From the NCBI GenBank assembly GCA_030147755.1, contig JASBUW010000081.1:1-58451 (forward strand): 58,451 bases of DNA. Direction: 5' to 3'. The position numbers were made by a program, and so were the translations under genes. The notes under the pieces are model-generated. The model did no database searches. It worked only from the letters and a program-made list of their open reading frames with translations, and was not told the DNA's origin. Positions 1 through 58,451 of the stretch are shown piece by piece. Positions within the stretch are counted from its first letter, which is position 1, and every line of letters starts with the position of its first letter. Source of the DNA: Parachlamydiaceae bacterium (GTDB lineage: Bacteria > Chlamydiota > Chlamydiia > Chlamydiales > Parachlamydiaceae).

Positions 1-107
1 GATTCAACGATCGCAAATGGGTCCATATCGCATTGATATTGACCCATTTGCGATCGTTGAATCCCGAGGTTTTGACGCGCTCAAATATGACGTTATTTTC
101 TGGAAAT
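1..107. repeat. Chimeric hairpin repeat, copy A (left side cut by window edge)
   Basis: Bases 1-23 and 41-63 are a perfect 23-bp inverted repeat; a further 5 bp (25-29/35-39) pair after one mismatch, leaving a 5-base tip. Bases 56-78 then carry the right-arm core of the repeat family (TTGAATCCCGAGG followed by TTTTGACGC), which recurs at 47070-47091 and 47230-47252. The inner arm (CGATCGCAAATGGGT) closely resembles the tip of the copy at 47123-47289. Bases 79-107 would be the outer arm, whose partner lies outside the window. The element abuts the point where the transposase reading frame is destroyed. Confidence 0.75.
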
Positions 108-623
108 GGTATCACTAAGGATATAGTCAAACTTTATCTGATTGATGACAGCTTGTGCGATAAGCAACCCAAATCTTTCATTCTTAGTTATAGATGATTT
201 TCTTTTCTCTTTTTTTGTTTTAAGATCACAAAAGTATTGGTCTTTGGAAATAATGTCATAGCCAATAGGAAAAGCAATATCATGATACCGAACCAAGCAT
301 GACAAAAGATTGATACCTTTCACACATCTTCCTTGAGCATGTGAAAAATGCCAACAAACAATTTCATTTTCATCTGTATAAGGTTTTTCTTCTATTGAAT
401 CATCTATAATTAAAACACCTCCTTTTTCTTCTTGATGACGATGAATTTCAGGTTTGATGTGTTGCCATAAATCTTTTGAATTAAATTGGTTGTTATTGAG
501 AAATCTAGTGATTTTATCGTGACTAATTCGGCCATCTAAAAGAGATGAAAGTCCTGTTGCTGTTGCATACTGATTTTGACTGATTAGGTAATCAGTGTAG
601 ATATCAAGAAGATCGTGAGACAT
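93..623 (-). pseudogene. Truncated DDE transposase (N-terminal part)
   Basis: The 176 codons read as the first part of a DDE transposase of the IS4/IS701-like superfamily. The stretch VLIIDDSIEEKPYTDENE carries the expected first catalytic Asp, followed by VCWHFSHAQGRCVKGINLL. The frame ends with FDYILSDT and then ISRK-stop. Intact relatives usually continue after that point with a W-F motif, so the frame leaves homologous sequence near base 107, exactly where hairpin copy A begins. The rest of the transposase, including later catalytic residues, is absent. The start ATG (621-623) has a strong GGAGG site that is locked in a hairpin. The family assignment is from memory of motifs and not certain. 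Confidence 0.75.
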
Positions 624-650
624 ATTTTCCTCCCTTGTAAGGAGGAAAAT
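624..650 (-). promoter_or_regulatory. Hairpin sequestering the transposase ribosome-binding site
   Basis: ATTTTCCTCC (624-633) and GGAGGAAAAT (641-650) form a perfect 10-bp stem with a 7-base loop. Read on the minus strand, the 3' arm is GGAGGAAAAT directly followed by the ATG, so the Shine-Dalgarno site is paired. Structures of this kind are known in several insertion sequences, where they limit translation from read-through transcripts. Confidence 0.7.
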
Positions 651-683
651 TTAAACTTTTAAAATGCCTTTTTCAACTTATCT

Positions 684-700
684 TTGCGTAAGGTGAGTTA
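684..700. repeat. Terminal inverted repeat of the insertion sequence
   Basis: TTGCGTAAGGTGAGTTA lies upstream of the transposase start and would be the 5' end of its insertion sequence. The same sequence, inverted, bounds the palindromic element at 1536-1875 and occurs alone at 23040-23055, which supports its reading as a transposon end. Confidence 0.65.
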
Positions 701-714
701 CTAATATTAGGGTG

Positions 715-747
715 TTTGCGATCGTTTAATCGCGGGAGCTTTCACAC
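715..747. repeat. Half copy (D) of the chimeric hairpin core
   Basis: This stretch (TTTGCGATCGTTTAA then TCGCGGGAGCTTTCAC) is the reverse complement of the left arm of the family seen at 47161-47184, including the inner GCGATCG arm shared with copy A. Its partner arm is missing, so only half of a hairpin remains just outside the insertion-sequence end. Confidence 0.6.
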
Positions 748-783
748 ATCAAAAAAACCGATTTTTGAAGTTGTTTGTGTATA
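743..783. repeat. Small A-tract hairpin
   Basis: An imperfect hairpin with the pattern ACATCAAAAA-ACCGA-TTTTTGAAGTTGT. It resembles the perfect hairpin at 8523-8570 and a degenerate one near 26417-26449, so it may belong to a small repeat family. It lies just upstream of the unknown gene at 878 and could end transcription coming from the left. Confidence 0.4.
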
Positions 784-877
784 ACTGAAATTAATTATAA
801 ACTTTAACAAATAATTAATTTAAAGTTTAAACTCATGATTTATTATTATTATTATCAACAAAAACAAAGGAGTTTAT

Positions 878-1387
878 ATGTCAACTATAACAAGCAAAAA
901 CAATATTCAACCAACAAATTTATTAAATATATCAAACAATTTAATTAATAATTATCAAACAAGTGCCAATGAATTGCAAACAAGATTTAATAACATATTA
1001 AGTGGTCAACAAGTTATATCACCCACTAGTATGCTTGACCTTCAAAATCGGGTGAACCTATTTGAAATTGATACTTTAAAATCTGTTCAAACCATTAAAA
1101 CAATTGCCCAACGCCACCCATTGCTTGGTAAACAAACGCGAGATGAAATGGAAGCGATTGTAGGAGACTTATACAATACCGTGTCTTCAAGTGGAATTTC
1201 AGCTGTTTCTAGGACTGAAGCTAACTTAACTGTTGCAACTCGAAGCCTTTTTATTTCAGGAGCACCTTCAATAGCAAATACACTTGATCACAACCAGCTA
1301 CTTAATCACTTTGAAGTCGTGAACACACTCACTTCGAACTTAATGAACGCAGTTCATAAGCAACACACAAGAATTTTGAAAGCTTAG
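878..1387 (+). CDS. Hypothetical small helical protein
   Basis: 169 residues with no recognised domain. It has a good ribosome-binding site (AAAGGAG about 7 bases before ATG) and is followed by a clear hairpin terminator, so it is probably a real single-gene unit. The first 35 residues are rich in Asn, Ser and Thr, without a hydrophobic signal, and the remainder is predicted mostly helical. A polar, disordered start of this kind is common in chlamydial type III effectors but is not diagnostic. It sits between repeat-rich stretches, as lineage-specific genes often do. Function unknown. Confidence 0.65.
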   Translation: MSTITSKNNIQPTNLLNISNNLINNYQTSANELQTRFNNILSGQQVISPTSMLDLQNRVNLFEIDTLKSVQTIKTIAQRHPLLGKQTRDEMEAIVGDLYNTVSSSGISAVSRTEANLTVATRSLFISGAPSIANTLDHNQLLNHFEVVNTLTSNLMNAVHKQHTRILKA

Positions 1388-1400
1388 TCGAACTTATCTT

Positions 1401-1445
1401 AAAATTGCTTATGATCCACATGAGCAATTTTAGGATGTTTTTTTA
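1401..1445 (+). terminator. Rho-independent terminator
   Basis: AAAATTGCT (1401-1409) pairs with AGCAATTTT (1423-1431) around a 13-base loop, followed within a few bases by a run of T. It begins 13 bases after the stop codon of the gene ending at 1387. Confidence 0.7.
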
Positions 1446-1535
1446 CTTTTTTTGTTTCTCGTTAGAGTCAATCAAACTTGCTGAAACGTCTAGAGCATCA
1501 GAAGCAGGGGTTAAGGGCGTAACAACTATTAATTA

Positions 1536-1875
1536 ACTCACCTTACGCAATGTTTGGCTATGGTAAAACTTAAGATGTAATAATTGATTGATAACGATGC
1601 CGCTAAGCCCGATAGGGCGTCTGAATGAAGCCCACAGTGACCGAAGGGAACTGTGGGTATGCTACCCATTATCTTGGAGCCCTTTAGGGCGACTCAATAA
1701 CGAGTCACTATTGAGTCGCCCTAAAGGGCTCTATTTTTCTATCTATCTGACCCACAGTTCCCTTCGGTCACTGTGGGCTTCGTTCAGACGCCCTATCGGG
1801 CTTAGCGGCATCGCTATCAATCAATTATTACATCTTAAATTTTACTACATGCTAAACATTTTGCGTAAGGTGAGT
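1536..1875. mobile_element. 340-bp nested palindromic element (MITE-like)
   Basis: The whole segment is a long inverted repeat. Its ends are ACTCACCTTACGCAA (1536-1550) and the exact complement TTGCGTAAGGTGAGT (1861-1875), which match the insertion-sequence end at 684-698. Inside are matching arms with GATGTAATAATTGATTGAT, then GATGCCGCTAAGCCCGATAG, then a block containing CCGAAGGGAACTGTGGGT. At the centre is a separate perfect 23-bp hairpin (GAGCCCTTTAGGGCGACTC... with loop ACGAGTCAC). No transposase is encoded. The inner block from GATGCCGCTAAG to the central hairpin recurs at 58255-58451 without the ACTCACC ends, so two palindromic units appear nested one inside the other. Confidence 0.8.
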
Positions 1876-1883
1876 AAATAAAT

Positions 1884-2603
1884 TTAATCTTCTTGCGATA
1901 AACGCTTTTCAAATGCCTTAAGCCAGCGTTCCATTTGTGTGGCGGCTTTAGCTTCAGGTTCATCTTCTTTTTGGAAAGGATCTTTTGGTGGGCGACGCGG
2001 GGTGCGTGGTTTGCGCTTTTGAGCTTCTTTGGCTTCTTGCTTGCGGGTTTGTTCTTGCTGTACGATGTCTTGCCATTCGGCTTCAAAAATGCGTGCATAA
2101 TAATCGGTATAAGCTTCTAGAGGTGCATCTTTGGATGGTATTTTGGAGGGAGTAACGGCAGGAGGGGATGGGGGAATGACTGCAGTTAAAGGTTTCGTTT
2201 TTTTTATTTGGCGCAATTTATTTTTGTAGGCTCGATTGAGCCAAGACATAAAATCTTCTACACTTTCTGTATGAGCTGCGCAACGACGCGCATACCAAGC
2301 GAGTTTTTTATCGGAAGTCACCACTGTTTCTTGTTGAGGGGATAGAGAATTCTGAATTTCTTCCAGAATGTAGTCGTCTGCTGTTTCGCCTTCAGCTGTG
2401 AAAAGAATTTCTAATGCATCGAAATGAGAACGCGTGCGGTCGCCTATTTGAAAGTGGGCATCAAAGACAAGAGAAACTTCTATTTTTACGAGAGAAATTT
2501 TTTGATTTAAATCGTGGATAAAGGCTTCGCGTTCACTGGCCAAATCATCTTTAGCTTTTTTCATGCGAAAAAGAAGATTATAGCCATCAATGAAGTAATG
2601 CAT
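1884..2603 (-). CDS. NYN-domain (YacP/Rae1-like) ribonuclease
   Basis: 239 residues. Residues 1-120 show a PIN-like NYN fold: IDGYNLL at the start (Asp6), FDAH (Asp48), ETADDYI (Asp76/Asp77) and TSD (Asp98), the acidic set that binds metal in YacP/Rae1-type RNA nucleases. Such enzymes act in the cytoplasm, Rae1 on ribosome-associated mRNA. Residues 130-239 are an unusual charged, Lys/Arg/Glu/Pro-rich tail, likely disordered and not part of the catalytic fold. The start codon overlaps the end of rdgB by 17 bases, so the two are probably translationally coupled in a greA-rdgB-nyn operon. The exact substrate is not known. Confidence 0.8.
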   Translation of the reverse strand: MHYFIDGYNLLFRMKKAKDDLASEREAFIHDLNQKISLVKIEVSLVFDAHFQIGDRTRSHFDALEILFTAEGETADDYILEEIQNSLSPQQETVVTSDKKLAWYARRCAAHTESVEDFMSWLNRAYKNKLRQIKKTKPLTAVIPPSPPAVTPSKIPSKDAPLEAYTDYYARIFEAEWQDIVQQEQTRKQEAKEAQKRKPRTPRRPPKDPFQKEDEPEAKAATQMERWLKAFEKRLSQED

Positions 2604-3201
2604 GCTGTTCTTTTAGCGTTTCCAAAAAATTCAAGAGGCGTTCAAAGGCTTTATGGCGATGCGAAATGCGATTTTTGATGCTTTCATCCATTTCAGCAAA
2701 TGTTTTTTCATAATCGCTTTTAACAAATAAAGGATCATAACCGAATCCATGCCGCCCTCTAGGCTCAGTGGCGATATATCCTTCACAAATGCCTTCTACG
2801 CATTTGACGACTCCTGCGGGATTTGCCAAAGCTAAACAACACTCCGCATAAGCCACGCGTTCTGGTCCATGCAGATGCTCCATCGCTTGCAACAGCTTCT
2901 TGCGATTATCTGCATCCGTCGCTTGTGGTCCAGCATAACGACTAGAGCGCACGCCTGGTTCTCCTCGCAAAGCAGGAACAACCAGTCCAGAATCATCCGC
3001 TAACACCCATTGATTGAGCTGTTTAGCGGTGTATTCTGCTTTGAGGATCGCATTTTCTTTAAATGTTTGGCCTGTTTCTTCTGGCATTTCACAAGCTCCC
3101 ACTTGGCTAAGTGAGAGTAATTCGATATGAGGCAAGGAGCGAAACATATCCTTAAACTCGCGAATCTTATGTAAGTTAGTGCTAGCCAAAACAAGTTCCA
3201 T
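2587..3201 (-). CDS. rdgB: Non-canonical purine NTP pyrophosphatase (RdgB/HAM1)
   Basis: 204 residues, the normal size of the family. It hydrolyses dITP, ITP and XTP to monophosphates and so keeps deaminated purines out of DNA and RNA. Family motifs are all present: LASTNLHKIREF at the N terminus, the long DDSGLVVPALRGEPGVRSSRYAG stretch near residues 70-90, HGFGYDPLF, and SHRHKAF near the C terminus. It starts 8 bases after the greA stop codon and overlaps the downstream NYN gene, so it is the middle gene of a three-gene unit. Confidence 0.95.
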   Translation of the reverse strand: MELVLASTNLHKIREFKDMFRSLPHIELLSLSQVGACEMPEETGQTFKENAILKAEYTAKQLNQWVLADDSGLVVPALRGEPGVRSSRYAGPQATDADNRKKLLQAMEHLHGPERVAYAECCLALANPAGVVKCVEGICEGYIATEPRGRHGFGYDPLFVKSDYEKTFAEMDESIKNRISHRHKAFERLLNFLETLKEQHALLH

Positions 3202-3209
3202 AGACCATG

Positions 3210-5384
3210 CTATTGTTTAAAGTAACTGTCCAATTTGACAATTTCAAAATCTTCATCTTTAAAATTGAAAGTGTCCCCTTTCTTTTTTCCGATCATCGAT
3301 TGGGCGAGCTTTGAATTAAAAGATAAAATATTTTTCTCAGGATCTGCATCCCAAGGACCTAAAATCATATAACGCACAGGTTGATCTTTTGCGTCTTTGA
3401 CTTCTACCACACTGCCTACTCCCACTTCTTCGCTATGCACGTCAAGAGGAGTAATAATACGCGCGCGGTTCAATTGAGTGGATAGAGTCTTGAGTTCGGA
3501 CTGTAATCTAGCTCGCCTTTCTTGTGCAAACTTAAATTCAGAATTTTCACGCAAATCTCCAAGTGCACGCGCCGCTTCGATTTCACGCGCATTTTCAATC
3601 ATCTCTACTGTTCCAATTTGACGAATGCGATCTTGTACTTTCAAATAGCCTTCTTCAGTTGTCCAAATCTCTTCATCAAGTGTCACGCCTTCCTTGCGCT
3701 GCTTAGGGGGTGCCAAAGAGGGATGCACCACTTCTGCTAAGGAACGCAAAATCTTCATGTCATGATCTGTAAAGGTCTGACATTTAGAGGCTAATAAGAG
3801 AAATTCTTTAGTGAATTCTAAAGTTGTGCCTTGTAAAAGTTGACGGATAAGCGCATAACGTTTACCTGCTAACATGTTGTACATTTTTTTCAATAATTCA
3901 CGATAGTCAGGTTGATTTTCAAGCGCATGAAAGAGGACTAAGAAGCCTTCGAAAAAATGACCTTTACCTTCTGCATTTTGAAAAGGAATCTCTTCTTCCT
4001 CTTGACTAATCAATCTCTGAAAATACCACACATACATTTCCGGGTATTGGGCAGGATGATTGAGCAGTTCTTTAAGCTTATGTTCTAACGCAGGGCGCGT
4101 GGCAGGTTGATTGAGCTCTTTTAAAATATAATCGCGTAACTGCGCTTGTGGAAGACTAAAGAGCAAATTAAGAAAAAGGGTAGACCAATCAGAGCGATAT
4201 TCTTTAATAGCAACTAAAGCCCGCTTTTTAAAAGCAATAATGTCAATGGCTTGTACAATCTTTTCTAAATTAGATGCTGTTTGTGTTTGAATAAGTTGTG
4301 TGATGCGACTATCTGAAGAGGTGTATCCAAAGAATTGTTCTAGCAAAAGATAAATTTGAAGCTGCTGATTTTCTGAAATATCTGCAAGAGTCAGCAATTC
4401 AATGAGTTTATTTTGTAGTGACTCTTTAGTGGCAGGATTTTTCAAACCATGCGGTGTATCTCGTACAAAGCTATAGGTAGCTTGCACGATTTCATTAATA
4501 TCCGTTTTATTCTGCATGGTTTGCTGTAAACGATCTTCGGGCGAAAGTTCTGCTTTCAGCAGATAAAAAGGTTCTTTTAGGGTATCGGGAGTTTCAATAA
4601 TCGCATTCTTTTTGATTTTAGCTCTGGCGCCTTGCCACCACTTTGTCCAATCCTTTTCGGGAATAACCAGTTCACACAATTCATCTTTAATTTCAGCCGC
4701 TGTTTTAGGTCCCATATCGTGTAGCAAGAGCTTAACTAAAGCAACAGGATCTTCTTTTCCTTCTTTTTCTAATAAATCGGGATTCGTAAAGCGCCGAGCG
4801 AGAAAATGCGTGTTAGGCAACGGAATCAGGGTTTTAAAGGCATTAGTGAAAGAGAGATCTTTGCGTCCTGCGACATTTTCAAACTCAATAGTTAAGTGTT
4901 CGCGAACAAAAGAAACATCCACAATTTCTCCTGTTCCCCATCCACCTGTATGGAAAACAATATTGCCTTTGGCCATATGCGCCACAAGATCATACTTGGA
5001 AATAGCCCCTTGAAATTGCTCTTTGCTGCGTAATCCGGCTAAGCGCAAGCGTTCATTAAACTTAGGATCGTGCCCATGCACCTCTTGCAGAGTATTGAAG
5101 GTAATATCAGCTAACGTAGGGCTATTTGTCGTTTGAAGATCAATTAGTAAGCGTAAAATTTCATACGACTCTTGTTTATCCTGAATGGTTTTCCATAAAG
5201 GAAGCGCTGTTTCTACAATTTGCCCAAAAGGCCGAGCTAATTCTGAAGCTTTAGTGGCTTTTAGTAATTGACTAAATTCTTCAGCTTCTACTATGTCGCT
5301 GGTGCAATATTCCTCCCACAAAACAAGAAATTTATGGAAATCGCGATTATTGATCTGCGTCAAAAACTCCTTCAAATAGCCCAT
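3210..5384 (-). CDS. greA: Transcript cleavage factor GreA with long N-terminal extension
   Basis: 724 residues against about 158 for ordinary GreA. Roughly the last 150 residues (about 574-724) are GreA: the coiled coil with GDLRENSEF at its tip, whose acidic residues act in the RNA polymerase secondary channel, then the C-terminal FKBP-like part (VGVGSVVEVKDA, GPWDADPEKNILSFNSKLA). The first 570 residues are a helical domain of unknown role, characteristic of chlamydial GreA. The protein rescues arrested RNA polymerase by stimulating transcript cleavage. It is the first gene of the operon with rdgB and the NYN nuclease; in Chlamydia the gene also lies near nqrA and hemB. Confidence 0.95.
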   Translation of the reverse strand: MGYLKEFLTQINNRDFHKFLVLWEEYCTSDIVEAEEFSQLLKATKASELARPFGQIVETALPLWKTIQDKQESYEILRLLIDLQTTNSPTLADITFNTLQEVHGHDPKFNERLRLAGLRSKEQFQGAISKYDLVAHMAKGNIVFHTGGWGTGEIVDVSFVREHLTIEFENVAGRKDLSFTNAFKTLIPLPNTHFLARRFTNPDLLEKEGKEDPVALVKLLLHDMGPKTAAEIKDELCELVIPEKDWTKWWQGARAKIKKNAIIETPDTLKEPFYLLKAELSPEDRLQQTMQNKTDINEIVQATYSFVRDTPHGLKNPATKESLQNKLIELLTLADISENQQLQIYLLLEQFFGYTSSDSRITQLIQTQTASNLEKIVQAIDIIAFKKRALVAIKEYRSDWSTLFLNLLFSLPQAQLRDYILKELNQPATRPALEHKLKELLNHPAQYPEMYVWYFQRLISQEEEEIPFQNAEGKGHFFEGFLVLFHALENQPDYRELLKKMYNMLAGKRYALIRQLLQGTTLEFTKEFLLLASKCQTFTDHDMKILRSLAEVVHPSLAPPKQRKEGVTLDEEIWTTEEGYLKVQDRIRQIGTVEMIENAREIEAARALGDLRENSEFKFAQERRARLQSELKTLSTQLNRARIITPLDVHSEEVGVGSVVEVKDAKDQPVRYMILGPWDADPEKNILSFNSKLAQSMIGKKKGDTFNFKDEDFEIVKLDSYFKQ

Positions 5385-5705
5385 TAGTCAAACCCTTGTT
5401 ATATAAGCTTTTAAATGTCTTTGGATTTGTTATCCTAGGGTGTGATCAATTTTTAAGATACATCCTAAACAGAGGTCAATCCAAAAGTCTTGTTTTTAAA
5501 TTCTTTATAAGCTCTGTGTGAAGCAATATATCTTTTCACTTTATTAATTTCAACGTGAGTTTAATGAAATTATGGAAATAGTACCCAAAATAATATTTTT
5601 TTGTTAAAATAAATAAGTAGAGAGTAGAGCATGTTTTCAAACTTATAATGCTCTATATTTGAAATTTTTTCTCCTTGGTCCTAGTGAAAATGGAAGGAGT
5701 GATTT
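5385..5705. other. Divergent intergenic region
   Basis: About 320 bases, strongly AT-rich, between the greA operon (leftward) and the gene at 5706 (rightward). It must hold promoters in both directions, but I could not pick a convincing -35/-10 pair. No reading frame, tRNA or repeat stands out. A purine-rich GGAAGGAG just before 5706 is the ribosome-binding site of that gene. Confidence 0.5.
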
Positions 5706-6110
5706 ATGCAATCTAGTTCTAAACAACCCCAACCTATTCAGCCAGAACAGACTATTGATTACCCTCAAGCTAATTCCAGAGCGACTAATTTCGATGAAGT
5801 AAAAAAAACGATACGGGAAGCTCTAGCGACTATTGAGGAATATAAAAAAAATTATCAAGCCATAAAAGAGACAATCCAAACCCAGTATCTAGAAGATTTG
5901 TCTCCTCGCACGGCTAGGCAATATTTGGCAAAACTGAAAGAATTTAATCTTACAGAGTATGAAGCATTTAAAGAATATACGAAATCTTTAGAAGAGCAGT
6001 TGCACTATGATAGTCAGCTTTTTAGCGAAGAAGAAGCTTCTACAACCGCGATCAAAAAACAGCGAGCTAAAATGATCAAGAAGAAACGCAATTGGATTTC
6101 GATGCGATAA
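5706..6110 (+). CDS. Hypothetical coiled-coil protein
   Basis: 134 residues, highly charged, with a polar Gln/Pro-rich start and a long helical region rich in Glu, Lys and Gln (about residues 28-115) that should form a coiled coil. The C terminus is very basic (KKQRAKMIKKKRN). There is no signal peptide or membrane segment. A strong GGAAGGAG site lies at the right distance before ATG. Gene length and codon use look genuine. No family recognised. Confidence 0.6.
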   Translation: MQSSSKQPQPIQPEQTIDYPQANSRATNFDEVKKTIREALATIEEYKKNYQAIKETIQTQYLEDLSPRTARQYLAKLKEFNLTEYEAFKEYTKSLEEQLHYDSQLFSEEEASTTAIKKQRAKMIKKKRNWISMR

Positions 6111-6225
6111 TGACGTGATCTTTAACCGTTAAATCTTTATGATACATTTCTGAGTTTTTTTCTCAAAGTCAATGATTTATCCTTACATTTATATACCCAA
6201 AACTGAAGTTTATCGAGAATCGATC

Positions 6226-7290
6226 ATGTCTTATCTTTTAGATTGGAAAAGTTTAAAAGCCTGGTTTGTAGCAGAAAAACGGGATTTACCTTGGCGGCAT
6301 ACGAGAGATCCTTATGCCATTTGGATCTCTGAAATTATGTTACAACAAACCCAAGTGGCCGTTGTTCTGCCTTATTTTTTACGTTGGATGGATCAATTTC
6401 CCACCATTTCCCACTTAGCACAAGCTTCATTAGATGGAGTCATTAAAGCTTGGGAAGGATTAGGTTATTATTCGCGGGCTCGTCATTTGCATCAGGGAGC
6501 GCAATACTTAGTCGAACACTTTCAAGGGCAGCTTCCGGCTGAAGAAGAGAATCTTAAAAAAATCAAAGGGATTGGTCCTTATACGATTGGCGCCCTTTTA
6601 AGCTTTGCTTTTCATCAAAAGAAAGCCGCCGTAGATGGCAATGTGTTGCGTGTTTTAACGCGTTATTTCGGATTAGAAGACGATATTGCCAAACCGGCTA
6701 CGATCAATCGGCTACGTCAGCTAGCAGACGACTTGCTACCTGATGAAGAGCCATGGATAATTAGTGAAGCTTTGATTGAATTGGGAGCCACTATTTGCCA
6801 GCGTAAAGCGCGTTGTTCTTTATGCCCTTTAAAAGCGACTTGTATCAGTTTTGCACAAGGTTTAACAGATGTATTGCCAGTGAAATCGAAAGGTGCCAAA
6901 ACAGAGTATTTATATCGTGCTGTGGCAGTCATTAAAGCGGGATCAGCTTATTTAGTGAAGCGTGGTGAAAAGGGAGCCATCATGTCGGATCTATATGAAT
7001 TTCCCTATTTTGAAGTCACTCAAGAGGGCCTTTCTATTCAAGAATTGCAAGCAAAGGTGACAGAAGCTCATGCTTTGCAAGTTTTTCCACATAATGCCTT
7101 AAAAGAAGTCAGCCATGGTTTCACACGTTATCAAGTGCGGTTATATCCCTTTCTATTCACCTGTCAGCAGCCTGATGCTATTCAGGGATTTGAGTGGTTA
7201 GCGGTTGAAGATTTGCTGAAGTTGGCGTTTTCTTCTGGTCATCGACGCATTTTTCAGCAGCTAATTGCCGGTTCATTTCAGCCAATTTAA
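6226..7290 (+). CDS. mutY: A/G-specific adenine glycosylase MutY
   Basis: About 354 residues from the ATG at 6226; an in-frame ATG at 6172 would add 18 residues not typical of the family. MutY removes adenine mispaired with 8-oxoguanine. Visible features: EIMLQQTQV with the catalytic Glu, the helix-hairpin-helix GIGPYTIGALL followed by AVDGNVLRVLTR with the catalytic Asp, and four cysteines of the 4Fe-4S loop. Their spacing reads C-x5-C-x2-C-x5-C, one residue shorter in the first gap than usual. The C-terminal half is the NUDIX-like domain that reads 8-oxoG. Its last 113 bases overlap the convergent glycosyltransferase gene. Confidence 0.93.
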   Translation: MSYLLDWKSLKAWFVAEKRDLPWRHTRDPYAIWISEIMLQQTQVAVVLPYFLRWMDQFPTISHLAQASLDGVIKAWEGLGYYSRARHLHQGAQYLVEHFQGQLPAEEENLKKIKGIGPYTIGALLSFAFHQKKAAVDGNVLRVLTRYFGLEDDIAKPATINRLRQLADDLLPDEEPWIISEALIELGATICQRKARCSLCPLKATCISFAQGLTDVLPVKSKGAKTEYLYRAVAVIKAGSAYLVKRGEKGAIMSDLYEFPYFEVTQEGLSIQELQAKVTEAHALQVFPHNALKEVSHGFTRYQVRLYPFLFTCQQPDAIQGFEWLAVEDLLKLAFSSGHRRIFQQLIAGSFQPI

Positions 7291-8008
7291 GATATTTGTA
7301 AAAAGCTGTATTGGCATTATAAAAAGAAATTTCAAATCCTTCTTGCCCACCTAAAAAGCCTCTTTTTAGGATATAGCTTTTAAAAAAAGTGTAGAGGCCA
7401 TGCCCAATCGCTTTACTCAAAGAAGATGATTTTTTGCCTTGGTATTGTTTAGCAAATAAAGAAGAGTAGGACTGCATTTTGTGTAAAAAATCAGCGACAT
7501 TTTCATAGGAATAATGACGTAAAGGGGAATGTAAGTGCACATGCTTGACATGACGTGCATCAATCGCTTCGTGCACCTGAGCATCTGTAAAACGCGTATC
7601 TTGGCGATGGTATAAACGAATTTGACGATCAGGATGCCACCCGCACCAACGAATCCACTTGCCACGGTATTCATTGTGACGGGGGAAAGAATACACACAA
7701 CCTCTTATGAGAAATAAGGACTGAATTTCTTTCGCTAAAGCAGGTGTCACAATTTCATCGCTATCAATAGATAAAATCCAATCATGCTGTGCCAAGCTAG
7801 AAGCTAAGTTATGAGTGGGGCCAAATCCATTAAAAGGACGCTCAAAAACCGTGACGTTGGGAAATTGGCGTGCAATGTCCATGGTGTGGTCGTGCGAACC
7901 TGTATCGCACACCACAATTTCTGCGAACCCTTGTAAGGCAGAAAGGACTTCTACTAAGTATTTTTGACTATTTTTAGTGAGAATGGTAACACTAATAGAG
8001 GTTTTCAT
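7178..8008 (-). CDS. Family 2 glycosyltransferase (WaaE/KdtX-like)
   Basis: 276 residues. The N terminus SISVTILTKNSQKYLVEVL and SIDSDE (Asp82, Asp84, the nucleotide-sugar/metal site) mark a GT-A fold family 2 enzyme. The middle (WIRWCGWHPDRQIRLY, ...VHEAI) is typical of the lipopolysaccharide-core glycosyltransferases around WaaE. It probably acts at the cytoplasmic face of the inner membrane on LPS or another surface glycan. It starts on an ATGA overlap with bcp, so the two are co-transcribed. The last 35 residues lie antisense to the end of mutY, look unstructured and may be a recent extension. Confidence 0.88.
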   Translation of the reverse strand: MKTSISVTILTKNSQKYLVEVLSALQGFAEIVVCDTGSHDHTMDIARQFPNVTVFERPFNGFGPTHNLASSLAQHDWILSIDSDEIVTPALAKEIQSLFLIRGCVYSFPRHNEYRGKWIRWCGWHPDRQIRLYHRQDTRFTDAQVHEAIDARHVKHVHLHSPLRHYSYENVADFLHKMQSYSSLFAKQYQGKKSSSLSKAIGHGLYTFFKSYILKRGFLGGQEGFEISFYNANTAFYKYLKLAEMNRQLAAEKCVDDQKKTPTSANLQPLTTQIPE

Positions 8009-8493
8009 AATGCATTTGAAGCAGGAGAAAGTTTCTGCAAAGCTTGTAAAACGCGTTGAGCATGCCCTTTGACTTCAACAGGTTTTTCAATCCAGCGAAT
8101 AATACCTTTTGCATCTACTACAAAAGTTGTACGAACTAAATTCCATTTTGCTTGATTATTGATTTTGTTTTCTTCAAGCACTTGAAATAGATTGCACAAC
8201 TTACGTTCAGGATCAGGAACAAGCGTAAAATTAAGCATATGGTTTCTCATAAATTTATCTTGCGCAGTTTCTGAATCGGGACTAATACCAATGATGCGTG
8301 CATTTAATTGATCTAATTCGGATTTGATGTCACGTAAGTCACAAGCTTGTTGTGTGCAACCTGGAGTATCACTTTTGGGATAAAAATACAGCACATAAGG
8401 CTGACCGAGTAAGTGATCAGGTGATATGACTTGTCCATTTGAATCTTGAGCTTGAAAAATGGGAACGGGTTGGCCTATTTCGAGAGCTTGCAT
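8005..8493 (-). CDS. bcp: Thiol peroxidase of the Bcp/PrxQ family
   Basis: 162 residues from the ATG at 8493; a longer frame to 8541 would run into a perfect hairpin and adds a non-conserved tail. Peroxiredoxin motifs are clear: FYPKSDTPGCTQQACDLRD contains the peroxidatic Cys and, five residues on, the second Cys typical of atypical 2-Cys Bcp/PrxQ. VRTTFVVDAKGIIRWI is the conserved C-terminal strand region. It reduces hydrogen and organic peroxides using thioredoxin. The stop codon shares bases with the glycosyltransferase start (ATGA). Confidence 0.93.
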   Translation of the reverse strand: MQALEIGQPVPIFQAQDSNGQVISPDHLLGQPYVLYFYPKSDTPGCTQQACDLRDIKSELDQLNARIIGISPDSETAQDKFMRNHMLNFTLVPDPERKLCNLFQVLEENKINNQAKWNLVRTTFVVDAKGIIRWIEKPVEVKGHAQRVLQALQKLSPASNAL

Positions 8494-8522
8494 GATAAAA
8501 CTCCAAGTAAAAGACAATATTT

Positions 8523-8570
8523 TATACATAAGGGACATCAAAAACCAATTTTTGATGTCCCTTATGTATA
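8523..8570. terminator. Perfect 22-bp hairpin, likely terminator of the ankyrin gene
   Basis: Bases 8523-8544 and 8549-8570 are perfectly complementary with a 4-base CCAA loop; the stem ends in an A/T tract. It sits between two leftward genes, downstream of the one ending at 8594, and probably separates their transcripts. Being nearly symmetrical it could stop transcription from either side. The loop and A-tract recur in degenerate form at 743-783. Confidence 0.65.
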
Positions 8571-8593
8571 ACAGGAATGTAATTATAACAAAA

Positions 8594-9646
8594 TTAAATC
8601 ATTTGACTGATGGTTGTAAGATTTAAGCCTTGAATTTCTGTTAAAGTATAATCTTGTTTTAATATCTCTATTAACTCAGATATTAAGTGCGATCGACGCT
8701 TGAATACTTCGTGTGTTTGATGTCCTATCCAAGCTTTATTGATTTCATCTCCACCCAAATAGGGATTAACGACATCGAGAAAGTCTTTAAAGAGATGATT
8801 TTTTGGCAATAAAAGAAAAAGAGTAAGCATATCATTGGCTGTTTTGCTTGCATTATTTTTCATCTCTAAAATCTCTTGAAGGATATTTAATTCCTTCGCT
8901 CGATTGATAATGGCAGCAGCAAGCTTCATTTGTCCTGTGATGATAGCCAAATGCAAGACAGTATTTCCTCGTGGAGTGGTAAATAACAGGTCTTCTTTTT
9001 CGTAAACAGGCAAAATGAGTTGACTTCCTTCCAAATCACCTGCTTTTACAAGCAAAGCTAAAGGAGTGTTTTGAGGAAAACCTGTACCATTAAGATCCTT
9101 CACTTTGGTTTGAGGATTATTTGGACGTGTGAGCGCTAATTTTGCATGTGGGTTGTGATGGGTTAATGCCTCCTCTACAAGAGCTTTCAGTAAATCATGA
9201 AGATCGTCAAATTTCAAAGAGACTGTTGTAAAAGTATAATGGGCTAAAAGCTCTGTCAATCCAGTGTTGATAATATGTGGTCTGTTATCTATTTCCTTTT
9301 CTAGTTTTAGAATGAGAGATTGATTCAATTGTGCATATTCAACTAGGTGAAGATCAAAATAGACTTTTTTTTCATGCCTTTTTAAAACTTCATCTTCGCA
9401 TTCTTCAGGTTTTTCAATTTGCTTTTCAATTAGCTTCTTAGGTTTTTCCAGAGGTTCTAAAATAGATTTTGCAATAATTTTCTTTGTAGGTAAGCAATGC
9501 CTAAGAGCATAACACGCAGCCAAAAATCCAAAGGCTAGCGAAACAATTATCAAGATTTTCTTGTGCTGAGCACTTAAAACGGGGAATACTTTCTCTTTCA
9601 AGAAAAAGGCTGCACAATTGGAAATAGAATCGAAATAAATATTCAT
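8594..9646 (-). CDS. Membrane-anchored ankyrin-repeat protein
   Basis: 350 residues. One hydrophobic segment (about residues 31-48, ILIIVSLAFGFLAACYAL) follows a short N-terminal region; a Lys/Glu-rich linker comes next. Residues about 190-260 look like at least two ankyrin repeats (NTPLALLVKAGDLEGSQLIL and RGNTVLHLAIITGQMKLAAA). Ankyrin proteins in amoeba-associated bacteria often contact host proteins, and a single membrane helix could suit an inclusion-membrane or bacterial inner-membrane protein, but this is inference. No good ribosome-binding site is visible. It is a single-gene unit between a terminator hairpin and an ATPase gene. Confidence 0.75.
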   Translation of the reverse strand: MNIYFDSISNCAAFFLKEKVFPVLSAQHKKILIIVSLAFGFLAACYALRHCLPTKKIIAKSILEPLEKPKKLIEKQIEKPEECEDEVLKRHEKKVYFDLHLVEYAQLNQSLILKLEKEIDNRPHIINTGLTELLAHYTFTTVSLKFDDLHDLLKALVEEALTHHNPHAKLALTRPNNPQTKVKDLNGTGFPQNTPLALLVKAGDLEGSQLILPVYEKEDLLFTTPRGNTVLHLAIITGQMKLAAAIINRAKELNILQEILEMKNNASKTANDMLTLFLLLPKNHLFKDFLDVVNPYLGGDEINKAWIGHQTHEVFKRRSHLISELIEILKQDYTLTEIQGLNLTTISQMI

Positions 9647-9731
9647 AACACTTAATTATTAGTTTAATTAATTATTAAGCCTGTATTCATTTATGTCAAT
9701 CGTGAAATTATATTAATTAATTAAAGTAGAT

Positions 9732-10904
9732 TTAATTTTTAATGATTTGATTAAGTGGGAAATTGGGTGTTAATTCTTTTAAAAATTCTTCGCAAGGCAT
9801 ACAAAGAACTTGATTTTTGATCAAGCGCTCTTTACCACGATAAAGAAATAAAGCAGTTGCCTCCGGATAGTCTTCTAAAAATGCATTAAGAGGACGAAGA
9901 TCAGCCGGAAGAATGCGATCCGAATTTTTTACTTCAATTGCCCAAAAACCTAAAGGACCCAAAAGAACAAAGTCCACTTCTACGCCTGAACGAGTTCTCC
10001 AAAAATGAAGCGTATGTTTTTCTGAAGTGTAATCTTTCCATGCTTTGAGATGTTGTGCGACGAGTCCTTCTAGTGCTTGGCCATTCAATTCCGTTTCAGT
10101 GTCCTGAATAGAGTGAGGGCGAAGTGTGCGATAAATGCCGGCATCAAAAAGGTAAAATTTTGGATGGACACTTAAATCTCGTTTAGCTCGATGAGTAAAG
10201 ACAGGAATTTGATAAGCAATGAGCATGTCTTCTAAGATGGAAATCCAGCTATCTACAGTGGTGCGTTTGACTTGACATTCTCTGGAAATATTGGTTACGT
10301 TCAGAACAGATCCATGAGAAAAACTGATCGCTTGTAAGAAGCGGGTAAATGGTTCTACATGACGAATTAAGCCTTCAGCTTTTATTTCTTCTTCCAAATA
10401 AAGCGAAATGTAAGCGTCTAAAACTTCTTGTGGTTGATTCGTATCAAACCGCAAAGGAAGAAGTCCATAATGCAAAGCTTCTCCAAGATGAAATTGCTCT
10501 TTAATTTCTGCTGCCATAAAAGGATGCAAGGTTTTCTTCCAGGCACGACCTCCTAACAAATCGATGCCTTCGCGTTTCAATTTGCGTGCATTTGATCCAG
10601 TCAAGATGAATTTCCATTGTCGTTTTTCTTCTATCAAGAGGTGAATAACAGGCAAAAGTTCAGGAACTTTTTGAATTTCATCTATAATGATAGTGCTTCC
10701 ATCTGGTTGCGCTTGTACTAGAGATTTTAACAGATCGGGATCTGCTGTAAAACGTAGTCGTTCTCGATTTAATCTTAAATCGATCAAAAGAGCGTCAGGA
10801 TGTCGCCAATTGGCGAGTGTTGATTTTCCGGTTCCTCTCGGACCAAAAAGAAAATAACTTTTTTGAGGTTCTTGAAATAATCTTTTTATAGGTTGAAATG
10901 TCAT
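9732..10904 (-). CDS. AAA_14/DUF4143 family ATPase (1)
   Basis: 390 residues from the ATG at 10904; a TTG four codons upstream is possible. Walker A is GPRGTGKS, Walker B TIIIDEIQKV, then TGSNARKL as sensor-1-like motif. The C-terminal DUF4143 half ends in GVEVDFVLLGPLGFWAIEVKN, a PD-(D/E)XK nuclease-like core. This family is common and scattered in bacteria and archaea; its role is unknown. The start codon lies inside the first of two palindromic 29-bp repeats, which could be self-operators. It sits alone between an ankyrin gene and hemB, and looks like an acquired gene. Confidence 0.85.
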   Translation of the reverse strand: MTFQPIKRLFQEPQKSYFLFGPRGTGKSTLANWRHPDALLIDLRLNRERLRFTADPDLLKSLVQAQPDGSTIIIDEIQKVPELLPVIHLLIEEKRQWKFILTGSNARKLKREGIDLLGGRAWKKTLHPFMAAEIKEQFHLGEALHYGLLPLRFDTNQPQEVLDAYISLYLEEEIKAEGLIRHVEPFTRFLQAISFSHGSVLNVTNISRECQVKRTTVDSWISILEDMLIAYQIPVFTHRAKRDLSVHPKFYLFDAGIYRTLRPHSIQDTETELNGQALEGLVAQHLKAWKDYTSEKHTLHFWRTRSGVEVDFVLLGPLGFWAIEVKNSDRILPADLRPLNAFLEDYPEATALFLYRGKERLIKNQVLCMPCEEFLKELTPNFPLNQIIKN

Positions 10905-10972
10905 TTTGAGTCTCAATTTGACATTGGTAATGTCATTTTGAGTCTCAATTTGACATTTTCAATGTCATTTTG
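10897..10972. promoter_or_regulatory. 2.4 copies of a palindromic 32-bp repeat over the ATPase start
   Basis: AATGTCATTTTGAG-T-CTCAATTTGACATT (arms read with two mismatches) occurs at 10897-10925 and 10929-10957, and a third half-copy begins at 10961. The period is exactly 32 bp, about three helical turns. Each unit is itself an imperfect palindrome. Unit 1 contains the start codon of the ATPase gene, so protein bound here would block its translation start region or transcription. Confidence 0.75.
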
Positions 10973-11030
10973 CAAGAAAAATCGTAATTTTGATAGATTA
11001 CAAGTCCTTTAACAGATAGGGGAGGCGAAA

Positions 11031-12047
11031 ATGAATACATCGAATTTATTAGTGGAAACATCTCCTTTTTCTTTGCAGAAACGTCCACGGCGTAATCGTC
11101 AAACAGCAGCAATTCGGGGACTTGTACAGGAAACACACCTACATCCGAGCCAACTCGTTTCACCGTTATTTATTGTGGAGGGACAAACTCAAAAACAAGT
11201 GATTGCGAGTATGCCTGGGGTTTTCCGTTATTCACTCGATTTATTGATAGTAGAAGTTCAGCAACTCTATCAATTAGGAATTCGAGCTGTGGATTTGTTT
11301 TGTTATGTCCCTGCTGAAAAAAAAGATGTGTATGGCTCTGAAGCGATTCAACCCGCTAATTTACTGCAGCAGGCCATTCGCTTGCTTAAGCAAGAATTTC
11401 CCGATTTGTGTGTGATGGTAGATATCGCCTTAGATCCCTTTACGACACATGGACACGATGGAGTCTTGAATTCTCAGGGAATGGTCGATAATGATGCTAC
11501 GCTACAAGTTTTAGCGCGCATGTCTATTCTAGCGGCAGAGGCTGGCGCGGATATCGTCGCGCCTAGCGATATGATGGATGGACGCGTGCGTTATATTCGT
11601 CAAGCGTTGGATCAGGAAGGTTTTCAGTCAGTGGGCATTTTGTCTTATGCCGCTAAATATGCGTCGGCGTTTTATGGTCCTTTTCGCGAAGCGTTAAATT
11701 CGGCTCCCAAATTTGGCGATAAGAAGCATTATCAAATGAATCCGGCTAATGTACGAGAAGCCCTTATGGAGTGCCAATTGGATGAATTAGAAGGCGCAGA
11801 CATGCTGTTGATTAAGCCTGCCTTACCTTACTTGGATGTGATCGCAAAAGTACGAGAAATTACGACTTTGCCCCTAGGTGCTTATCATGTCAGTGGAGAA
11901 TATGCCATGGTGATGGCGGCAGCTCAACAAGGGTGGCTAGACGCTTCTCGCGTTTTTGAGGAATGTTTGTTATCCATTAAGCGAGCAGGAGCCGATTTTA
12001 TTTTGACCTATGCTGCACGGCAAGTAGCAGAGAAATTAACTCTATAA
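11031..12047 (+). CDS. hemB: Porphobilinogen synthase (delta-aminolevulinate dehydratase)
   Basis: 338 residues, full length. It condenses two 5-aminolevulinate molecules to porphobilinogen in haem synthesis. The two active-site lysines are in YAAKYASAFYGPF and LLIKPALPYLDV. The metal loop reads ALDPFTTHGHDG, with Asp/Ala in place of the cysteines of zinc-dependent enzymes, so this is the magnesium-type form. A GGGGAGG site precedes ATG. No other haem gene is adjacent. In Chlamydia hemB lies next to nqrA and near greA; here accessory genes separate them. Confidence 0.96.
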   Translation: MNTSNLLVETSPFSLQKRPRRNRQTAAIRGLVQETHLHPSQLVSPLFIVEGQTQKQVIASMPGVFRYSLDLLIVEVQQLYQLGIRAVDLFCYVPAEKKDVYGSEAIQPANLLQQAIRLLKQEFPDLCVMVDIALDPFTTHGHDGVLNSQGMVDNDATLQVLARMSILAAEAGADIVAPSDMMDGRVRYIRQALDQEGFQSVGILSYAAKYASAFYGPFREALNSAPKFGDKKHYQMNPANVREALMECQLDELEGADMLLIKPALPYLDVIAKVREITTLPLGAYHVSGEYAMVMAAAQQGWLDASRVFEECLLSIKRAGADFILTYAARQVAEKLTL

Positions 12048-12070
12048 TTTATAAAGCTATTATTTACTCT

Positions 12071-12472
12071 TTAAATTCGCCAATCTTCAATTGTAATTTC
12101 TGACACTCTTTTGAATTCTTTTAAATTAGAGGTTACCATAATCATCGTATGAGCCAACGCTGTACCTGCTAATAAGCTATCGTAAGGGTCAATAGGCAAT
12201 CCTAAATTTTTTAATTTAGATCTAATCATTGCAGTTGCAACTGCACATTGAGAGCAGAAAGGAATGATTTTAATTTGCTCAAGCAAAGATTCCCATTTAG
12301 GACGAATAACTTTTTCTCTTTCTTCGTATAATTTAAGTCCATATTCAATTTCCATTACGGTTAAGGTTGAAATATGTATTTGAGAGGGTGTTAATTTTTT
12401 GAAATGAGTCACTACTGATGGAATCTTTTTAAATAAATCTGAAATCACACACGTATCTAAAAGATGGTTCAT
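12071..12472 (-). CDS. vapC: PIN-domain toxin (VapC)
   Basis: 133 residues, a complete PIN domain. Acidic active-site residues visible are Asp6 (LLDTCV), Glu41 (VMEIEYG), Asp95 and Asp98 (GLPIDPYDSLLAG), with TSNLKEF at the C-terminal end. VapC proteins are magnesium-dependent RNA nucleases. The start overlaps the antitoxin stop by 4 bases (ATGA), the usual arrangement. The toxin should be inactive while bound by its antitoxin. Confidence 0.92.
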   Translation of the reverse strand: MNHLLDTCVISDLFKKIPSVVTHFKKLTPSQIHISTLTVMEIEYGLKLYEEREKVIRPKWESLLEQIKIIPFCSQCAVATAMIRSKLKNLGLPIDPYDSLLAGTALAHTMIMVTSNLKEFKRVSEITIEDWRI

Positions 12473-12708
12473 GCTAAAGGATCCTCTGGAATATCTTGAT
12501 TCAATTCTTTACGTAATTCTTTAAAGTCAGGAATATCCGTTATAGGATCAAAATCAAAAAATCCTTCCGGCCATTGAGAAGGAGAATGACTATCTAACCA
12601 TTCTTCGAGAGCCTCATTAATAATAGAATTCCGACTACGATGAAGTTTTTTAGCCATGCGGGTAACTTTATTACCCGTCTCTGCTTTTAAATAGACGTTG
12701 AAATTCAT
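12469..12708 (-). CDS. vapB: VapB-type antitoxin (ribbon-helix-helix)
   Basis: 79 residues. Residues 1-45 (MNFNVYLKAETGNKVTRMAK... SRNSIINEALEEWL) fit a ribbon-helix-helix DNA-binding domain; the acidic, proline-rich C terminus (PITDIPDFKELRKELN) would wrap the toxin. It is followed by vapC in ATGA overlap. A perfect inverted repeat 27 bases upstream of the start is a good candidate for the autoregulatory operator. Confidence 0.87.
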   Translation of the reverse strand: MNFNVYLKAETGNKVTRMAKKLHRSRNSIINEALEEWLDSHSPSQWPEGFFDFDPITDIPDFKELRKELNQDIPEDPLA

Positions 12709-12734
12709 AGAAACTCCTTTCGTTCTAACTTTAT

Positions 12735-12755
12735 TTATAACATAACATGTTATAA
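12735..12755. promoter_or_regulatory. Operator-like inverted repeat before vapBC
   Basis: TTATAACAT-AAC-ATGTTATAA is a perfect 9-bp inverted repeat with a 3-base centre; ATAACATGTTAT (12742-12753) is a second, overlapping perfect palindrome. The position just upstream of the antitoxin start fits autoregulation by the VapBC complex. Confidence 0.6.
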
Positions 12756-12869
12756 CAAAACAAGCATTTTATTTAAAATTTGTTTTTGCTAATTTTACAT
12801 ACGAGTTTAATTTGAAAATATAATCTTGATTATATTGAAAAATAAAATAAAAACTTGAATAAATTTAAA

Positions 12870-12889
12870 ATAAGTTATATAATACTTAT
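12870..12889. promoter_or_regulatory. Inverted repeat upstream of the first LuxR-type gene
   Basis: ATAAGT-N8-ACTTAT lies 26 bases before the start codon, within an AT-rich stretch that also offers a TATAAT-like -10 (TATAAT in the spacer). It could be an operator for autoregulation; the paralogous gene at 16537 has an ACTTA-type half-site in its own leader. Confidence 0.35.
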
Positions 12890-12915
12890 TATAGCATAAA
12901 GTAGATTGGAGAATT

Positions 12916-13740
12916 ATGCAGCCCCATATTCAAGATTTTACCATTAGGTACGCGCATAAGCTGAAAAAATTGACAGAGCCTTTAAAAATTCATTTTAATA
13001 TTCACTCCTTTTGGTATTTTACGATCTCCTCACAAGGGGAATTTGGATATGTAGGGAATAATCCTCATTTAGGAGAATACTATTTTTCTCAGGAGCTCTA
13101 TAAAGATAATCCCTTTTTTAAGAAACCGGGGATCTATGATCCCGGCGTTTTCTACTCACGTGCTATTCAAGACGAATCCTATCAGCATTGTTTAGATTTG
13201 ACCTCCAAGCATTGTAATGTGGATCACAACATTATCCTAGTAGAGAAAAAGGGAGCAGACTACCAAGGATTCGGTTTTGCGGCTAGTTCCCATTCTCCCA
13301 TGTATCAACTGTATTTGAATTATCTTCCTTTTTTAAAAAAATACATTCGTTACTTTGAGATAGAGGCTGTCGACATCTTATCAGAATTAGAATTAGGCAA
13401 AGTAAATATCAGCCATTTAATAGGCAGTGGTTTCTATCAAAAGTCTAATTGCTTAGATGTTGTCATTCCGCCCAAAAAATTACAAAGCTTTTACCAAGAG
13501 ATATTGGCTTTGCCCGTGACTTTACCTGTTTTGACTAAAAGAGAAAAAGAGTGTTTGAAGCTTTCTCTGCGGGGGTTGCAAGCGGCGCAAATCGGTGAAC
13601 TATTATCTATCTCTCCTCGTACAGTGGAGTGCTATTTAGATAGCATCAAGCTCAAGTTTCACTGTCACACGAAATACGAGTTGCTCTCCAAAATTTTTCA
13701 TTTAAATGATTTACATGGATCATTAGATTTCTTATTTTAA
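12916..13740 (+). CDS. LuxR-family transcription regulator (1)
   Basis: 274 residues. The C-terminal 60 residues (about 204-262, LTKREKECLKLSLRGLQAAQ... ISPRTVECYLDSIKLKF) are a standard LuxR/GerE helix-turn-helix. Residues 1-195 form a sensor domain that I cannot place; it is shared with the regulator at 15716-16537 (both have a FYFTISSQG-like strand, an xNPF motif and a central D-H segment). There is no receiver domain and no obvious autoinducer-synthase gene in the window, so it is a LuxR solo by layout. It stands immediately upstream of, and co-directional with, an ATP-grasp gene. GGAG precedes ATG. Confidence 0.85.
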   Translation: MQPHIQDFTIRYAHKLKKLTEPLKIHFNIHSFWYFTISSQGEFGYVGNNPHLGEYYFSQELYKDNPFFKKPGIYDPGVFYSRAIQDESYQHCLDLTSKHCNVDHNIILVEKKGADYQGFGFAASSHSPMYQLYLNYLPFLKKYIRYFEIEAVDILSELELGKVNISHLIGSGFYQKSNCLDVVIPPKKLQSFYQEILALPVTLPVLTKREKECLKLSLRGLQAAQIGELLSISPRTVECYLDSIKLKFHCHTKYELLSKIFHLNDLHGSLDFLF

Positions 13741-13751
13741 TGATCTAAGTA

Positions 13752-13772
13752 ATCTTACGTAAGTATCCTTAC
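13752..13772. promoter_or_regulatory. TTACGTAA site before the ATP-grasp gene
   Basis: ATCTTACGTAAGTATCCTTAC holds a perfect TTACGTAA palindrome (13755-13762) and a further TTAC half-site. The 8-mer ATCTTACG recurs at 14758-14765 in front of the next gene. It lies 65-85 bases before the start codon, where an activator would bind. Confidence 0.5.
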
Positions 13773-13836
13773 AATAAAATATATACCTTCATATTTTTAA
13801 AATAGATGACGTTTTTCAATTGATTTAGGAGAAAAA

Positions 13837-14736
13837 ATGTCGTCATTATTAGTGAATAGTCCCTGTGTCGCTCTATTAACCTGCCATAAATTTCCCGAAT
13901 ATAAAACAGATGGCTATCTCTTGATAAAAGCGCTTAAAGAAGAGCAAATTGAAGCACGTCATGTTATCTGGGATTCTACTGAAGAAGAGTGGAGTCGCTA
14001 TGCAGCTGCTATTATTTTCTCCACATGGGATTATTTTGAAGGCAAGCTGGATCTTTTTTTGAAAACAATCAAGCATATCGAAAGTTGCCATGTTCCTGTG
14101 TATAATTCTTCTGCAGTGATTGAATGGAATTGCTCTAAAAACTATTTAAAGACATTGCCCGATAAAGGAGTGGCGATTGTAGAGAGTTTATGGTTGCCGC
14201 CGGAAAAGCTCATTCATTTACCTGCCATGTTGCAGGAGAAGGGATGGACGGAGTGTGTGATCAAGCCTGTTGTGTCTGCGGGTGGATATAATACGTTTAA
14301 ATTTAATGCCTCTAATGTAGAAACAATTCAGCAATACTTTAAAGACTATTCCTGTGAATTGATTGTACAACCATTTATGGAAGAAATTATCACAGAAGGA
14401 GAGTGGTCGTTTATCTTTATGGATCGCGAGTATTGCCACTGTGTATTAAAGAAACCGGCAATAGGCAATTTCCTTGTTCAAGATATTCAGGGAGGATCAG
14501 TTCATCCTAGAGAACCTCCTGCTTGGATGATTGAAGAAGCTAAAAAAGTATTAGACGCTATCCATTTTTCTTATCTGCATGCACGTGTGGATATGATTAG
14601 AAGAGGAGAATCTTTAATCGTGATGGAAATAGAAATGATAGAACCTAATCTTTTCTTAAAATTTTTTAAGGAGTCTGAAAAGAAATTGGCGAGTAAAATT
14701 AAAGAAAAAATACCCGTTTTGCGTAAAACTACGTAA
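13837..14736 (+). CDS. ATP-grasp family ligase (RimK/glutathione-synthetase-like)
   Basis: 299 residues. The pattern fits an ATP-grasp enzyme: an N-terminal Rossmann-like part (VALLTCHKFPEYKTDGYLL, AAIIFSTWDYF), the lysine strand CVIKPVVSAGGYNTF near residue 140 followed by a Gly-rich loop, LIVQPFMEEIITEGEWSFIFM, and a metal-binding end RVDMIRRGESLIVMEIEMIEPNLF. Such enzymes form an acyl-phosphate and join it to an amine or thiol. The closest type I can name is the RimK/GshB-like group that modifies peptides or small molecules; the substrate is unknown. A GGAG site precedes ATG. It lies between a LuxR-type gene and an SDR gene. Confidence 0.85.
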   Translation: MSSLLVNSPCVALLTCHKFPEYKTDGYLLIKALKEEQIEARHVIWDSTEEEWSRYAAAIIFSTWDYFEGKLDLFLKTIKHIESCHVPVYNSSAVIEWNCSKNYLKTLPDKGVAIVESLWLPPEKLIHLPAMLQEKGWTECVIKPVVSAGGYNTFKFNASNVETIQQYFKDYSCELIVQPFMEEIITEGEWSFIFMDREYCHCVLKKPAIGNFLVQDIQGGSVHPREPPAWMIEEAKKVLDAIHFSYLHARVDMIRRGESLIVMEIEMIEPNLFLKFFKESEKKLASKIKEKIPVLRKTT

Positions 14737-14784
14737 AAATACGTAATTTTTACGGTGATCTTACGCTTTTGTTTTTTGTATAAT
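14721..14784 (+). promoter_or_regulatory. Phased CGTAA/TTACG half-sites and promoter before the SDR gene
   Basis: CGTAA occurs at 14722, 14732 and 14742, exactly 10 bp apart, followed by inverted TTACG at 14750 and 14761. A TATAAT -10 element is at 14779-14784, so the last TTACG sits at about the -35 position, the place for a LuxR-type activator. The first half-sites lie in the end of the ATP-grasp gene, whose stop codon (14734-14736) is part of one of them. Confidence 0.6.
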
Positions 14785-14812
14785 CAATGTTTTCTAAATT
14801 AAGGAGGCAATG

Positions 14813-15739
14813 ATGCAAGAAACAAATATACAACCTGTTGTTTTAATTACAGGCGCCACTAGTGGAATAGGGCTCGCCACTGCGGCTTTCCTGGCAGGGC
14901 ATGGATTTAAAGTATATGGAACTTACCGTACGACGTCGAAAACGACAGAATTGGATCAAGCTATTGAAAAAAGCCAGGGATGCCTTGTCAAAATTTTAAT
15001 GGATGTGACGGATACAAACTCAGTTGATCAAGCAATAAAAGATATTCTTCTAAAAGAGAAAAAAATTGATGTGGTGATTAACAATGCAGCTTATGCGTTA
15101 ACCGGAACAGTAGAATCTTGCTCTCTTGAAGAGCAAATGGCTCTTTTTGATACCAATTATTTTGGCATTGTACGTGTTTTACAAGCTGTTCTTCCTCATT
15201 TTCGAGAAAAACAAGAAGGACAACTCATCAATATTGGCAGCGTTGTAGGAATTACGCCCTTTCCCGCGATTGAGAATTATTCTGCGACGAAATTTGCTTT
15301 AGAAGGATTGACAGAGTCTATGGCCATTTCTCTTTCTCCTTTCCATATTAAAGTGAGTATCGTTGAGCCGGGATCTGTGAAAACTCCTGCAGCGGTCAAT
15401 CAACCGATGGGAACAAAAGATTTAGGACCCGACAATCCCTATGAGGAATTTCATCGCGTAGGTGATCAAATGTGCAAAGAGAGTTTAGCCAGCGGGCAAG
15501 ATCCTGTAGGAGTGGCTCAACTTATTCATCAAGTCATAATGACTAAGAAACCTCTTTTACGTTATCAATGTGATGCATTTGCTCAAACAGTAGCTGCAAC
15601 AAGATTTAAAGATCCTTCCGGAACAGAAGAAGTCAAGAAGCAGATTCAAGAATTAAGAGGATATGGTTTATTAAAAAAAAGAATAAAACCTATTGTGGAG
15701 TGTATACAAAACATTTTAGAGCAAGCCAAAATTCTCTAA
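14813..15739 (+). CDS. Short-chain dehydrogenase/reductase (SDR)
   Basis: About 308 residues; the second of two adjacent ATGs (14813) has the better spacing to AAGGAGG. Classical SDR motifs: TGATSGIG cofactor loop near residue 15, NNAAYALTG, the catalytic Ser in NIGSVVG, YSATKFALEG with Tyr and Lys, and VEPGSVKTP after the active site. It should be an NAD(P)-dependent oxidoreductase; the lack of Asp in the arginine-rich segment after strand 2 (TYRTTSK) favours NADPH. Its own promoter with CGTAA repeats suggests control by a neighbouring LuxR-type protein. It overlaps the convergent regulator gene by 24 bases. Confidence 0.9.
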   Translation: MQETNIQPVVLITGATSGIGLATAAFLAGHGFKVYGTYRTTSKTTELDQAIEKSQGCLVKILMDVTDTNSVDQAIKDILLKEKKIDVVINNAAYALTGTVESCSLEEQMALFDTNYFGIVRVLQAVLPHFREKQEGQLINIGSVVGITPFPAIENYSATKFALEGLTESMAISLSPFHIKVSIVEPGSVKTPAAVNQPMGTKDLGPDNPYEEFHRVGDQMCKESLASGQDPVGVAQLIHQVIMTKKPLLRYQCDAFAQTVAATRFKDPSGTEEVKKQIQELRGYGLLKKRIKPIVECIQNILEQAKIL

Positions 15740-16537
15740 TTCTGTTAAGCGCGTAATAATTTCAGAACGTTTTTCACACTGCAATTTAAATTTGAGATGT
15801 TCGATATATTTTTCTATCGTACGCCTTGAAATAAAAAGATTTTTGGCTATTTCTTGAGCAGTTTTTCCTGTTTTTAATAGAAAAAGTGTGTCTTTTTCTC
15901 GCGGCGTCAATTTCAAAGATAAAAATTTATCGACTTCTTTTCCCATAGTTTTTAAAAACTGACCTCGCTGAGTGGAAGTCAAAAGGCTTTTTGTTTCTTT
16001 AGGAAAAAAAAGCTCTTTTTTAGCCGTGAAAAGATTAGCAGGATTTCTTTGCATGGATAGAAGTTCTTTTGCCATTTCCTGTTTGAAATATTCAATAAAG
16101 GTCTGCAACAGCACCCGTTCATTGACGTAAAAATTGTAAATTTGCGGATTATGTGTGTTCGTATAAAAACAAAAGGCTTCTACACCTTCCTGAGTTTTAT
16201 TGACCATGAGCATGGCATGGTCAGCGTCAATCTTTTTGCGCCGGAGATTTAACATCTCTAAATATTGCTCATCTCTCGCTGTATTGGGAAAATGAATACC
16301 TGCTTGTAAAGTAGAGGGATGACAAAGGAAAGGATTATGTAAATAATAATGCTCTGCATAATACTCTTCTACCCAAGAAGGATGTGTTCCTAGAAAAGAG
16401 AATAAACCTTGAGAAGAAATCGTATAATAAAAGAATCCATGAATCCCACTAATCTGCGTTAAAGGCTCAATTAGCCGGTTCATTTTATGACTATTCTTTA
16501 AAGAATAATTCTTTATTAATTCATTGAGATTTGACAT
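15716..16537 (-). CDS. LuxR-family transcription regulator (2)
   Basis: 273 residues, a paralogue of the regulator at 12916-13740. The N-terminal halves align through FFYYTISSQGLFSFLGTHP, HNPFLCHP and IDADHAMLMV, and the C-terminal 60 residues (LTPREKDTLFLLKTGKTAQE... ISRRTIEKYIEHLKFKL) are a LuxR/GerE helix-turn-helix. It faces the other genes of the locus, so the pair of regulators bracket the ATP-grasp and SDR genes. Shared sensor domains suggest the two respond to related signals and may bind the same CGTAA/TTACG sites, possibly in opposition. No ligand is known. Confidence 0.85.
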   Translation of the reverse strand: MSNLNELIKNYSLKNSHKMNRLIEPLTQISGIHGFFYYTISSQGLFSFLGTHPSWVEEYYAEHYYLHNPFLCHPSTLQAGIHFPNTARDEQYLEMLNLRRKKIDADHAMLMVNKTQEGVEAFCFYTNTHNPQIYNFYVNERVLLQTFIEYFKQEMAKELLSMQRNPANLFTAKKELFFPKETKSLLTSTQRGQFLKTMGKEVDKFLSLKLTPREKDTLFLLKTGKTAQEIAKNLFISRRTIEKYIEHLKFKLQCEKRSEIITRLTELENFGLL

Positions 16538-16653
16538 TTATTGCTCATAATAAATATAAACTAAGTATTTTTACCTATTATAAAATAATTTAATGAATTA
16601 TGAGTTAATATTTTGTTAATTATGATAAAAATTGCAGAAAGTCGATGAATTGA

Positions 16654-16776
16654 TTTTTACGACATTTTTCTCTGAATTGTGTCGTAAAAAATGTCGCAAA
16701 AATGTCGTAAAAAGAGAAAGAGACTTGCTAAACTTTCATTTTTATGACACAATTTAAGAAAAAATGTCGTAAAAAT
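16654..16776. repeat. Cluster of TGTCGTAAAAA repeats
   Basis: TTTTTACGACA (16654) and TGTCGTAAAAA (16680) form an inverted pair; ATGTCGCAAAAA, ATGTCGTAAAAA (16691-16714), TTTTTATGACAC (about 16739) and ATGTCGTAAAAA (16764) follow. At least six near-identical 11- to 12-mers fall within 123 bases directly before a Fic-like remnant. They could be operator copies or the decayed end of a repetitive coding region. Confidence 0.55.
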
Positions 16777-16777
16777 C

Positions 16778-16909
16778 ATGTCATTCCAACCTATTTTCAC
16801 AATTTCAACCTCCATTGCGAATGCTCTTACAGCAATTGAACGCACGCGCGGTTTTCTAGAAGCGGCTCAATTATCGGAAGAAAGGTTTGATTACTCAAGA
16901 AGGCATTAA
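16778..16909 (+). pseudogene. Fic-family N-terminal remnant
   Basis: A 43-codon frame begins [20 protein letters not shown] and continues [15 protein letters not shown] before running out of frame to a stop. The segment [18 protein letters not shown] is typical of the N terminus of Fic/Filamentation proteins (AMP transferases). The HPFxxGNGR catalytic motif and everything else are missing; the next gene begins 20 bases on. This is a decayed gene, not a functional small protein. Confidence 0.65.
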
Positions 16910-16929
16910 AAAAGCCTCGCATTATAAAA

Positions 16930-18156
16930 TCAACTTTTTGGTGGATTTGTAGAGGCGATTTCCACCATTACTCCATTTTTAATGCGATCGCCGGGATTGG
17001 TAATGATGACATCGTGTTCTTTAATGCCTGAGGTGATTTCTACTGTTTTTCCCAGGTCGAGACCGATTGAGACTTGTTGCAGCTTTACTTGATTGTGTTC
17101 GTCGACAATGGCCACATAGGGAGGACCTGAACGAATAATCAAAGCACTAGAAGGAATGATAAAAGTGAGTGTATCAGGGACAAAGAAGAATTTGACTTCT
17201 GCATAGAGACCGGGCAAGAGTTCTTCGTTCGAGTTATCAATATTGACTTGCGTCAGTAAGGTGCGAGAAACGGGATCTAAAGATCCTGCATTGCGTACAA
17301 CAACGCCTTTGAAGATTTGCCCAGGATGTTCTTTAACAGTGATTTGCGCTTCCATTTTATCTTTTACCAAGCGATAGAAAGATTGAGGAACATCGACAAA
17401 AGCACGTAAGATATCAATTTTGGCAATTTGAAAAAGTTCTTGTGCATTGCCAAGAGGAGTAGGATCTAATACTCCCGTGCTTCCGGAGGCCACTAAAGAG
17501 CCAATATCAATATCGCGTTTGGTGATAATGCCATCAAAAGGCGCATAAACTCTGTTAAAACTTTGCAAAGCTTCTAAACGACGGACATTGGCTTCTCCAG
17601 CTTCTACATTCGCTTTAGCCGAATTGAAAGCGGCTGTTTTTTCATCCACTTCTTGCTGAGAAGTCGCTTCCGAGTTGCGTTGGTATAACATTTGCCAGCG
17701 CTCAGCGCTAATGCGGGCAATTTCTAATTGAGCTTTAAAATTAATTAAATCAGCTCTAGATTGCGCTAAAGATTGATCAACCTCGGGTGTTTCAATAACA
17801 GCAAGTAATTGTCCTGCTTTGACGCGATCTCCAATATCGACGTACCATTCTCTCACATATCCATTTGTTCTAGCCCAAATGGGAGTGATATTGATGGCTT
17901 GTAAGTAACTGGGTAAAACAAAATCAATCTGCTTGAGATTGGGTGTGGCAATGAGGACTTTAACATGAGGAGGAGAAGGAGTTTTCTCTGCTTCTTTTTT
18001 CAGCTCTTCGAAATGCGCTAAACGAGGAAACAATTCTAGCAGAATGAGTCCTACAATGACTAAAAGAGTGATAAAAATAAGGATGGGTCTCCAGAAGCCT
18101 TTAGGCTTTTCTTTTGTCACTTCGTCTTCTAAAGAAGAAAGTTTATCATCAGTCAT
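16930..18156 (-). CDS. RND efflux periplasmic adaptor (HlyD/AcrA type)
   Basis: 408 residues. A short charged cytoplasmic start is followed by one membrane anchor (about residues 23-44). Then come a lipoyl-like half (VREWYVDIGDRVKAGQLLAVI), a helical hairpin (about 130-210), the second lipoyl half (VYAPFDGIITKRDIDIGSLV) and beta-barrel and membrane-proximal domains ending with VIIPSSALIIR-type and GLDLGKTVEI segments. It links the inner-membrane pump to the outer-membrane channel. It is the last gene of the operon, 2 bases after the pump gene. Anchoring is by a helix rather than a lipid. Confidence 0.93.
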   Translation of the reverse strand: MTDDKLSSLEDEVTKEKPKGFWRPILIFITLLVIVGLILLELFPRLAHFEELKKEAEKTPSPPHVKVLIATPNLKQIDFVLPSYLQAINITPIWARTNGYVREWYVDIGDRVKAGQLLAVIETPEVDQSLAQSRADLINFKAQLEIARISAERWQMLYQRNSEATSQQEVDEKTAAFNSAKANVEAGEANVRRLEALQSFNRVYAPFDGIITKRDIDIGSLVASGSTGVLDPTPLGNAQELFQIAKIDILRAFVDVPQSFYRLVKDKMEAQITVKEHPGQIFKGVVVRNAGSLDPVSRTLLTQVNIDNSNEELLPGLYAEVKFFFVPDTLTFIIPSSALIIRSGPPYVAIVDEHNQVKLQQVSIGLDLGKTVEITSGIKEHDVIITNPGDRIKNGVMVEIASTNPPKS

Positions 18157-18158
18157 CG

Positions 18159-21100
18159 TTAACTCTTGTGTTCTGCCATGAGATATTTATTGGGCTTGGT
18201 TCTTAAATAAGAGAAGACAACGGGAACAAAAAACAGCGTGGTGCAAGTTGCCACTAATAATCCTCCAATGACAACAGTTCCTAAAGGTGCATTTTGGCTT
18301 CCACCTTCTCCAATCGCTAATGCCATGGGAATCATCCCGACAATCATCGCAGAAGCTGTCATCAAGACGGGTCTTAATCTTTCTGCTCCTGCTGATAAAG
18401 CGGCTTGTACACTGTTCTTGCCTGTTAGCAATTCCTGGTTGGCAAATGTAACAACTAAAATACTATTGGCAGTTCCTACGCCTATGCTCATGATGGCTCC
18501 CATTAAAGCAGGAACGCTAACAGTGGTATTAGTTAAGTAGAGTGTCCAAATAACGCCGGAGATCACACCTAAAACAGCTGTAATAATAATGAAAGGATCT
18601 AACCAAGATTGAAAGTTAATCACAATAATAAAATAAACGAGAAGAATAGCAAAAATAAATCCCATGCCTAAACGTGTAAAAGCCTGTTTCATGCTTTCTA
18701 CAAGACCTGCCATTTTGATAACATTACCTGGTGCCATTTTAGGCTGGTATTCATCGATAATTTTTTTAATATCAGAAGCCACGTCTCCCAGATCGCGTCC
18801 TTGTACATTTGTATAAATGTCATAGACGGGTTGAATGTTATAATGATTGACTACACTAGGACTTACACGACGTTCTAAGCTAGCTAAATTGTTTAAAAGT
18901 TGCGCGGTTTTAGTCAAAGGACTTGAAATAGGCATACGCATAAGCGCATCGATACTATCGACGCGGTATTTAGGTGTTTGAACAGCGATTAAGTAAGGAA
19001 TTCCCATTTTGCGATCTAACCAGAAATTAGGCGTAATAATCGTACTCGAGCTATTAGAAACTAAATAATCAGTCACCAAATCATTTTGAGTTAATCCGAT
19101 ATTAGCAAGTAGCGTGCGATCCACGTTTAGAAACAGTTCGGGAGCATCGACAATTTGATGTAAATTCACATCTACTGCACCCGGAACATGAGAAATTCTT
19201 TCAATCATTTCTTCTGTAATTTTCAAATTATTCTCGCTATCATACCCAATGACACGTATATCGATAGGGGAAGGAAGTCCAAAGTTTAAAATTTGATTAA
19301 TCATGTCAGCAGGTTGAAAATAAAAAGTCAGATGTGGAAATTTATGAGGAAGATGATCACGCAGTTTTTTCATGTAGTAAGACGTGGGCTTTTTCTTTGT
19401 GGGCTGCAAAGAAATCAAAATCTCTCCATCTGCAGAGCTTAAGTTTGCATTATCCCCGAAAGCCAAGTTATAGGCAACTGAGGGAAGACCAATATTATCA
19501 ATCATGAGTTTTATGTTTTCTTTAGAAAGGATATTTTCAATTTCCGCTTCCACTTCTCCAAAAGTTTCTTCTGTTACTTCAATACGTGTTCCAGAAGGTG
19601 CTTTAACGTGTAATCTCATTTGACCAGCATCGACATCTGGAAAGAAATTTGTTCCAATAAAAGGAGATAGCAAAAGTGCGCTGACAAAAATCAAAGCAAA
19701 AATTAAACAAGTCGTACCACGATAAGTTAAAGCCCAATATAAGGATCTAAGATAGCGTTTGCGAAAACGCTCAAATCCTGCTTCAAATTTCTTGTGGAAT
19801 CTGTCTAAAAGAGAAGGAGAAGCATGTGAGGCGTTGAGTTCAGCTGGAAGAATAAATTGGATCATCACAGGAACTAAAGTGCGCGAAAGGAAATAAGAGG
19901 TCATAATAGCAAAAACGACAGCTAAGGCAAAAGGAATAAAAAGAAATCTTGCAGGACCAGTTAACAACACGACAGGTAAGAAAACAATCGAAATACAAAG
20001 TGTAGAAACGAAAGCAGGAACGGCAATTTGAGCAGAGCCTTCTAGAACAGCCTGAGGCAAGGGTTTGCCTAAAGCAAGATTACGATGAATGTTTTCCAAT
20101 GTGACAGTGGCATCATCGACTAAAATCCCGATCGCTAAAGCTAGTCCGCCTAATGTCATAATATTAATCGTATATCCCGTTAAACTTAAAATAATAATAG
20201 AGGTTAAAATGGAGAGGGGAATAGACACTAAAATGATCGTTGTACTACGCCAGCTACCTAAAAAAATGAGAATAACCATTCCTGTCAAAAAAGCTGCCAT
20301 TACCCCTTCTGAAAGGACGCTTTTGATAGCATTGCGCACAAAGACAGATTGATCAAAAAGAAGTTGGATATTCATTCCCTTTGGAGCTGCTGCTTGAATA
20401 GTAGGCAACATCTCTCTCAATGTATTGATAATGTCGAGAGTGGATTTTTTTCCATGCTTTAACAAAGTCATGAGCACTGAATGCTTGTTCTTAGAGCGGA
20501 CAATGTTTGTTTGCGGGAGAAAACCATCATGCGCAAAGCCTACATCTCTTAAATAAACGACAACATCATCTATGACCTTAATTGGAAAGTCATTATAACT
20601 ATTAATGTCTGCAGGTGTATTATTCACATTTAAACGATAGTCATACTTGCCGATTCTGGCATCTCCGATAGGAAGAATCACGCTTTGATTATTCACCGCT
20701 TCATTGACAAGACGCGGAGAAAGACCTTTGGCTTGAAGAGCTTCTAAATTGAGGTCTACCATAAGTTGACGGACTTTTCCTCCATAAGGTAAAGGCAAAG
20801 TCACGCCCGGGATCAACGCGATATCTTGTCTAATGCGGAAATTGGCATAATCATAAAGCTCTTCTTCTGTTAATGTTTCGCTTGATAAAGCTATTTGGAT
20901 GATAGGCACGCTATTGGCAGAGTAGCGCACAACGGTAGGGGCCGTAACGCCTGTGGGCATCAAACGCAGAATTGATTGAGAGGTAGAAGTCACTTGTGCA
21001 ACGGCTGTTCCAATATCAACTTCCGGATAGAAAAAGACACGTATGACAGCCATTCCATCATATGTTTGAGATTCTATACGCTCAATATTATCGACATTAT

Positions 21101-21317
21101 CAAAAATTCCATATTCACTATAAGTGGTAATCCGTTGGGCAAATTCATCGGCAGGCAATCCTGTGTATGTCCAGACTACACTGACAACAGGAAGATCCAC
21201 GCTGGGTAGAATATCTGTCACGGTATTGATAATAAACCAAACACCGAAGATGAGCATGAACAATGCTACTACTACAAAAGTATAAGGGCGGCCGATCGCT
21301 AGCCTGACAATCCACAT
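18159..21317 (-). CDS. RND family efflux transporter, inner-membrane pump
   Basis: 1052 residues, full length for AcrB/MexB/CzcA-type proteins: 12 membrane helices in two similar halves, each with a large periplasmic loop. TM4 has GGLALAIGILVDDATVTLENIHRNL, with the paired aspartates used for proton relay. The start IGRPYTFVVVALFMLIFGVW is typical of the TM1 region. It pumps substrates out of the inner membrane or periplasm, driven by protons. The substrate cannot be read from sequence; the family member appears closer to multidrug than heavy-metal pumps. Second gene of a three-gene operon. Confidence 0.95.
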   Translation of the reverse strand: MWIVRLAIGRPYTFVVVALFMLIFGVWFIINTVTDILPSVDLPVVSVVWTYTGLPADEFAQRITTYSEYGIFDNVDNIERIESQTYDGMAVIRVFFYPEVDIGTAVAQVTSTSQSILRLMPTGVTAPTVVRYSANSVPIIQIALSSETLTEEELYDYANFRIRQDIALIPGVTLPLPYGGKVRQLMVDLNLEALQAKGLSPRLVNEAVNNQSVILPIGDARIGKYDYRLNVNNTPADINSYNDFPIKVIDDVVVYLRDVGFAHDGFLPQTNIVRSKNKHSVLMTLLKHGKKSTLDIINTLREMLPTIQAAAPKGMNIQLLFDQSVFVRNAIKSVLSEGVMAAFLTGMVILIFLGSWRSTTIILVSIPLSILTSIIILSLTGYTINIMTLGGLALAIGILVDDATVTLENIHRNLALGKPLPQAVLEGSAQIAVPAFVSTLCISIVFLPVVLLTGPARFLFIPFALAVVFAIMTSYFLSRTLVPVMIQFILPAELNASHASPSLLDRFHKKFEAGFERFRKRYLRSLYWALTYRGTTCLIFALIFVSALLLSPFIGTNFFPDVDAGQMRLHVKAPSGTRIEVTEETFGEVEAEIENILSKENIKLMIDNIGLPSVAYNLAFGDNANLSSADGEILISLQPTKKKPTSYYMKKLRDHLPHKFPHLTFYFQPADMINQILNFGLPSPIDIRVIGYDSENNLKITEEMIERISHVPGAVDVNLHQIVDAPELFLNVDRTLLANIGLTQNDLVTDYLVSNSSSTIITPNFWLDRKMGIPYLIAVQTPKYRVDSIDALMRMPISSPLTKTAQLLNNLASLERRVSPSVVNHYNIQPVYDIYTNVQGRDLGDVASDIKKIIDEYQPKMAPGNVIKMAGLVESMKQAFTRLGMGFIFAILLVYFIIVINFQSWLDPFIIITAVLGVISGVIWTLYLTNTTVSVPALMGAIMSIGVGTANSILVVTFANQELLTGKNSVQAALSAGAERLRPVLMTASAMIVGMIPMALAIGEGGSQNAPLGTVVIGGLLVATCTTLFFVPVVFSYLRTKPNKYLMAEHKS

Positions 21318-21392
21318 GCTAAACCTGTTTTATGACAACGAATAAGAGATTTTCGTGATCTTATGTGTATGAATTAGTTTCGTCAATAAAAA

Positions 21393-22877
21393 TTATTCTT
21401 CGCATCCTGCTTCTAACTTCCATCTTCCTCCAAGTGCTTTAATGAGTTGAACGGTATTGACATAACGTAATCCGAGTAGATTCTGATAGATACGTTGATT
21501 GTCTAGCTCTTGTCTCTCATTATCTGCAACTGCTAAATAGTAATTTATTCCATTTAGATATTGGTCGAGTGCAACAGTATACGCTTGATGCGCAGCACGT
21601 ATCGCACGTTGCGAGCTATTCATTTCTTTGGCAATTTGTTCGAGATTAACAAGGGCATTTTCTACTTCTTGAAAAGCGACCACGACGCGCTGTTGATACT
21701 CATCAACAGCTTCTCTAAAATCTGACCATGCCAATTCTGCATTGTAATACCTGGCTCCTGCATCAAAGATAAATTGAGAAATATTGGTGCCGATCGCCCA
21801 ATAGCGACTTTTCCAGTCTGCAAAATATTTTGAGAGAGGGCTCGAAAATCCTATGCTTCCTGAAATATTGACTTGGGGAAAAAAAGAAGCATAAGCCACC
21901 CCAATTTGTTGATGAAAAGCAGCCATTGTATATTCTTGAGCAGCAAGATCAGGACGTTGCAATAGCACTTCAGAAGGTAAACTGGCAGGAATTTCAGGAG
22001 GAAAATGAGTCAGCAAGCTAGGTTCTAGATGAAAACTGGAGGCAGGAGTACCGAGTAAAACAGCAATTTGGTTTTCTAATACAGTTCTTTGCCGTACAGC
22101 TTCTTCGTATTGTGTTTCGACATTATGAAGATCTAATTCTGCTAATGCAACCGCTTCGTAATTAATGATTTTGCTTTCATAGCGAGAGGTTGTAATGGAG
22201 ACAGCTTTTTTTCGTGTTTCAATCGTTTTTCTAAAAAGATCAATCAAATTATCTTGCGTGCGCAATTGAAAATAAGTGGAAGCTAAATCGGTTGTAAGCA
22301 TCAACATGGCCGTCGCAAAATTTTGTTGTTGGGCTAATGTTTGAAAAATAGCGGCTTTGTATTGTCCTCTTAATCTTCCCCATAAATCTAGTTCGTAACT
22401 TAAGCTAAGGGGTAAAGAGTAAAGCAATTGATGCTCGCGAATGACATTTGAACCACTTGAAATAGAAGATGAGCTTGTGCTCCCCAGCAGTTGTTGGCAT
22501 GGTGCGCAAGCATTTCGAGTCGCAGGATTAGTAAAGAGTTTAGTCAAAACATCTTGATTGCTATAGGCAGGCAATAAATTGATTTGAGGAAATAATTGAC
22601 TTCTCGCAATCTTGGCTTGATCGCGTGCTTGGATGACGCGTTCGATGGCTGATTCTAATGTGTAGCTATTCTGAATGGCTTCTTCCTCTAATTCATTCAA
22701 AGTTTGATCTTCGAATATTTCCCACCAATTATCGACATCAGGAAGTTCGCTAGTAGAGGTTTGCGTTTGCTTCCATTCGCTAGGTGTAGGGACAACCGGC
22801 GGTTGATAGGGTGGCTGAAGCTGGCACCCCACAACAAAAAAGGAAGTAATGGCAAAGAGAAAGAAAGATTTTAGCAT
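21393..22877 (-). CDS. Outer-membrane efflux lipoprotein (NodT/OprM type)
   Basis: 494 residues. The signal peptide ends in a lipobox VVGC, with Cys18 as the likely lipidated residue, followed by the usual YQPP-rich start. Two OEP repeats of long helices (about 60-270 and 290-480) form the TolC-like barrel and tunnel; LYSLPLSLSYELDLWGRLRG and FPQVNISGSIGFSSPL are characteristic. It gives the RND pump an exit through the outer membrane. It is the first gene of the operon, 75 bases before the pump gene. AAGGAGG upstream is on the opposite strand and not used. Confidence 0.94.
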   Translation of the reverse strand: MLKSFFLFAITSFFVVGCQLQPPYQPPVVPTPSEWKQTQTSTSELPDVDNWWEIFEDQTLNELEEEAIQNSYTLESAIERVIQARDQAKIARSQLFPQINLLPAYSNQDVLTKLFTNPATRNACAPCQQLLGSTSSSSISSGSNVIREHQLLYSLPLSLSYELDLWGRLRGQYKAAIFQTLAQQQNFATAMLMLTTDLASTYFQLRTQDNLIDLFRKTIETRKKAVSITTSRYESKIINYEAVALAELDLHNVETQYEEAVRQRTVLENQIAVLLGTPASSFHLEPSLLTHFPPEIPASLPSEVLLQRPDLAAQEYTMAAFHQQIGVAYASFFPQVNISGSIGFSSPLSKYFADWKSRYWAIGTNISQFIFDAGARYYNAELAWSDFREAVDEYQQRVVVAFQEVENALVNLEQIAKEMNSSQRAIRAAHQAYTVALDQYLNGINYYLAVADNERQELDNQRIYQNLLGLRYVNTVQLIKALGGRWKLEAGCEE

Positions 22878-22944
22878 AAATTTTCCATTTATGCCTCAAC
22901 TTAAGGAGGTAAATAGTATATGTCAAGTCTGAGTTAGCTATCAC

Positions 22945-23035
22945 TTATTTGATAGGTGAAAAACTTAAACCATCTGTGGCAATAAGCTGAATTCTTTCTT
23001 CTGAAATTTCTACAACCAAAAGCGCACAGTTTCCT
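22945..23035 (-). pseudogene. C-terminal gene fragment of unknown origin
   Basis: Read on the minus strand, one frame gives GNCALLVVEISEERIQLIAT then DGLSFSPIK-stop, with an ordinary protein composition. Its upstream part is cut off by the transposon-end sequence TAACTCACCTTACGCA at 23040. It looks like the end of a gene interrupted by an insertion and then eroded. The parent family is not recognised. Confidence 0.4.
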
Positions 23036-23039
23036 CAAG

Positions 23040-23055
23040 TAACTCACCTTACGCA
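23040..23055. repeat. Solitary transposon-end sequence
   Basis: TAACTCACCTTACGCA is identical to the left end of the palindromic element (1534-1549) and complementary to the insertion-sequence end at 685-700. No partner end or transposase is found nearby, so it is a relic or half of a deleted copy. Confidence 0.6.
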
Positions 23056-23106
23056 CGCATAGCTTTTTCTCTTAAAAGTTTTAATTCTTGAAAGGCCATT
23101 TGATTA

Positions 23107-23167
23107 CAGGGTGTTTTTTATTAGAAAGATTTAATGTTTATCAAATCTTTCTAATGAAAACACCCTG
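23107..23167. repeat. 26-bp inverted repeat
   Basis: CAGGGTGTTTTTTATTAGAA... (23107-23132) pairs with 23143-23167 around a 10-base loop, with one bulge and one mismatch. A weaker copy of the ATTAGAAAGATTT/AAATCTTTCTAAT stem occurs at about 46886-46920. It lies in the gene-free stretch between the efflux operon and the gene at 23279. Confidence 0.65.
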
Positions 23168-23229
23168 ATTAACAATAGCCTATAAAACCAATGCGAGAAA
23201 AATAGATGTAAACAATTATCTTATAGAGA

Positions 23230-23252
23230 CCTACTGATTTAAAATCAGTAGG
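23230..23252 (-). terminator. Hairpin after the gene at 23279
   Basis: CCTACTGATTT-A-AAATCAGTAGG is a perfect inverted repeat 27 bases downstream of the stop codon of the leftward gene. It lacks a strong T run on the minus strand, so termination may be weak. Confidence 0.5.
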
Positions 23253-23278
23253 ATAAAGAATATGTTAGAAAAGAAAAA

Positions 23279-23572
23279 CTAGCTTTTACTTTTAGTTATA
23301 GTTTTGTTAGCTATTTCCAATAATTTTTTTTGAGATTTAGCTTTGCGATTTTTTTTTAACCGCATAGCTTTATATTCATCTTCAATGCTCTGCATTTCTT
23401 TACATTTTCTATCAATAAATGCTTTACATTCTTGGCCAAAACTATCTGCTAGAGTTTCTATAAATATATGTTCATAGCCTAAAGAAGAGGTTGCTTGAGC
23501 TTGGGGTGAACGCAAAAAAGGTGTAAAAGCAGATGTTTCATGGTGACGGAATTGATTATTATTAATATTCAT
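23279..23572 (-). CDS. Hypothetical small basic protein
   Basis: 97 residues. The N-terminal third is polar and Asn/Gln-rich; residues 45-97 are a charged helix rich in Lys (KKNRKAKSQKKLLEIANKTI). There is no signal or membrane segment. It has its own leader and a downstream hairpin. No family recognised; a secreted or nucleic-acid-binding role is possible but unsupported. Confidence 0.5.
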   Translation of the reverse strand: MNINNNQFRHHETSAFTPFLRSPQAQATSSLGYEHIFIETLADSFGQECKAFIDRKCKEMQSIEDEYKAMRLKKNRKAKSQKKLLEIANKTITKSKS

Positions 23573-23857
23573 ATAAAACCTATAATTTAATTAGCAAATT
23601 AATTATATCATACTCTCTGTTTTTTAAGCAATGATTTTTGTTTTCTAGGCTATAAGGTCTTTAATATTCTGGACGAGTAGAAATGATTTTATAAGAAGGT
23701 TTAAAATGATGTAAATTTTTTCTTTATTCATGTTTATTTTTGATTTCACTAAATTTTATGTCACGAGGTCCACGTCGTCCATCAGTCCACACCCATCCTT
23801 GGATTTATGCAATAATACGTTATCTTATTACAAGATAAATAAGATGATTGCTTTAGT

Positions 23858-24142
23858 TTGTTATTAATTTATAATATTGACAATAGAGGAAGTGCAATTT
23901 TATCCATTGGTTCGGCGGCTCTGGGAGGAGTAGCTGCGGCCTTTAGCGGAATGGGGTATGCGGAAGGTGCTTGGGTTGGGTTATTAACAGGAGGGAAATA
24001 TACCACTTTGAACGCAGTGAGCGTAGCTCCAGCTTATTCAGCGACTGCATTATTTTTGTTTAAATTAGCTCTTATTTCGGCTGCTCTTTTTATTATTTTC
24101 AAGATCGTTGAAAAGGTGGCGGGTTTTTTTTCTAACTTATAA
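23858..24142 (+). CDS. Hypothetical small membrane protein
   Basis: 94 residues from a TTG start; no ATG is available in frame, so either the true start is TTG or the 5' end is lost. Residues 12-35 (AILSIGSAALGGVAAAFSGMG) are Gly/Ala-rich and hydrophobic, and residues 63-88 (TALFLFKLALISAALFIIFKI) form a second hydrophobic helix. Paired hydrophobic segments occur in chlamydial Inc-type membrane proteins. It converges on the YjbH-like gene, 15 bases away. Possibly a fragment of a longer gene. Confidence 0.45.
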   Translation: MLLIYNIDNRGSAILSIGSAALGGVAAAFSGMGYAEGAWVGLLTGGKYTTLNAVSVAPAYSATALFLFKLALISAALFIIFKIVEKVAGFFSNL

Positions 24143-24157
24143 ACTTTATCCACAAAA

Positions 24158-26323
24158 TTACTGCCGTTCTTGATTGATGAGGTCGTACAAGAAGAGGCCT
24201 GTAGAAGCGCGTACGCCGACGTCGCGTAGCCAAGCGGACATGCCATATCCCCAACGGGTGCGACTAGTTTTTGTGTAAAAGATATCGAGCGGTACGGAAA
24301 AGAAAACGCCCTTATCATGATACGTTTGGTTGTTAATGACATCATGTGCATTGGTGTAAGTATACCAGAAACCTAGCCGTAGACCGCTGGGAAAATAGCG
24401 CGACACTTCGGTGCGGACGCCAAAATCATCTGCCAAAAATTTCCCGATACTGACTTTGAATTGCAAGTCTGTGCAACGCCAATCGTAATACAAGTTCAAA
24501 AAGTATTGTGAACCTAAAAATTTCAGATAGTGGGGCTTAAATCCATCTAATTTACGTACACGATCCGTGAATCCAAACACATTGTGATAATCTCGTTTTT
24601 TCAGTATGGCAAAATCCATTCCAATCGCCCAACAAGAATTGACAGGATAATAGAGCCATTCTGTGGTGACGCCGCCATATTCAATTTCGAAGTATCCAAA
24701 GGCAATGCGTGTATACCATCCTTTGCCCCAATTCCAGAATTTTTCTACGTAAGCTTCATCCAACATAATGGAGCGCTGTTTATAATAATTAATGACATCT
24801 GTACGTACATTGATAATTTGAGAGGGATTTAAGATGTCTATATCACTTAAATGCTGCATATCAGAGAGGAAGTAATAGCCTAGACTGATGGAATAAAAGA
24901 CATCATCAAAAAGAAAACCATTAATGCCTGCTGTTAATCCCAACGAGTATTTAAATTTTCCGCGCGAGCTACCAAATAAAGTGTTTGTGCGCGGTGTAAT
25001 TTCCAAATTCCACCACTCTTTTTGCTTTTTAAAGAGTAAGACAGAGGTATAAAGATTAGGATAACTAGCTTCCCCTAAAGGTGTCAATAAATCTAATTCA
25101 TAGCGGCTCATCTCTTGATCACGAAAAAGACGTAAATAAGCCGCTTCGTAATGCAATTCTTGAATAGGCAATCCTAATACGGCTTGCGTGACAATTACTT
25201 CGTCGATGTCATTCGGAATAAGAGAAGATAAAACCGCATTTAAGCGCGTACGTAAAGCATATTCATCTCGATAAACCAAGTTTGTAATGGTAAAGCGCAG
25301 GACTTTGCGGCCTTCATGATCACTTAACCAAATCTCTGAAACATCAAAGCCTTGTTGATTTAAAGCGTAAATAAATTCTTCCGCCATTACGTCAGAAGGA
25401 CGCAAGCATCCCAAAGATTCAAAGTTAACGGGTGCCGAATAAGGCAAGGCATCATGTATTTTAGGCATAAAGCCTTTGGTGCATCCAAAATTGTAAAAAG
25501 TGGAAGCAGTAAAAGCAAATTTTGCACCCCGAATATAAGCAAGAGAAAAATCAAAGCTATCGAATAAGCGATATTTGACTCCCAAATGCCAATGCGTATA
25601 TTTTTTGCGTCCTTTGGGATGTTTTTCAATGGTTTGATCATGATAGGGAATGGCATCATATTCAAGCGCAAAGGCTAAACTTTGCAAATAAGTAAACGAA
25701 GAGCGACGAAAAGGCATCCAGGTCATCCCACCGAACCATTTATGGATACGTTGTGCTCCATAGCCCAAGCTGATTTCTAAATCTTGTTTGAGATAAACCT
25801 GAGTAGCAACGACATACCACGCTTTAAACGAGCGTGTTCCAATAAAATCTTCTAATCCAACGGCAAGTCCTGGTAAACGGTAATGGGTGGCTTCCGGACT
25901 AAATAAAGAAAGCTTTAGGTTGGCTCCTTTGTCTGAGTAATCACCAAAACCAAAACGTGTGAGGACAGGATCTTCTACGCCTTTAAAAACACGATATGTA
26001 CCGGTTAATTCTAGAAAATCGACAAGTTGAATGCGTAAATTATAATGCAAATAAGGAGGCACATAGCCATAGCCGATCCCTACTTCCCCTTCCTGCCCCA
26101 TGCGTGCAGAAGGCATGCTAAAATATCCTCCTTGGAGGAGATGGTTAAAAGTGACGGGAAAGCGTTCATTGAGACGTTGATTCCAATAATTGACAATCAT
26201 GAGATCTTGTAAAAGATGGGAACTTTCATCATTGTCCGAACAGCACATATCTTCTGCACTAATTAAGAGTGCCCACAGGAGTAGCAAGCAGATAAAAAAT
26301 AGGCAGTAACGAAGAATGCGCAT
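24158..26323 (-). CDS. YjbH-type outer-membrane protein
   Basis: 721 residues. An N-terminal signal peptide (about 1-23, FFICLLLLWALLISA) leads into a region resembling YjbH (DUF940): MPSARMGQEGEVGIGYGYVP, FLELTGTYRVF, and repeated amphipathic strands with aromatic ends typical of an outer-membrane beta-barrel, ending STGLFLYDLINQERQ. YjbH is known from exopolysaccharide operons and is thought to help export or position a polysaccharide. No polysaccharide genes lie next to it here. It appears to be a single-gene unit. Confidence 0.8.
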   Translation of the reverse strand: MRILRYCLFFICLLLLWALLISAEDMCCSDNDESSHLLQDLMIVNYWNQRLNERFPVTFNHLLQGGYFSMPSARMGQEGEVGIGYGYVPPYLHYNLRIQLVDFLELTGTYRVFKGVEDPVLTRFGFGDYSDKGANLKLSLFSPEATHYRLPGLAVGLEDFIGTRSFKAWYVVATQVYLKQDLEISLGYGAQRIHKWFGGMTWMPFRRSSFTYLQSLAFALEYDAIPYHDQTIEKHPKGRKKYTHWHLGVKYRLFDSFDFSLAYIRGAKFAFTASTFYNFGCTKGFMPKIHDALPYSAPVNFESLGCLRPSDVMAEEFIYALNQQGFDVSEIWLSDHEGRKVLRFTITNLVYRDEYALRTRLNAVLSSLIPNDIDEVIVTQAVLGLPIQELHYEAAYLRLFRDQEMSRYELDLLTPLGEASYPNLYTSVLLFKKQKEWWNLEITPRTNTLFGSSRGKFKYSLGLTAGINGFLFDDVFYSISLGYYFLSDMQHLSDIDILNPSQIINVRTDVINYYKQRSIMLDEAYVEKFWNWGKGWYTRIAFGYFEIEYGGVTTEWLYYPVNSCWAIGMDFAILKKRDYHNVFGFTDRVRKLDGFKPHYLKFLGSQYFLNLYYDWRCTDLQFKVSIGKFLADDFGVRTEVSRYFPSGLRLGFWYTYTNAHDVINNQTYHDKGVFFSVPLDIFYTKTSRTRWGYGMSAWLRDVGVRASTGLFLYDLINQERQ

Positions 26324-26452
26324 ATACCTGGGTAAAGTAGGATAACAGAATGAATGCTAAGTATTTGGGTTAAAGAAGGAAAAGAATACGATGCTTTTTG
26401 CTTAAAAGCAAGTCTTACGCACCAAAAAAGCCAAGTTTTGAAGTTGTATACA

Positions 26453-27907
26453 TTAAAATAAATGATCTAATATCAATTGATTATCGACGCAGCTGAAATA
26501 ATATTCATTTTCTTTTACCCCATAAGGTGTGATAAGTGTCATAAATAAGGCCTTTCGTGTTTGTGTTTTCATTAAAAAAACCATTTTCTTTCGCTCTAAA
26601 TCTTCTGCATCTTCTCGTGTCATTGCATACAATGTATTATAGAATTTTATTTCGCATAAGTTAATGCATTGATCTGCTCTATCAACCAAAAGATCAATTT
26701 CTGCTCCTTGTTCAACTGTTTTTTTAGGAGGAAAAAATTGCCAATGCGATTCTTTTGTGTGTACTCCTCCTATTTCTAAATATTCTTTGATTTTAGAAAT
26801 GTGTTTGAGGCAAATATTTTCAAAAGCGTATCCCGCCCATGTATGCCAAGTAGAAGATGTTTGAATTTTACTCCAATAATCTTGATCTGTTCCTTGAAGA
26901 ATACTTTGTTTAACGCCATCAATCCATGTAAGATAAAATAAACTATACTCATCAATGAGGCGATATTTACGTTCTTTTACCTGCTTGCCATAAGATTGAG
27001 TGCTCATAATGAATCCCGATTCTTCTAACTCGATTAATAAATCGCTAAAACGCCCTCCCTTAGGGAAGTCAAGTACAGCCACAAGCTCTTTTTGGGTCAT
27101 TCCTGCACGTTTATTGGCAAGTTCACGCACAATCCTGACAAGCTTGTAAGCATCATCAAATAGTGAATCGTAAAGATTATGAAATTCTTTTAAAAGAGGA
27201 CTCTGCGGAGTAAAGCATAAAGTATTGATGTTTTGAGCAGAAGATTTCCCACGTTCCACATAATTGAGGTATTTGGGTACTCCCCCTGTAGCCATATAAA
27301 GTTCTACAATTTGTTTTCTTGTGAGATAGATTTGGCGAGAATGAAAGTACTCTTCAACTTCAGATAAAGAAAAAGGTTGTAATCTAATTTCTGCGCTTAA
27401 TCTGCCATGCAATCCACCTCGATCATTAATCACTTTTTTAATCATCCATGAGGCTGCAGAACCACAAATAATCAAAAGGATATTGGATAGACGAGAAGCA
27501 TGCCGATTCCAAAAATAATCAAGCGCTTGTAAAAAACCAGATTTAGGAGAGGCTAACCAGGGCAGTTCATCAAAAAATAAGATGATTTTTTGAGAAGAAC
27601 TGATAGATTTAAGGACTTGAGTCAGATGATAAAAAGCCTCACTCCAATTTTTAGGAACTAGATACTCACCTTCAGATTTAAATAATGCGATAAATTCACG
27701 ATGAAAATTGACTAATTGTTCTTTTGTATGAGCTCCTTTGCTTCCTGTTATTTCAAAATAAATACCTGAATCTTTAAAAAATTGATTAATTAAAAATGTC
27801 TTTCCAATACGTCTTCGACCATAAATAGCTAAAAATTCAGCCTTTTCCGATTTATATAACTTTTCAAGGATCTGTTTTTCACGTTGTCGACCTACGATCT
27901 TATCCAT
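26453..27907 (-). CDS. AAA ATPase, archaeal-type with DUF234-like C terminus (2)
   Basis: 484 residues. It begins IVGRQREKQILEKLY, Walker A is GRRRIGKT, Walker B is IILFFDELPW, and ICGSAASWM is the sensor region. A winged-helix-like middle (AGMTQKELVAVLDFPKGGRF) is followed by AEIDLLVDRADQCINLCEIKFYN, a PD-(D/E)XK-like nuclease core. Such proteins are widespread but functionally undefined, possibly DNA-directed. A TCCTG-N8-CAGGA inverted repeat (27917-27934) sits 10 bases before the start codon. Together with the ATPases at 9732 and 45444 it makes three related genes in 37 kb. Confidence 0.85.
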   Translation of the reverse strand: MDKIVGRQREKQILEKLYKSEKAEFLAIYGRRRIGKTFLINQFFKDSGIYFEITGSKGAHTKEQLVNFHREFIALFKSEGEYLVPKNWSEAFYHLTQVLKSISSSQKIILFFDELPWLASPKSGFLQALDYFWNRHASRLSNILLIICGSAASWMIKKVINDRGGLHGRLSAEIRLQPFSLSEVEEYFHSRQIYLTRKQIVELYMATGGVPKYLNYVERGKSSAQNINTLCFTPQSPLLKEFHNLYDSLFDDAYKLVRIVRELANKRAGMTQKELVAVLDFPKGGRFSDLLIELEESGFIMSTQSYGKQVKERKYRLIDEYSLFYLTWIDGVKQSILQGTDQDYWSKIQTSSTWHTWAGYAFENICLKHISKIKEYLEIGGVHTKESHWQFFPPKKTVEQGAEIDLLVDRADQCINLCEIKFYNTLYAMTREDAEDLERKKMVFLMKTQTRKALFMTLITPYGVKENEYYFSCVDNQLILDHLF

Positions 27908-27916
27908 GTCCTGTTT

Positions 27917-27934
27917 TCCTGTAATTATTCAGGA
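27917..27934. promoter_or_regulatory. Inverted repeat at the ATPase 2 start
   Basis: TCCTG-N8-CAGGA lies just upstream of the leftward start codon at 27907. On the minus strand its inner arm supplies the ACAGGA that may act as ribosome-binding site, so a bound protein or RNA fold would affect expression. Confidence 0.4.
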
Positions 27935-28087
27935 AGTCGTCAAAAGTTTAACGCAGAGGCGCGGAGAAAGACCAAGGATAGCAAGGATTAGCTTTCTAAG
28001 GAATGTGATAGGAAAAACTCAGATTTTCTGTTTTTGAACCTACCTTTCCTTTCTCCACGCCTTTGCGTTAAACTTTTGATGATTTCC
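27931..28087. repeat. Long inverted repeat with TTTAACGCAGAGG arms
   Basis: Bases 27931-27970 and 28049-28087 are near-complementary 40-base arms (GTCAAAAGTTTAACGCAGAG versus CTTTGCGTTAAACTTTTGAT, few mismatches) around a 78-base unpaired middle. Similar AACGCAGAGGCGCGGAG sequences are scattered in many bacterial genomes. Located between ATPase 2 and nqrA. Confidence 0.65.
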
Positions 28088-28148
28088 TCTAGGTGGTTAT
28101 ATTTTCCTTCTTCTTTTAAGATAACAGTTTTTTTGATGAAAATCAATA

Positions 28149-28265
28149 GATATCGCTACTTATCATGCTATAAGTGGCGAAAAGCCTCTAAAAAAGCGAG
28201 ATAATGCCACTTATCATACGATAACTGGCATTATCTATTAAAATAAGGGAGATAATGCCGCTTTT
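28149..28265. repeat. Tandem 51-bp repeats each with a palindrome
   Basis: Units begin at 28149, 28200 and 28251 (GATATCGCTACTTATC, GATAATGCCACTTATC, GATAATGCCGCTTTTA), a period of exactly 51 bp. The first two contain 24-bp palindromes GCTACTTAT-N6-ATAAGTGGC (28155-28178) and GCCACTTAT-N6-ATAACTGGC (28206-28229); the third is a half unit. Overlapping these, AGATAATGCCA/TGGCATTATCT is a perfect 11-bp inverted repeat. The array lies 90 bases before nqrA and 240 bases before the ATPase 2 start. Confidence 0.7.
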
Positions 28266-28353
28266 AGCATTTAGATTAATATTAAACGACTCTTGCTTAA
28301 AACATGTTTTTGGATTAATTTTTAATTATTCATTTCTCAGAAGGAATTTTGGT

Positions 28354-29745
28354 ATGACCCATATAAAAATCAGCAAAGGATTAGATATTCCCCTTAAGGG
28401 TCAGCCAGAAGGCCAGCCGCAGCTGCTTGTTCCTGGCGGAGAAGTTTCTGTCCTGACGACTCCTCATCATATTGGTTTAGATTTAAGTGCTTTTGAAGAG
28501 ACTAAATTTAAAATTTTAACTCAATTAGAAGATAAAGTGAAGTTGGGGCAACCTTTAGTAGAAGATAAGGATTCTCCCGGTCGCTTCTTTGTCTCTCCTG
28601 CGGGAGGCGTGATACGAGAAATTCGCAGAGGACTCAAGCGTCGCTTATTAGACATTGTCATTGAAGTGGCTCCTCAAGAAGAAATCGAGCAACATCCTTT
28701 CATTGAACTTTCTCATGTATCGCGCCAAGAATTGATCGAACGCTTGAAGTTAGGAGGACTATTCACACACATTCGTCAGCGCCCTTTTAACTTTTTAGCT
28801 AATCCACAAAAAATTCCACGTAGCATCTTCGTTAAAGCTGTGGAATCTGCTCCTTTTGCGCCACCTGCTGAAATGCAAGTGAGTGGCTATGAAAGAGAAT
28901 TTCAAATGGGATTAGATGCTTTAGCTAAATTAACAGAGGGGGCTGTGCATCTTGTGTATCGCCAAGGCACAACAGCCCGTGCTTTTCTGGATGCCAAACA
29001 TGTGCAAAAGCATACAGTGGAGGGGCCTCATCCTGTAGGAAATGTGTCCTTGCATATCCAAAGGATTGATCCCATTCGCTCGGTAGAAGATGTCATCTGG
29101 ACAGTCACAGCGCGTGATGTGGTTGCCATTGGCTATTTTTTATTAAGAGGACATTATTTTGTGCCACGCATTGTGAGTATTGCAGGGCCCGGTATTATTG
29201 AAGGGAGAACAGGGTATTTCAAATTGCGCGAAGGATTCCCCATTTCGGCTTTGATTGCTGGCCGCCTTAAAAAGGGAGCTGTACGCTTAATTTCAGGGGA
29301 TCCGCTTAATGGTCATCAGGTTGAACCGGAAGACTTTTTAGGTTATGAGGATACGACTTTTTGTGCGATCCCCGAGAATACTAAGCGAGAATTTCTTCAT
29401 TTCTTCCGTTTAGGATCCGATAAATATACATTTAGTGGAACTTACCTATCAGGCCATCTGGATAATCGTCAACGTCGTTATGATTTCACGACGAATCAAC
29501 ATGGAGAAACGCGCGCTTTTATCGATGCGACACTTTATGACGAAGTGATGCCTCTCGATATTCCGACCATGCATCTTGTCAAAGCCATTTTAGCTGATGA
29601 TTACGACTTGGCAGCCGAATTGGGATTATTAGAAGTAGACAGCGAAGATTTTGCGCTGCCGAGCTTTGTGTGTCCCTCTAAAATCGAAATGGTAGACATT
29701 ATCAGAAATGGATTGCGTCGTTATGCGACCGATATGCTCAAATAA
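28354..29745 (+). CDS. nqrA: Na+-translocating NADH:quinone reductase subunit A
   Basis: 463 residues from the ATG at 28354, which has AGAAGGA at good spacing; an upstream ATG at 28255 would add an unrelated 33-residue tail. Typical NqrA sequence: ISKGLDIPLKGQPEG at the start, FKILTQLEDKVKLGQPLVEDK, SPAGGVIREIRRGLKRRLLDIVIEV (biotinyl/lipoyl-like fold), and SGTYLSGHLDNRQRRYDFTTNQHGE near the end. NqrA is the cytoplasmic, quinone-binding subunit of the sodium pump NQR. nqrB-F are not in the window, matching Chlamydia where nqrA stands apart. A strong hairpin terminator follows at once. Confidence 0.96.
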   Translation: MTHIKISKGLDIPLKGQPEGQPQLLVPGGEVSVLTTPHHIGLDLSAFEETKFKILTQLEDKVKLGQPLVEDKDSPGRFFVSPAGGVIREIRRGLKRRLLDIVIEVAPQEEIEQHPFIELSHVSRQELIERLKLGGLFTHIRQRPFNFLANPQKIPRSIFVKAVESAPFAPPAEMQVSGYEREFQMGLDALAKLTEGAVHLVYRQGTTARAFLDAKHVQKHTVEGPHPVGNVSLHIQRIDPIRSVEDVIWTVTARDVVAIGYFLLRGHYFVPRIVSIAGPGIIEGRTGYFKLREGFPISALIAGRLKKGAVRLISGDPLNGHQVEPEDFLGYEDTTFCAIPENTKREFLHFFRLGSDKYTFSGTYLSGHLDNRQRRYDFTTNQHGETRAFIDATLYDEVMPLDIPTMHLVKAILADDYDLAAELGLLEVDSEDFALPSFVCPSKIEMVDIIRNGLRRYATDMLK

Positions 29746-29746
29746 A

Positions 29747-29781
29747 TTTGTTGTATAAATAATTTTTATTTATACAACAAA
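29747..29781. terminator. Bidirectional terminator between nqrA and the leftward gene at 29809
   Basis: TTTGTTGTATAAATA (29747-29761) and TATTTATACAACAAA (29767-29781) pair perfectly over 15 bp with a 5-base loop. It lies between the stop codons of two convergent genes and so may serve both. Confidence 0.75.
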
Positions 29782-29808
29782 AGTTTATTAATAAAATTAA
29801 TTTAATTA

Positions 29809-30207
29809 TTATTCGTAATAGTCTGGAAATAGAGGAGCTGGCTTGTAAAATGTGCGGGCATCATAAAAAGGCCTTACATTGACGGGATCAATCATAATAG
29901 CACAAAATTGATAAGCGGCTTTAGGAACAGCCATAACAATTGCTACAGGAGTATGTAACAAATGAAGAAGACTGGTTTCTGCATTTTTTAAAGCATCTTT
30001 TAACGTATAATAATCAGAAAATAAACAACCTAATACATTTAAAATAACTGATACTAAATCTTGCATAGCTTGTAGAGGAAATTTAATAATCTCTACTGCT
30101 GTATCCAACGGAATCACAATAATAGCGCCTAGGCGTCCCGTCGTCTTTAAAATGTCATAGATATCATTTTGCAAATACATATTTGTGACAAAAAAACTAG
30201 ATCTCAT
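29809..30207 (-). CDS. Hypothetical protein with hydrophobic segments
   Basis: 132 residues with several weakly hydrophobic stretches (GAIIVIPLDTAVEII, QDLVSVILNVLGCLF, TPVAIVMAVPKAAYQFCAIM), interrupted by charged residues, and an aromatic, proline-rich C terminus (YDARTFYKPAPLFPDYYE). The pattern suits membrane association without classical transmembrane helices. Preceded by a GGAAG-type site. It is converging on nqrA. No family recognised; it may be specific to environmental chlamydiae. Confidence 0.6.
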   Translation of the reverse strand: MRSSFFVTNMYLQNDIYDILKTTGRLGAIIVIPLDTAVEIIKFPLQAMQDLVSVILNVLGCLFSDYYTLKDALKNAETSLLHLLHTPVAIVMAVPKAAYQFCAIMIDPVNVRPFYDARTFYKPAPLFPDYYE

Positions 30208-30446
30208 TTTTTCTTATCTTCCTTTTTTATGTTTGTTTGAAATTATATCTTTTTAATTAAATTAACATTAGTTTATAATATTAATATTTAATTGTTTTTA
30301 ATTTATTAAATTTGTTTAATTAAAAAATTAAGATGTGAAAAAAATCGTTGTATTAAATCAACATTTTAAGTTAAAATTTTCTATATCTTGTGTTTGTGAA
30401 AAATTTGATCCTTAAAAATTAACCTTATAAACAAATTAGGATAACT

Positions 30447-31400
30447 ATGTTAAAAAAAATGATGATGTCTTTAGTGACTTTGCTTACTTGTGCGACAAGC
30501 GCGTTTGCTGCTCTCCCTGCGCAAATGCCTGATCAATTTACTGTAACGGAACGTTTTTTTTCTCTCACCTCTACTTTTGATATTGAGAGCTCACATTTTA
30601 AACTGGGTAAAGTGCATCGTAAATTGCTGAGTTTAAAACTGGAATATGATTTTTATGATAATGATGAAATGCTCCAAGCTAAAGCACGTATGCGTTGGTT
30701 ATCGTGGGGAGCCACTTTTGATATTACTGATGGTTTAGATGTTCCGATGGGACGTGTAGAGCAACGTATTTTCACATTTTTCCCCACTTTTGATATTATT
30801 TCTCCAGTAGAGCAGAAACAAGCGACAGCAAAATTAAATTTTTGGGGCACAAAATATACATTGAGAGATCCGGTGACAGAGCGTGAAATGGCGACAATTT
30901 CACGTCCATTTTTTAGCTTTTTCTATGATTGTTGGACGGTCGACATTTTGGATCATTACCTCATGGCAGAAAAAAATATTAATCCCGCTATGTTTATTCT
31001 GATTGCAGCTTTCCAAACGGATCGAGACAATTGGAGACGTCAACAACAAGTTCAAGATGAAATAGAGCGACAAAACAAGAAAAATAGAGGCTATGCAGGT
31101 AGCCTAGTGACTGCGGATAGTCAAGCAGATGAATCGATGGAGCTACTTCAGCAGCAACTCGCTTCTTTACAAGGCAACTTTGAAGACGTGGAAGTGACGC
31201 ATGCAGATCTTGAGAAGGTGGATCACCTTGTGCAGAACTTTCCTTTCAATGAAGAGAGTTTAGCGGAACTATCAGACAATGAACGCATGATAGAAGGGAT
31301 GAATCAACTCGTGCCCTTGCTGAGTGATGACCAACTTTCTCATTCTGAAAAAGGCGCTTTATTTTATCTCATGCACAGCAAAATTCAAGAGATGAAATAA
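30447..31400 (+). CDS. Exported LURP-one/tubby-like fold protein
   Basis: 317 residues. A clear signal peptide (MLKKMMMSLVTLLTCATSAFA, cut before ALP) precedes about 150 residues with the alternating beta pattern of LURP-one-related (YxjI-like) proteins: FTVTERFFSLTSTFDI, LEYDFYDNDEMLQAKARM, FTFFPTFDI, ATAKLNFWGTKYTLRD, ATISRPFFSFFYDCWTVDIL. That fold is shared with tubby and phospholipid scramblases and may bind lipid. Residues 190-317 are a helical, charged tail. Family members are usually cytosolic; export would be unusual. A hairpin terminator follows. Confidence 0.7.
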   Translation: MLKKMMMSLVTLLTCATSAFAALPAQMPDQFTVTERFFSLTSTFDIESSHFKLGKVHRKLLSLKLEYDFYDNDEMLQAKARMRWLSWGATFDITDGLDVPMGRVEQRIFTFFPTFDIISPVEQKQATAKLNFWGTKYTLRDPVTEREMATISRPFFSFFYDCWTVDILDHYLMAEKNINPAMFILIAAFQTDRDNWRRQQQVQDEIERQNKKNRGYAGSLVTADSQADESMELLQQQLASLQGNFEDVEVTHADLEKVDHLVQNFPFNEESLAELSDNERMIEGMNQLVPLLSDDQLSHSEKGALFYLMHSKIQEMK

Positions 31401-31410
31401 ATTTCGTGGT

Positions 31411-31436
31411 AAAAGGAGAATTTTTCTCCTTTTATT
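31411..31436 (+). terminator. Rho-independent terminator
   Basis: AAAAGGAGA (31411-31419) pairs with TCTCCTTTT (31425-31433) around ATTTT and is followed by further T residues. It begins 11 bases after the stop codon of the gene ending at 31400. Confidence 0.8.
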
Positions 31437-31566
31437 TCTCATCAATCAGGTAAGCGTTCGGCCAATACTTACACATCTTTATTAGAAATTAAATTATTTC
31501 TATAATTGTATAAATATATTATAATTAATTATAGATAATGTGATTTAATTAACAAGGGAGATGTTT

Positions 31567-31947
31567 ATGACAGAAATTAATCCTTCTTATTCATCATATA
31601 ATCTATATTCAATAGGATCTCCTAACAATACTGTGGGGCTTCCTCAAACAAGTTCTAATAATGAAGAAGTGTTTAAAGATTTCCGTATTGCGATAGTAAG
31701 TACGGATGGGAAATCGGCTTCCATCCCAAAGACAATTTCTGTGAGTGATATTGAACATCTAAATTTTTCATTTGTCGAAGATCTTAACGTAGCTGAACAA
31801 GAGGAACTTATTAACCAAGCTAAAGATCGATTGAGTGAGATACAACAAGAGCAAGATAAATCACCCACAGGTGAGTATAAGGAGCAGTTGGATAAGCTTC
31901 AAAACAGCCTTGAGGCGTTAATCAATAATCTTTCATCTAGTTTATGA
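31567..31947 (+). CDS. Hypothetical small acidic protein
   Basis: 126 residues from the ATG at 31567, which sits 6 bases after AAGGGAG; the ATG at 31561 is too close to that site. The first 35 residues are Ser/Asn/Tyr-rich and probably disordered, and the C-terminal half (about 68-126) is an acidic coiled-coil helix (VAEQEELINQAKDRLSEIQQ). No signal or membrane segment. A disordered start followed by a helix resembles type III-secreted chlamydial proteins, but nothing specific supports that. Single-gene unit with a downstream hairpin. Confidence 0.6.
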   Translation: MTEINPSYSSYNLYSIGSPNNTVGLPQTSSNNEEVFKDFRIAIVSTDGKSASIPKTISVSDIEHLNFSFVEDLNVAEQEELINQAKDRLSEIQQEQDKSPTGEYKEQLDKLQNSLEALINNLSSSL

Positions 31948-31957
31948 TTTCTTTTTA

Positions 31958-31993
31958 CACTCTGTGGTGATTTTAATTTATGACCACAGAGTG
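31958..31993. terminator. CACTCTGTGGT hairpin between convergent genes
   Basis: CACTCTGTGGT (31958-31968) and ACCACAGAGTG (31983-31993) pair perfectly over 11 bp. The ACCACAGAG arm also forms the much longer hairpin at 40014-40078, so this is probably a member of a dispersed repeat family used here as a terminator. Confidence 0.6.
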
Positions 31994-32009
31994 CATAAGG
32001 GGGAGGCGC

Positions 32010-32651
32010 TCAATCTTTTTTCATCATGACTTGCTTAAAAGCGGCCACAATTGCTGCCCCAATAAAAATACCCGGAGCTGAAATAAAAAGACCTAGTAAA
32101 ACCGCTGTGAGTGTGACATAGCGTAGCTGATCTTGTCCGCTGACAATTTGCCCAAGATTGCGAATATAGTAGACAATTTCATCTGCGAAATAATAGCCCG
32201 CCACCATCCCAATGATTAACCCGCCTAGGATGTTATTGAAAAAAAGTACGAGCAAGCCTACAATCAATAAAACATAAATGATTGTCTGTTCTTTATTATG
32301 CCTAGCATAATCATACAGCTCGTCCACTTTTTTGGAGTCACGCATATTGCGAAAGGTATCGCGCACTTTATCTTCCATTGATTCGTGATGATCTTTCTTG
32401 GGTTCATCTCGACTCTCATGAGGTTTGTAATCACTTGTCGCATTTCTCCATTTATCTTGCGTTTCACCTGTAGGTCCTATGGTGGATTCAGAAGAAGGTT
32501 TGGATGGACCAGACGCTGTAGGCTGTATAGGAATCGGCCCCTGAGAAGAGGAAGAAGAGGGTGTGATAGGAGGTTTATCATTTGGGCCTGATGGCTTAGG
32601 AGATTGAGAGCCTCCTAAGGGCTTAGCATCATTAGAACCATTTGTATCCAT
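32010..32651 (-). CDS. Hypothetical membrane protein with Pro/Ser-rich cytoplasmic domain
   Basis: 213 residues from the ATG at 32651, preceded by AAAGGA; a start at 32702 would add a non-typical tail. Residues 1-75 are low-complexity Pro/Ser/Gly/Thr, 75-130 are charged and helical, and the rest holds three hydrophobic helices (TIIYVLLIVGLLVLFFNNIL, GGLIIGMVAGYYFA, and VTLTAVLLGLFISAPGIFIG with its continuation). There is no signal peptide, so the polar domain should face the cytoplasm. Family unknown; two close hydrophobic helices make an inclusion-membrane role conceivable. Confidence 0.65.
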   Translation of the reverse strand: MDTNGSNDAKPLGGSQSPKPSGPNDKPPITPSSSSSQGPIPIQPTASGPSKPSSESTIGPTGETQDKWRNATSDYKPHESRDEPKKDHHESMEDKVRDTFRNMRDSKKVDELYDYARHNKEQTIIYVLLIVGLLVLFFNNILGGLIIGMVAGYYFADEIVYYIRNLGQIVSGQDQLRYVTLTAVLLGLFISAPGIFIGAAIVAAFKQVMMKKD

Positions 32652-32867
32652 AAATTTTTCCTTTGTATAAATTGCTTTAAATCTTGCGGTACAATTAAAC
32701 AAATAAGACAGAGTACCTAAAAATGCTTGTCCCTGTTATAACTTTCATGAATCAACTATGCAATCATTTTTTGAGGTATTAAGATGACTCTTCCTTGTCT
32801 GTTTTCTTGCAAGAAGATTGCCAATTATTTAAAATGAAGAGGTTTTAGTTCTTATATTAATTACACC

Positions 32868-32896
32868 TTGTATATTTTTAAAAAAAATGTTATAAT
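32868..32896 (+). promoter_or_regulatory. Sigma-70-like promoter of the type II secretion operon
   Basis: TTGTAT (32868-32873) and TATAAT (32891-32896) are separated by 17 bases and lie 43 bases before the first gene of the cluster. The match to consensus is good and no terminator intervenes. Confidence 0.65.
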
Positions 32897-32938
32897 TAAT
32901 TATAAAAACAAGAACGTTTTTAAAGAGATAAAAAATTT

Positions 32939-34429
32939 ATGATAAATCAATGGTTATCGTGGTTAAATGCGTTGTTAGTGAGCCTAGCGATTCTTTTGGG
33001 AGTGGCGGCGACGGGTTTTTGGTTAAGCCGCCCTTCAGAGATTAACACGCCTAGTCCGGCTGCTAAGAAAGGGGGATTACCCAAGAGTGCGTTTGAACTG
33101 CCGCAAGAAAATTATAATCAATTAGGACAAGGGATATTAAGTTTACAACAGGCTGCGCCCTCGATGCAGTTGCCCGATTTGAGACAACAACTGATTTATT
33201 ACGGAAAAAATGGACGTCCGGACGCACATACTAACTATACACTGCTGCACTTTTCTTTAAATGGGGGAAATAAAGCGGTAATTTCGGTACGACCGGAGAA
33301 TCCCCTTTATTTAGTTTATGATCGCAAAATCAGTCGTTATGTGTTTAGTCCCAATAATGAGAAGAGTTCTTTATGGATTGAAGCGACACCTGGCGAGAAT
33401 AATGAAGTGCAAATTAAGGTGACTTTGGAAAATGATAAGGGTGAAAAAGTGACGGAACCGGAGAGTCATGCACAATTTAATCTGCCGGAAAAGGAATTTA
33501 TTCGTTATGCTGGGGCCACATGGGAATTGGGATCTTATCGAGTAGATGGAACTTTGTTAGCTAGGCAAAAAGCGCGTTGGTTTGGACCGGATCGCTTTTT
33601 AGAGCAGCATGGTGGAAAAGAATACCAAGATATGGCAGCGAGACAGCGTATTGATTTTGGTGAAAATGACGACATTTACTCTGTTTTTGTGAAGGCGACT
33701 GATACCTTGATTTGGAATCAAAAGGAGAATCGCTGGCAAGTTGTATCACCGGGCGAAGAGTCTTTGGGGCATCCTTTACTCGTTGTGAAAAAAATAGAAG
33801 ACCGCTTAATGACATTTGAGTTGTGGGATGTGGAAGGAAAAGGTAAAATCCTACTAAACTTATTAAAGTCAACAGAACCCTGGGCGATGCAAAATGCGCA
33901 AAGTCTTCAACCGATGTTCAAATTTGTAGGGGCGCGCACTAGAACGCAAAATGTTTTTGAAGTCAATAAGGAACGCATGGTGTTAAGTCCCTCTGATTGG
34001 TTATTGTTGACACCCAAGGGTTGGAAAAAGCTCGCCACGGAAGAAGAAATTGACAATTACGTGAGACGTAAAGTAGCGGGAACTTTATTTGTTTTTGAAG
34101 GAATTGTTCGTAAAGATGAAAAACAAGTGATGAAAGGCACACTTTATAGTCCCAGTCGCAATGATTTTCAAAGTGTTGAACTTGCTTTACAAGTGGGTGG
34201 AAATAATAAAACAACGGCTGCGAAAGATGTGGCGAAAGATAATGCAAAAGAGACAAAAGAATTAGCTGAGTTGAATAAAGCGGATAAGCAAGCCCCCTTA
34301 ACCCGTTCTCCGGCAGAGATGATACAACAACAGATTCAACAACAAGCTCAGGCTCCGAATATGATGTATAACAATTATAATAATGCTGTCGTTACACCAC
34401 CTCCTGCTGTAACACCTCCTAAAGATTAA
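32939..34429 (+). CDS. Hypothetical single-span protein preceding gspD
   Basis: 496 residues. One N-terminal membrane helix (about 8-30, WLNALLVSLAILLGVAATGFW) anchors a large, mainly beta, extracytoplasmic region; the last 75 residues are Gln/Asn/Pro-rich and disordered (QQQIQQQAQAPNMMYNNYNN). It is the first gene of the operon, 26 bases before gspD. Position and topology recall GspC, the inner-membrane partner of the secretin, but no HR or PDZ domain is obvious. In Chlamydia an unnamed gene holds the same place before gspD. It has no RBS of note. Confidence 0.75.
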   Translation: MINQWLSWLNALLVSLAILLGVAATGFWLSRPSEINTPSPAAKKGGLPKSAFELPQENYNQLGQGILSLQQAAPSMQLPDLRQQLIYYGKNGRPDAHTNYTLLHFSLNGGNKAVISVRPENPLYLVYDRKISRYVFSPNNEKSSLWIEATPGENNEVQIKVTLENDKGEKVTEPESHAQFNLPEKEFIRYAGATWELGSYRVDGTLLARQKARWFGPDRFLEQHGGKEYQDMAARQRIDFGENDDIYSVFVKATDTLIWNQKENRWQVVSPGEESLGHPLLVVKKIEDRLMTFELWDVEGKGKILLNLLKSTEPWAMQNAQSLQPMFKFVGARTRTQNVFEVNKERMVLSPSDWLLLTPKGWKKLATEEEIDNYVRRKVAGTLFVFEGIVRKDEKQVMKGTLYSPSRNDFQSVELALQVGGNNKTTAAKDVAKDNAKETKELAELNKADKQAPLTRSPAEMIQQQIQQQAQAPNMMYNNYNNAVVTPPPAVTPPKD

Positions 34430-34455
34430 TTCTCTATTCATTAAGGTTTGATCGT

Positions 34456-37155
34456 ATGATGATAAGTAAGCGCATTTGGATAACAGGACTTCTTTTATTA
34501 GGAACACCCTTCTTTGCTTTTGCTCAGTCCATCGAAGAAAAAAAAGCGCATCTTCAAGGTGGCGAAAGTGATTTTGATCGCGAAACCGATCAATTTTTGA
34601 CGCGTGTCAACCGTGAAACGCAAGCTATCCATCTTCGTGTTCAGAAACTGTATGATGAAGTGTATCGCCTGTATCAACAAGAAGCTTCTCCCGATCAATA
34701 TCAAGGGCTTTTAAGCCAAATTAATGAAGAGAGAAATCGTTTAATCGAATTGGAAAGAGCTTGGCGCGATGTGGCGTCTCGCAGTAATCGTCCAGAAGGC
34801 TACGGTCTTTGGCATGCGCCTGAAACGACACTTGAACAGCTTATCATTGACTATGGTTCGCAAGATTATGTCTATCTCATTCCACCTGAAGTGGGAGGCA
34901 TTCGTTTAAGTATTGATTCTAATTTGCCTATTCCTCGTGCCGCTTGGAGCGAGATGCTAGAGTTGATTTTGAATCAAAATGGTGTAGGTATTAAAACTTT
35001 GAATCCTTATTTGCGTCAGCTTTATCTCATTAGGCAAAATCACTCTAACTTGCGCATGATTACCAATAAAAGAGCCGATCTAGAGGTGTTGCCACCTGAT
35101 GCGCGCGTGAGTTTTGTGATTTCTCCGGAACCTTCTGAAATTCGTCGTACGTACTCCTTTTTAGAAAGATTCATTGATCCCAATACTACCGTTCTGCAAA
35201 TTTTAGGACGCGATGTGCTCATTATTGGTCAGGTAGGAGATATTCTGGATTTACTAAAATTATATGATTTTATTGCGACCAATCGAGGAGATAAAGATTA
35301 TCGTTTGTTGCCAATGTCTAAAGTGCCTCCTGAAGAAATGGCTCGCATTTTAACTACCATTTTTGATCAAGAATCGGGTCCTCACCTTATGGAAATGGAA
35401 CCTCCTCGTTCGATGCCATCTATGAATGCATCCGGTGGACCAGGAGGAAGTCCCGGCGGACCGCCGATGCCTGCTCCCGGTGCTGGAGCTAACTTGGCGC
35501 GCGCAGCAGCCGAAATCAATGGTCTTAGAATTGTGCCTTTGCAAAATACCGCCCAATCGCTCTTTGTAGTGGGAACACGCGAAGAGGTGCGTAAAGCCGA
35601 AGAAATTGTACGCAATGTGGAAAGTCAAATTGGAGGCGCACGCGACAAAATTGTTTTCTGGTATACCGTCAAGCATTCTGATCCGGAAGAATTAGCAGAT
35701 ATTCTTTATCGCGTTTATCTATTAATGGTGACAACCGGAGCGGGTTACGATCGAATTCCTGGTCCTGGAGGTCCAATGGGTCCCGGAGGTCCTTTAGGGC
35801 CACCCGGTCCTGGAGGTTATGCAGGTGGCCCACCGCCAGGAGGACCAATGGCTCCGGGCGCTCCTCCTGATTTGCAAAAAACAAATGTTGTGATTAACCA
35901 AAACACTCCACCGCCGCCGCCTATTCTTCCCCCGCAAAAAGAGCCTCCTCTTCTGCTGTACGGTCAAGAAGGCTTCTATCAAGAGGGTGGATATATGGTG
36001 AACCCTGCTCCTGCGCAACCGGGCGTGTTCTTACCTACGAATCCTAATCGCAATCGCGAAAATTTTATTGTGGATGCCAAAACAGGCGCGATTGTCATGG
36101 TTGTAGAAGCAGAGCTTTTACCAAAAATTAAAGATCTTTTACGTAAATTAGATGTGCCCAAGAAAATGGTCCACATTGAATCTCTCTTATTTGAGAAAAT
36201 TATTAATCGCGAAAACAGTTTTGGATTGAATTTGCTGCGCATTGGAGATGCGGCTTGTAATGTGCATAAAACGGGAGCTTCCTTTAATAACATTTTCCCT
36301 TGCGGATCAGATATTCCCATCTTAAGCAATGCCGGTGTATTTGATTTCTTTATCAGTCGCAAAAAGACAGATAGCGGAATTCCGGCCTTTGACTTGGTCT
36401 ACCGTTTCCTCTTGAACCAAGATGATGTGCAGATTAATTCAAATCCTTCCATTTTAACAGTCAATCAAGCACCGGCCACCATTTCGATTAATGAAGACCT
36501 CTCAATTAATACAGGGATATTTGAAGTAGAAACAGCGAAAGGTGTGACTTTAAAAGATGCCTTTACACGTGCGCAATACGGGATTACGATCAGTATTAAA
36601 CCCACGATTCACCTCAATCAATATGAAGATTGTGATCAAGATTATGACTACGTGACATTAGAAACCGATATCACCTTCGATACCATCCAACCGGGTGGTG
36701 ATCCCAGCCGTCCTAATGTGGTGAGACGCCACATTACCAACCAGGTGCAAGTTCCAGATGGAGATACCGTCATTTTAGGGGGACTGCGCCGCAAAGTCTG
36801 TAATGATAGCCGTGAGTCCATTCCTTTTATAGGGGAGCTACCAGGGCTAGGAAAACTTTTTAGCATTAATACGCTAAGAGATAGTAGTACCGAAATGTTT
36901 ATCTTCCTCACGCCACATATTGTCAAGGATCCCAAAGAGCAGTTGACTTGCTTAAGACAAGAGTTGCTGTGCTTGCGGCCTGGCGATGTTCCTTATTTCT
37001 TGGAGTGCGTAGAAGAGGCGTTTCAATATGAGAAAAACCGTCTGATGGAGGGAAGTATGACTATCCTTTTTGGAAGACCACGAGAACGTTATTACATTCT
37101 CGACGCTTGTTCAGCAAATGGTGTAGGAGATTGTGCAGAGTATGATGGACGCTAA
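34456..37155 (+). CDS. gspD: Type II secretion secretin GspD
   Basis: 899 residues. A signal peptide (about 1-23, WITGLLLLGTPFFAFA) is followed by a coiled coil (30-100), N-type ring-building domains (RLLPMSKVPPEEMARILTTI, FIVDAKTGAIVMVVEAELLP...KKMVHIESLLFE) and the secretin barrel (about 640-840) with NPSILTVNQAPATI, VQVPDGDTVILGGL and FLTPHIVKDP. It forms the outer-membrane channel. Two Gly/Pro-rich inserts at about 325-345 and 434-475 (with a GPGGPMGPGGPLGPPGPGG run) interrupt the N domains. Chlamydial secretins are long, but collagen-like inserts are unusual. It overlaps gspE. Confidence 0.93.
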   Translation: MMISKRIWITGLLLLGTPFFAFAQSIEEKKAHLQGGESDFDRETDQFLTRVNRETQAIHLRVQKLYDEVYRLYQQEASPDQYQGLLSQINEERNRLIELERAWRDVASRSNRPEGYGLWHAPETTLEQLIIDYGSQDYVYLIPPEVGGIRLSIDSNLPIPRAAWSEMLELILNQNGVGIKTLNPYLRQLYLIRQNHSNLRMITNKRADLEVLPPDARVSFVISPEPSEIRRTYSFLERFIDPNTTVLQILGRDVLIIGQVGDILDLLKLYDFIATNRGDKDYRLLPMSKVPPEEMARILTTIFDQESGPHLMEMEPPRSMPSMNASGGPGGSPGGPPMPAPGAGANLARAAAEINGLRIVPLQNTAQSLFVVGTREEVRKAEEIVRNVESQIGGARDKIVFWYTVKHSDPEELADILYRVYLLMVTTGAGYDRIPGPGGPMGPGGPLGPPGPGGYAGGPPPGGPMAPGAPPDLQKTNVVINQNTPPPPPILPPQKEPPLLLYGQEGFYQEGGYMVNPAPAQPGVFLPTNPNRNRENFIVDAKTGAIVMVVEAELLPKIKDLLRKLDVPKKMVHIESLLFEKIINRENSFGLNLLRIGDAACNVHKTGASFNNIFPCGSDIPILSNAGVFDFFISRKKTDSGIPAFDLVYRFLLNQDDVQINSNPSILTVNQAPATISINEDLSINTGIFEVETAKGVTLKDAFTRAQYGITISIKPTIHLNQYEDCDQDYDYVTLETDITFDTIQPGGDPSRPNVVRRHITNQVQVPDGDTVILGGLRRKVCNDSRESIPFIGELPGLGKLFSINTLRDSSTEMFIFLTPHIVKDPKEQLTCLRQELLCLRPGDVPYFLECVEEAFQYEKNRLMEGSMTILFGRPRERYYILDACSANGVGDCAEYDGR

Positions 37156-38782
37156 AGACAATCAGCCAGGTCCTTCTTATAATGATGACCTGGCTTTACA
37201 AGGCATGTTAGGTGGCGATGCGCAAGCCAGTTTGGCTGAGCAATTCGGAATGCCTATTGTCAATGATCTGTCCAGTCTGTCTATTACTCGAGAACGCTTA
37301 AAACAAGTTCCTTATTCATTTGCTAAGAAACACGTGATCTTGCCTATTAAAGATAACGGCAATAGTGTCGTTGTCGCGGTCGCAGATCCTCTCAATTTAA
37401 GTCCTTTAGAGGAATTGCGCTTTCTACTTGGTTGTGAAGTCGAAGCTGTGTATAGCCCACGCGAAGTGATTCTCTCTGCGATTCATGATTGCTATAACAC
37501 AGAAGATGGAGCAGCTTCTCAATTAATTGCCAACTTAACTGATAAAAATGAGGAGGGACGCGAGGGTGAAGTGGAAGTCTATGACTTGCTCGATCACAGT
37601 CGCATGCAGTCTCCCATCATTCAGTTGCTTAACCTCATTTTGACTGAAGCCATTCAGCAAGGGGCCTCCGATATTCACTTTGAGCCCTCAGAAAATGGCA
37701 TGCGTGTGCGTTATCGCATTGACGGCGTTTTGCAAAACCGCCATGCACCCGCTCAAGATTATCAAGTCCAGTTACTCACCCGTATCAAGGTCATGTCTAA
37801 ACTAGACATTGCCGAGCATCGCTTGCCGCAAGACGGACGCATTAAGTTGCGCATGGGACGCCGTGAGATTGACTTTCGTGTCAGTACCGTGCCTGTAGCA
37901 GGTGGAGAGCGGATTGTGTTGCGTATTTTGGATAAAGGTAACGTCTTATTAGGTCTTGATAAAATTGGCATGTTGCCTAGCGTATTTGAGCAATTTAAAC
38001 GCTTGTTAGATTTACCTGAAGGCATTGTTCTTGTGACGGGTCCTACAGGTAGTGGTAAAACCACCACGTTGTATAGTGCCATTTGTGAAATGACGAGTGA
38101 TGATACCAATATCATGACGATTGAAGATCCGGTTGAGTATAACTTAAAAGGAATTGCGCAAATTGGTGTTCATCATAAAATTAAATTAGACTTTGCCACC
38201 GGTTTGAGACACATCTTGCGTCAAGACCCTGATATCATCATGGTGGGAGAGATTCGCGATAAAGAAACAGCTGAAATTGCTATTCAGGCTGCTTTAACAG
38301 GTCACTTAGTTTTAAGTACCTTGCACACTAACGATGCACCTTCTGCCATTACGCGTCTTGTCGATATGGGCATAGAGCCCTATCTGCTTTCTTCTTGTAT
38401 TGTAGGAGTCCTAGCTCAGCGTTTAGTGCGCCGTATTTGTCCCGAATGTAAAACACCTTATGAACCTAGTCCAAGAGAATTGCAAAGCCTGGGACTCACT
38501 TTAGAATCTTTACCTAATGGTTGCCTCTATCATGGTAGAGGATGTAGCTATTGCTATCAAACTGGTTTTAAAGGGCGACAAGGTGTCTATGAGTTGATGC
38601 CTGTCAATAATGCGATTAATAAACAAATAGTTCAAAGTCCGGATGCTGTTGAATTGCGTCGTGTTGCTTTATCTCAAGGGATGATCACCTTACTCTCTCA
38701 TGGAGCAGAACTGGTCAAAAATGGCATGTCTACTGTCGCAGAAGTGTTGCGTGTCGCTCGCGGAATCGAAGAACAAGGATAA
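37142..38782 (+). CDS. gspE: Type II secretion ATPase GspE
   Basis: About 546 residues from the ATG at 37142; a GTG at 37133 in the same frame is possible. The start lies within the end of gspD, so translation is probably coupled. It shows an N-terminal GspE_N-like domain (YSFAKKHVILPIKDNGNSVVVAVADP), Walker A GPTGSGKTT, the Asp and His boxes (LSTLHTNDAPSAITRL), Walker B IMVGEIRDKET, and a four-cysteine zinc motif (CPEC and CSYC with 40-odd residues between). This hexameric cytoplasmic ATPase drives pseudopilus assembly. Confidence 0.96.
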   Translation: MMDAKDNQPGPSYNDDLALQGMLGGDAQASLAEQFGMPIVNDLSSLSITRERLKQVPYSFAKKHVILPIKDNGNSVVVAVADPLNLSPLEELRFLLGCEVEAVYSPREVILSAIHDCYNTEDGAASQLIANLTDKNEEGREGEVEVYDLLDHSRMQSPIIQLLNLILTEAIQQGASDIHFEPSENGMRVRYRIDGVLQNRHAPAQDYQVQLLTRIKVMSKLDIAEHRLPQDGRIKLRMGRREIDFRVSTVPVAGGERIVLRILDKGNVLLGLDKIGMLPSVFEQFKRLLDLPEGIVLVTGPTGSGKTTTLYSAICEMTSDDTNIMTIEDPVEYNLKGIAQIGVHHKIKLDFATGLRHILRQDPDIIMVGEIRDKETAEIAIQAALTGHLVLSTLHTNDAPSAITRLVDMGIEPYLLSSCIVGVLAQRLVRRICPECKTPYEPSPRELQSLGLTLESLPNGCLYHGRGCSYCYQTGFKGRQGVYELMPVNNAINKQIVQSPDAVELRRVALSQGMITLLSHGAELVKNGMSTVAEVLRVARGIEEQG

Positions 38783-38792
38783 TCAAACACTT

Positions 38793-39980
38793 ATGCCACT
38801 TTATCAATATCAATATGTAGATGCTCAACGTAAAAGAAAATCAGGAGTTATTGAAGCTCAGTCGGATAGAGAAGCAAAAGAAAAATTGCGTGAACAAGGG
38901 GTATTAGTCACGCAATTGCAAATTAAGACTAAGGTAAGTAAAAAGCAGAATTTAAAAGGGGATAATTTACTGGCTTTTACAGTGCAGCTGTCGCAATTGA
39001 TTAATGCGGGAGTGCCTTTATATGAAAGCCTTATTGCTGTCGAAGAGCAAGCCAGAGGGGAATCTTACCATCGCATTATTTTGAGTTTATGTGAGCAGAT
39101 TAGAACAGGGATGTCGCTTTCCAATGCGATGGCAGCCTATCCGGATAGCTTTGACCGCCTTTATTGCGGGATGGTCGCAGCGGGTGAGGCTGTAGGTGCA
39201 TTAGGACCTGTATTGGAAAAATTGACTTATTTTCTTTCCCGACAAATGAAATTGAAAAAGCAAATTACGACAGCCATGATTTATCCTGGCGTATTGGGTG
39301 GTTTTTCTCTATTAATTATTGGTTTGTTACTTGGATTTGTTGTGCCTTCTTTAGAAGGAATTTTTGCTGATCGAAAATTGAATGCCTTTACGAATGCTGT
39401 ATTAGGTTTTAGCCACTTATTTCGTGCATATTGGTGGTTATATCTGCCCCTTTTAGTGGGAGGGATTATATGGGCTGTGTGGAAATTACGTTCGCCGCAA
39501 GGTAAAATGTGGCTAGAGAAAAATGTTTTAAAAGTACCTTTATTGAAGAATTTGGTGATTCAAACAGCGACGGCCCGTTTTTGTCGCACATTGGGAACCC
39601 TCTTGCAAGGGGGGCTCAGTATGATGGATGCCTTACGTATTTCGCGAGGAGTCATGCGCAATGTGGTTTTAGAAAAAGAAATTCAAGAGGCGGAAGGTAA
39701 AATTATTGAAGGGCACTCTTTAAGCCAAGAATTGGGAAAATCGGATTATATGCCTCATATGGTTTCACGTATGCTAGCAGTGGGTGAAGAGTCGGGAACG
39801 AGTGTAACGATGTTAAACCGCATTGCAGATATGTATGAGCAAGAAATTGAAAAGACGCTGGATCGCGTCATGGCATTGGCACAACCCTTGATTTTAATTG
39901 TCATGGGATTAGTGATTGGAACAGTGCTTTTAGCTATTTTATTACCTTTAACTGACGTCAGCTCGTTTTCAGTTGGTTAA
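38793..39980 (+). CDS. gspF: Type II secretion inner-membrane platform protein GspF
   Basis: 395 residues from the ATG at 38793 (MPLYQYQYVDAQRK, the usual GspF start); an ORF beginning at 38700 overlaps gspE and is not the true start. Two GspF domains are separated and followed by three membrane helices (YPGVLGGFSLLIIGLLLGFV, YWWLYLPLLVGGIIWAVW, LILIVMGLVIGTVLLAILLP). Conserved GEESGTSVTMLNRIADMYE and LSNAMAAYPDSFDRLYCGMVAAGE are present. It links the ATPase to the growing pseudopilus. It begins 10 bases after gspE. Confidence 0.96.
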   Translation: MPLYQYQYVDAQRKRKSGVIEAQSDREAKEKLREQGVLVTQLQIKTKVSKKQNLKGDNLLAFTVQLSQLINAGVPLYESLIAVEEQARGESYHRIILSLCEQIRTGMSLSNAMAAYPDSFDRLYCGMVAAGEAVGALGPVLEKLTYFLSRQMKLKKQITTAMIYPGVLGGFSLLIIGLLLGFVVPSLEGIFADRKLNAFTNAVLGFSHLFRAYWWLYLPLLVGGIIWAVWKLRSPQGKMWLEKNVLKVPLLKNLVIQTATARFCRTLGTLLQGGLSMMDALRISRGVMRNVVLEKEIQEAEGKIIEGHSLSQELGKSDYMPHMVSRMLAVGEESGTSVTMLNRIADMYEQEIEKTLDRVMALAQPLILIVMGLVIGTVLLAILLPLTDVSSFSVG

Positions 39981-40013
39981 AGTTGCTAATGATTTAATTA
40001 GGAATTTTGCTTT

Positions 40014-40078
40014 CTGTGCTCTCTGTGTACTCTGTGGTAATTGATTAAGTTTTACCACAGAGTACACAGAGAGCACAG
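40014..40078. repeat. Perfect 27-bp ACCACAGAG hairpin inside the operon
   Basis: 40014-40040 and 40052-40078 pair perfectly over 27 bp (CTGTGCTCTCTGTGTACTCT... and complement) around an 11-base loop, in the only sizeable gap of the operon, between gspF and gspG. It could cut transcription partly or act as an RNA stabiliser for the upstream message. The ACCACAGAG arm matches 31958-31993. Confidence 0.75.
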
Positions 40079-40132
40079 AGAAGAACGAATTAATGAATTT
40101 AAAATTCAATCAATTAAGAAGGGGAGAATAAC

Positions 40133-40543
40133 ATGAAATTTCATCAATTAAAGAAACGCTTCATCACCTTAGTTGAGATGATGATTGTGATGTTCTTGAT
40201 TGCGATGATCACAGGTGTCATTGCGTATAACTATACAGGAAGCTTGGAAGAAGGAAAAGCTTTCAAAACAAAAGCCGGAATTGAGAAAATTCATACCGTT
40301 TTAGATTTATATCTAGCCACACATCCTGAAGATCGTGACAATATTGATACGCGTTGGAAAGATATTGTTGCAAGTTCGCAATTAGTTAAAAATCCTCAAG
40401 AACTCATTAAAGATGGGTGGGGATACGAGTATCAAGTTTCCAAAGATCAACAAGGTGACATTGAAATTAAATCGGCTAAGTATGATTCCTATCAAGCGTC
40501 TAAAGGGAAAGGTAGCTTATTCAATAGTGGTAAGGAATCGTAA
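40133..40543 (+). CDS. gspG: Major pseudopilin GspG-like
   Basis: 136 residues. A short basic leader is followed by ITLVEMMIVMFLIAMITGVI, the conserved N-terminal helix with Glu at position +5; the rest has the GspG C-terminal pattern (DGWGYEYQV) and is Lys-rich at the end. The residue just before the cleavage position is Phe (KKRF/ITLVE), not the usual Gly. It should form the pseudopilus shaft. GGGGAG precedes the ATG. It is the first of four pseudopilin-like genes and the best match to the major one. Confidence 0.88.
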   Translation: MKFHQLKKRFITLVEMMIVMFLIAMITGVIAYNYTGSLEEGKAFKTKAGIEKIHTVLDLYLATHPEDRDNIDTRWKDIVASSQLVKNPQELIKDGWGYEYQVSKDQQGDIEIKSAKYDSYQASKGKGSLFNSGKES

Positions 40544-40552
40544 TTAACCGTT

Positions 40553-41158
40553 ATGAGAGTTGTTAAGAAATCTTTTTTCACTTTATTAGAGCTACTGGTT
40601 GTTTTATTTATTATTTCGCTGGGTTTGATCGCAACAGGAGTGAAAGTGAAAGATTCGTATGAAGAACAACGCTTTTTATCGGAATCTCAGCAGGTCTTGA
40701 GCCAAATTAATATGGCGCAAGACCTCATGCTCATGATGGATACAGATGTTGCAGTTAATTTAACGCTTGATCCTAAAACGAAACAAGTCACTTCCGCCAT
40801 TGATGTCGAGAAGCCCTTACCTATTGAGTGGGAACGCCTCATTCAACGCCCTTTAAAACTCACTGCCATTCATTCCTTTCAATTTGGACCGAGCAAATCA
40901 GACTCAGCTCAACTTATTTTCTCATTGGGTTCGATGAGTCAAGGAACATTGACTTTGTATGAAGCGGGCCAAGATGATGCTCGACGAGAAGAAAAAAGAC
41001 AGTTTACAATTGAACTAACAGGTTCTCCACGCCCTTTAGGGATAAAGCCTACGCCTGTTAAAGAGCAAGATAAAGTCGCATTGAGTCAGTTATTATATCC
41101 TCAAGAAGTGTATGAAGAATTATATAAAAACCCTTCTAAAGAAGAAGAAATCAAGTAA
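40553..41158 (+). CDS. Pseudopilin-like protein (1)
   Basis: 201 residues with a pseudopilin start: basic leader MRVVKKSF, then FTLLELLVVLFIISLGLIATG with Glu at +5. The remainder has little similarity that I can name and is probably a minor pseudopilin head (GspH-like by position). The residue before the cleavage point is Phe. It starts 9 bases after gspG and overlaps the next gene by 47 bases, so it is in the same operon. Confidence 0.8.
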   Translation: MRVVKKSFFTLLELLVVLFIISLGLIATGVKVKDSYEEQRFLSESQQVLSQINMAQDLMLMMDTDVAVNLTLDPKTKQVTSAIDVEKPLPIEWERLIQRPLKLTAIHSFQFGPSKSDSAQLIFSLGSMSQGTLTLYEAGQDDARREEKRQFTIELTGSPRPLGIKPTPVKEQDKVALSQLLYPQEVYEELYKNPSKEEEIK

Positions 41159-41765
41159 ACGTCATTTCCAATTATTGGAAATCATGGTGGCTGTGTTTAT
41201 TTTGCTAATCTGTGCGGCTCCTGCTATGCGCATTTATACCAATATGTTTAAACAACAGCAGGTCGTCATTCGTGAAAATGAACGCGATCATATTGCCCGT
41301 GTCTTACATTCTCGTATTGTGGAAAGGTTTTATAAGCGACAAATCCCTTTACAAGAGCTCGCACAAGGTAAAAAATTTACGGTAGATGATCCCGATCTGC
41401 AAAAGCGTTTAAAAGAGTTAAACTATGAAGGAGGCTATATCATTGGTGTGGTTGATCGAAAACCAAAAGATGAAAATAAACCTGCTACTGAATATCTCTT
41501 ACGCTTATATATCATTTTAAAAGATTTGTCTCCCCTCTCTCCTTTTCAGTCGCAACCTAAGAAAGTAGAAAATCAAGATCCACAAGAAACAATTTACGAT
41601 TACTACATTTATGTAGATGCAGGAAAAGATAATAAATTGAAGCCAGGAGAAGATGTGCCTAGTGCTGATCCAGGTAATAAAGATAAAGGTAAAGCATCTG
41701 GACAAAGCACTCAGGGAGCAGGAACGCTTCCTCATGCATCTAATACCAAAGGGAAAAGTAAATGA
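41112..41765 (+). CDS. Pseudopilin-like protein (2)
   Basis: 217 residues. The leader is long and basic (MKNYIKTLLKKKKSSKRH) and overlaps the previous gene by 47 bases; the hydrophobic helix FQLLEIMVAVFILLICAAPA has Glu at +5. The residue before it is His. No closer start is available, which supports the overlap. The C-terminal 40 residues are Gly/Lys/Asp-rich and disordered (GNKDKGKASGQSTQGAG). Likely a minor pseudopilin (GspI or GspJ-like by order). It shares its last bases with the next start (ATGA). Confidence 0.8.
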   Translation: MKNYIKTLLKKKKSSKRHFQLLEIMVAVFILLICAAPAMRIYTNMFKQQQVVIRENERDHIARVLHSRIVERFYKRQIPLQELAQGKKFTVDDPDLQKRLKELNYEGGYIIGVVDRKPKDENKPATEYLLRLYIILKDLSPLSPFQSQPKKVENQDPQETIYDYYIYVDAGKDNKLKPGEDVPSADPGNKDKGKASGQSTQGAGTLPHASNTKGKSK

Positions 41766-42511
41766 AAGTTAAACGGCGCTCTTTCATGACATTACTTGAG
41801 ACGTTAATCGCTGTATCGTTGCTATCCGTTTTGCTTGTCATCGTTTTTGGTTTTTTTCGTGAATTATCAGTTCTGACACAAATGTCAGAGAAAGTACAGA
41901 AAGAGAGTTTCCAGCTTCGTTATGTAGAAACACGTCTTGCTTTTGTCTTTGAACGCATTGTGAATGAAAATTCAAAGGATACCAGAAAATTTTATTTCTA
42001 TAGTCAACCTCCGAATCGCAATTTTTCCAATTCTCCCAGTTTGGTGTTTACTTTTGATAATGAAGTACGTCTCAATCCTCATTTGTCTGGTGATGTCCTT
42101 GCCCGTTTGTTTGTGGATTTGGATCATCGTTTATGTTTAGTCACATGGCCTTTGCACGTGGAACAACCCCATCAATATATGCAAGAAGAAGTGCTAATGG
42201 AGAATGTAGTCAACCTCAATTTTGAGTTTTATGCGGCTCCTGAAAAAATTACTAATAAAAATGCGACGAATCCGGGTAATCAACAATCCACGGAACAGAA
42301 AGATACACAACCGGAAAGAGATAAATGGCAAACAGAATGGTCTAAAACTCATCAACAAATGCCTTCTATTGTTAAACTTGAGATTCAAATTGCGAGAAAT
42401 CCGGAAGCTTTAGAGCGACGTAATCTGGGTTCTCAAGTAGAAACGCAAAGCATGATAATGAATTTTGTGTTGCCCACTAGTAAAAATCCTATTTATTATC
42501 CGCCGGATTAA
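41762..42511 (+). CDS. Pseudopilin-like protein (3)
   Basis: 249 residues. The start MKVKRRSF is followed by MTLLETLIAVSLLSVLLVIV, again with Glu at +5 and Phe in place of the pre-cleavage Gly. It has a GspJ-like length and a large beta-rich region (FSNSPSLVFTFDNEVRLN, LFVDLDHRLCLVTWPL). Residues about 165-195 are Asn/Gln/Lys-rich linker. It begins in ATGA overlap with the gene before. Confidence 0.8.
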   Translation: MKVKRRSFMTLLETLIAVSLLSVLLVIVFGFFRELSVLTQMSEKVQKESFQLRYVETRLAFVFERIVNENSKDTRKFYFYSQPPNRNFSNSPSLVFTFDNEVRLNPHLSGDVLARLFVDLDHRLCLVTWPLHVEQPHQYMQEEVLMENVVNLNFEFYAAPEKITNKNATNPGNQQSTEQKDTQPERDKWQTEWSKTHQQMPSIVKLEIQIARNPEALERRNLGSQVETQSMIMNFVLPTSKNPIYYPPD

Positions 42512-42514
42512 ATT

Positions 42515-43342
42515 ATGAATGTTTTACCTTTAATTTTGGCTTTAGTCTTGATGCTGTCGGTGTTAACTGTTGAGAAATTGGAAAAATTTAAACATCAAAA
42601 AATCGTTCAAGAGCAATATCAAAAATATCTAAGTGACAATGAACGACAAAAATTGAATGATCGTCAAGAAAGATTATTTGGTCATACGCTCACAACAGAT
42701 CGTCAGCAAGTGAGTTTTCGTTATATTGTCGATAAAAAACTACGTGAAAAAGATCCTGAAAAAGCAGCTCAATATCGTTTAATTATCATCGATTTAATCA
42801 AGAATGTATATGGAGAAGCAAAATTTTTTAAAGATTTAGAAAAAACCCGAGGCAATTTTGTAGAGGAATTACTCACGGCTATTGAACAAGCAGCTGATCG
42901 CGCTCCACCCAAAACAGTGCTTCGTATTGAAGATATCAGTCGTTTACAATTGGAAGATCCCTTATTACAAAAAGCTTTTTATCATATGTTAAAAGGGACT
43001 ATGTCGAAGGAAGCTTTCAATGATTTACCTAAAGACTCTCCTTTAAGAGAAAAAGCTTATGTGTCTCTTTTGACTTTTATTAATAAAGATAATCAAAAAG
43101 GAATTGAAATCCAGCACGCTCCTGTAGAAACATTAAAAGCCATCTTTGGAAGTGATGAAATCGCCAATCGAATTGTTATTAGACGTAAAGAATTATCTAA
43201 GCAGAAAGAAGAGAGTAAAAACGACAATAAAACAGGCGGTCAAACATTTGCAAATGAATTTAAAGGAAAACAACGATCTGGTATTAGTGATGACATTTTA
43301 GATTTTAAAATTTCGAGCTCAGATACTACACCCTATGATTAA
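42515..43342 (+). CDS. Pseudopilus-associated protein, possibly GspK-like
   Basis: 275 residues. An N-terminal hydrophobic helix (NVLPLILALVLMLSVLTVE) has no basic leader or FTLLE motif. The rest is charged and helical, with a segment (APVETLKAIFGSDEIANRIVIRRKEL) resembling the small helical lobe of GspK, and a disordered Ser/Gly-rich end. Position after three minor pseudopilin genes is where gspK stands in type II operons. Identification as GspK is inference; an operon-specific membrane protein is equally possible. Confidence 0.65.
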   Translation: MNVLPLILALVLMLSVLTVEKLEKFKHQKIVQEQYQKYLSDNERQKLNDRQERLFGHTLTTDRQQVSFRYIVDKKLREKDPEKAAQYRLIIIDLIKNVYGEAKFFKDLEKTRGNFVEELLTAIEQAADRAPPKTVLRIEDISRLQLEDPLLQKAFYHMLKGTMSKEAFNDLPKDSPLREKAYVSLLTFINKDNQKGIEIQHAPVETLKAIFGSDEIANRIVIRRKELSKQKEESKNDNKTGGQTFANEFKGKQRSGISDDILDFKISSSDTTPYD

Positions 43343-43353
43343 TAGCAGGATTT

Positions 43354-44334
43354 ATGCAACTACCAGAGAATTTGCAAGAGGCAATTGAAAAGGCTATTGA
43401 ATCATTTGGATTGTCTCGGTTGATCGAAGCACGCGAAGAATTAACAGAGCGTTATCGTCAGCAAGCTTCTAAGCGTCAATTTATGACCACAGAAGCTCAA
43501 CGACAATCTTATGTGATGACACGTTTGCCTGCCACTTATGCGGCTGTGAAAATGGCTTTACAAACCATACAAGAAAGATTGCCCTCGGAAATATCTATTA
43601 AAAGCGTATTAGATTTAGGTGCGGGTCCTGGAACCGCTATGTGGGCGGCTTGTAGTCAATTTTCAGAAATTGAACAAGTCACTTTGCTTGAAAAGGATGC
43701 TTCTTTGATGGCTTTAGGACAACGTTTAGCGCAAGTTAGCGAACAAATAGCTGTGCGTGATGCTGTTTGGCAACAAGTTGATTTAGAACAAACTTTAGAA
43801 CTGCCTTTACATGATGCGGTTATTTTTTCTTATTCAATAGGAGAATTAAAGTCAGAAAAGATGCTTTCTGCCATTCAATGTGGCTGGCAAGCAGCTAACA
43901 AACTTTTGCTTGTTGTGGAACCGGGAACACCGGCGGGATTTGAACGTATTCGGTTGATTCGTCGACAGTTGATTGAGTGGGGAGCCCATTTAGTGGCTCC
44001 TTGCCCGCATCACGTAGCATGTCCAATGGCTGACGGTGATTGGTGTCATTTTGCTGCGCGTGTTGAGCGTTCCTCTTTGCATCGTCGTTTAAAAGGAGGA
44101 AGCTTAGGTTATGAAGACGAGAAATTCTCTTATGTGGCAGCTAGTAAAACGCCTGTTTCCTTGCCGGATGCACGTGTCTTAAGACATCCTTTACGTCATT
44201 CTGGACATGTCGTGTTGACGCTGTGCACTCCTGAAGGCGTGCAACAACCTACAATCTCTAAGAAAATGGGAGACGTGTATAAACGTGCGCGCAAAATAGA
44301 GTGGGGAGATGCTTTCTCTCTTTTTAAAGTGTGA
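43354..44334 (+). CDS. Rsm22-like SAM-dependent methyltransferase
   Basis: 326 residues. The SAM-binding motif I is VLDLGAGPGTAMWAA, followed by a Rossmann pattern (VTLLEKDASLMALG). C-terminal cysteines and histidines (APCPHHVACPMADGDWCHF) form the zinc or Fe-S cluster site typical of the Rsm22 family, which acts on the small ribosomal subunit in mitochondria and bacteria. The KFSYVA motif follows. It starts 11 bases after the last secretion gene. Its place behind the type II genes is probably conserved in chlamydiae rather than functional. Confidence 0.88.
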   Translation: MQLPENLQEAIEKAIESFGLSRLIEAREELTERYRQQASKRQFMTTEAQRQSYVMTRLPATYAAVKMALQTIQERLPSEISIKSVLDLGAGPGTAMWAACSQFSEIEQVTLLEKDASLMALGQRLAQVSEQIAVRDAVWQQVDLEQTLELPLHDAVIFSYSIGELKSEKMLSAIQCGWQAANKLLLVVEPGTPAGFERIRLIRRQLIEWGAHLVAPCPHHVACPMADGDWCHFAARVERSSLHRRLKGGSLGYEDEKFSYVAASKTPVSLPDARVLRHPLRHSGHVVLTLCTPEGVQQPTISKKMGDVYKRARKIEWGDAFSLFKV

Positions 44335-44337
44335 TTT

Positions 44338-45264
44338 ATGAAAAAAATAGGAATTCCTCTTTTGATTTTTTTTTGCATTGTGTTAGGCACGATTAAGATT
44401 TGGAAAAAAGAAAATTATCCTTACCAATTATCTATTGTTGCTATTTTTCAAAACGAAGAACGCTTTTTAAAAGAATGGATCGATTTTCATCGTTTGATAG
44501 GAGTCGAACATTTCTATTTATTCAATCACTTGAGTTCAGATGATTATTTAACAGTTTTACAACCCTATCTCAAAGCTAATCTTGTCGAACTCTATGATTG
44601 GCCTTACCCGAGTCAAGAAGGTGATGAAGCGGATTGGACACGTGTGCAATCTGCTGCTTATCGTGAAGGTATTAACCGGGCAACAGGTAATACCAAATGG
44701 CTCGCCATTTTAGATACAGATGAATTTCTTTTTCCTGTGAAAGCTTCTAACTTGGTGGAGTGGCTATCTGATTATGAAGAGTGCAGTGGCATTTTAGTGA
44801 ATTGGCAAGTCTTTGGGACTTCTCATGTGCCCAAAATTGCAGCGGATCAGTTGCTCATCGAGCAATTGATTTATCAAGCGCCTGTGCAAGAGCATATGAA
44901 TACTTACTGTAAAAGTATTGTGCGTCCGGACGCTGTAAAAACCTGTTGCGATCCCCATACTGTGGTGTATTATCCTTGGTCTTACGCTGTTGATTCTGCA
45001 AAATGCATTTTTCCTTGGAAATTTCATGCTTCGCATCCTGTACAAATCGATCAAGCGCGCATTAACCATTATTGGGCGCGGGATGAAGATTTTTTTTACA
45101 ATCATAAATTGGCGCGCTATGTAAGGTGGGGGACAGCTGCACGTCGAGAAGCGTGTTTAAAACGCAATGAAGTGGCAAATCAATATCGAAATCACGAAAT
45201 CCAGCGATTTGTACCTGCTCTACAAACGTTGCAAGCACAAGATCAACAAACCTTGAACAGGTAA
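44338..45264 (+). CDS. Family 92 glycosyltransferase-like protein
   Basis: 308 residues. One N-terminal membrane helix (about 3-20, IGIPLLIFFCIVLGTIKI) precedes a GT-A domain: LSIVAIFQNEERFLKEWIDFH, HFYLFNHLSSDDYL, and LAILDTDEFLFP with the DxD motif, then VNWQVFGTSH. These are the marks of GT92 (DUF23) proteins. The donor and acceptor are unknown; anchored in the inner membrane, it may act on surface glycan or lipid. It starts 3 bases after the methyltransferase stop codon. Confidence 0.85.
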   Translation: MKKIGIPLLIFFCIVLGTIKIWKKENYPYQLSIVAIFQNEERFLKEWIDFHRLIGVEHFYLFNHLSSDDYLTVLQPYLKANLVELYDWPYPSQEGDEADWTRVQSAAYREGINRATGNTKWLAILDTDEFLFPVKASNLVEWLSDYEECSGILVNWQVFGTSHVPKIAADQLLIEQLIYQAPVQEHMNTYCKSIVRPDAVKTCCDPHTVVYYPWSYAVDSAKCIFPWKFHASHPVQIDQARINHYWARDEDFFYNHKLARYVRWGTAARREACLKRNEVANQYRNHEIQRFVPALQTLQAQDQQTLNR

Positions 45265-45268
45265 TTTT

Positions 45269-45433
45269 ATGCGCAAAATAGGTTATTTAGCTTTAAGCCT
45301 CTATTTACTGTTCGTGGCTCTCTTGGCCACTATTCCTAATCTACTGATCCCCAACTTAGTAATGGCGGGACTAGCTTTTATTGCCAGTTTAGGTATCTTC
45401 TTGGATTGGTGGTATTCATGGTATTCAAGTTAA
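45269..45433 (+). CDS. Tiny two-helix membrane protein
   Basis: 54 residues: MRKIGYLALSLYLLFVALLA then a short polar break, then VMAGLAFIASLGIFLDWWYS and the end WYSS. Two hydrophobic helices of about 18 residues and an aromatic C-terminal end make a coherent membrane protein. It begins 4 bases after the GT92 gene, whose last bases (CAGGTAATTTT) provide only a weak ribosome site, so coupling is likely. Too short for routine gene calling. No family recognised. Confidence 0.6.
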   Translation: MRKIGYLALSLYLLFVALLATIPNLLIPNLVMAGLAFIASLGIFLDWWYSWYSS

Positions 45434-45443
45434 AGAATAAATT

Positions 45444-46703
45444 TTATAATTTAATTCCTTCACGCAAATAAGAATCAAGTGTGATGAGTTCTCCCTCAAT
45501 CTTTAATTCGTTCATGGCTGCTTGTAAGGCTCTTTGTTCTCGTTCTAGCGTGCTTTTGTCTTGTGTTTTCCAAGCCACTTGAAATAGTTTTTTATTTCCA
45601 CGTGCTGTTTGGATTAAAAAATCAATTTCATAGCGTTCGTGAGTCAAATAATAGTTGATTTTACATCCAAGACGTCGCAAATCCAGATAAATGATGTTTT
45701 CAAATAATCTTCCAAGATCATTTTCATAATCTAGTGTAAGCGCTCTTACCATTCCTGAATCTATGGCGTACAATTTCTTGGGATTGGACTGTACTTTGCG
45801 AATAGATCTGTCATAAATGCTGACTGAAAAAGCCAAATAAGCATCTTCAATGTGATCAGCATATTCATATAGGGCTTCTTTACCTATTTGATATCCTTGG
45901 CTTTTGAGATCGTTATACAATTTTCTAATGGTGAAAGGTTTGCTCACATTATGAATCATCGATAAAATCATGTACTTGATTAAAGTAGGATGTTTAATTT
46001 TATGTCTTTCAATGATATCTCGATAAATCACGATATCGACATAGTCTTGTAAAGTTTGTTGACGTGTATCAGCAGAATAAGAAATGACTTCCGGGAATCC
46101 ACCTTCAGATAAATAACTCTGAAAAGCATGCGTGAGTTTATCTTGAGTTTTTTTGTCGTATAAACTGCGTTCAATGACAATTTTTTTCGCTCTCATAAAT
46201 TCGCTAAAGCTATAAGGCCAGATTTCAATCGCTATCGATCTTCCACGTAAATTTGTTGCAATTTCTTTACTCAATAATTTGGCTGAAGATCCTGTTAAAA
46301 AAATCTCCACATTCTTACTGTCGTGTAAACGTCTAATCACAAGAGGCCAATTATCTACATTTTGAATTTCGTCAAAAAATAAATAACACTTTCTATCATG
46401 GTTTTCAGGATAAATTGCATAGAAAGCATCGACTAATTTTGCTAATTTTTGCTCATTTAAGGGAAGCAAACGATCATCTTCAAAATTAATAAATAAAATG
46501 CTTGTGGGATTAATTCCTGTTTGAAGCATGTTTAAAATGTGTTGATAAAGAAAGTAAGTCTTACCCACACGGCGCATGCCGATAGCGACTTTAATTTTAT
46601 TCGGAGCTTTCGGAAATTGGATATCTCGATGAACAATCTCTAATAGCGGTAATCTATCACGAAATTCTCCTAATAAAATTGGGAGTATTTTTTCTTCATC
46701 CAT
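45444..46703 (-). CDS. AAA_14/DUF4143 family ATPase (3)
   Basis: 419 residues. Walker A is GMRRVGKT, Walker B is CYLFFDEIQNV, sensor region IFLTGSSAKLL. The C-terminal DUF4143 half has the pattern KLYAIDSGMVRAL and ends in YEIDFLIQTARGNKKLFQVAWK, a PD-(D/E)XK-like core with Asp and Gln-x-x-Lys. Role unknown, as for the related genes at 9732 and 26453. AAAGG precedes the start codon, and a 30-bp perfect inverted repeat starts 9 bases upstream. It converges on the small membrane gene ending at 45433. Confidence 0.87.
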   Translation of the reverse strand: MDEEKILPILLGEFRDRLPLLEIVHRDIQFPKAPNKIKVAIGMRRVGKTYFLYQHILNMLQTGINPTSILFINFEDDRLLPLNEQKLAKLVDAFYAIYPENHDRKCYLFFDEIQNVDNWPLVIRRLHDSKNVEIFLTGSSAKLLSKEIATNLRGRSIAIEIWPYSFSEFMRAKKIVIERSLYDKKTQDKLTHAFQSYLSEGGFPEVISYSADTRQQTLQDYVDIVIYRDIIERHKIKHPTLIKYMILSMIHNVSKPFTIRKLYNDLKSQGYQIGKEALYEYADHIEDAYLAFSVSIYDRSIRKVQSNPKKLYAIDSGMVRALTLDYENDLGRLFENIIYLDLRRLGCKINYYLTHERYEIDFLIQTARGNKKLFQVAWKTQDKSTLEREQRALQAAMNELKIEGELITLDSYLREGIKL

Positions 46704-46711
46704 CGTTTACC

Positions 46712-46785
46712 TTTTGTTAATCTGTCCTTATATGAAGGAAAGATTTAAAGAAATGTTTCCTTCATATAAGGACAGATTAACAAAA
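46712..46785. promoter_or_regulatory. Perfect 30-bp inverted repeat before ATPase 3
   Basis: 46712-46741 and 46756-46785 are perfectly complementary over 30 bp with a 14-base loop. Each arm contains TCCTT-N5-AAGGA, itself a small palindrome, so the leader carries two operator-like sites in opposite orientation. It lies 8 bases before the start codon and would form a strong hairpin in the mRNA leader. Confidence 0.75.
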
Positions 46786-46958
46786 AGCAAGCCTTAAATC
46801 AAGGAAGACAAGTGACTTATTCTTTCTATTCTTATCACTTGAATTCCTGTTCTTAGGGTGAACGGGCTCGCAAGTGGGCGGATAAGAAAGATTTATTGAT
46901 TGTTAAATTTTTCTAATGAAAACTGTTCAAAATGCTAGGATAATTTAAATTCGTGGGT
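46786..46958. other. Gene-free stretch
   Basis: About 170 bases between the ATPase 3 leader and the hairpin array. No convincing reading frame. A weak hairpin with AGAAAGATTTA/TAAATTTTTCT arms (about 46886-46920) resembles the inverted repeat at 23107-23167. The GC-rich GGGTGAACGGGCTCGCAAGT is unlike its surroundings but I cannot identify it. Confidence 0.5.
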
Positions 46959-47128
46959 TATATACTCAATCCAGTTGAATCCTGGAAATTTTGGGTAGCG
47001 TGAAAGCTCCCGCGATTGAACAAATCGCGTCGAGGATCATATTAATCAATATGACCCTCGACGCGATTTTTCAATCCCGGGGCTTTGACGCACCCAAAAT
47101 TCCAGGATTCAGCTGGATTGAGTATATA
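46959..47128. repeat. Chimeric hairpin repeat, copy B
   Basis: A 170-bp palindrome from TATATACTCAATCC to GGATTGAGTATATA. The outer arms (ACTCAATCCAGTTGAATCC...) pair with 47091-47128. The conserved core follows, left arm GCGTGAAAGCTCCCGCGATT (46998) and right arm TCAATCCCGGGGCTTTGACG (47071). The inner arm AATCGCGTCGAGG-TCATATT ends in loop AATC at 47044. The core arms show fixed mismatches. An ORF within is palindrome-derived and not a gene. Confidence 0.85.
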
Positions 47129-47289
47129 GTCTTTCTACTTCAAAGTGAGAATTTTGAGCTGCGTGAAAGCTCTCGCGGTTAAACGATCGGAAATGGGTTC
47201 ATATTACTAATATGGACCCATTTCCGATCGTTTAACCCCGAGGCTTTGACGCGCTCAAAATTCTCACTTTGAAGTAGAAAGACTATATA
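47123..47289. repeat. Chimeric hairpin repeat, copy C
   Basis: A 167-bp palindrome from TATATAGTCTTTCTACTTC to GAAGTAGAAAGACTATATA, sharing TATATA with copy B. Outer arms are unrelated to those of copy B. The core is GCGTGAAAGCTCTCGCGGTT (47161) and TTTAACCCCGAGGCTTTGAC (47231). The inner arm AACGATCGGAAATGGGT resembles copy A. It stands directly before the exporter operon at 47331. Confidence 0.85.
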
Positions 47290-47330
47290 CAAGTTTGAAT
47301 TTTCTTCATGCATAGTAATTGAGAACATAT

Positions 47331-48191
47331 ATGAAACGTCTCCTTAAAATCTTACTCCTATTGCTCATCTTGGCGGGTATTGCTTATTGGGTTTATTATT
47401 ATTGGGAGCGAAAGCCTGAAGACCAGAATGAACTCACCCTTTATGGCAATGTAGATATTCGGCAGGTCGATTTGGGTTTTCGTGTGAAAGGACGCGTGAT
47501 TTATATGCCCTTTCAAGAAGGTGATTATGTAGCAGCCGGACAATTAATGGCCATTTTAGATAAGCAACCTTATGAAGACCAAGTCCGAGAAGCGCAAGCG
47601 CATATTAACTCCATTCAAGCTTCTCTTGATAACGCACGAGAATTCGTTGAGCGACGCGAATCAATATTAGGCACAGGAGCGGTTTCAGCTGAGGAATATA
47701 CGCAAGCCATATCCTCTATGCGTGTTTACCAAGCTAATCTTAAAGAAGCAGAAGCCGCTCTAGGAGTTGCCATCACCAATCTTCAAGATACTGAGCTTTA
47801 TGCCCCTTCCGACGGAGTGATCTTGACGCGTATTCGCGAACCAGGAACCGTGGTAAAAGAGGCTGATCCCATTTACACGCTTTCTTTGGTTTCTCCTGTT
47901 TGGGTGCGCGCTTATGTATCTGAAGTGCAATTAGGAGATATTTATCCTGATATGCAGGCTGAAGTGTTCACAGATACTCCAGGCGGTCATGTTTATAAAG
48001 GGCATATAGGATTTATTTCTCCGGTCGCTGAATTTACTCCGAAAACAGTGGAAACGACGCAATTGCGCACAGACCTTGTGTACCGCTTACGCATCATTGC
48101 GGATAATCCTGATCACGGATTGCGTCAAGGCATGCCTGTGACTGTGAAGTTGCCTTTACAACGCCATCATGAAGAGCCTGCAAAGGAATAA
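47331..48191 (+). CDS. HlyD-type periplasmic adaptor of an ABC exporter
   Basis: 286 residues from the ATG at 47331. One N-terminal anchor helix (LLKILLLLLILAGIAYWVYY), a lipoyl half (GRVIYMPFQEGDYVAAGQLMAIL), a helical hairpin (about 80-140), the second lipoyl half (LYAPSDGVILTRIREPGTVV) and a short beta-barrel domain. It bridges the inner-membrane ABC exporter and the periplasm or outer membrane. First gene of a four-gene operon of the YbhG/YhiI type; the next gene starts 3 bases after. The two hairpins directly upstream may influence its transcription. Confidence 0.93.
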   Translation: MKRLLKILLLLLILAGIAYWVYYYWERKPEDQNELTLYGNVDIRQVDLGFRVKGRVIYMPFQEGDYVAAGQLMAILDKQPYEDQVREAQAHINSIQASLDNAREFVERRESILGTGAVSAEEYTQAISSMRVYQANLKEAEAALGVAITNLQDTELYAPSDGVILTRIREPGTVVKEADPIYTLSLVSPVWVRAYVSEVQLGDIYPDMQAEVFTDTPGGHVYKGHIGFISPVAEFTPKTVETTQLRTDLVYRLRIIADNPDHGLRQGMPVTVKLPLQRHHEEPAKE

Positions 48192-48194
48192 ATT

Positions 48195-49943
48195 GTGTCA
48201 TCCGTTCCAGTTGTTGACATTCAGCATCTTTCTAAATTTTTTAATCCTGCACAACCGCCTGCGCTTGAAAATATCCATACGGTGATTCCTAAAGGACAAA
48301 TAGTGGGGGTAGCAGGTCCGGATGGAGCCGGCAAAACCACCTTGATTCGTTTAATCGCAGGGTTATTGTTGCCTACGCAAGGCAAAATTTTGGTGTCAGG
48401 TTATGATACGGTGGAAGATCCGGAAACTATCCATAACTTGATCGGTTATATGCCGCAAAAATTTGGACTCTATGAAGATTTGACAGTCATGCAAAACTTG
48501 GTTTTATATGCCAATTTACGTGGAGTCAAGGGACAAGAACGCCAAGCAACTTTTGAAAAATTACTCGATTTCACAGCTTTGAAACCCTTTGTTAACCGTT
48601 TATCAGGTGCTCTTTCAGGAGGCATGAAACAGAAATTAGGGTTGGCATGTGCTTTGATTCAAAAGCCCACTCTTTTGTTATTAGACGAACCTAGTGTAGG
48701 GGTGGATCCGATTTCACGCAGAGAATTATGGAAAATGGTGCAAGGTTTATTAGAAGAAGATATTTCTGTCATTTGGAGCACTGCTTATTTAGATGAAGCT
48801 GAGCGATGCGATTCTGTTTTATTATTGAATCAAGGCAAACTACTTTATAGTGGTCCTCCTAAAGAATTAACACAAAGCGTAGAAGGACGCACATTTAAAA
48901 TTTCGCATATTGAAAGCAGTCGGCGTTTAGTTTTAATAGAGGCGTTGAATCACCCCCAAGTGATAGACGGTGTAATTCAAGGAAGCGATATTCGCATTGT
49001 GACGCGACAGCCAACAGAAACAACACTCGCAGATACGCTTCATCAAAAAAATCCCGGATTGCAAATAGAGTCTATTCCACCACGCTTTGAAGATGCCTTT
49101 ATCGATATTTTAGGAGGCGGACCCGGAGGGCGTTCCGAATTAGCAGAAAAAATGCCCGTGTTTAAAGACAAAAGTGAAGCGATTGTGGAAGCAAAAGGAT
49201 TAACGAAGAAATTTGGATCTTTTACAGCGGCCAATCACATTACGTTTCGCATTCAATCGGGTGAAATTTTTGGGTTATTAGGTCCTAATGGAGCAGGAAA
49301 ATCGACTACATTTAAAATGATGTGCGGCTTGCTGAAGCCTACTTCAGGGGAAGCTTTCGTAGAGGGCTATAATTTGCAAACAGCCTCTAGTCAAGCCCGT
49401 TCAAGAATTGGCTATATGGCACAAAAATTTTCTTTATACGGCAATTTAAGCGTGCGTCAAAACTTAGAATTTTTCTCGGGGATCTACAATTTAAAAGGCG
49501 GGCAACAACACAAAGCGATTCAAGATATGATTGAAATTTTCGGATTTCAGCCCTACCTGTATGAGTCAGCAGAAACCCTTCCCTTAGGATTTAAACAACG
49601 ATTAGCTTTATCTTGTGCGGTGATGCATCGACCTGAAGTCTTATTTCTTGATGAGCCTACTTCCGGAGTAGATCCGATTACGCGTCGCGAATTTTGGAAT
49701 CACATCAATGGTTTAGTCGAAAAAGGTGTCACTGTGATGGTGACGACACATTTTATGGATGAAGCCGAATATTGTGATCGCATTGGCTTAGTGTATCGCA
49801 GTCAAATGATCGAACTGGGTACACCGGACGAGTTAAAAGCGTTAGCGAAGAGTGAGCAGAATCCTTCGCCTACTTTAGAAGATGCTTTTATTTTCTTAAT
49901 TGAACGCTATGATGCGGAGCAGAATCATGCAAGAACCGCCTAG
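48195..49943 (+). CDS. ABC exporter ATPase with two nucleotide-binding domains
   Basis: 582 residues from a GTG start with AAAGGA upstream. Two ATPase domains are fused: domain 1 (about 6-235) has GPDGAGKTT, LSGGMKQKLGLA and LLLLDEPSVGVD; domain 2 (about 330-560) has GPNGAGKST, VLFLDEPTSGVD, but a changed signature LPLGFKQRLAL in place of LSGGQ. The same change is known in YbhF/YhiH-type fused ATPases. It powers the two permeases encoded after it. It overlaps the first permease gene by 17 bases. Confidence 0.94.
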   Translation: MSSVPVVDIQHLSKFFNPAQPPALENIHTVIPKGQIVGVAGPDGAGKTTLIRLIAGLLLPTQGKILVSGYDTVEDPETIHNLIGYMPQKFGLYEDLTVMQNLVLYANLRGVKGQERQATFEKLLDFTALKPFVNRLSGALSGGMKQKLGLACALIQKPTLLLLDEPSVGVDPISRRELWKMVQGLLEEDISVIWSTAYLDEAERCDSVLLLNQGKLLYSGPPKELTQSVEGRTFKISHIESSRRLVLIEALNHPQVIDGVIQGSDIRIVTRQPTETTLADTLHQKNPGLQIESIPPRFEDAFIDILGGGPGGRSELAEKMPVFKDKSEAIVEAKGLTKKFGSFTAANHITFRIQSGEIFGLLGPNGAGKSTTFKMMCGLLKPTSGEAFVEGYNLQTASSQARSRIGYMAQKFSLYGNLSVRQNLEFFSGIYNLKGGQQHKAIQDMIEIFGFQPYLYESAETLPLGFKQRLALSCAVMHRPEVLFLDEPTSGVDPITRREFWNHINGLVEKGVTVMVTTHFMDEAEYCDRIGLVYRSQMIELGTPDELKALAKSEQNPSPTLEDAFIFLIERYDAEQNHARTA

Positions 49944-51081
49944 TGCATCTCCGACAAGCAAAGGAAAATTGCGGCGTTTAAGAGCATTAATTGTCAAAGA
50001 AACCTATCAAATTATACGCGATCCCAGCACTTTTTTGATTAGTTTGGTTCTTCCTTTAATTTTGATGTTTCTTTATGGATATGGCGTGTCTTTAGACATG
50101 AATCACTTACGCATTGGACTTGTTTTAGAAGATACATCGCCCGATGCACAAAGCTTTAGTCAATCTTTAGTGGCTTCACGCTATTTTGTTACGCGTATTG
50201 GACGAGATCGACGAGAATTTTTAGACGATATTATCCGTGGGAATATTCGAGGGATTGTGGTTGTTCCTTCTTATTTTTCCTCTTTTCGCCAACGTCCTGA
50301 TAACATTGCACCGATTCAAGTGCTGGCAGATGGCAGTGAACCTAATACAGCAAGTTTTGTACAAAATTACGTACAAGGAGCATGGTCTAATTGGTTGCAG
50401 CAAGAGTCCATTAGCAAAAATTTAAAAGGATTACCGTTGATACGCGCGCAATCTCGCTTTTGGTATAATGAAGAATTAGAAAGTCGTTATGTTTTGATTC
50501 CTGGTTCACTCGCCATTATTATGACCTTAATCGGGACTTTATTGACTGCATTGGTGGTATCCCGTGAGTGGGAGCGGGGGACAATGGAAGCGCTGATGGC
50601 CACGCCGGTTACGATTACAGAATTACTGCTAGCTAAATTAGTTCCTTATTTCGTTTTAGGCATGCTTTCGATGACTATGTGTGCGATCATTGCGGTGTTT
50701 TATTATGATGTGCCTTTTAGAGGCTCTTTTTGGGTATTAACGCTTGTAGCGAGCGTATTTCTTGTTTCAGCGTTGGGGGTTGGTCTTTTGATTTCCTCTA
50801 GTGCACGCAATCAGTTCGTGGCTGCCCAAGCAGCGATGGTAGCAGCTTTTTTACCAGGATTCATTTTATCTGGATTCATTTTTGAAATTGCCAGTATGCC
50901 CACATTTATTCAGATGATCACTTACCTTATTCCAGCTCGTTATTTTGTAGCTTGTCTACAAACACTTTTTCTTGTGGGAAATGTTTGGACGCTTATTATT
51001 CCCAACACTTTAGCGATGTTGGGTATTAGTTCCGTGTTTTTTTTATTAACAGCTTTGCGCACCGTTAAACGCTTGGATTAG
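49927..51081 (+). CDS. ABC-2 type permease (1)
   Basis: About 384 residues from the ATG at 49927, which has GGAG 7 bases before it; an upstream TTG at 49900 is less likely. One N-terminal helix (STFLISLVLPLILMFLYGYG), a large extracytoplasmic loop of about 150 residues, then five helices including LIPGSLAIIMTLIGTLLTAL and the conserved VSREWERGTMEALMATPV. This is the YbhS/YhhJ type of exporter subunit. It pairs with the next gene to form a heterodimer. Confidence 0.93.
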   Translation: MQEPPSASPTSKGKLRRLRALIVKETYQIIRDPSTFLISLVLPLILMFLYGYGVSLDMNHLRIGLVLEDTSPDAQSFSQSLVASRYFVTRIGRDRREFLDDIIRGNIRGIVVVPSYFSSFRQRPDNIAPIQVLADGSEPNTASFVQNYVQGAWSNWLQQESISKNLKGLPLIRAQSRFWYNEELESRYVLIPGSLAIIMTLIGTLLTALVVSREWERGTMEALMATPVTITELLLAKLVPYFVLGMLSMTMCAIIAVFYYDVPFRGSFWVLTLVASVFLVSALGVGLLISSSARNQFVAAQAAMVAAFLPGFILSGFIFEIASMPTFIQMITYLIPARYFVACLQTLFLVGNVWTLIIPNTLAMLGISSVFFLLTALRTVKRLD

Positions 51082-51087
51082 TCAGAT

Positions 51088-52197
51088 ATGTTCACACGTG
51101 TTTTAGCTTTAATTTATAAAGAGCTTTTAGCCGTTTGGCGCGACAAAAAGAGTCGCACTGTCTTGATTGTTCCGCCTATCTTGCAGCTGGTTGTGTTTTC
51201 TTTAGCGGCTACATTGGATGTAAAAAATGTGCCGATTGGAATTCTGAATCGTGATAGTGGAGCAGAAGCGTATGAGCTTGTGCAACGTTTTCATGGTGCT
51301 CCTACATTTAATAAAATTATTTATTTAGAATCTGTCAAAGAGATAGCAGATGTTGTGGACAATCAAAAAGCAGTGATGGTGGTTCATTTAGATGAACAGT
51401 TCTCACGCAATTTAAGAGCCAATAAAAAAGCTGATATCCAACTTGTGATAGATGGACGTAAATCTAATACAGCGCAAATTGTACAAGGCTACGCGCTTAG
51501 TATTATAGATCAATACAATCGCGACTATGCGGCGCGTGTCAATATTGAGCAGCAAAACACAGAAATTTTTCCACGCAATTGGTTTAATCCCAATTTGCTT
51601 TACTATTGGTTTAATGTTCCCAATTTGTCAGGTGTTTTGACACTTTTGATTGGTCTCACGGTCACGGGATTATCCATTGCGCGTGAGCGTGAATTAGGAA
51701 CATTTGATCAGCTGCTTGTTTCTCCTTTGCAACCCATTGAAATTTTGATTGGGAAGACAATCCCTGCTTTGATTATTGGTTTAATTGAAGGATCGGTGAT
51801 TGTGAGTGCAGGAATTTTAATTTTTAAGATTCCTTTTACGGGGTCATTCTTTTTATTGTATAGTGGGATGTTTGTCTTTCTTTGTTCAATTATTGGAGTG
51901 GGATTATTTATCTCTTCTCTTTCGATGACACAGCAACAAGCCATTTTAGGTTCATTTGTATTTATGACACCTGCTGTTTTGTTGTCTGGATATGCCACAC
52001 CCGTTGAGAACATGCCGACCTGGTTGCAGAAAGTGGCGCTTGCAGATCCTTTGTACTATTATCTCATCATTGCAAAAGGAGTCTTCCTCAAAGATATGCC
52101 AGCCTCTATTGTCTTTGACAATATCTGGCCCATGGCCGTGATTGCGTGTTTTACTCTGACGGGTGCAGCGTGGTTTTTTCGGCGTCGTTTAGAATAA
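51088..52197 (+). CDS. ABC-2 type permease (2)
   Basis: 369 residues. Same topology as its neighbour: N-terminal helix near 24-40, extracytoplasmic loop, then helices beginning VPNLSGVLTLLIGLTVTGLS and the conserved IARERELGTFDQLLVSPLQP. It begins 6 bases after the first permease and closes the operon adaptor-ATPase-permease-permease. Substrate unknown; related systems export drugs or membrane-active compounds. Confidence 0.93.
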   Translation: MFTRVLALIYKELLAVWRDKKSRTVLIVPPILQLVVFSLAATLDVKNVPIGILNRDSGAEAYELVQRFHGAPTFNKIIYLESVKEIADVVDNQKAVMVVHLDEQFSRNLRANKKADIQLVIDGRKSNTAQIVQGYALSIIDQYNRDYAARVNIEQQNTEIFPRNWFNPNLLYYWFNVPNLSGVLTLLIGLTVTGLSIARERELGTFDQLLVSPLQPIEILIGKTIPALIIGLIEGSVIVSAGILIFKIPFTGSFFLLYSGMFVFLCSIIGVGLFISSLSMTQQQAILGSFVFMTPAVLLSGYATPVENMPTWLQKVALADPLYYYLIIAKGVFLKDMPASIVFDNIWPMAVIACFTLTGAAWFFRRRLE

Positions 52198-52201
52198 AAA
52201 T

Positions 52202-52582
52202 CTAATCAATCATTTCAATGAGATCGGAATAATTTTTGAGTGCTACATCTGCAGTCAAAAAAATCAAAGGTTCGGCTATAGCTTGAGCGATGAGGATTCG
52301 ATCAAAAGGATCACGGTGAATGTCTGCAAGATGACTAACGGTGAGAGCGTGACGTGCTGTAATAGGTAATTCTAAAAAACCGCTTTCAGTAATAGCATCA
52401 ACTAATTCCTTTATATTAACATCGAGTTTTTTCAATTTTACTTTAATGGTAACTTCCCAAATAGATGCACTGCTTACATAAACTTCATCAGCATTGATAA
52501 TTTTTGAACGTGTTGTTTTGGAAATTCGCCGATCGCTCTTGACACACCAAAGAAAGACGTGGGTATCTAATAACAAGCGCAT
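52202..52582 (-). CDS. PIN-domain toxin
   Basis: 126 residues, complete PIN domain: Asp6 in LLLDTHVFLW, Glu43 in SIWEVTIK, HRDPFDRILIAQA (Asp91, Asp94) and FLTADVAL (Asp112). The LLDTHVFLW start is typical of the PIN group paired with Phd-type antitoxins. It lies 2 bases downstream of its antitoxin and ends 5 bases from the convergent permease gene. Probably an RNA-cleaving toxin. Confidence 0.9.
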   Translation of the reverse strand: MRLLLDTHVFLWCVKSDRRISKTTRSKIINADEVYVSSASIWEVTIKVKLKKLDVNIKELVDAITESGFLELPITARHALTVSHLADIHRDPFDRILIAQAIAEPLIFLTADVALKNYSDLIEMID

Positions 52583-52584
52583 AA

Positions 52585-52812
52585 TTAAGTCTCGAATTCT
52601 CTAATTAAATCATCAGGCAAAGGATCATCGAAATCTTTGGCAATCTTAATTTTTCCTTTCATCACACCAAATCGTCTTGGCTTTTTACGAATAGATTCTA
52701 ATTTAGCAACAGGTTTTCCAGCCATGGCAATGATAATTGTATTGCCGTGAATTACTGCATCTACAAGTTTCGAAAATTGTGTTTTAGCTTCATGAATATT
52801 GACTATGCGCAT
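52585..52812 (-). CDS. Phd/YefM-type antitoxin
   Basis: 75 residues. The start MRIVNIHEAKTQFSKLVDAV and IIIAMAGKPVAKLESI form the Phd/YefM DNA-binding fold; the acidic end (DFDDPLPDDLIREFET) should neutralise the toxin. First gene of the pair. A perfect inverted repeat upstream (52835-52853) is the likely operator. Confidence 0.9.
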   Translation of the reverse strand: MRIVNIHEAKTQFSKLVDAVIHGNTIIIAMAGKPVAKLESIRKKPRRFGVMKGKIKIAKDFDDPLPDDLIREFET

Positions 52813-52834
52813 ATTATCTCTCTTTAATTAGATA

Positions 52835-52853
52835 GACTAAACTAAGTTTAGTC
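52835..52853. promoter_or_regulatory. Operator-like inverted repeat before the Phd gene
   Basis: GACTAAAC-TAA-GTTTAGTC is a perfect 8-bp inverted repeat 23 bases upstream of the antitoxin start codon, where a Phd-type repressor would bind. Confidence 0.6.
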
Positions 52854-52879
52854 GATATTGTTAATAATTGCAAGTATCT

Positions 52880-52981
52880 TCAATTCTGAAAGAGCGGCAT
52901 ATGACTTTGCAAATCTAACATTAAATAATTTTGCAACTGTCTTATTAGTTCATTGGGTCCACTAAATGCTGGTACAAGCGT
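52880..52981 (-). pseudogene. Possible C-terminal gene remnant
   Basis: On the minus strand, directly after the BatD-like gene in another frame, one reads ETLVPAFSGPNELIRQLQ then NYLMLDLQSHMPLFQN-stop, without a start codon. The composition is natural, so it may be the end of a deleted gene that once followed the BatD-like gene. Low certainty; a chance frame is possible. Confidence 0.3.
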
Positions 52982-52983
52982 CT

Positions 52984-54009
52984 CTATTCATGCACACTGC
53001 CTAACGCGTTAATAACTGCTTTCACTTTTTGAATTGCATCTGAGAAGGTGGGGACAGCATAAGCTGAGCCGGCAAATTTAGCTTTATCACTTTCCTTTAA
53101 TAAGGCGATAATCTCTTCTTTCAAATCGGCAGGCAAGGCGTGCTTCGCAAGCTGATGCCGAATTTCACGTGTAGTGAGCCCTTGCCTTTTGATTTTAATG
53201 CGTTCCTCTAGAAACGATAATAAAATCGAAGTTAACTTAGCGTAAGCTTCATCTGGAGGTAAAGACGTTTTTTCTAGCTCTGTTAAAGCTTGCTTAGCTT
53301 GTTGAGGAGGATCGACAATAGGTTGAGGATGGAAGAATGCTTTCAATGATTCACGCATCCTATATGCAAGCCCTCCTAGTCCACTTAAAACGATTCCTAG
53401 CAATAAACTTAGCCAAGGAAAGGTGTGCTGCTGGATGAGCCGTTGATTACGTTGCTTCTCTTTTTCTAAAGCTTCCGGGCTTTCTAGAAATTGGCGATTA
53501 GCTTGCGTCAATCCTAAAGGAAATTGTGCATCTAGCGTCGCTAAAGGAGCCAGATTAGTGTTAGGCGAAGCAGTGGGTGGATTCACTTGAATAGAGAAAA
53601 TAGGTGTAGGAACAGCCAAAGTATCTTCTTGTTTTTCTTTAGGTAAAAAGGGAATGGTTAAAAAAGAGAGTCTTTGTGTTCCTTCTTGAACCGGAATTAA
53701 GCGAATGGTTAATCGCTGTGCTTGAGTTTTAGTTTCTGTTGCAACAGGAAATGCCTCCCAATGTTCAAGGGAAAAAGCGGGTAATAAAGGATTAGCCGAC
53801 CATATGAGTGGCTCAATGAGTGTCAAAAGGTCTAATTCATAAGACTCAGGATAATGAAAGGTTCCTTCAATTTCTAAGGATTCTCCTATTTTTACTTGAT
53901 CTGAGCTTACCTGCAGCATGATAGCAAAAGGTGCTTTAAGATCAGAATGCCATTTTATTTCTCCATAGAGGCATAGAGGAAAAATCAACCATAACCAGCC
54001 ATATCTCAT
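52984..54009 (-). CDS. BatD/DUF4381-like membrane protein
   Basis: 341 residues. A signal peptide (about 1-17, YGWLWLIFPLCLYG) leads to a beta domain (about 25-140, with DQVKIGESLEIEGTFHYPES); one membrane helix follows near 200-216 (FPWLSLLLGIVLSGLGGLAY), then a cytoplasmic helical end (LTTREIRHQLAKHALPADL). The layout and place after MoxR and DUF58 genes resemble BatD in aerotolerance-type clusters. It overlaps the DUF58 gene by 4 bases (ATGA). The usual BatA/BatB (VWA) genes are not found after it. Confidence 0.7.
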   Translation of the reverse strand: MRYGWLWLIFPLCLYGEIKWHSDLKAPFAIMLQVSSDQVKIGESLEIEGTFHYPESYELDLLTLIEPLIWSANPLLPAFSLEHWEAFPVATETKTQAQRLTIRLIPVQEGTQRLSFLTIPFLPKEKQEDTLAVPTPIFSIQVNPPTASPNTNLAPLATLDAQFPLGLTQANRQFLESPEALEKEKQRNQRLIQQHTFPWLSLLLGIVLSGLGGLAYRMRESLKAFFHPQPIVDPPQQAKQALTELEKTSLPPDEAYAKLTSILLSFLEERIKIKRQGLTTREIRHQLAKHALPADLKEEIIALLKESDKAKFAGSAYAVPTFSDAIQKVKAVINALGSVHE

Positions 54010-54884
54010 TTACGATGTCTCCTTAATTTAAAGAAACGGTAGAGGACATCGCTCGAAGATTCACTGGTATTTAAAGAAATTAAATCGACTCCCAGGCGTT
54101 GAAAAAGTTGTGTCAAAGCTTGTTGCTGAGTTTGTACGCGATTTTCAAAGTGTTGACGTACACTTGCATGAGAGGTATCAACTAAATGCTCAACAGAAGT
54201 TTCTAAATCACGTAAAGTGAATAATCCTTTGGGAGCAAAGACATGTTCATAAGCATCATAAACATAAAAACTAATCAATTCATGACGTTTAGCAATTAAA
54301 GTCGCTTCCCATTTGAAATCACTCGTTAGAAAATCAGAAATGAGAAAACAAATGGCATGTTTGCGCTGCACTTGACCTAAAAATGCCAACGCTTTTTGTA
54401 CATTTGTTCCTTTATGACGCGGTTTAAAATAAAGGAGTTCTCGAATCGTGCGTAAAACATGCCGTACACCCTTTTTAGGTTTTAAGTATAATTCGACTTC
54501 GCTTGAAAATAAGAGCAATCCCACTTTATCTTGATTTTTGATGGCAGAAAAAGCTAAAAGAGCTGCTAGCTCTGCGATGAGCTCGCTTTTTAGATGCTGC
54601 GTATGGCTATAACGCGCAGAAGCGGATACATCGACAATTAACATGACGGTCAATTCGCGTTCTTCGCGGAAATTTTTCACATAAGGACGTTGCGAACGAG
54701 CGGTGACATTCCAATCAATGCTGCGGATATCATCGCCTGCTTGGTATTCACGCACATCTTCAAATTCAATGCCTCTACCTTTGAAAACAGAACGATAGAA
54801 ACCTGCAAAAACATCATCAACGTTGCGTAGAGCGCGAATTTGTAAGCGACGAATGTGCTGAAACGCTTCTAATGAGGGATCCAT
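54006..54884 (-). CDS. DUF58 protein with von Willebrand A-like fold
   Basis: 292 residues. The DUF58 signature FEDVREYQAGDDIRSIDWN and NVTARSQRPYVKNFREERE is intact, followed by VMLIVDVSASARYS (a metal-site-like DxSxS) and a Rossmann-like alternation. Such proteins always stand beside MoxR-type ATPases and are thought to be their partners in assembling or inserting cofactors or membrane proteins. Begins 3 bases after the MoxR stop codon. No membrane helix is seen. Confidence 0.9.
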   Translation of the reverse strand: MDPSLEAFQHIRRLQIRALRNVDDVFAGFYRSVFKGRGIEFEDVREYQAGDDIRSIDWNVTARSQRPYVKNFREERELTVMLIVDVSASARYSHTQHLKSELIAELAALLAFSAIKNQDKVGLLLFSSEVELYLKPKKGVRHVLRTIRELLYFKPRHKGTNVQKALAFLGQVQRKHAICFLISDFLTSDFKWEATLIAKRHELISFYVYDAYEHVFAPKGLFTLRDLETSVEHLVDTSHASVRQHFENRVQTQQQALTQLFQRLGVDLISLNTSESSSDVLYRFFKLRRHRK

Positions 54885-54887
54885 AGT

Positions 54888-55880
54888 TTAAGGCACAGGC
54901 AGAGTTTCTAGGATGCGTGTCACCATGTCATCCGTGGTTAAATTTTGCGCTTCCGCTTCATAAGAGAGGCGTAAACGATGGCGCAAAATAGGATGCGCGA
55001 CATCTTTGAGATCTTGCGGTGTCACAAAGTAGCGTCCTGCCAACAAGGCACGTACTTTAGAGGCTTGTTTAAGCGCCAATGCAGCGCGTGGAGAAGCGCC
55101 GTATTCTAACAGCCCTTCAACAGGAATTTTAAATTGTTTAGGATCTCGGGTCGCTTGCACAATATTCAACAAGTAGTCGACGACACGCTCATCTAAATAA
55201 ACAGCATCGACTAATTGACGGAGCTCCATTAAAGTTTGAATGTCTAAAAGAGATTCGACTTGAGGCGGAGGACCAATATGTCCCATGCGCTGCAAGATCA
55301 CTTTCTCTTCTTCACGTGAAGGATAGGTCAATTTTACTTTCATCATAAAGCGATCGGTCTGCGCTTCTGCTAAAGGATAGGTTCCTTCTTGCTCAATCGG
55401 ATTTTGTGTAGCAATCACAAGAAATGGTTTGGGAGCAGGGAAAGTTTCGCCGCCAATCGTCACTTGTTTTTCTTGCATTACTTCGAGTAAAGCGGACTGC
55501 ACTTTGGCGGGTGCACGATTGATTTCATCGGCCAGTAAGATATTGGTGAAAATGGGACCTTTTTTGACGTAGAAAGAGCCATCTTTGGGATTATAAACAG
55601 GCGTTCCAATGAGATCGCCCGGTAATAAATCGGGTGTAAATTGAATGCGTTTGAAATCGCAATGCACGGTTTGAGCTAATGTGTTGGCTGCTAATGTTTT
55701 AGCGAGCCCAGGCACACCTTCTAATAGCAGGTGGCCATCTGCTAAAAGACCAATTAAAAGCGAGTAAATCAGTTCATCCTGTCCAACGACAACTTTGTGG
55801 ATCTCTTGCTTCAAACGCTTGAGGATCTCTAGCGCGTGTTTAATTTGTTGAGGAATGGATTGTGGATTTTCGGCAGTCAT
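54888..55880 (-). CDS. MoxR-family AAA+ ATPase
   Basis: 330 residues. Walker A GVPGLAKT, Walker B NILLADEINRAPAKVQSALLEVMQE, and QTDRFMMKVKL and GASPRAALALKQ segments are all typical of MoxR. It acts as a chaperone-like ATPase, with the DUF58 protein as partner. First gene of the MoxR-DUF58-BatD-like operon, and 47 bases after the histidine kinase gene, so the kinase may belong to the same transcript. Confidence 0.95.
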   Translation of the reverse strand: MTAENPQSIPQQIKHALEILKRLKQEIHKVVVGQDELIYSLLIGLLADGHLLLEGVPGLAKTLAANTLAQTVHCDFKRIQFTPDLLPGDLIGTPVYNPKDGSFYVKKGPIFTNILLADEINRAPAKVQSALLEVMQEKQVTIGGETFPAPKPFLVIATQNPIEQEGTYPLAEAQTDRFMMKVKLTYPSREEEKVILQRMGHIGPPPQVESLLDIQTLMELRQLVDAVYLDERVVDYLLNIVQATRDPKQFKIPVEGLLEYGASPRAALALKQASKVRALLAGRYFVTPQDLKDVAHPILRHRLRLSYEAEAQNLTTDDMVTRILETLPVP

Positions 55881-55927
55881 TAGGGCGTATCCTCTTTTGA
55901 GTAAAACCCTATTAATGCCACAAAACC

Positions 55928-57700
55928 TTATGCGTTGTCCATGTCCTTTTTTTGCTTGGGGATACGAATGGTAAAAGTCGTGCCTTTACCTAATTCAGAT
56001 TGTAAACTTATGGTTCCAAAGTGTTTATCTACAATGGTTTTAACAATAGATAATCCGAGTCCTGATCCACCCATCTTCTTCGAGTGAGCCTTATCCACGG
56101 TATAAAAACGATCAAAGATATGTTCTTGGTCTGCAGCTGGAATTCCAATGCCTTTATCGGCGACCTGTACAATAGCTTCTTCCGGAGTTTCGTCAATGAT
56201 CAAGCGAATGTGAGCAGGACGTGTAGAATATTTCGCTGCATTTTCCATTAAATTGACGATGGCTAATTCTAATAAATCAGCATCGGCAATTAAAACGACA
56301 TCATTTTCTTGACGTTTTTCGATGAAAATTTGCGCATCCGGATAGGCTTCGCGTACCATATAAGCATAATGTTCGGAGACATCATGCAGATTACATTCAC
56401 TGAGGCGAGAAGAAGGAATATTTTCAATATCTGCTAACGTCAATAAATCTTTGATTAAAGTCGTCATCCGATTACAACTACGCACAATTTTAGACGTAAT
56501 TTCTTCTTGTGTTTCACGGGGAAGACCTGGATTATCGTGCAATGCTTCGGCAAAACCACGAATCACAGTAATCGGTGTTTTTAACTCATGAGAAGCATTG
56601 GCAATAAAATCGCGGCGCATTTCAAACAATTTATAATGGGCTGTTTTATCCTGTAAAACTAAAATGGCGCCCGCATCATTTTTCTGTGGAGCTGCGACGA
56701 TATCTAAATAAATTTTCTTGCCATCTAAATAAGCTTCTAACGTGTCTGTCAAAGGTTTTTCTTCCTCTTGGCAGCGCTGTAAAAGATTGCGGCAATTTTC
56801 TTGATGTAAGACGGAAAAATCCTCTCCAATCAATGAATTAGAAGGCAAGTTAATGAGTTTAGTCACCATATGGTTGCTATAGGTGATATGCATATTGCCA
56901 TCTACAGCGATAACCCCTTCGACTAGAGATTCCAAGATCGATTCTTTTTCATTACGCTCTTTGGTAATCGTATCAATGTGGTTTTGGATCTTGGCGGAAA
57001 GGCTATTGAGAGTAAAAGCTAATTTACTGAAATCATCCGATGCGTTTGCATTCCCTAAATGAATTTCAGGCAACACGTGTTGGGCGCCCTCTTGATAAGG
57101 TTTCACGGCATTAATAATTTGCTGAATCGGCTTTGTGAGGTGATGAATGACAAACCATGTCATTAAGCTAAACATTAACAAAATCACAGTGGCAAATCCC
57201 AAAAAGCCCATTTCAAAATCGTGAGTAATTTCGGTCACATATTGATGAGGAAAAGCTGTCCGTAGGACATAAGTTTGTCCGTGAAAATCAAACGCTTTGG
57301 CAAAATAAGAAAATTTTTGGTTAAGGAGCTGAGAGTAATCTTCGTGATAACCAATTCCTTCTTGAAACGCTTGTAAAACTTCTGGATGATCCACCACATA
57401 ATTTTGACTAAATTTGGGTCCTAACACGCGTTTTGTATGGGAATCATAGAGCACTTTGCGTTCATCGCTGATGACGCTACTGCGAAAAAACATTAAACTT
57501 TTCTGATCTTTTAGGCGTCGCACTAAAGCTTCATTGTTAGGGGCTTCTTTAATATTGGCAATGATTTCTGAGGTTCGATCGTCCATTGCCTGAAAGATAA
57601 TACGATGTACCCAGCTTGTCACAAAGGGGAACATCAGAACAATGAACACCAAGAAAACCGCAAGATAACTGATGAAAATTTTCTGTCTGAAGCTAAACAT
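55928..57700 (-). CDS. PhoR/VicK-type sensor histidine kinase
   Basis: 590 residues. Two membrane helices (about 8-28 and 168-188) frame a periplasmic sensor of 140 residues; HAMP (189-240), a PAS domain (about 253-350, LVEGVIAVDGNMHITYSN), HisKA with NASHELKTPITVIRGF (phospho-His) and an HATPase domain with NLMENAAKYS, DKGIGIP and GGSGLGLSIVK follow. The domain order matches PhoR/VicK. No response regulator gene is next to it in the window; that partner may lie elsewhere. Confidence 0.94.
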   Translation of the reverse strand: MFSFRQKIFISYLAVFLVFIVLMFPFVTSWVHRIIFQAMDDRTSEIIANIKEAPNNEALVRRLKDQKSLMFFRSSVISDERKVLYDSHTKRVLGPKFSQNYVVDHPEVLQAFQEGIGYHEDYSQLLNQKFSYFAKAFDFHGQTYVLRTAFPHQYVTEITHDFEMGFLGFATVILLMFSLMTWFVIHHLTKPIQQIINAVKPYQEGAQHVLPEIHLGNANASDDFSKLAFTLNSLSAKIQNHIDTITKERNEKESILESLVEGVIAVDGNMHITYSNHMVTKLINLPSNSLIGEDFSVLHQENCRNLLQRCQEEEKPLTDTLEAYLDGKKIYLDIVAAPQKNDAGAILVLQDKTAHYKLFEMRRDFIANASHELKTPITVIRGFAEALHDNPGLPRETQEEITSKIVRSCNRMTTLIKDLLTLADIENIPSSRLSECNLHDVSEHYAYMVREAYPDAQIFIEKRQENDVVLIADADLLELAIVNLMENAAKYSTRPAHIRLIIDETPEEAIVQVADKGIGIPAADQEHIFDRFYTVDKAHSKKMGGSGLGLSIVKTIVDKHFGTISLQSELGKGTTFTIRIPKQKKDMDNA

Positions 57701-57910
57701 AAAAGACTTAACCTATTTTTAGAATTTATATTAGAAATTATAACAAAGATTTGAATTAAAATAAAGTTAATTATTCTTGTGAAATTGATGAAGAACAAAT
57801 TAAGATTGGTAATTTAAAGTTTGTAGTTATGATGCAACTAAGAAAATGAGATTGATAAAAGTTTTTTGATTTTGTTAACATGTCCTTATTCTTTTAAAGA
57901 AAGAGGTTCT

Positions 57911-58210
57911 ATGGACCACGAACAGCTGCTTGCATTGTTGCCAGATTTTTGCGAAATAATAAAAGACTTTGAAGGATTAAAAAGAGAAGCCACACAAAAT
58001 TCTGAAGCAAATAAAGAAATTAAAAAAGATCTTGATTATAAATTTGGAAGAATTGAGAAAGCAATCAAAGAATTATCAAATAGAGTCGATGTATTAACAG
58101 ATAAAATTTATTCTTTAAATGCGAAGACGGGTCATATAGAAGGTATATTACATGCCAGAGAAAGCCTTTGGAAACACCAAAGGACATTAGTTGGAAAAAA
58201 CGAATTTTAA
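57911..58210 (+). CDS. Hypothetical small coiled-coil protein
   Basis: 99 residues from the ATG at 57911 (AGAGG upstream). Residues 20-85 are a charged helix with heptad-like spacing (KEIKKDLDYKFGRIEKAIKE, LSNRVDVLTDKIYSLNAKTG). No signal or membrane segment. It ends 45 bases before a hairpin element, which may have shortened the original gene. Function unknown. Confidence 0.55.
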   Translation: MDHEQLLALLPDFCEIIKDFEGLKREATQNSEANKEIKKDLDYKFGRIEKAIKELSNRVDVLTDKIYSLNAKTGHIEGILHARESLWKHQRTLVGKNEF

Positions 58211-58254
58211 ATAGCATTTTGACATGTTCACTGTATGTTCAAAATCTGGTTTTT

Positions 58255-58451
58255 AGCGATGCCGCTAAGCCCTTTAGGGCGTCTGAACGAAGCCCACAGT
58301 GGCCGAAGGGAACTGTGGGTATGATAGATAGAAAGATAGAGTCCTTTAGGACGATTCAAAAATGATTCGCTACTGAGTCGCCCTAAAGGGCTCTAGAATA
58401 TGAGTAAGCATACTCACAGTTCCCTTCGGTCACTGTGGGCTTCGTTCAGAC
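58255..58451. repeat. Second copy of the inner palindromic element (cut by window edge)
   Basis: AGCGATGCCGCTAAGCCCTT begins a 197+ base palindrome whose arms contain GAAGCCCACAGT and AAGGGAACTGTGGGTATG and return as ACTCACAGTTCCCTTCGGT, ending the window in CTTCGTTCAGAC. It matches the inner part of 1597-1815 but lacks the ACTCACC ends, and its middle differs (AGTCCTTTAGGACGATTC). Thus the core exists alone as well as inside the element at 1536. Confidence 0.8.

Follow-up and report, generated by a model that had tools for sequence, protein, structure and literature searches.

The window, the whole stretch of 58,451 nucleotides analysed here, is one entire contig (C152) of the 3.46-Mb draft genome of a Parachlamydiaceae bacterium. 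Flanked by a divergently oriented AAA_14/DUF4143 gene on one side and an HlyD-family gene on the other lie two adjacent palindromic elements, B and C (Table 1). The initial annotation, made from the sequence alone, had described them as near-perfect palindromes of about 168 bp that share a core and carry outer arms that pair with themselves. This description was borne out: the coordinates and the palindromy were confirmed, both elements carry the conserved core (GCGTGAAAGCTC.CGCG on the left and CCCG.GGCTTTGACGC on the right), and the outer arms, 36–38 bp long, are self-complementary to the extent given in Table 1. The TATATA at the junction is common to both palindromes, which overlap there. 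Copies of B with the same ends were found on contigs C90, C158 and C12, and C has a 96% copy on C150. Another palindrome (TTTTGTTAATCTGTCCTTATATGAAGGAAA..), without the core, lies by the start of the AAA_14/DUF4143 gene and is probably another small repeat.

Two more elements of the same kind lie near the window start. Copy A, incomplete because the contig starts within it, adjoins the 3′ portion of a transposase ORF that is itself truncated. This DDE_5 gene is bounded on one side by copy A and on the other by a half D-type element, which stops at its own tip, at the insertion sequence (IS) that carries the gene. As this IS is single-copy, its insertion at the D-type tip is likely, short of proof. 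On contig C192 (L023/L103, C192:21413-22221), a B-type half element has a different IS (start GAACTCTTGCATAACC) at its hairpin tip; that IS also occurs elsewhere without the half element, and we therefore take it to have inserted at the tip. These half elements beside transposases, at 701-783 with DDE_5 and on C192, were considered as autonomous parents of the family and rejected. On contig C99 copy A leads into other sequence (aspartyl-tRNA synthetase), which makes it likely that A copies have recombined, or that a deletion has occurred between them, at the window start.

Table 1. Coordinates of the palindromic elements and neighbouring features (window positions unless a locus is named).
Feature	Position	Strand	Remarks
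Copy A, cut by contig start	1..112	.	one of about 20 near-identical copies
DDE_5 transposase gene, truncated	93..623	-	
Half D-type element	701..783	.	TIR TATACACAAACAACTTCAAAAATCGG.., core, inner arm
Palindrome without core	46711..46786		TTTTGTTAATCTGTCCTTATATGAAGGAAA..; probably another small repeat
Element B, complete palindromic MITE, 170 bp	46959..47128	.	IS630-type ends TATATACTC..GAGTATATA
B left outer arm (putative TIR)	46959..46996	+	92% complementary to B right arm
B left core	46998..47014	+	GCGTGAAAGCTCCCGCG
B inner arms and tip	47015..47075	.	arms 47022-47043 / 47048-47069, 95% complementary
B right core	47076..47091	+	CCCGGGGCTTTGACGC
B right outer arm (putative TIR)	47093..47128	+	
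Element C, complete palindromic MITE, 169 bp	47122..47290	.	ends TATATAGTC..GACTATATA
C left outer arm (putative TIR)	47122..47159	+	100% complementary to C right arm over 38 nt
C left core	47161..47177	+	GCGTGAAAGCTCTCGCG
C inner arms and tip	47178..47236	.	CATATTACTAATATG; 94% complementary; similar to copy A
C right core	47237..47252	+	CCCGAGGCTTTGACGC
C right outer arm (putative TIR)	47253..47290	+	
Second-interior copies	L075:1374-1542; L141:~2616; L149:~7351		

B and C had also been said to share only their TATATA ends and the core, with both outer and inner arms unrelated. The comparison of the arms contradicts this. The outer arms have 25 identities of 38–39, a score equalled by none of 5,000 shuffles (p 0.04 when the shared ends are stripped), and the inner arms are identical at 19/30 positions (p 0.002). 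A third copy, C′ (L006, contig C183; TATATACCCATTCCACTTCAAAGCTGGAATTTTGAGC), is intermediate, with outer arms identical at 29/39 positions to B and 30/38 to C, each with 0/5,000 shuffles as good. On the basis of these identities and the intermediate copy, the arms of B and C are diverged relatives. The likeness of the inner arm of C to that of copy A, also proposed at the outset, stood (23 identities of 29–30; 0/5,000 shuffles as good).

Further kinds of element in the same genome are A, C′ and D, and the architecture of B and C recurs there at least 20 times, far more often than chance would give. The A type numbers about 20 copies, many of them at contig ends, and their near-identity indicates recent mobility. 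Matches to the family were found in 21 of 50 related genomes, and a scan of 84,980 species for the core pattern returned at least 102 contig stretches, nearly all labelled Chlamydiae (Parachlamydiales, Rhabdochlamydia and Protochlamydia among the matches listed), which makes an environmental chlamydia the most likely host. Most of these data are fragmented MAGs. Elements also occur in MAGs labelled as Acidobacteria (L186, CAJCHM010000041.1) and Verrucomicrobia (L161, SZAS-4), which are either mislabelled or contaminated bins or instances of transfer outside Chlamydiae. In Rfam, no match reached the gathering score; long palindromes yield spurious microRNA matches.

Members of the family share a layout of a 33–40-bp outer arm, a conserved asymmetric core and a semi-conserved inner arm. 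Their length is almost constant (mode 164 bp among 127 distinct elements), and so is the arm length up to the core, mostly 39–42 bp. The core is the most conserved part, keeping specific mismatches in an otherwise well-paired stem, and 110 of 114 elements combine the left allele GAAAGCTCYCGCG with the right allele CAAAGCCYCGGG, or close variants of these. An outer arm matches its own partner at 91%, compared with a median of 62% for arms of other elements (shuffle mean 56%), and many outer arms follow a loose TATACCCAAA...AAAATTGG...TTTGGGC pattern.

Several matches indicate that the outer arms are the ends (TIRs) of ISs. Arms beginning TATAC and CTAG match IS630-family ends, and those beginning TAACCTGAG match IS982-family ends. 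A complete IS630-family element (PF13358) in genome G012 ends in TATACCGAACGTGATTCAAAAATTGGC, with 27 bases identical to the outer arm of element L147, and genome G026 holds both a 1.2-kb IS630 bounded by CTAGTACACTGTCAAA.. and an element, L071, with the same arm. In the window's own genome, IS630 fragments on contig C174 are bounded by TATACACAAGTGAATTCAAAAATCGG, which is similar to the D arm; the same contig carries a decayed transposase with an IS982-type end (E 1e-47 to PF13612). An IS982 remnant (PF13612) in the Protochlamydia MAG G034 has the same 21 bases, TAACCTGAGTTTGGAGTTTTTT, as the elements of that genome, and this arm fits the published IS982 end consensus AC(N)6T(N)5TT (PMC7335449). 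Matches between arms and IS ends numbered 10 and 4, compared with 1 and 0 for reversed-arm controls. The left outer arm of B is a putative IS630-type TIR through its homology with the family arms that match IS630 ends.

No intact IS with the exact ends of B, C or A was found in the draft genome, and no partner IS was assigned for some arm types, including AGGAACTG.. and AGAGGGTG..; searches with the former matched only palindromes with other interiors and short hairpins. One such palindrome (L352:1501-1667) has AGGAACTG.. ends around an unrelated interior, and an IS owning such ends was not found. IS630 transposases occur in 18 of the 50 genomes and the elements in 21, and their presence is not obviously correlated. 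This weak tracking could mean that partners have been lost or come from other families.

The initial annotation proposed that one conserved core sits between non-homologous but self-complementary arms. This fails for the pair that inspired it, B and C, and holds across the family. The core and inner arm of B are 83% identical (78/94, ungapped) to those of the IS982-type elements of G034, whereas the outer arms agree at chance level (p 0.15–0.41), so that at the level of the family the modular chimerism is real. Pairs with inner arms at least 85% identical and outer arms at chance numbered 90, compared with 2 of the reverse kind; the 90 pairs are not independent, as one element may figure in several. 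A second palindromic interior (TTTGGCAAGG..GCGACCATTGCC..) was found behind several differing TATAC-type ends (Table 1) and provides a separate, independent instance of an interior whose ends vary. Genome JANWJE holds two hybrids (L176 and L193), in which the shared core is flanked by two different IS630-type arms, one on each side. The ends are thus exchangeable, since one and the same passenger is found with TIRs from two or more transposase families, IS630 (TATAC.., CTAG..) and IS982.

The target sites point the same way for relatives of B and C. Identical 5-bp repeats border six IS982-type copies in G034 (TATTA in four of them, TAATA and TAAAA in the other two). One of the six, L326, interrupts a transporter-like gene whose orthologues are uninterrupted in genomes G033 and G006; removing the element and one TATTA leaves CCC CAT TTA TTA GGG CAT GAT, which reads PHLLGHD, as does the orthologous CCC CAT CTC CTG GGC CAT GAC. 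IS630-type copies in four genes represent net inserts of 162 or 165 bp, which fit a 2-bp TA duplication and do not fit one of 0 or 4 bp. The ends of B and C would likewise duplicate TA, as their relatives do. The A-type copies (L013-L024 and L028-L056), mostly at contig ends, have TNA on both sides, which is not consistently equal and gives no clean duplication; the fragmented assembly breaks at these copies.

We consider it probable that the elements are MITEs with TIRs mobilized in trans, a conserved passenger hairpin and exchangeable ends. The outer arm would be the TIR on which a transposase supplied in trans acts, the core and inner arms would be the passenger hairpin, and the elements in the window would have IS630-type ends that duplicate a TA. 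As for the route of exchange, to which we give slightly less than an even chance, we infer that recombination in the core between differently ended resident elements yields hybrids, in which one arm is then copied onto the other by fold-back repair or template switching. The hybrid stage is represented by L176 and L193, and the symmetrizing step would follow from it. A more speculative extension, possible and on balance rather doubtful, is that the core and inner arms form a selfish hairpin module, which would capture the ends of whichever host transposase is active (IS630 TATAC, IS630 CTAG, IS982 or others) by core recombination and arm copying, its core being kept as a harmless peptide in genes.

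The alternative that survives best invokes no swapping: each lineage would have one homologous palindrome whose arms drift quickly while complementarity is kept for matching TIRs. The graded series of B, C′ and C, the loose arm pattern common to many arms and the constant arm length all agree with such drift. We nevertheless regard it as unlikely for the family, because the IS982-type arms match another transposase family and go with 5-bp rather than 2-bp duplications, because core and inner arm remain 83% identical despite such arms, and because hybrids exist.

The initial annotation had itself offered two explanations. One, in which the core hairpin enters hairpins that are already present, at their tips, we find very improbable. 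Core-less outer hairpins do exist in numbers (at least nine 50-bp D copies, B forms in L097, L098 and L006, and an A form in L100), two ISs sit at or beside the tips of B and D elements, and the single copies L206 and L178 have palindromic flanks. Yet the short hairpins have their junctions at short direct repeats within the arms (CTGGAA, TTTTTGA), and they are best read as deletions between such repeats of the long form. The flanks of 109 elements are not enriched for palindromes (one with at least eight matches compared with 1.08 expected from shuffled pairs), and free core hairpins that lack outer arms were met only at contig ends. Where a hairpin lacking the core was expected at an empty site, the element-free orthologous site of L326 has none. 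Growth of the arms by inverted duplication, the other explanation, was not supported, since the arms are of nearly constant length. Since the 50-bp form is multi-copy, outer arms appear to suffice for mobility, as expected of TIRs. That the core is the recognition site of a single-strand (HUH or tyrosine) transposase, in the manner of REP sequences and RAYT, and the outer arms mere spacers would suit the strong conservation of the core and its retained stem mismatches, but is hardly credible given the 2- and 5-bp target duplications, the identity of the TIRs with those of DDE-type ISs and the multi-copy core-less short elements.

Elements of this kind also reside inside protein genes. The frame VKAPG...PRELSR is open from end to end in 20 of 84 element clusters, compared with an expectation of 5.8 derived from palindrome-preserving shuffles (p about 1e-6 with relatedness ignored); apart from one weaker exception, the remaining frames lie close to what is expected. 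An ORF runs through 9 of 126 copies with flanks, the hosts including MurE, a type III pantothenate kinase (CoaX-type), RecC and NagZ, and the profile matches of MurE and NagZ are split at the insert. The copy L181 precedes a HemN domain and may lie outside the true gene. The B, C and D copies of the window's own genome are not open in this frame. Elements with an open core frame can persist in genes as in-frame inserts of 54–55 codons, and part of the conservation of the core may reflect tolerance inside genes.

The family is one of non-autonomous transposons (MITEs) spread through environmental Chlamydiae. Its members are short (about 164 bp), too small for a transposase gene, and dispersed in multiple copies; TIRs matching an autonomous element were found for the IS630- and IS982-ended members, with B and C linked to such ends only by way of arms related to theirs; target duplications are of 5 bp (six IS982-type copies and the empty site) or TA (four gene-borne IS630-type copies). 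As neither an empty site nor an intact partner with exact ends was found for B and C, their own membership rests on these relatives. Bacterial MITEs that target TA and are of IS630 type (Correia/NEMIS, ERIC and RUP) have TIRs, give hairpin transcripts and are often intergenic. The chlamydial elements resemble them in these features and in size (100–170 bp), TA termini and the lack of a transposase gene, and differ in having a core better conserved than the TIRs and in that one interior carries either IS630 or IS982 TIRs. REP/REPIN sequences with their RAYT are short hairpins tagged with GTAG or CGTC that make no target duplication. Repeated palindromes and a conserved asymmetric motif are common to both groups, whereas the chlamydial family has target duplications, an empty site and DDE-type TIRs, and neither GTAG nor CGTC is present as an end tag in its conserved core.

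Rickettsia palindromic elements (RPE) and Wolbachia palindromic repeats are described as palindromes of about 105–150 bp with an open frame that reside, in frame, in conserved enzymes of bacteria with an obligate intracellular life (PMC10969869, PMC2229807). The nine gene-borne copies among the 126 chlamydial ones behave like RPE, as palindromes residing in frame in protein genes. The phylum is different and the sequence presumably so, and the chlamydial family has TIRs, target duplications and candidate partner transposases, whereas the target duplication of RPE is listed as unknown in a review (PMC2229807); no Rickettsia-labelled match was among those listed from the exact-core scan of 84,980 species. 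QMITEs of Coxiella share with the family that they are MITEs of an intracellular bacterium, with truncated forms and with ISs that use them as targets, and the part of the source that covers them describes no end-swapping (PMC10969869).

The initial statement that no named element behaves in this way was too broad, MITEs and RPE being close, and stands for one feature: in the open-licence papers searched we came across neither a description of conserved cores that change their TIRs nor a chlamydial element like the B/C family. What is unusual about the family is that ends are exchanged between transposase families while the passenger stays conserved. MITEs are usually viewed as products of internal deletion, each bound to a single parent IS. 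If true, a passenger hairpin able to change its transposase family would break this one-parent rule, and the changing of ends would explain how such elements outlive their partner transposases. The family also supplies features that seem to be missing for RPE, by combining palindromes in essential genes with TIRs, partner transposases, duplications and an empty site, and the in-frame insertion of palindromes thereby becomes testable.
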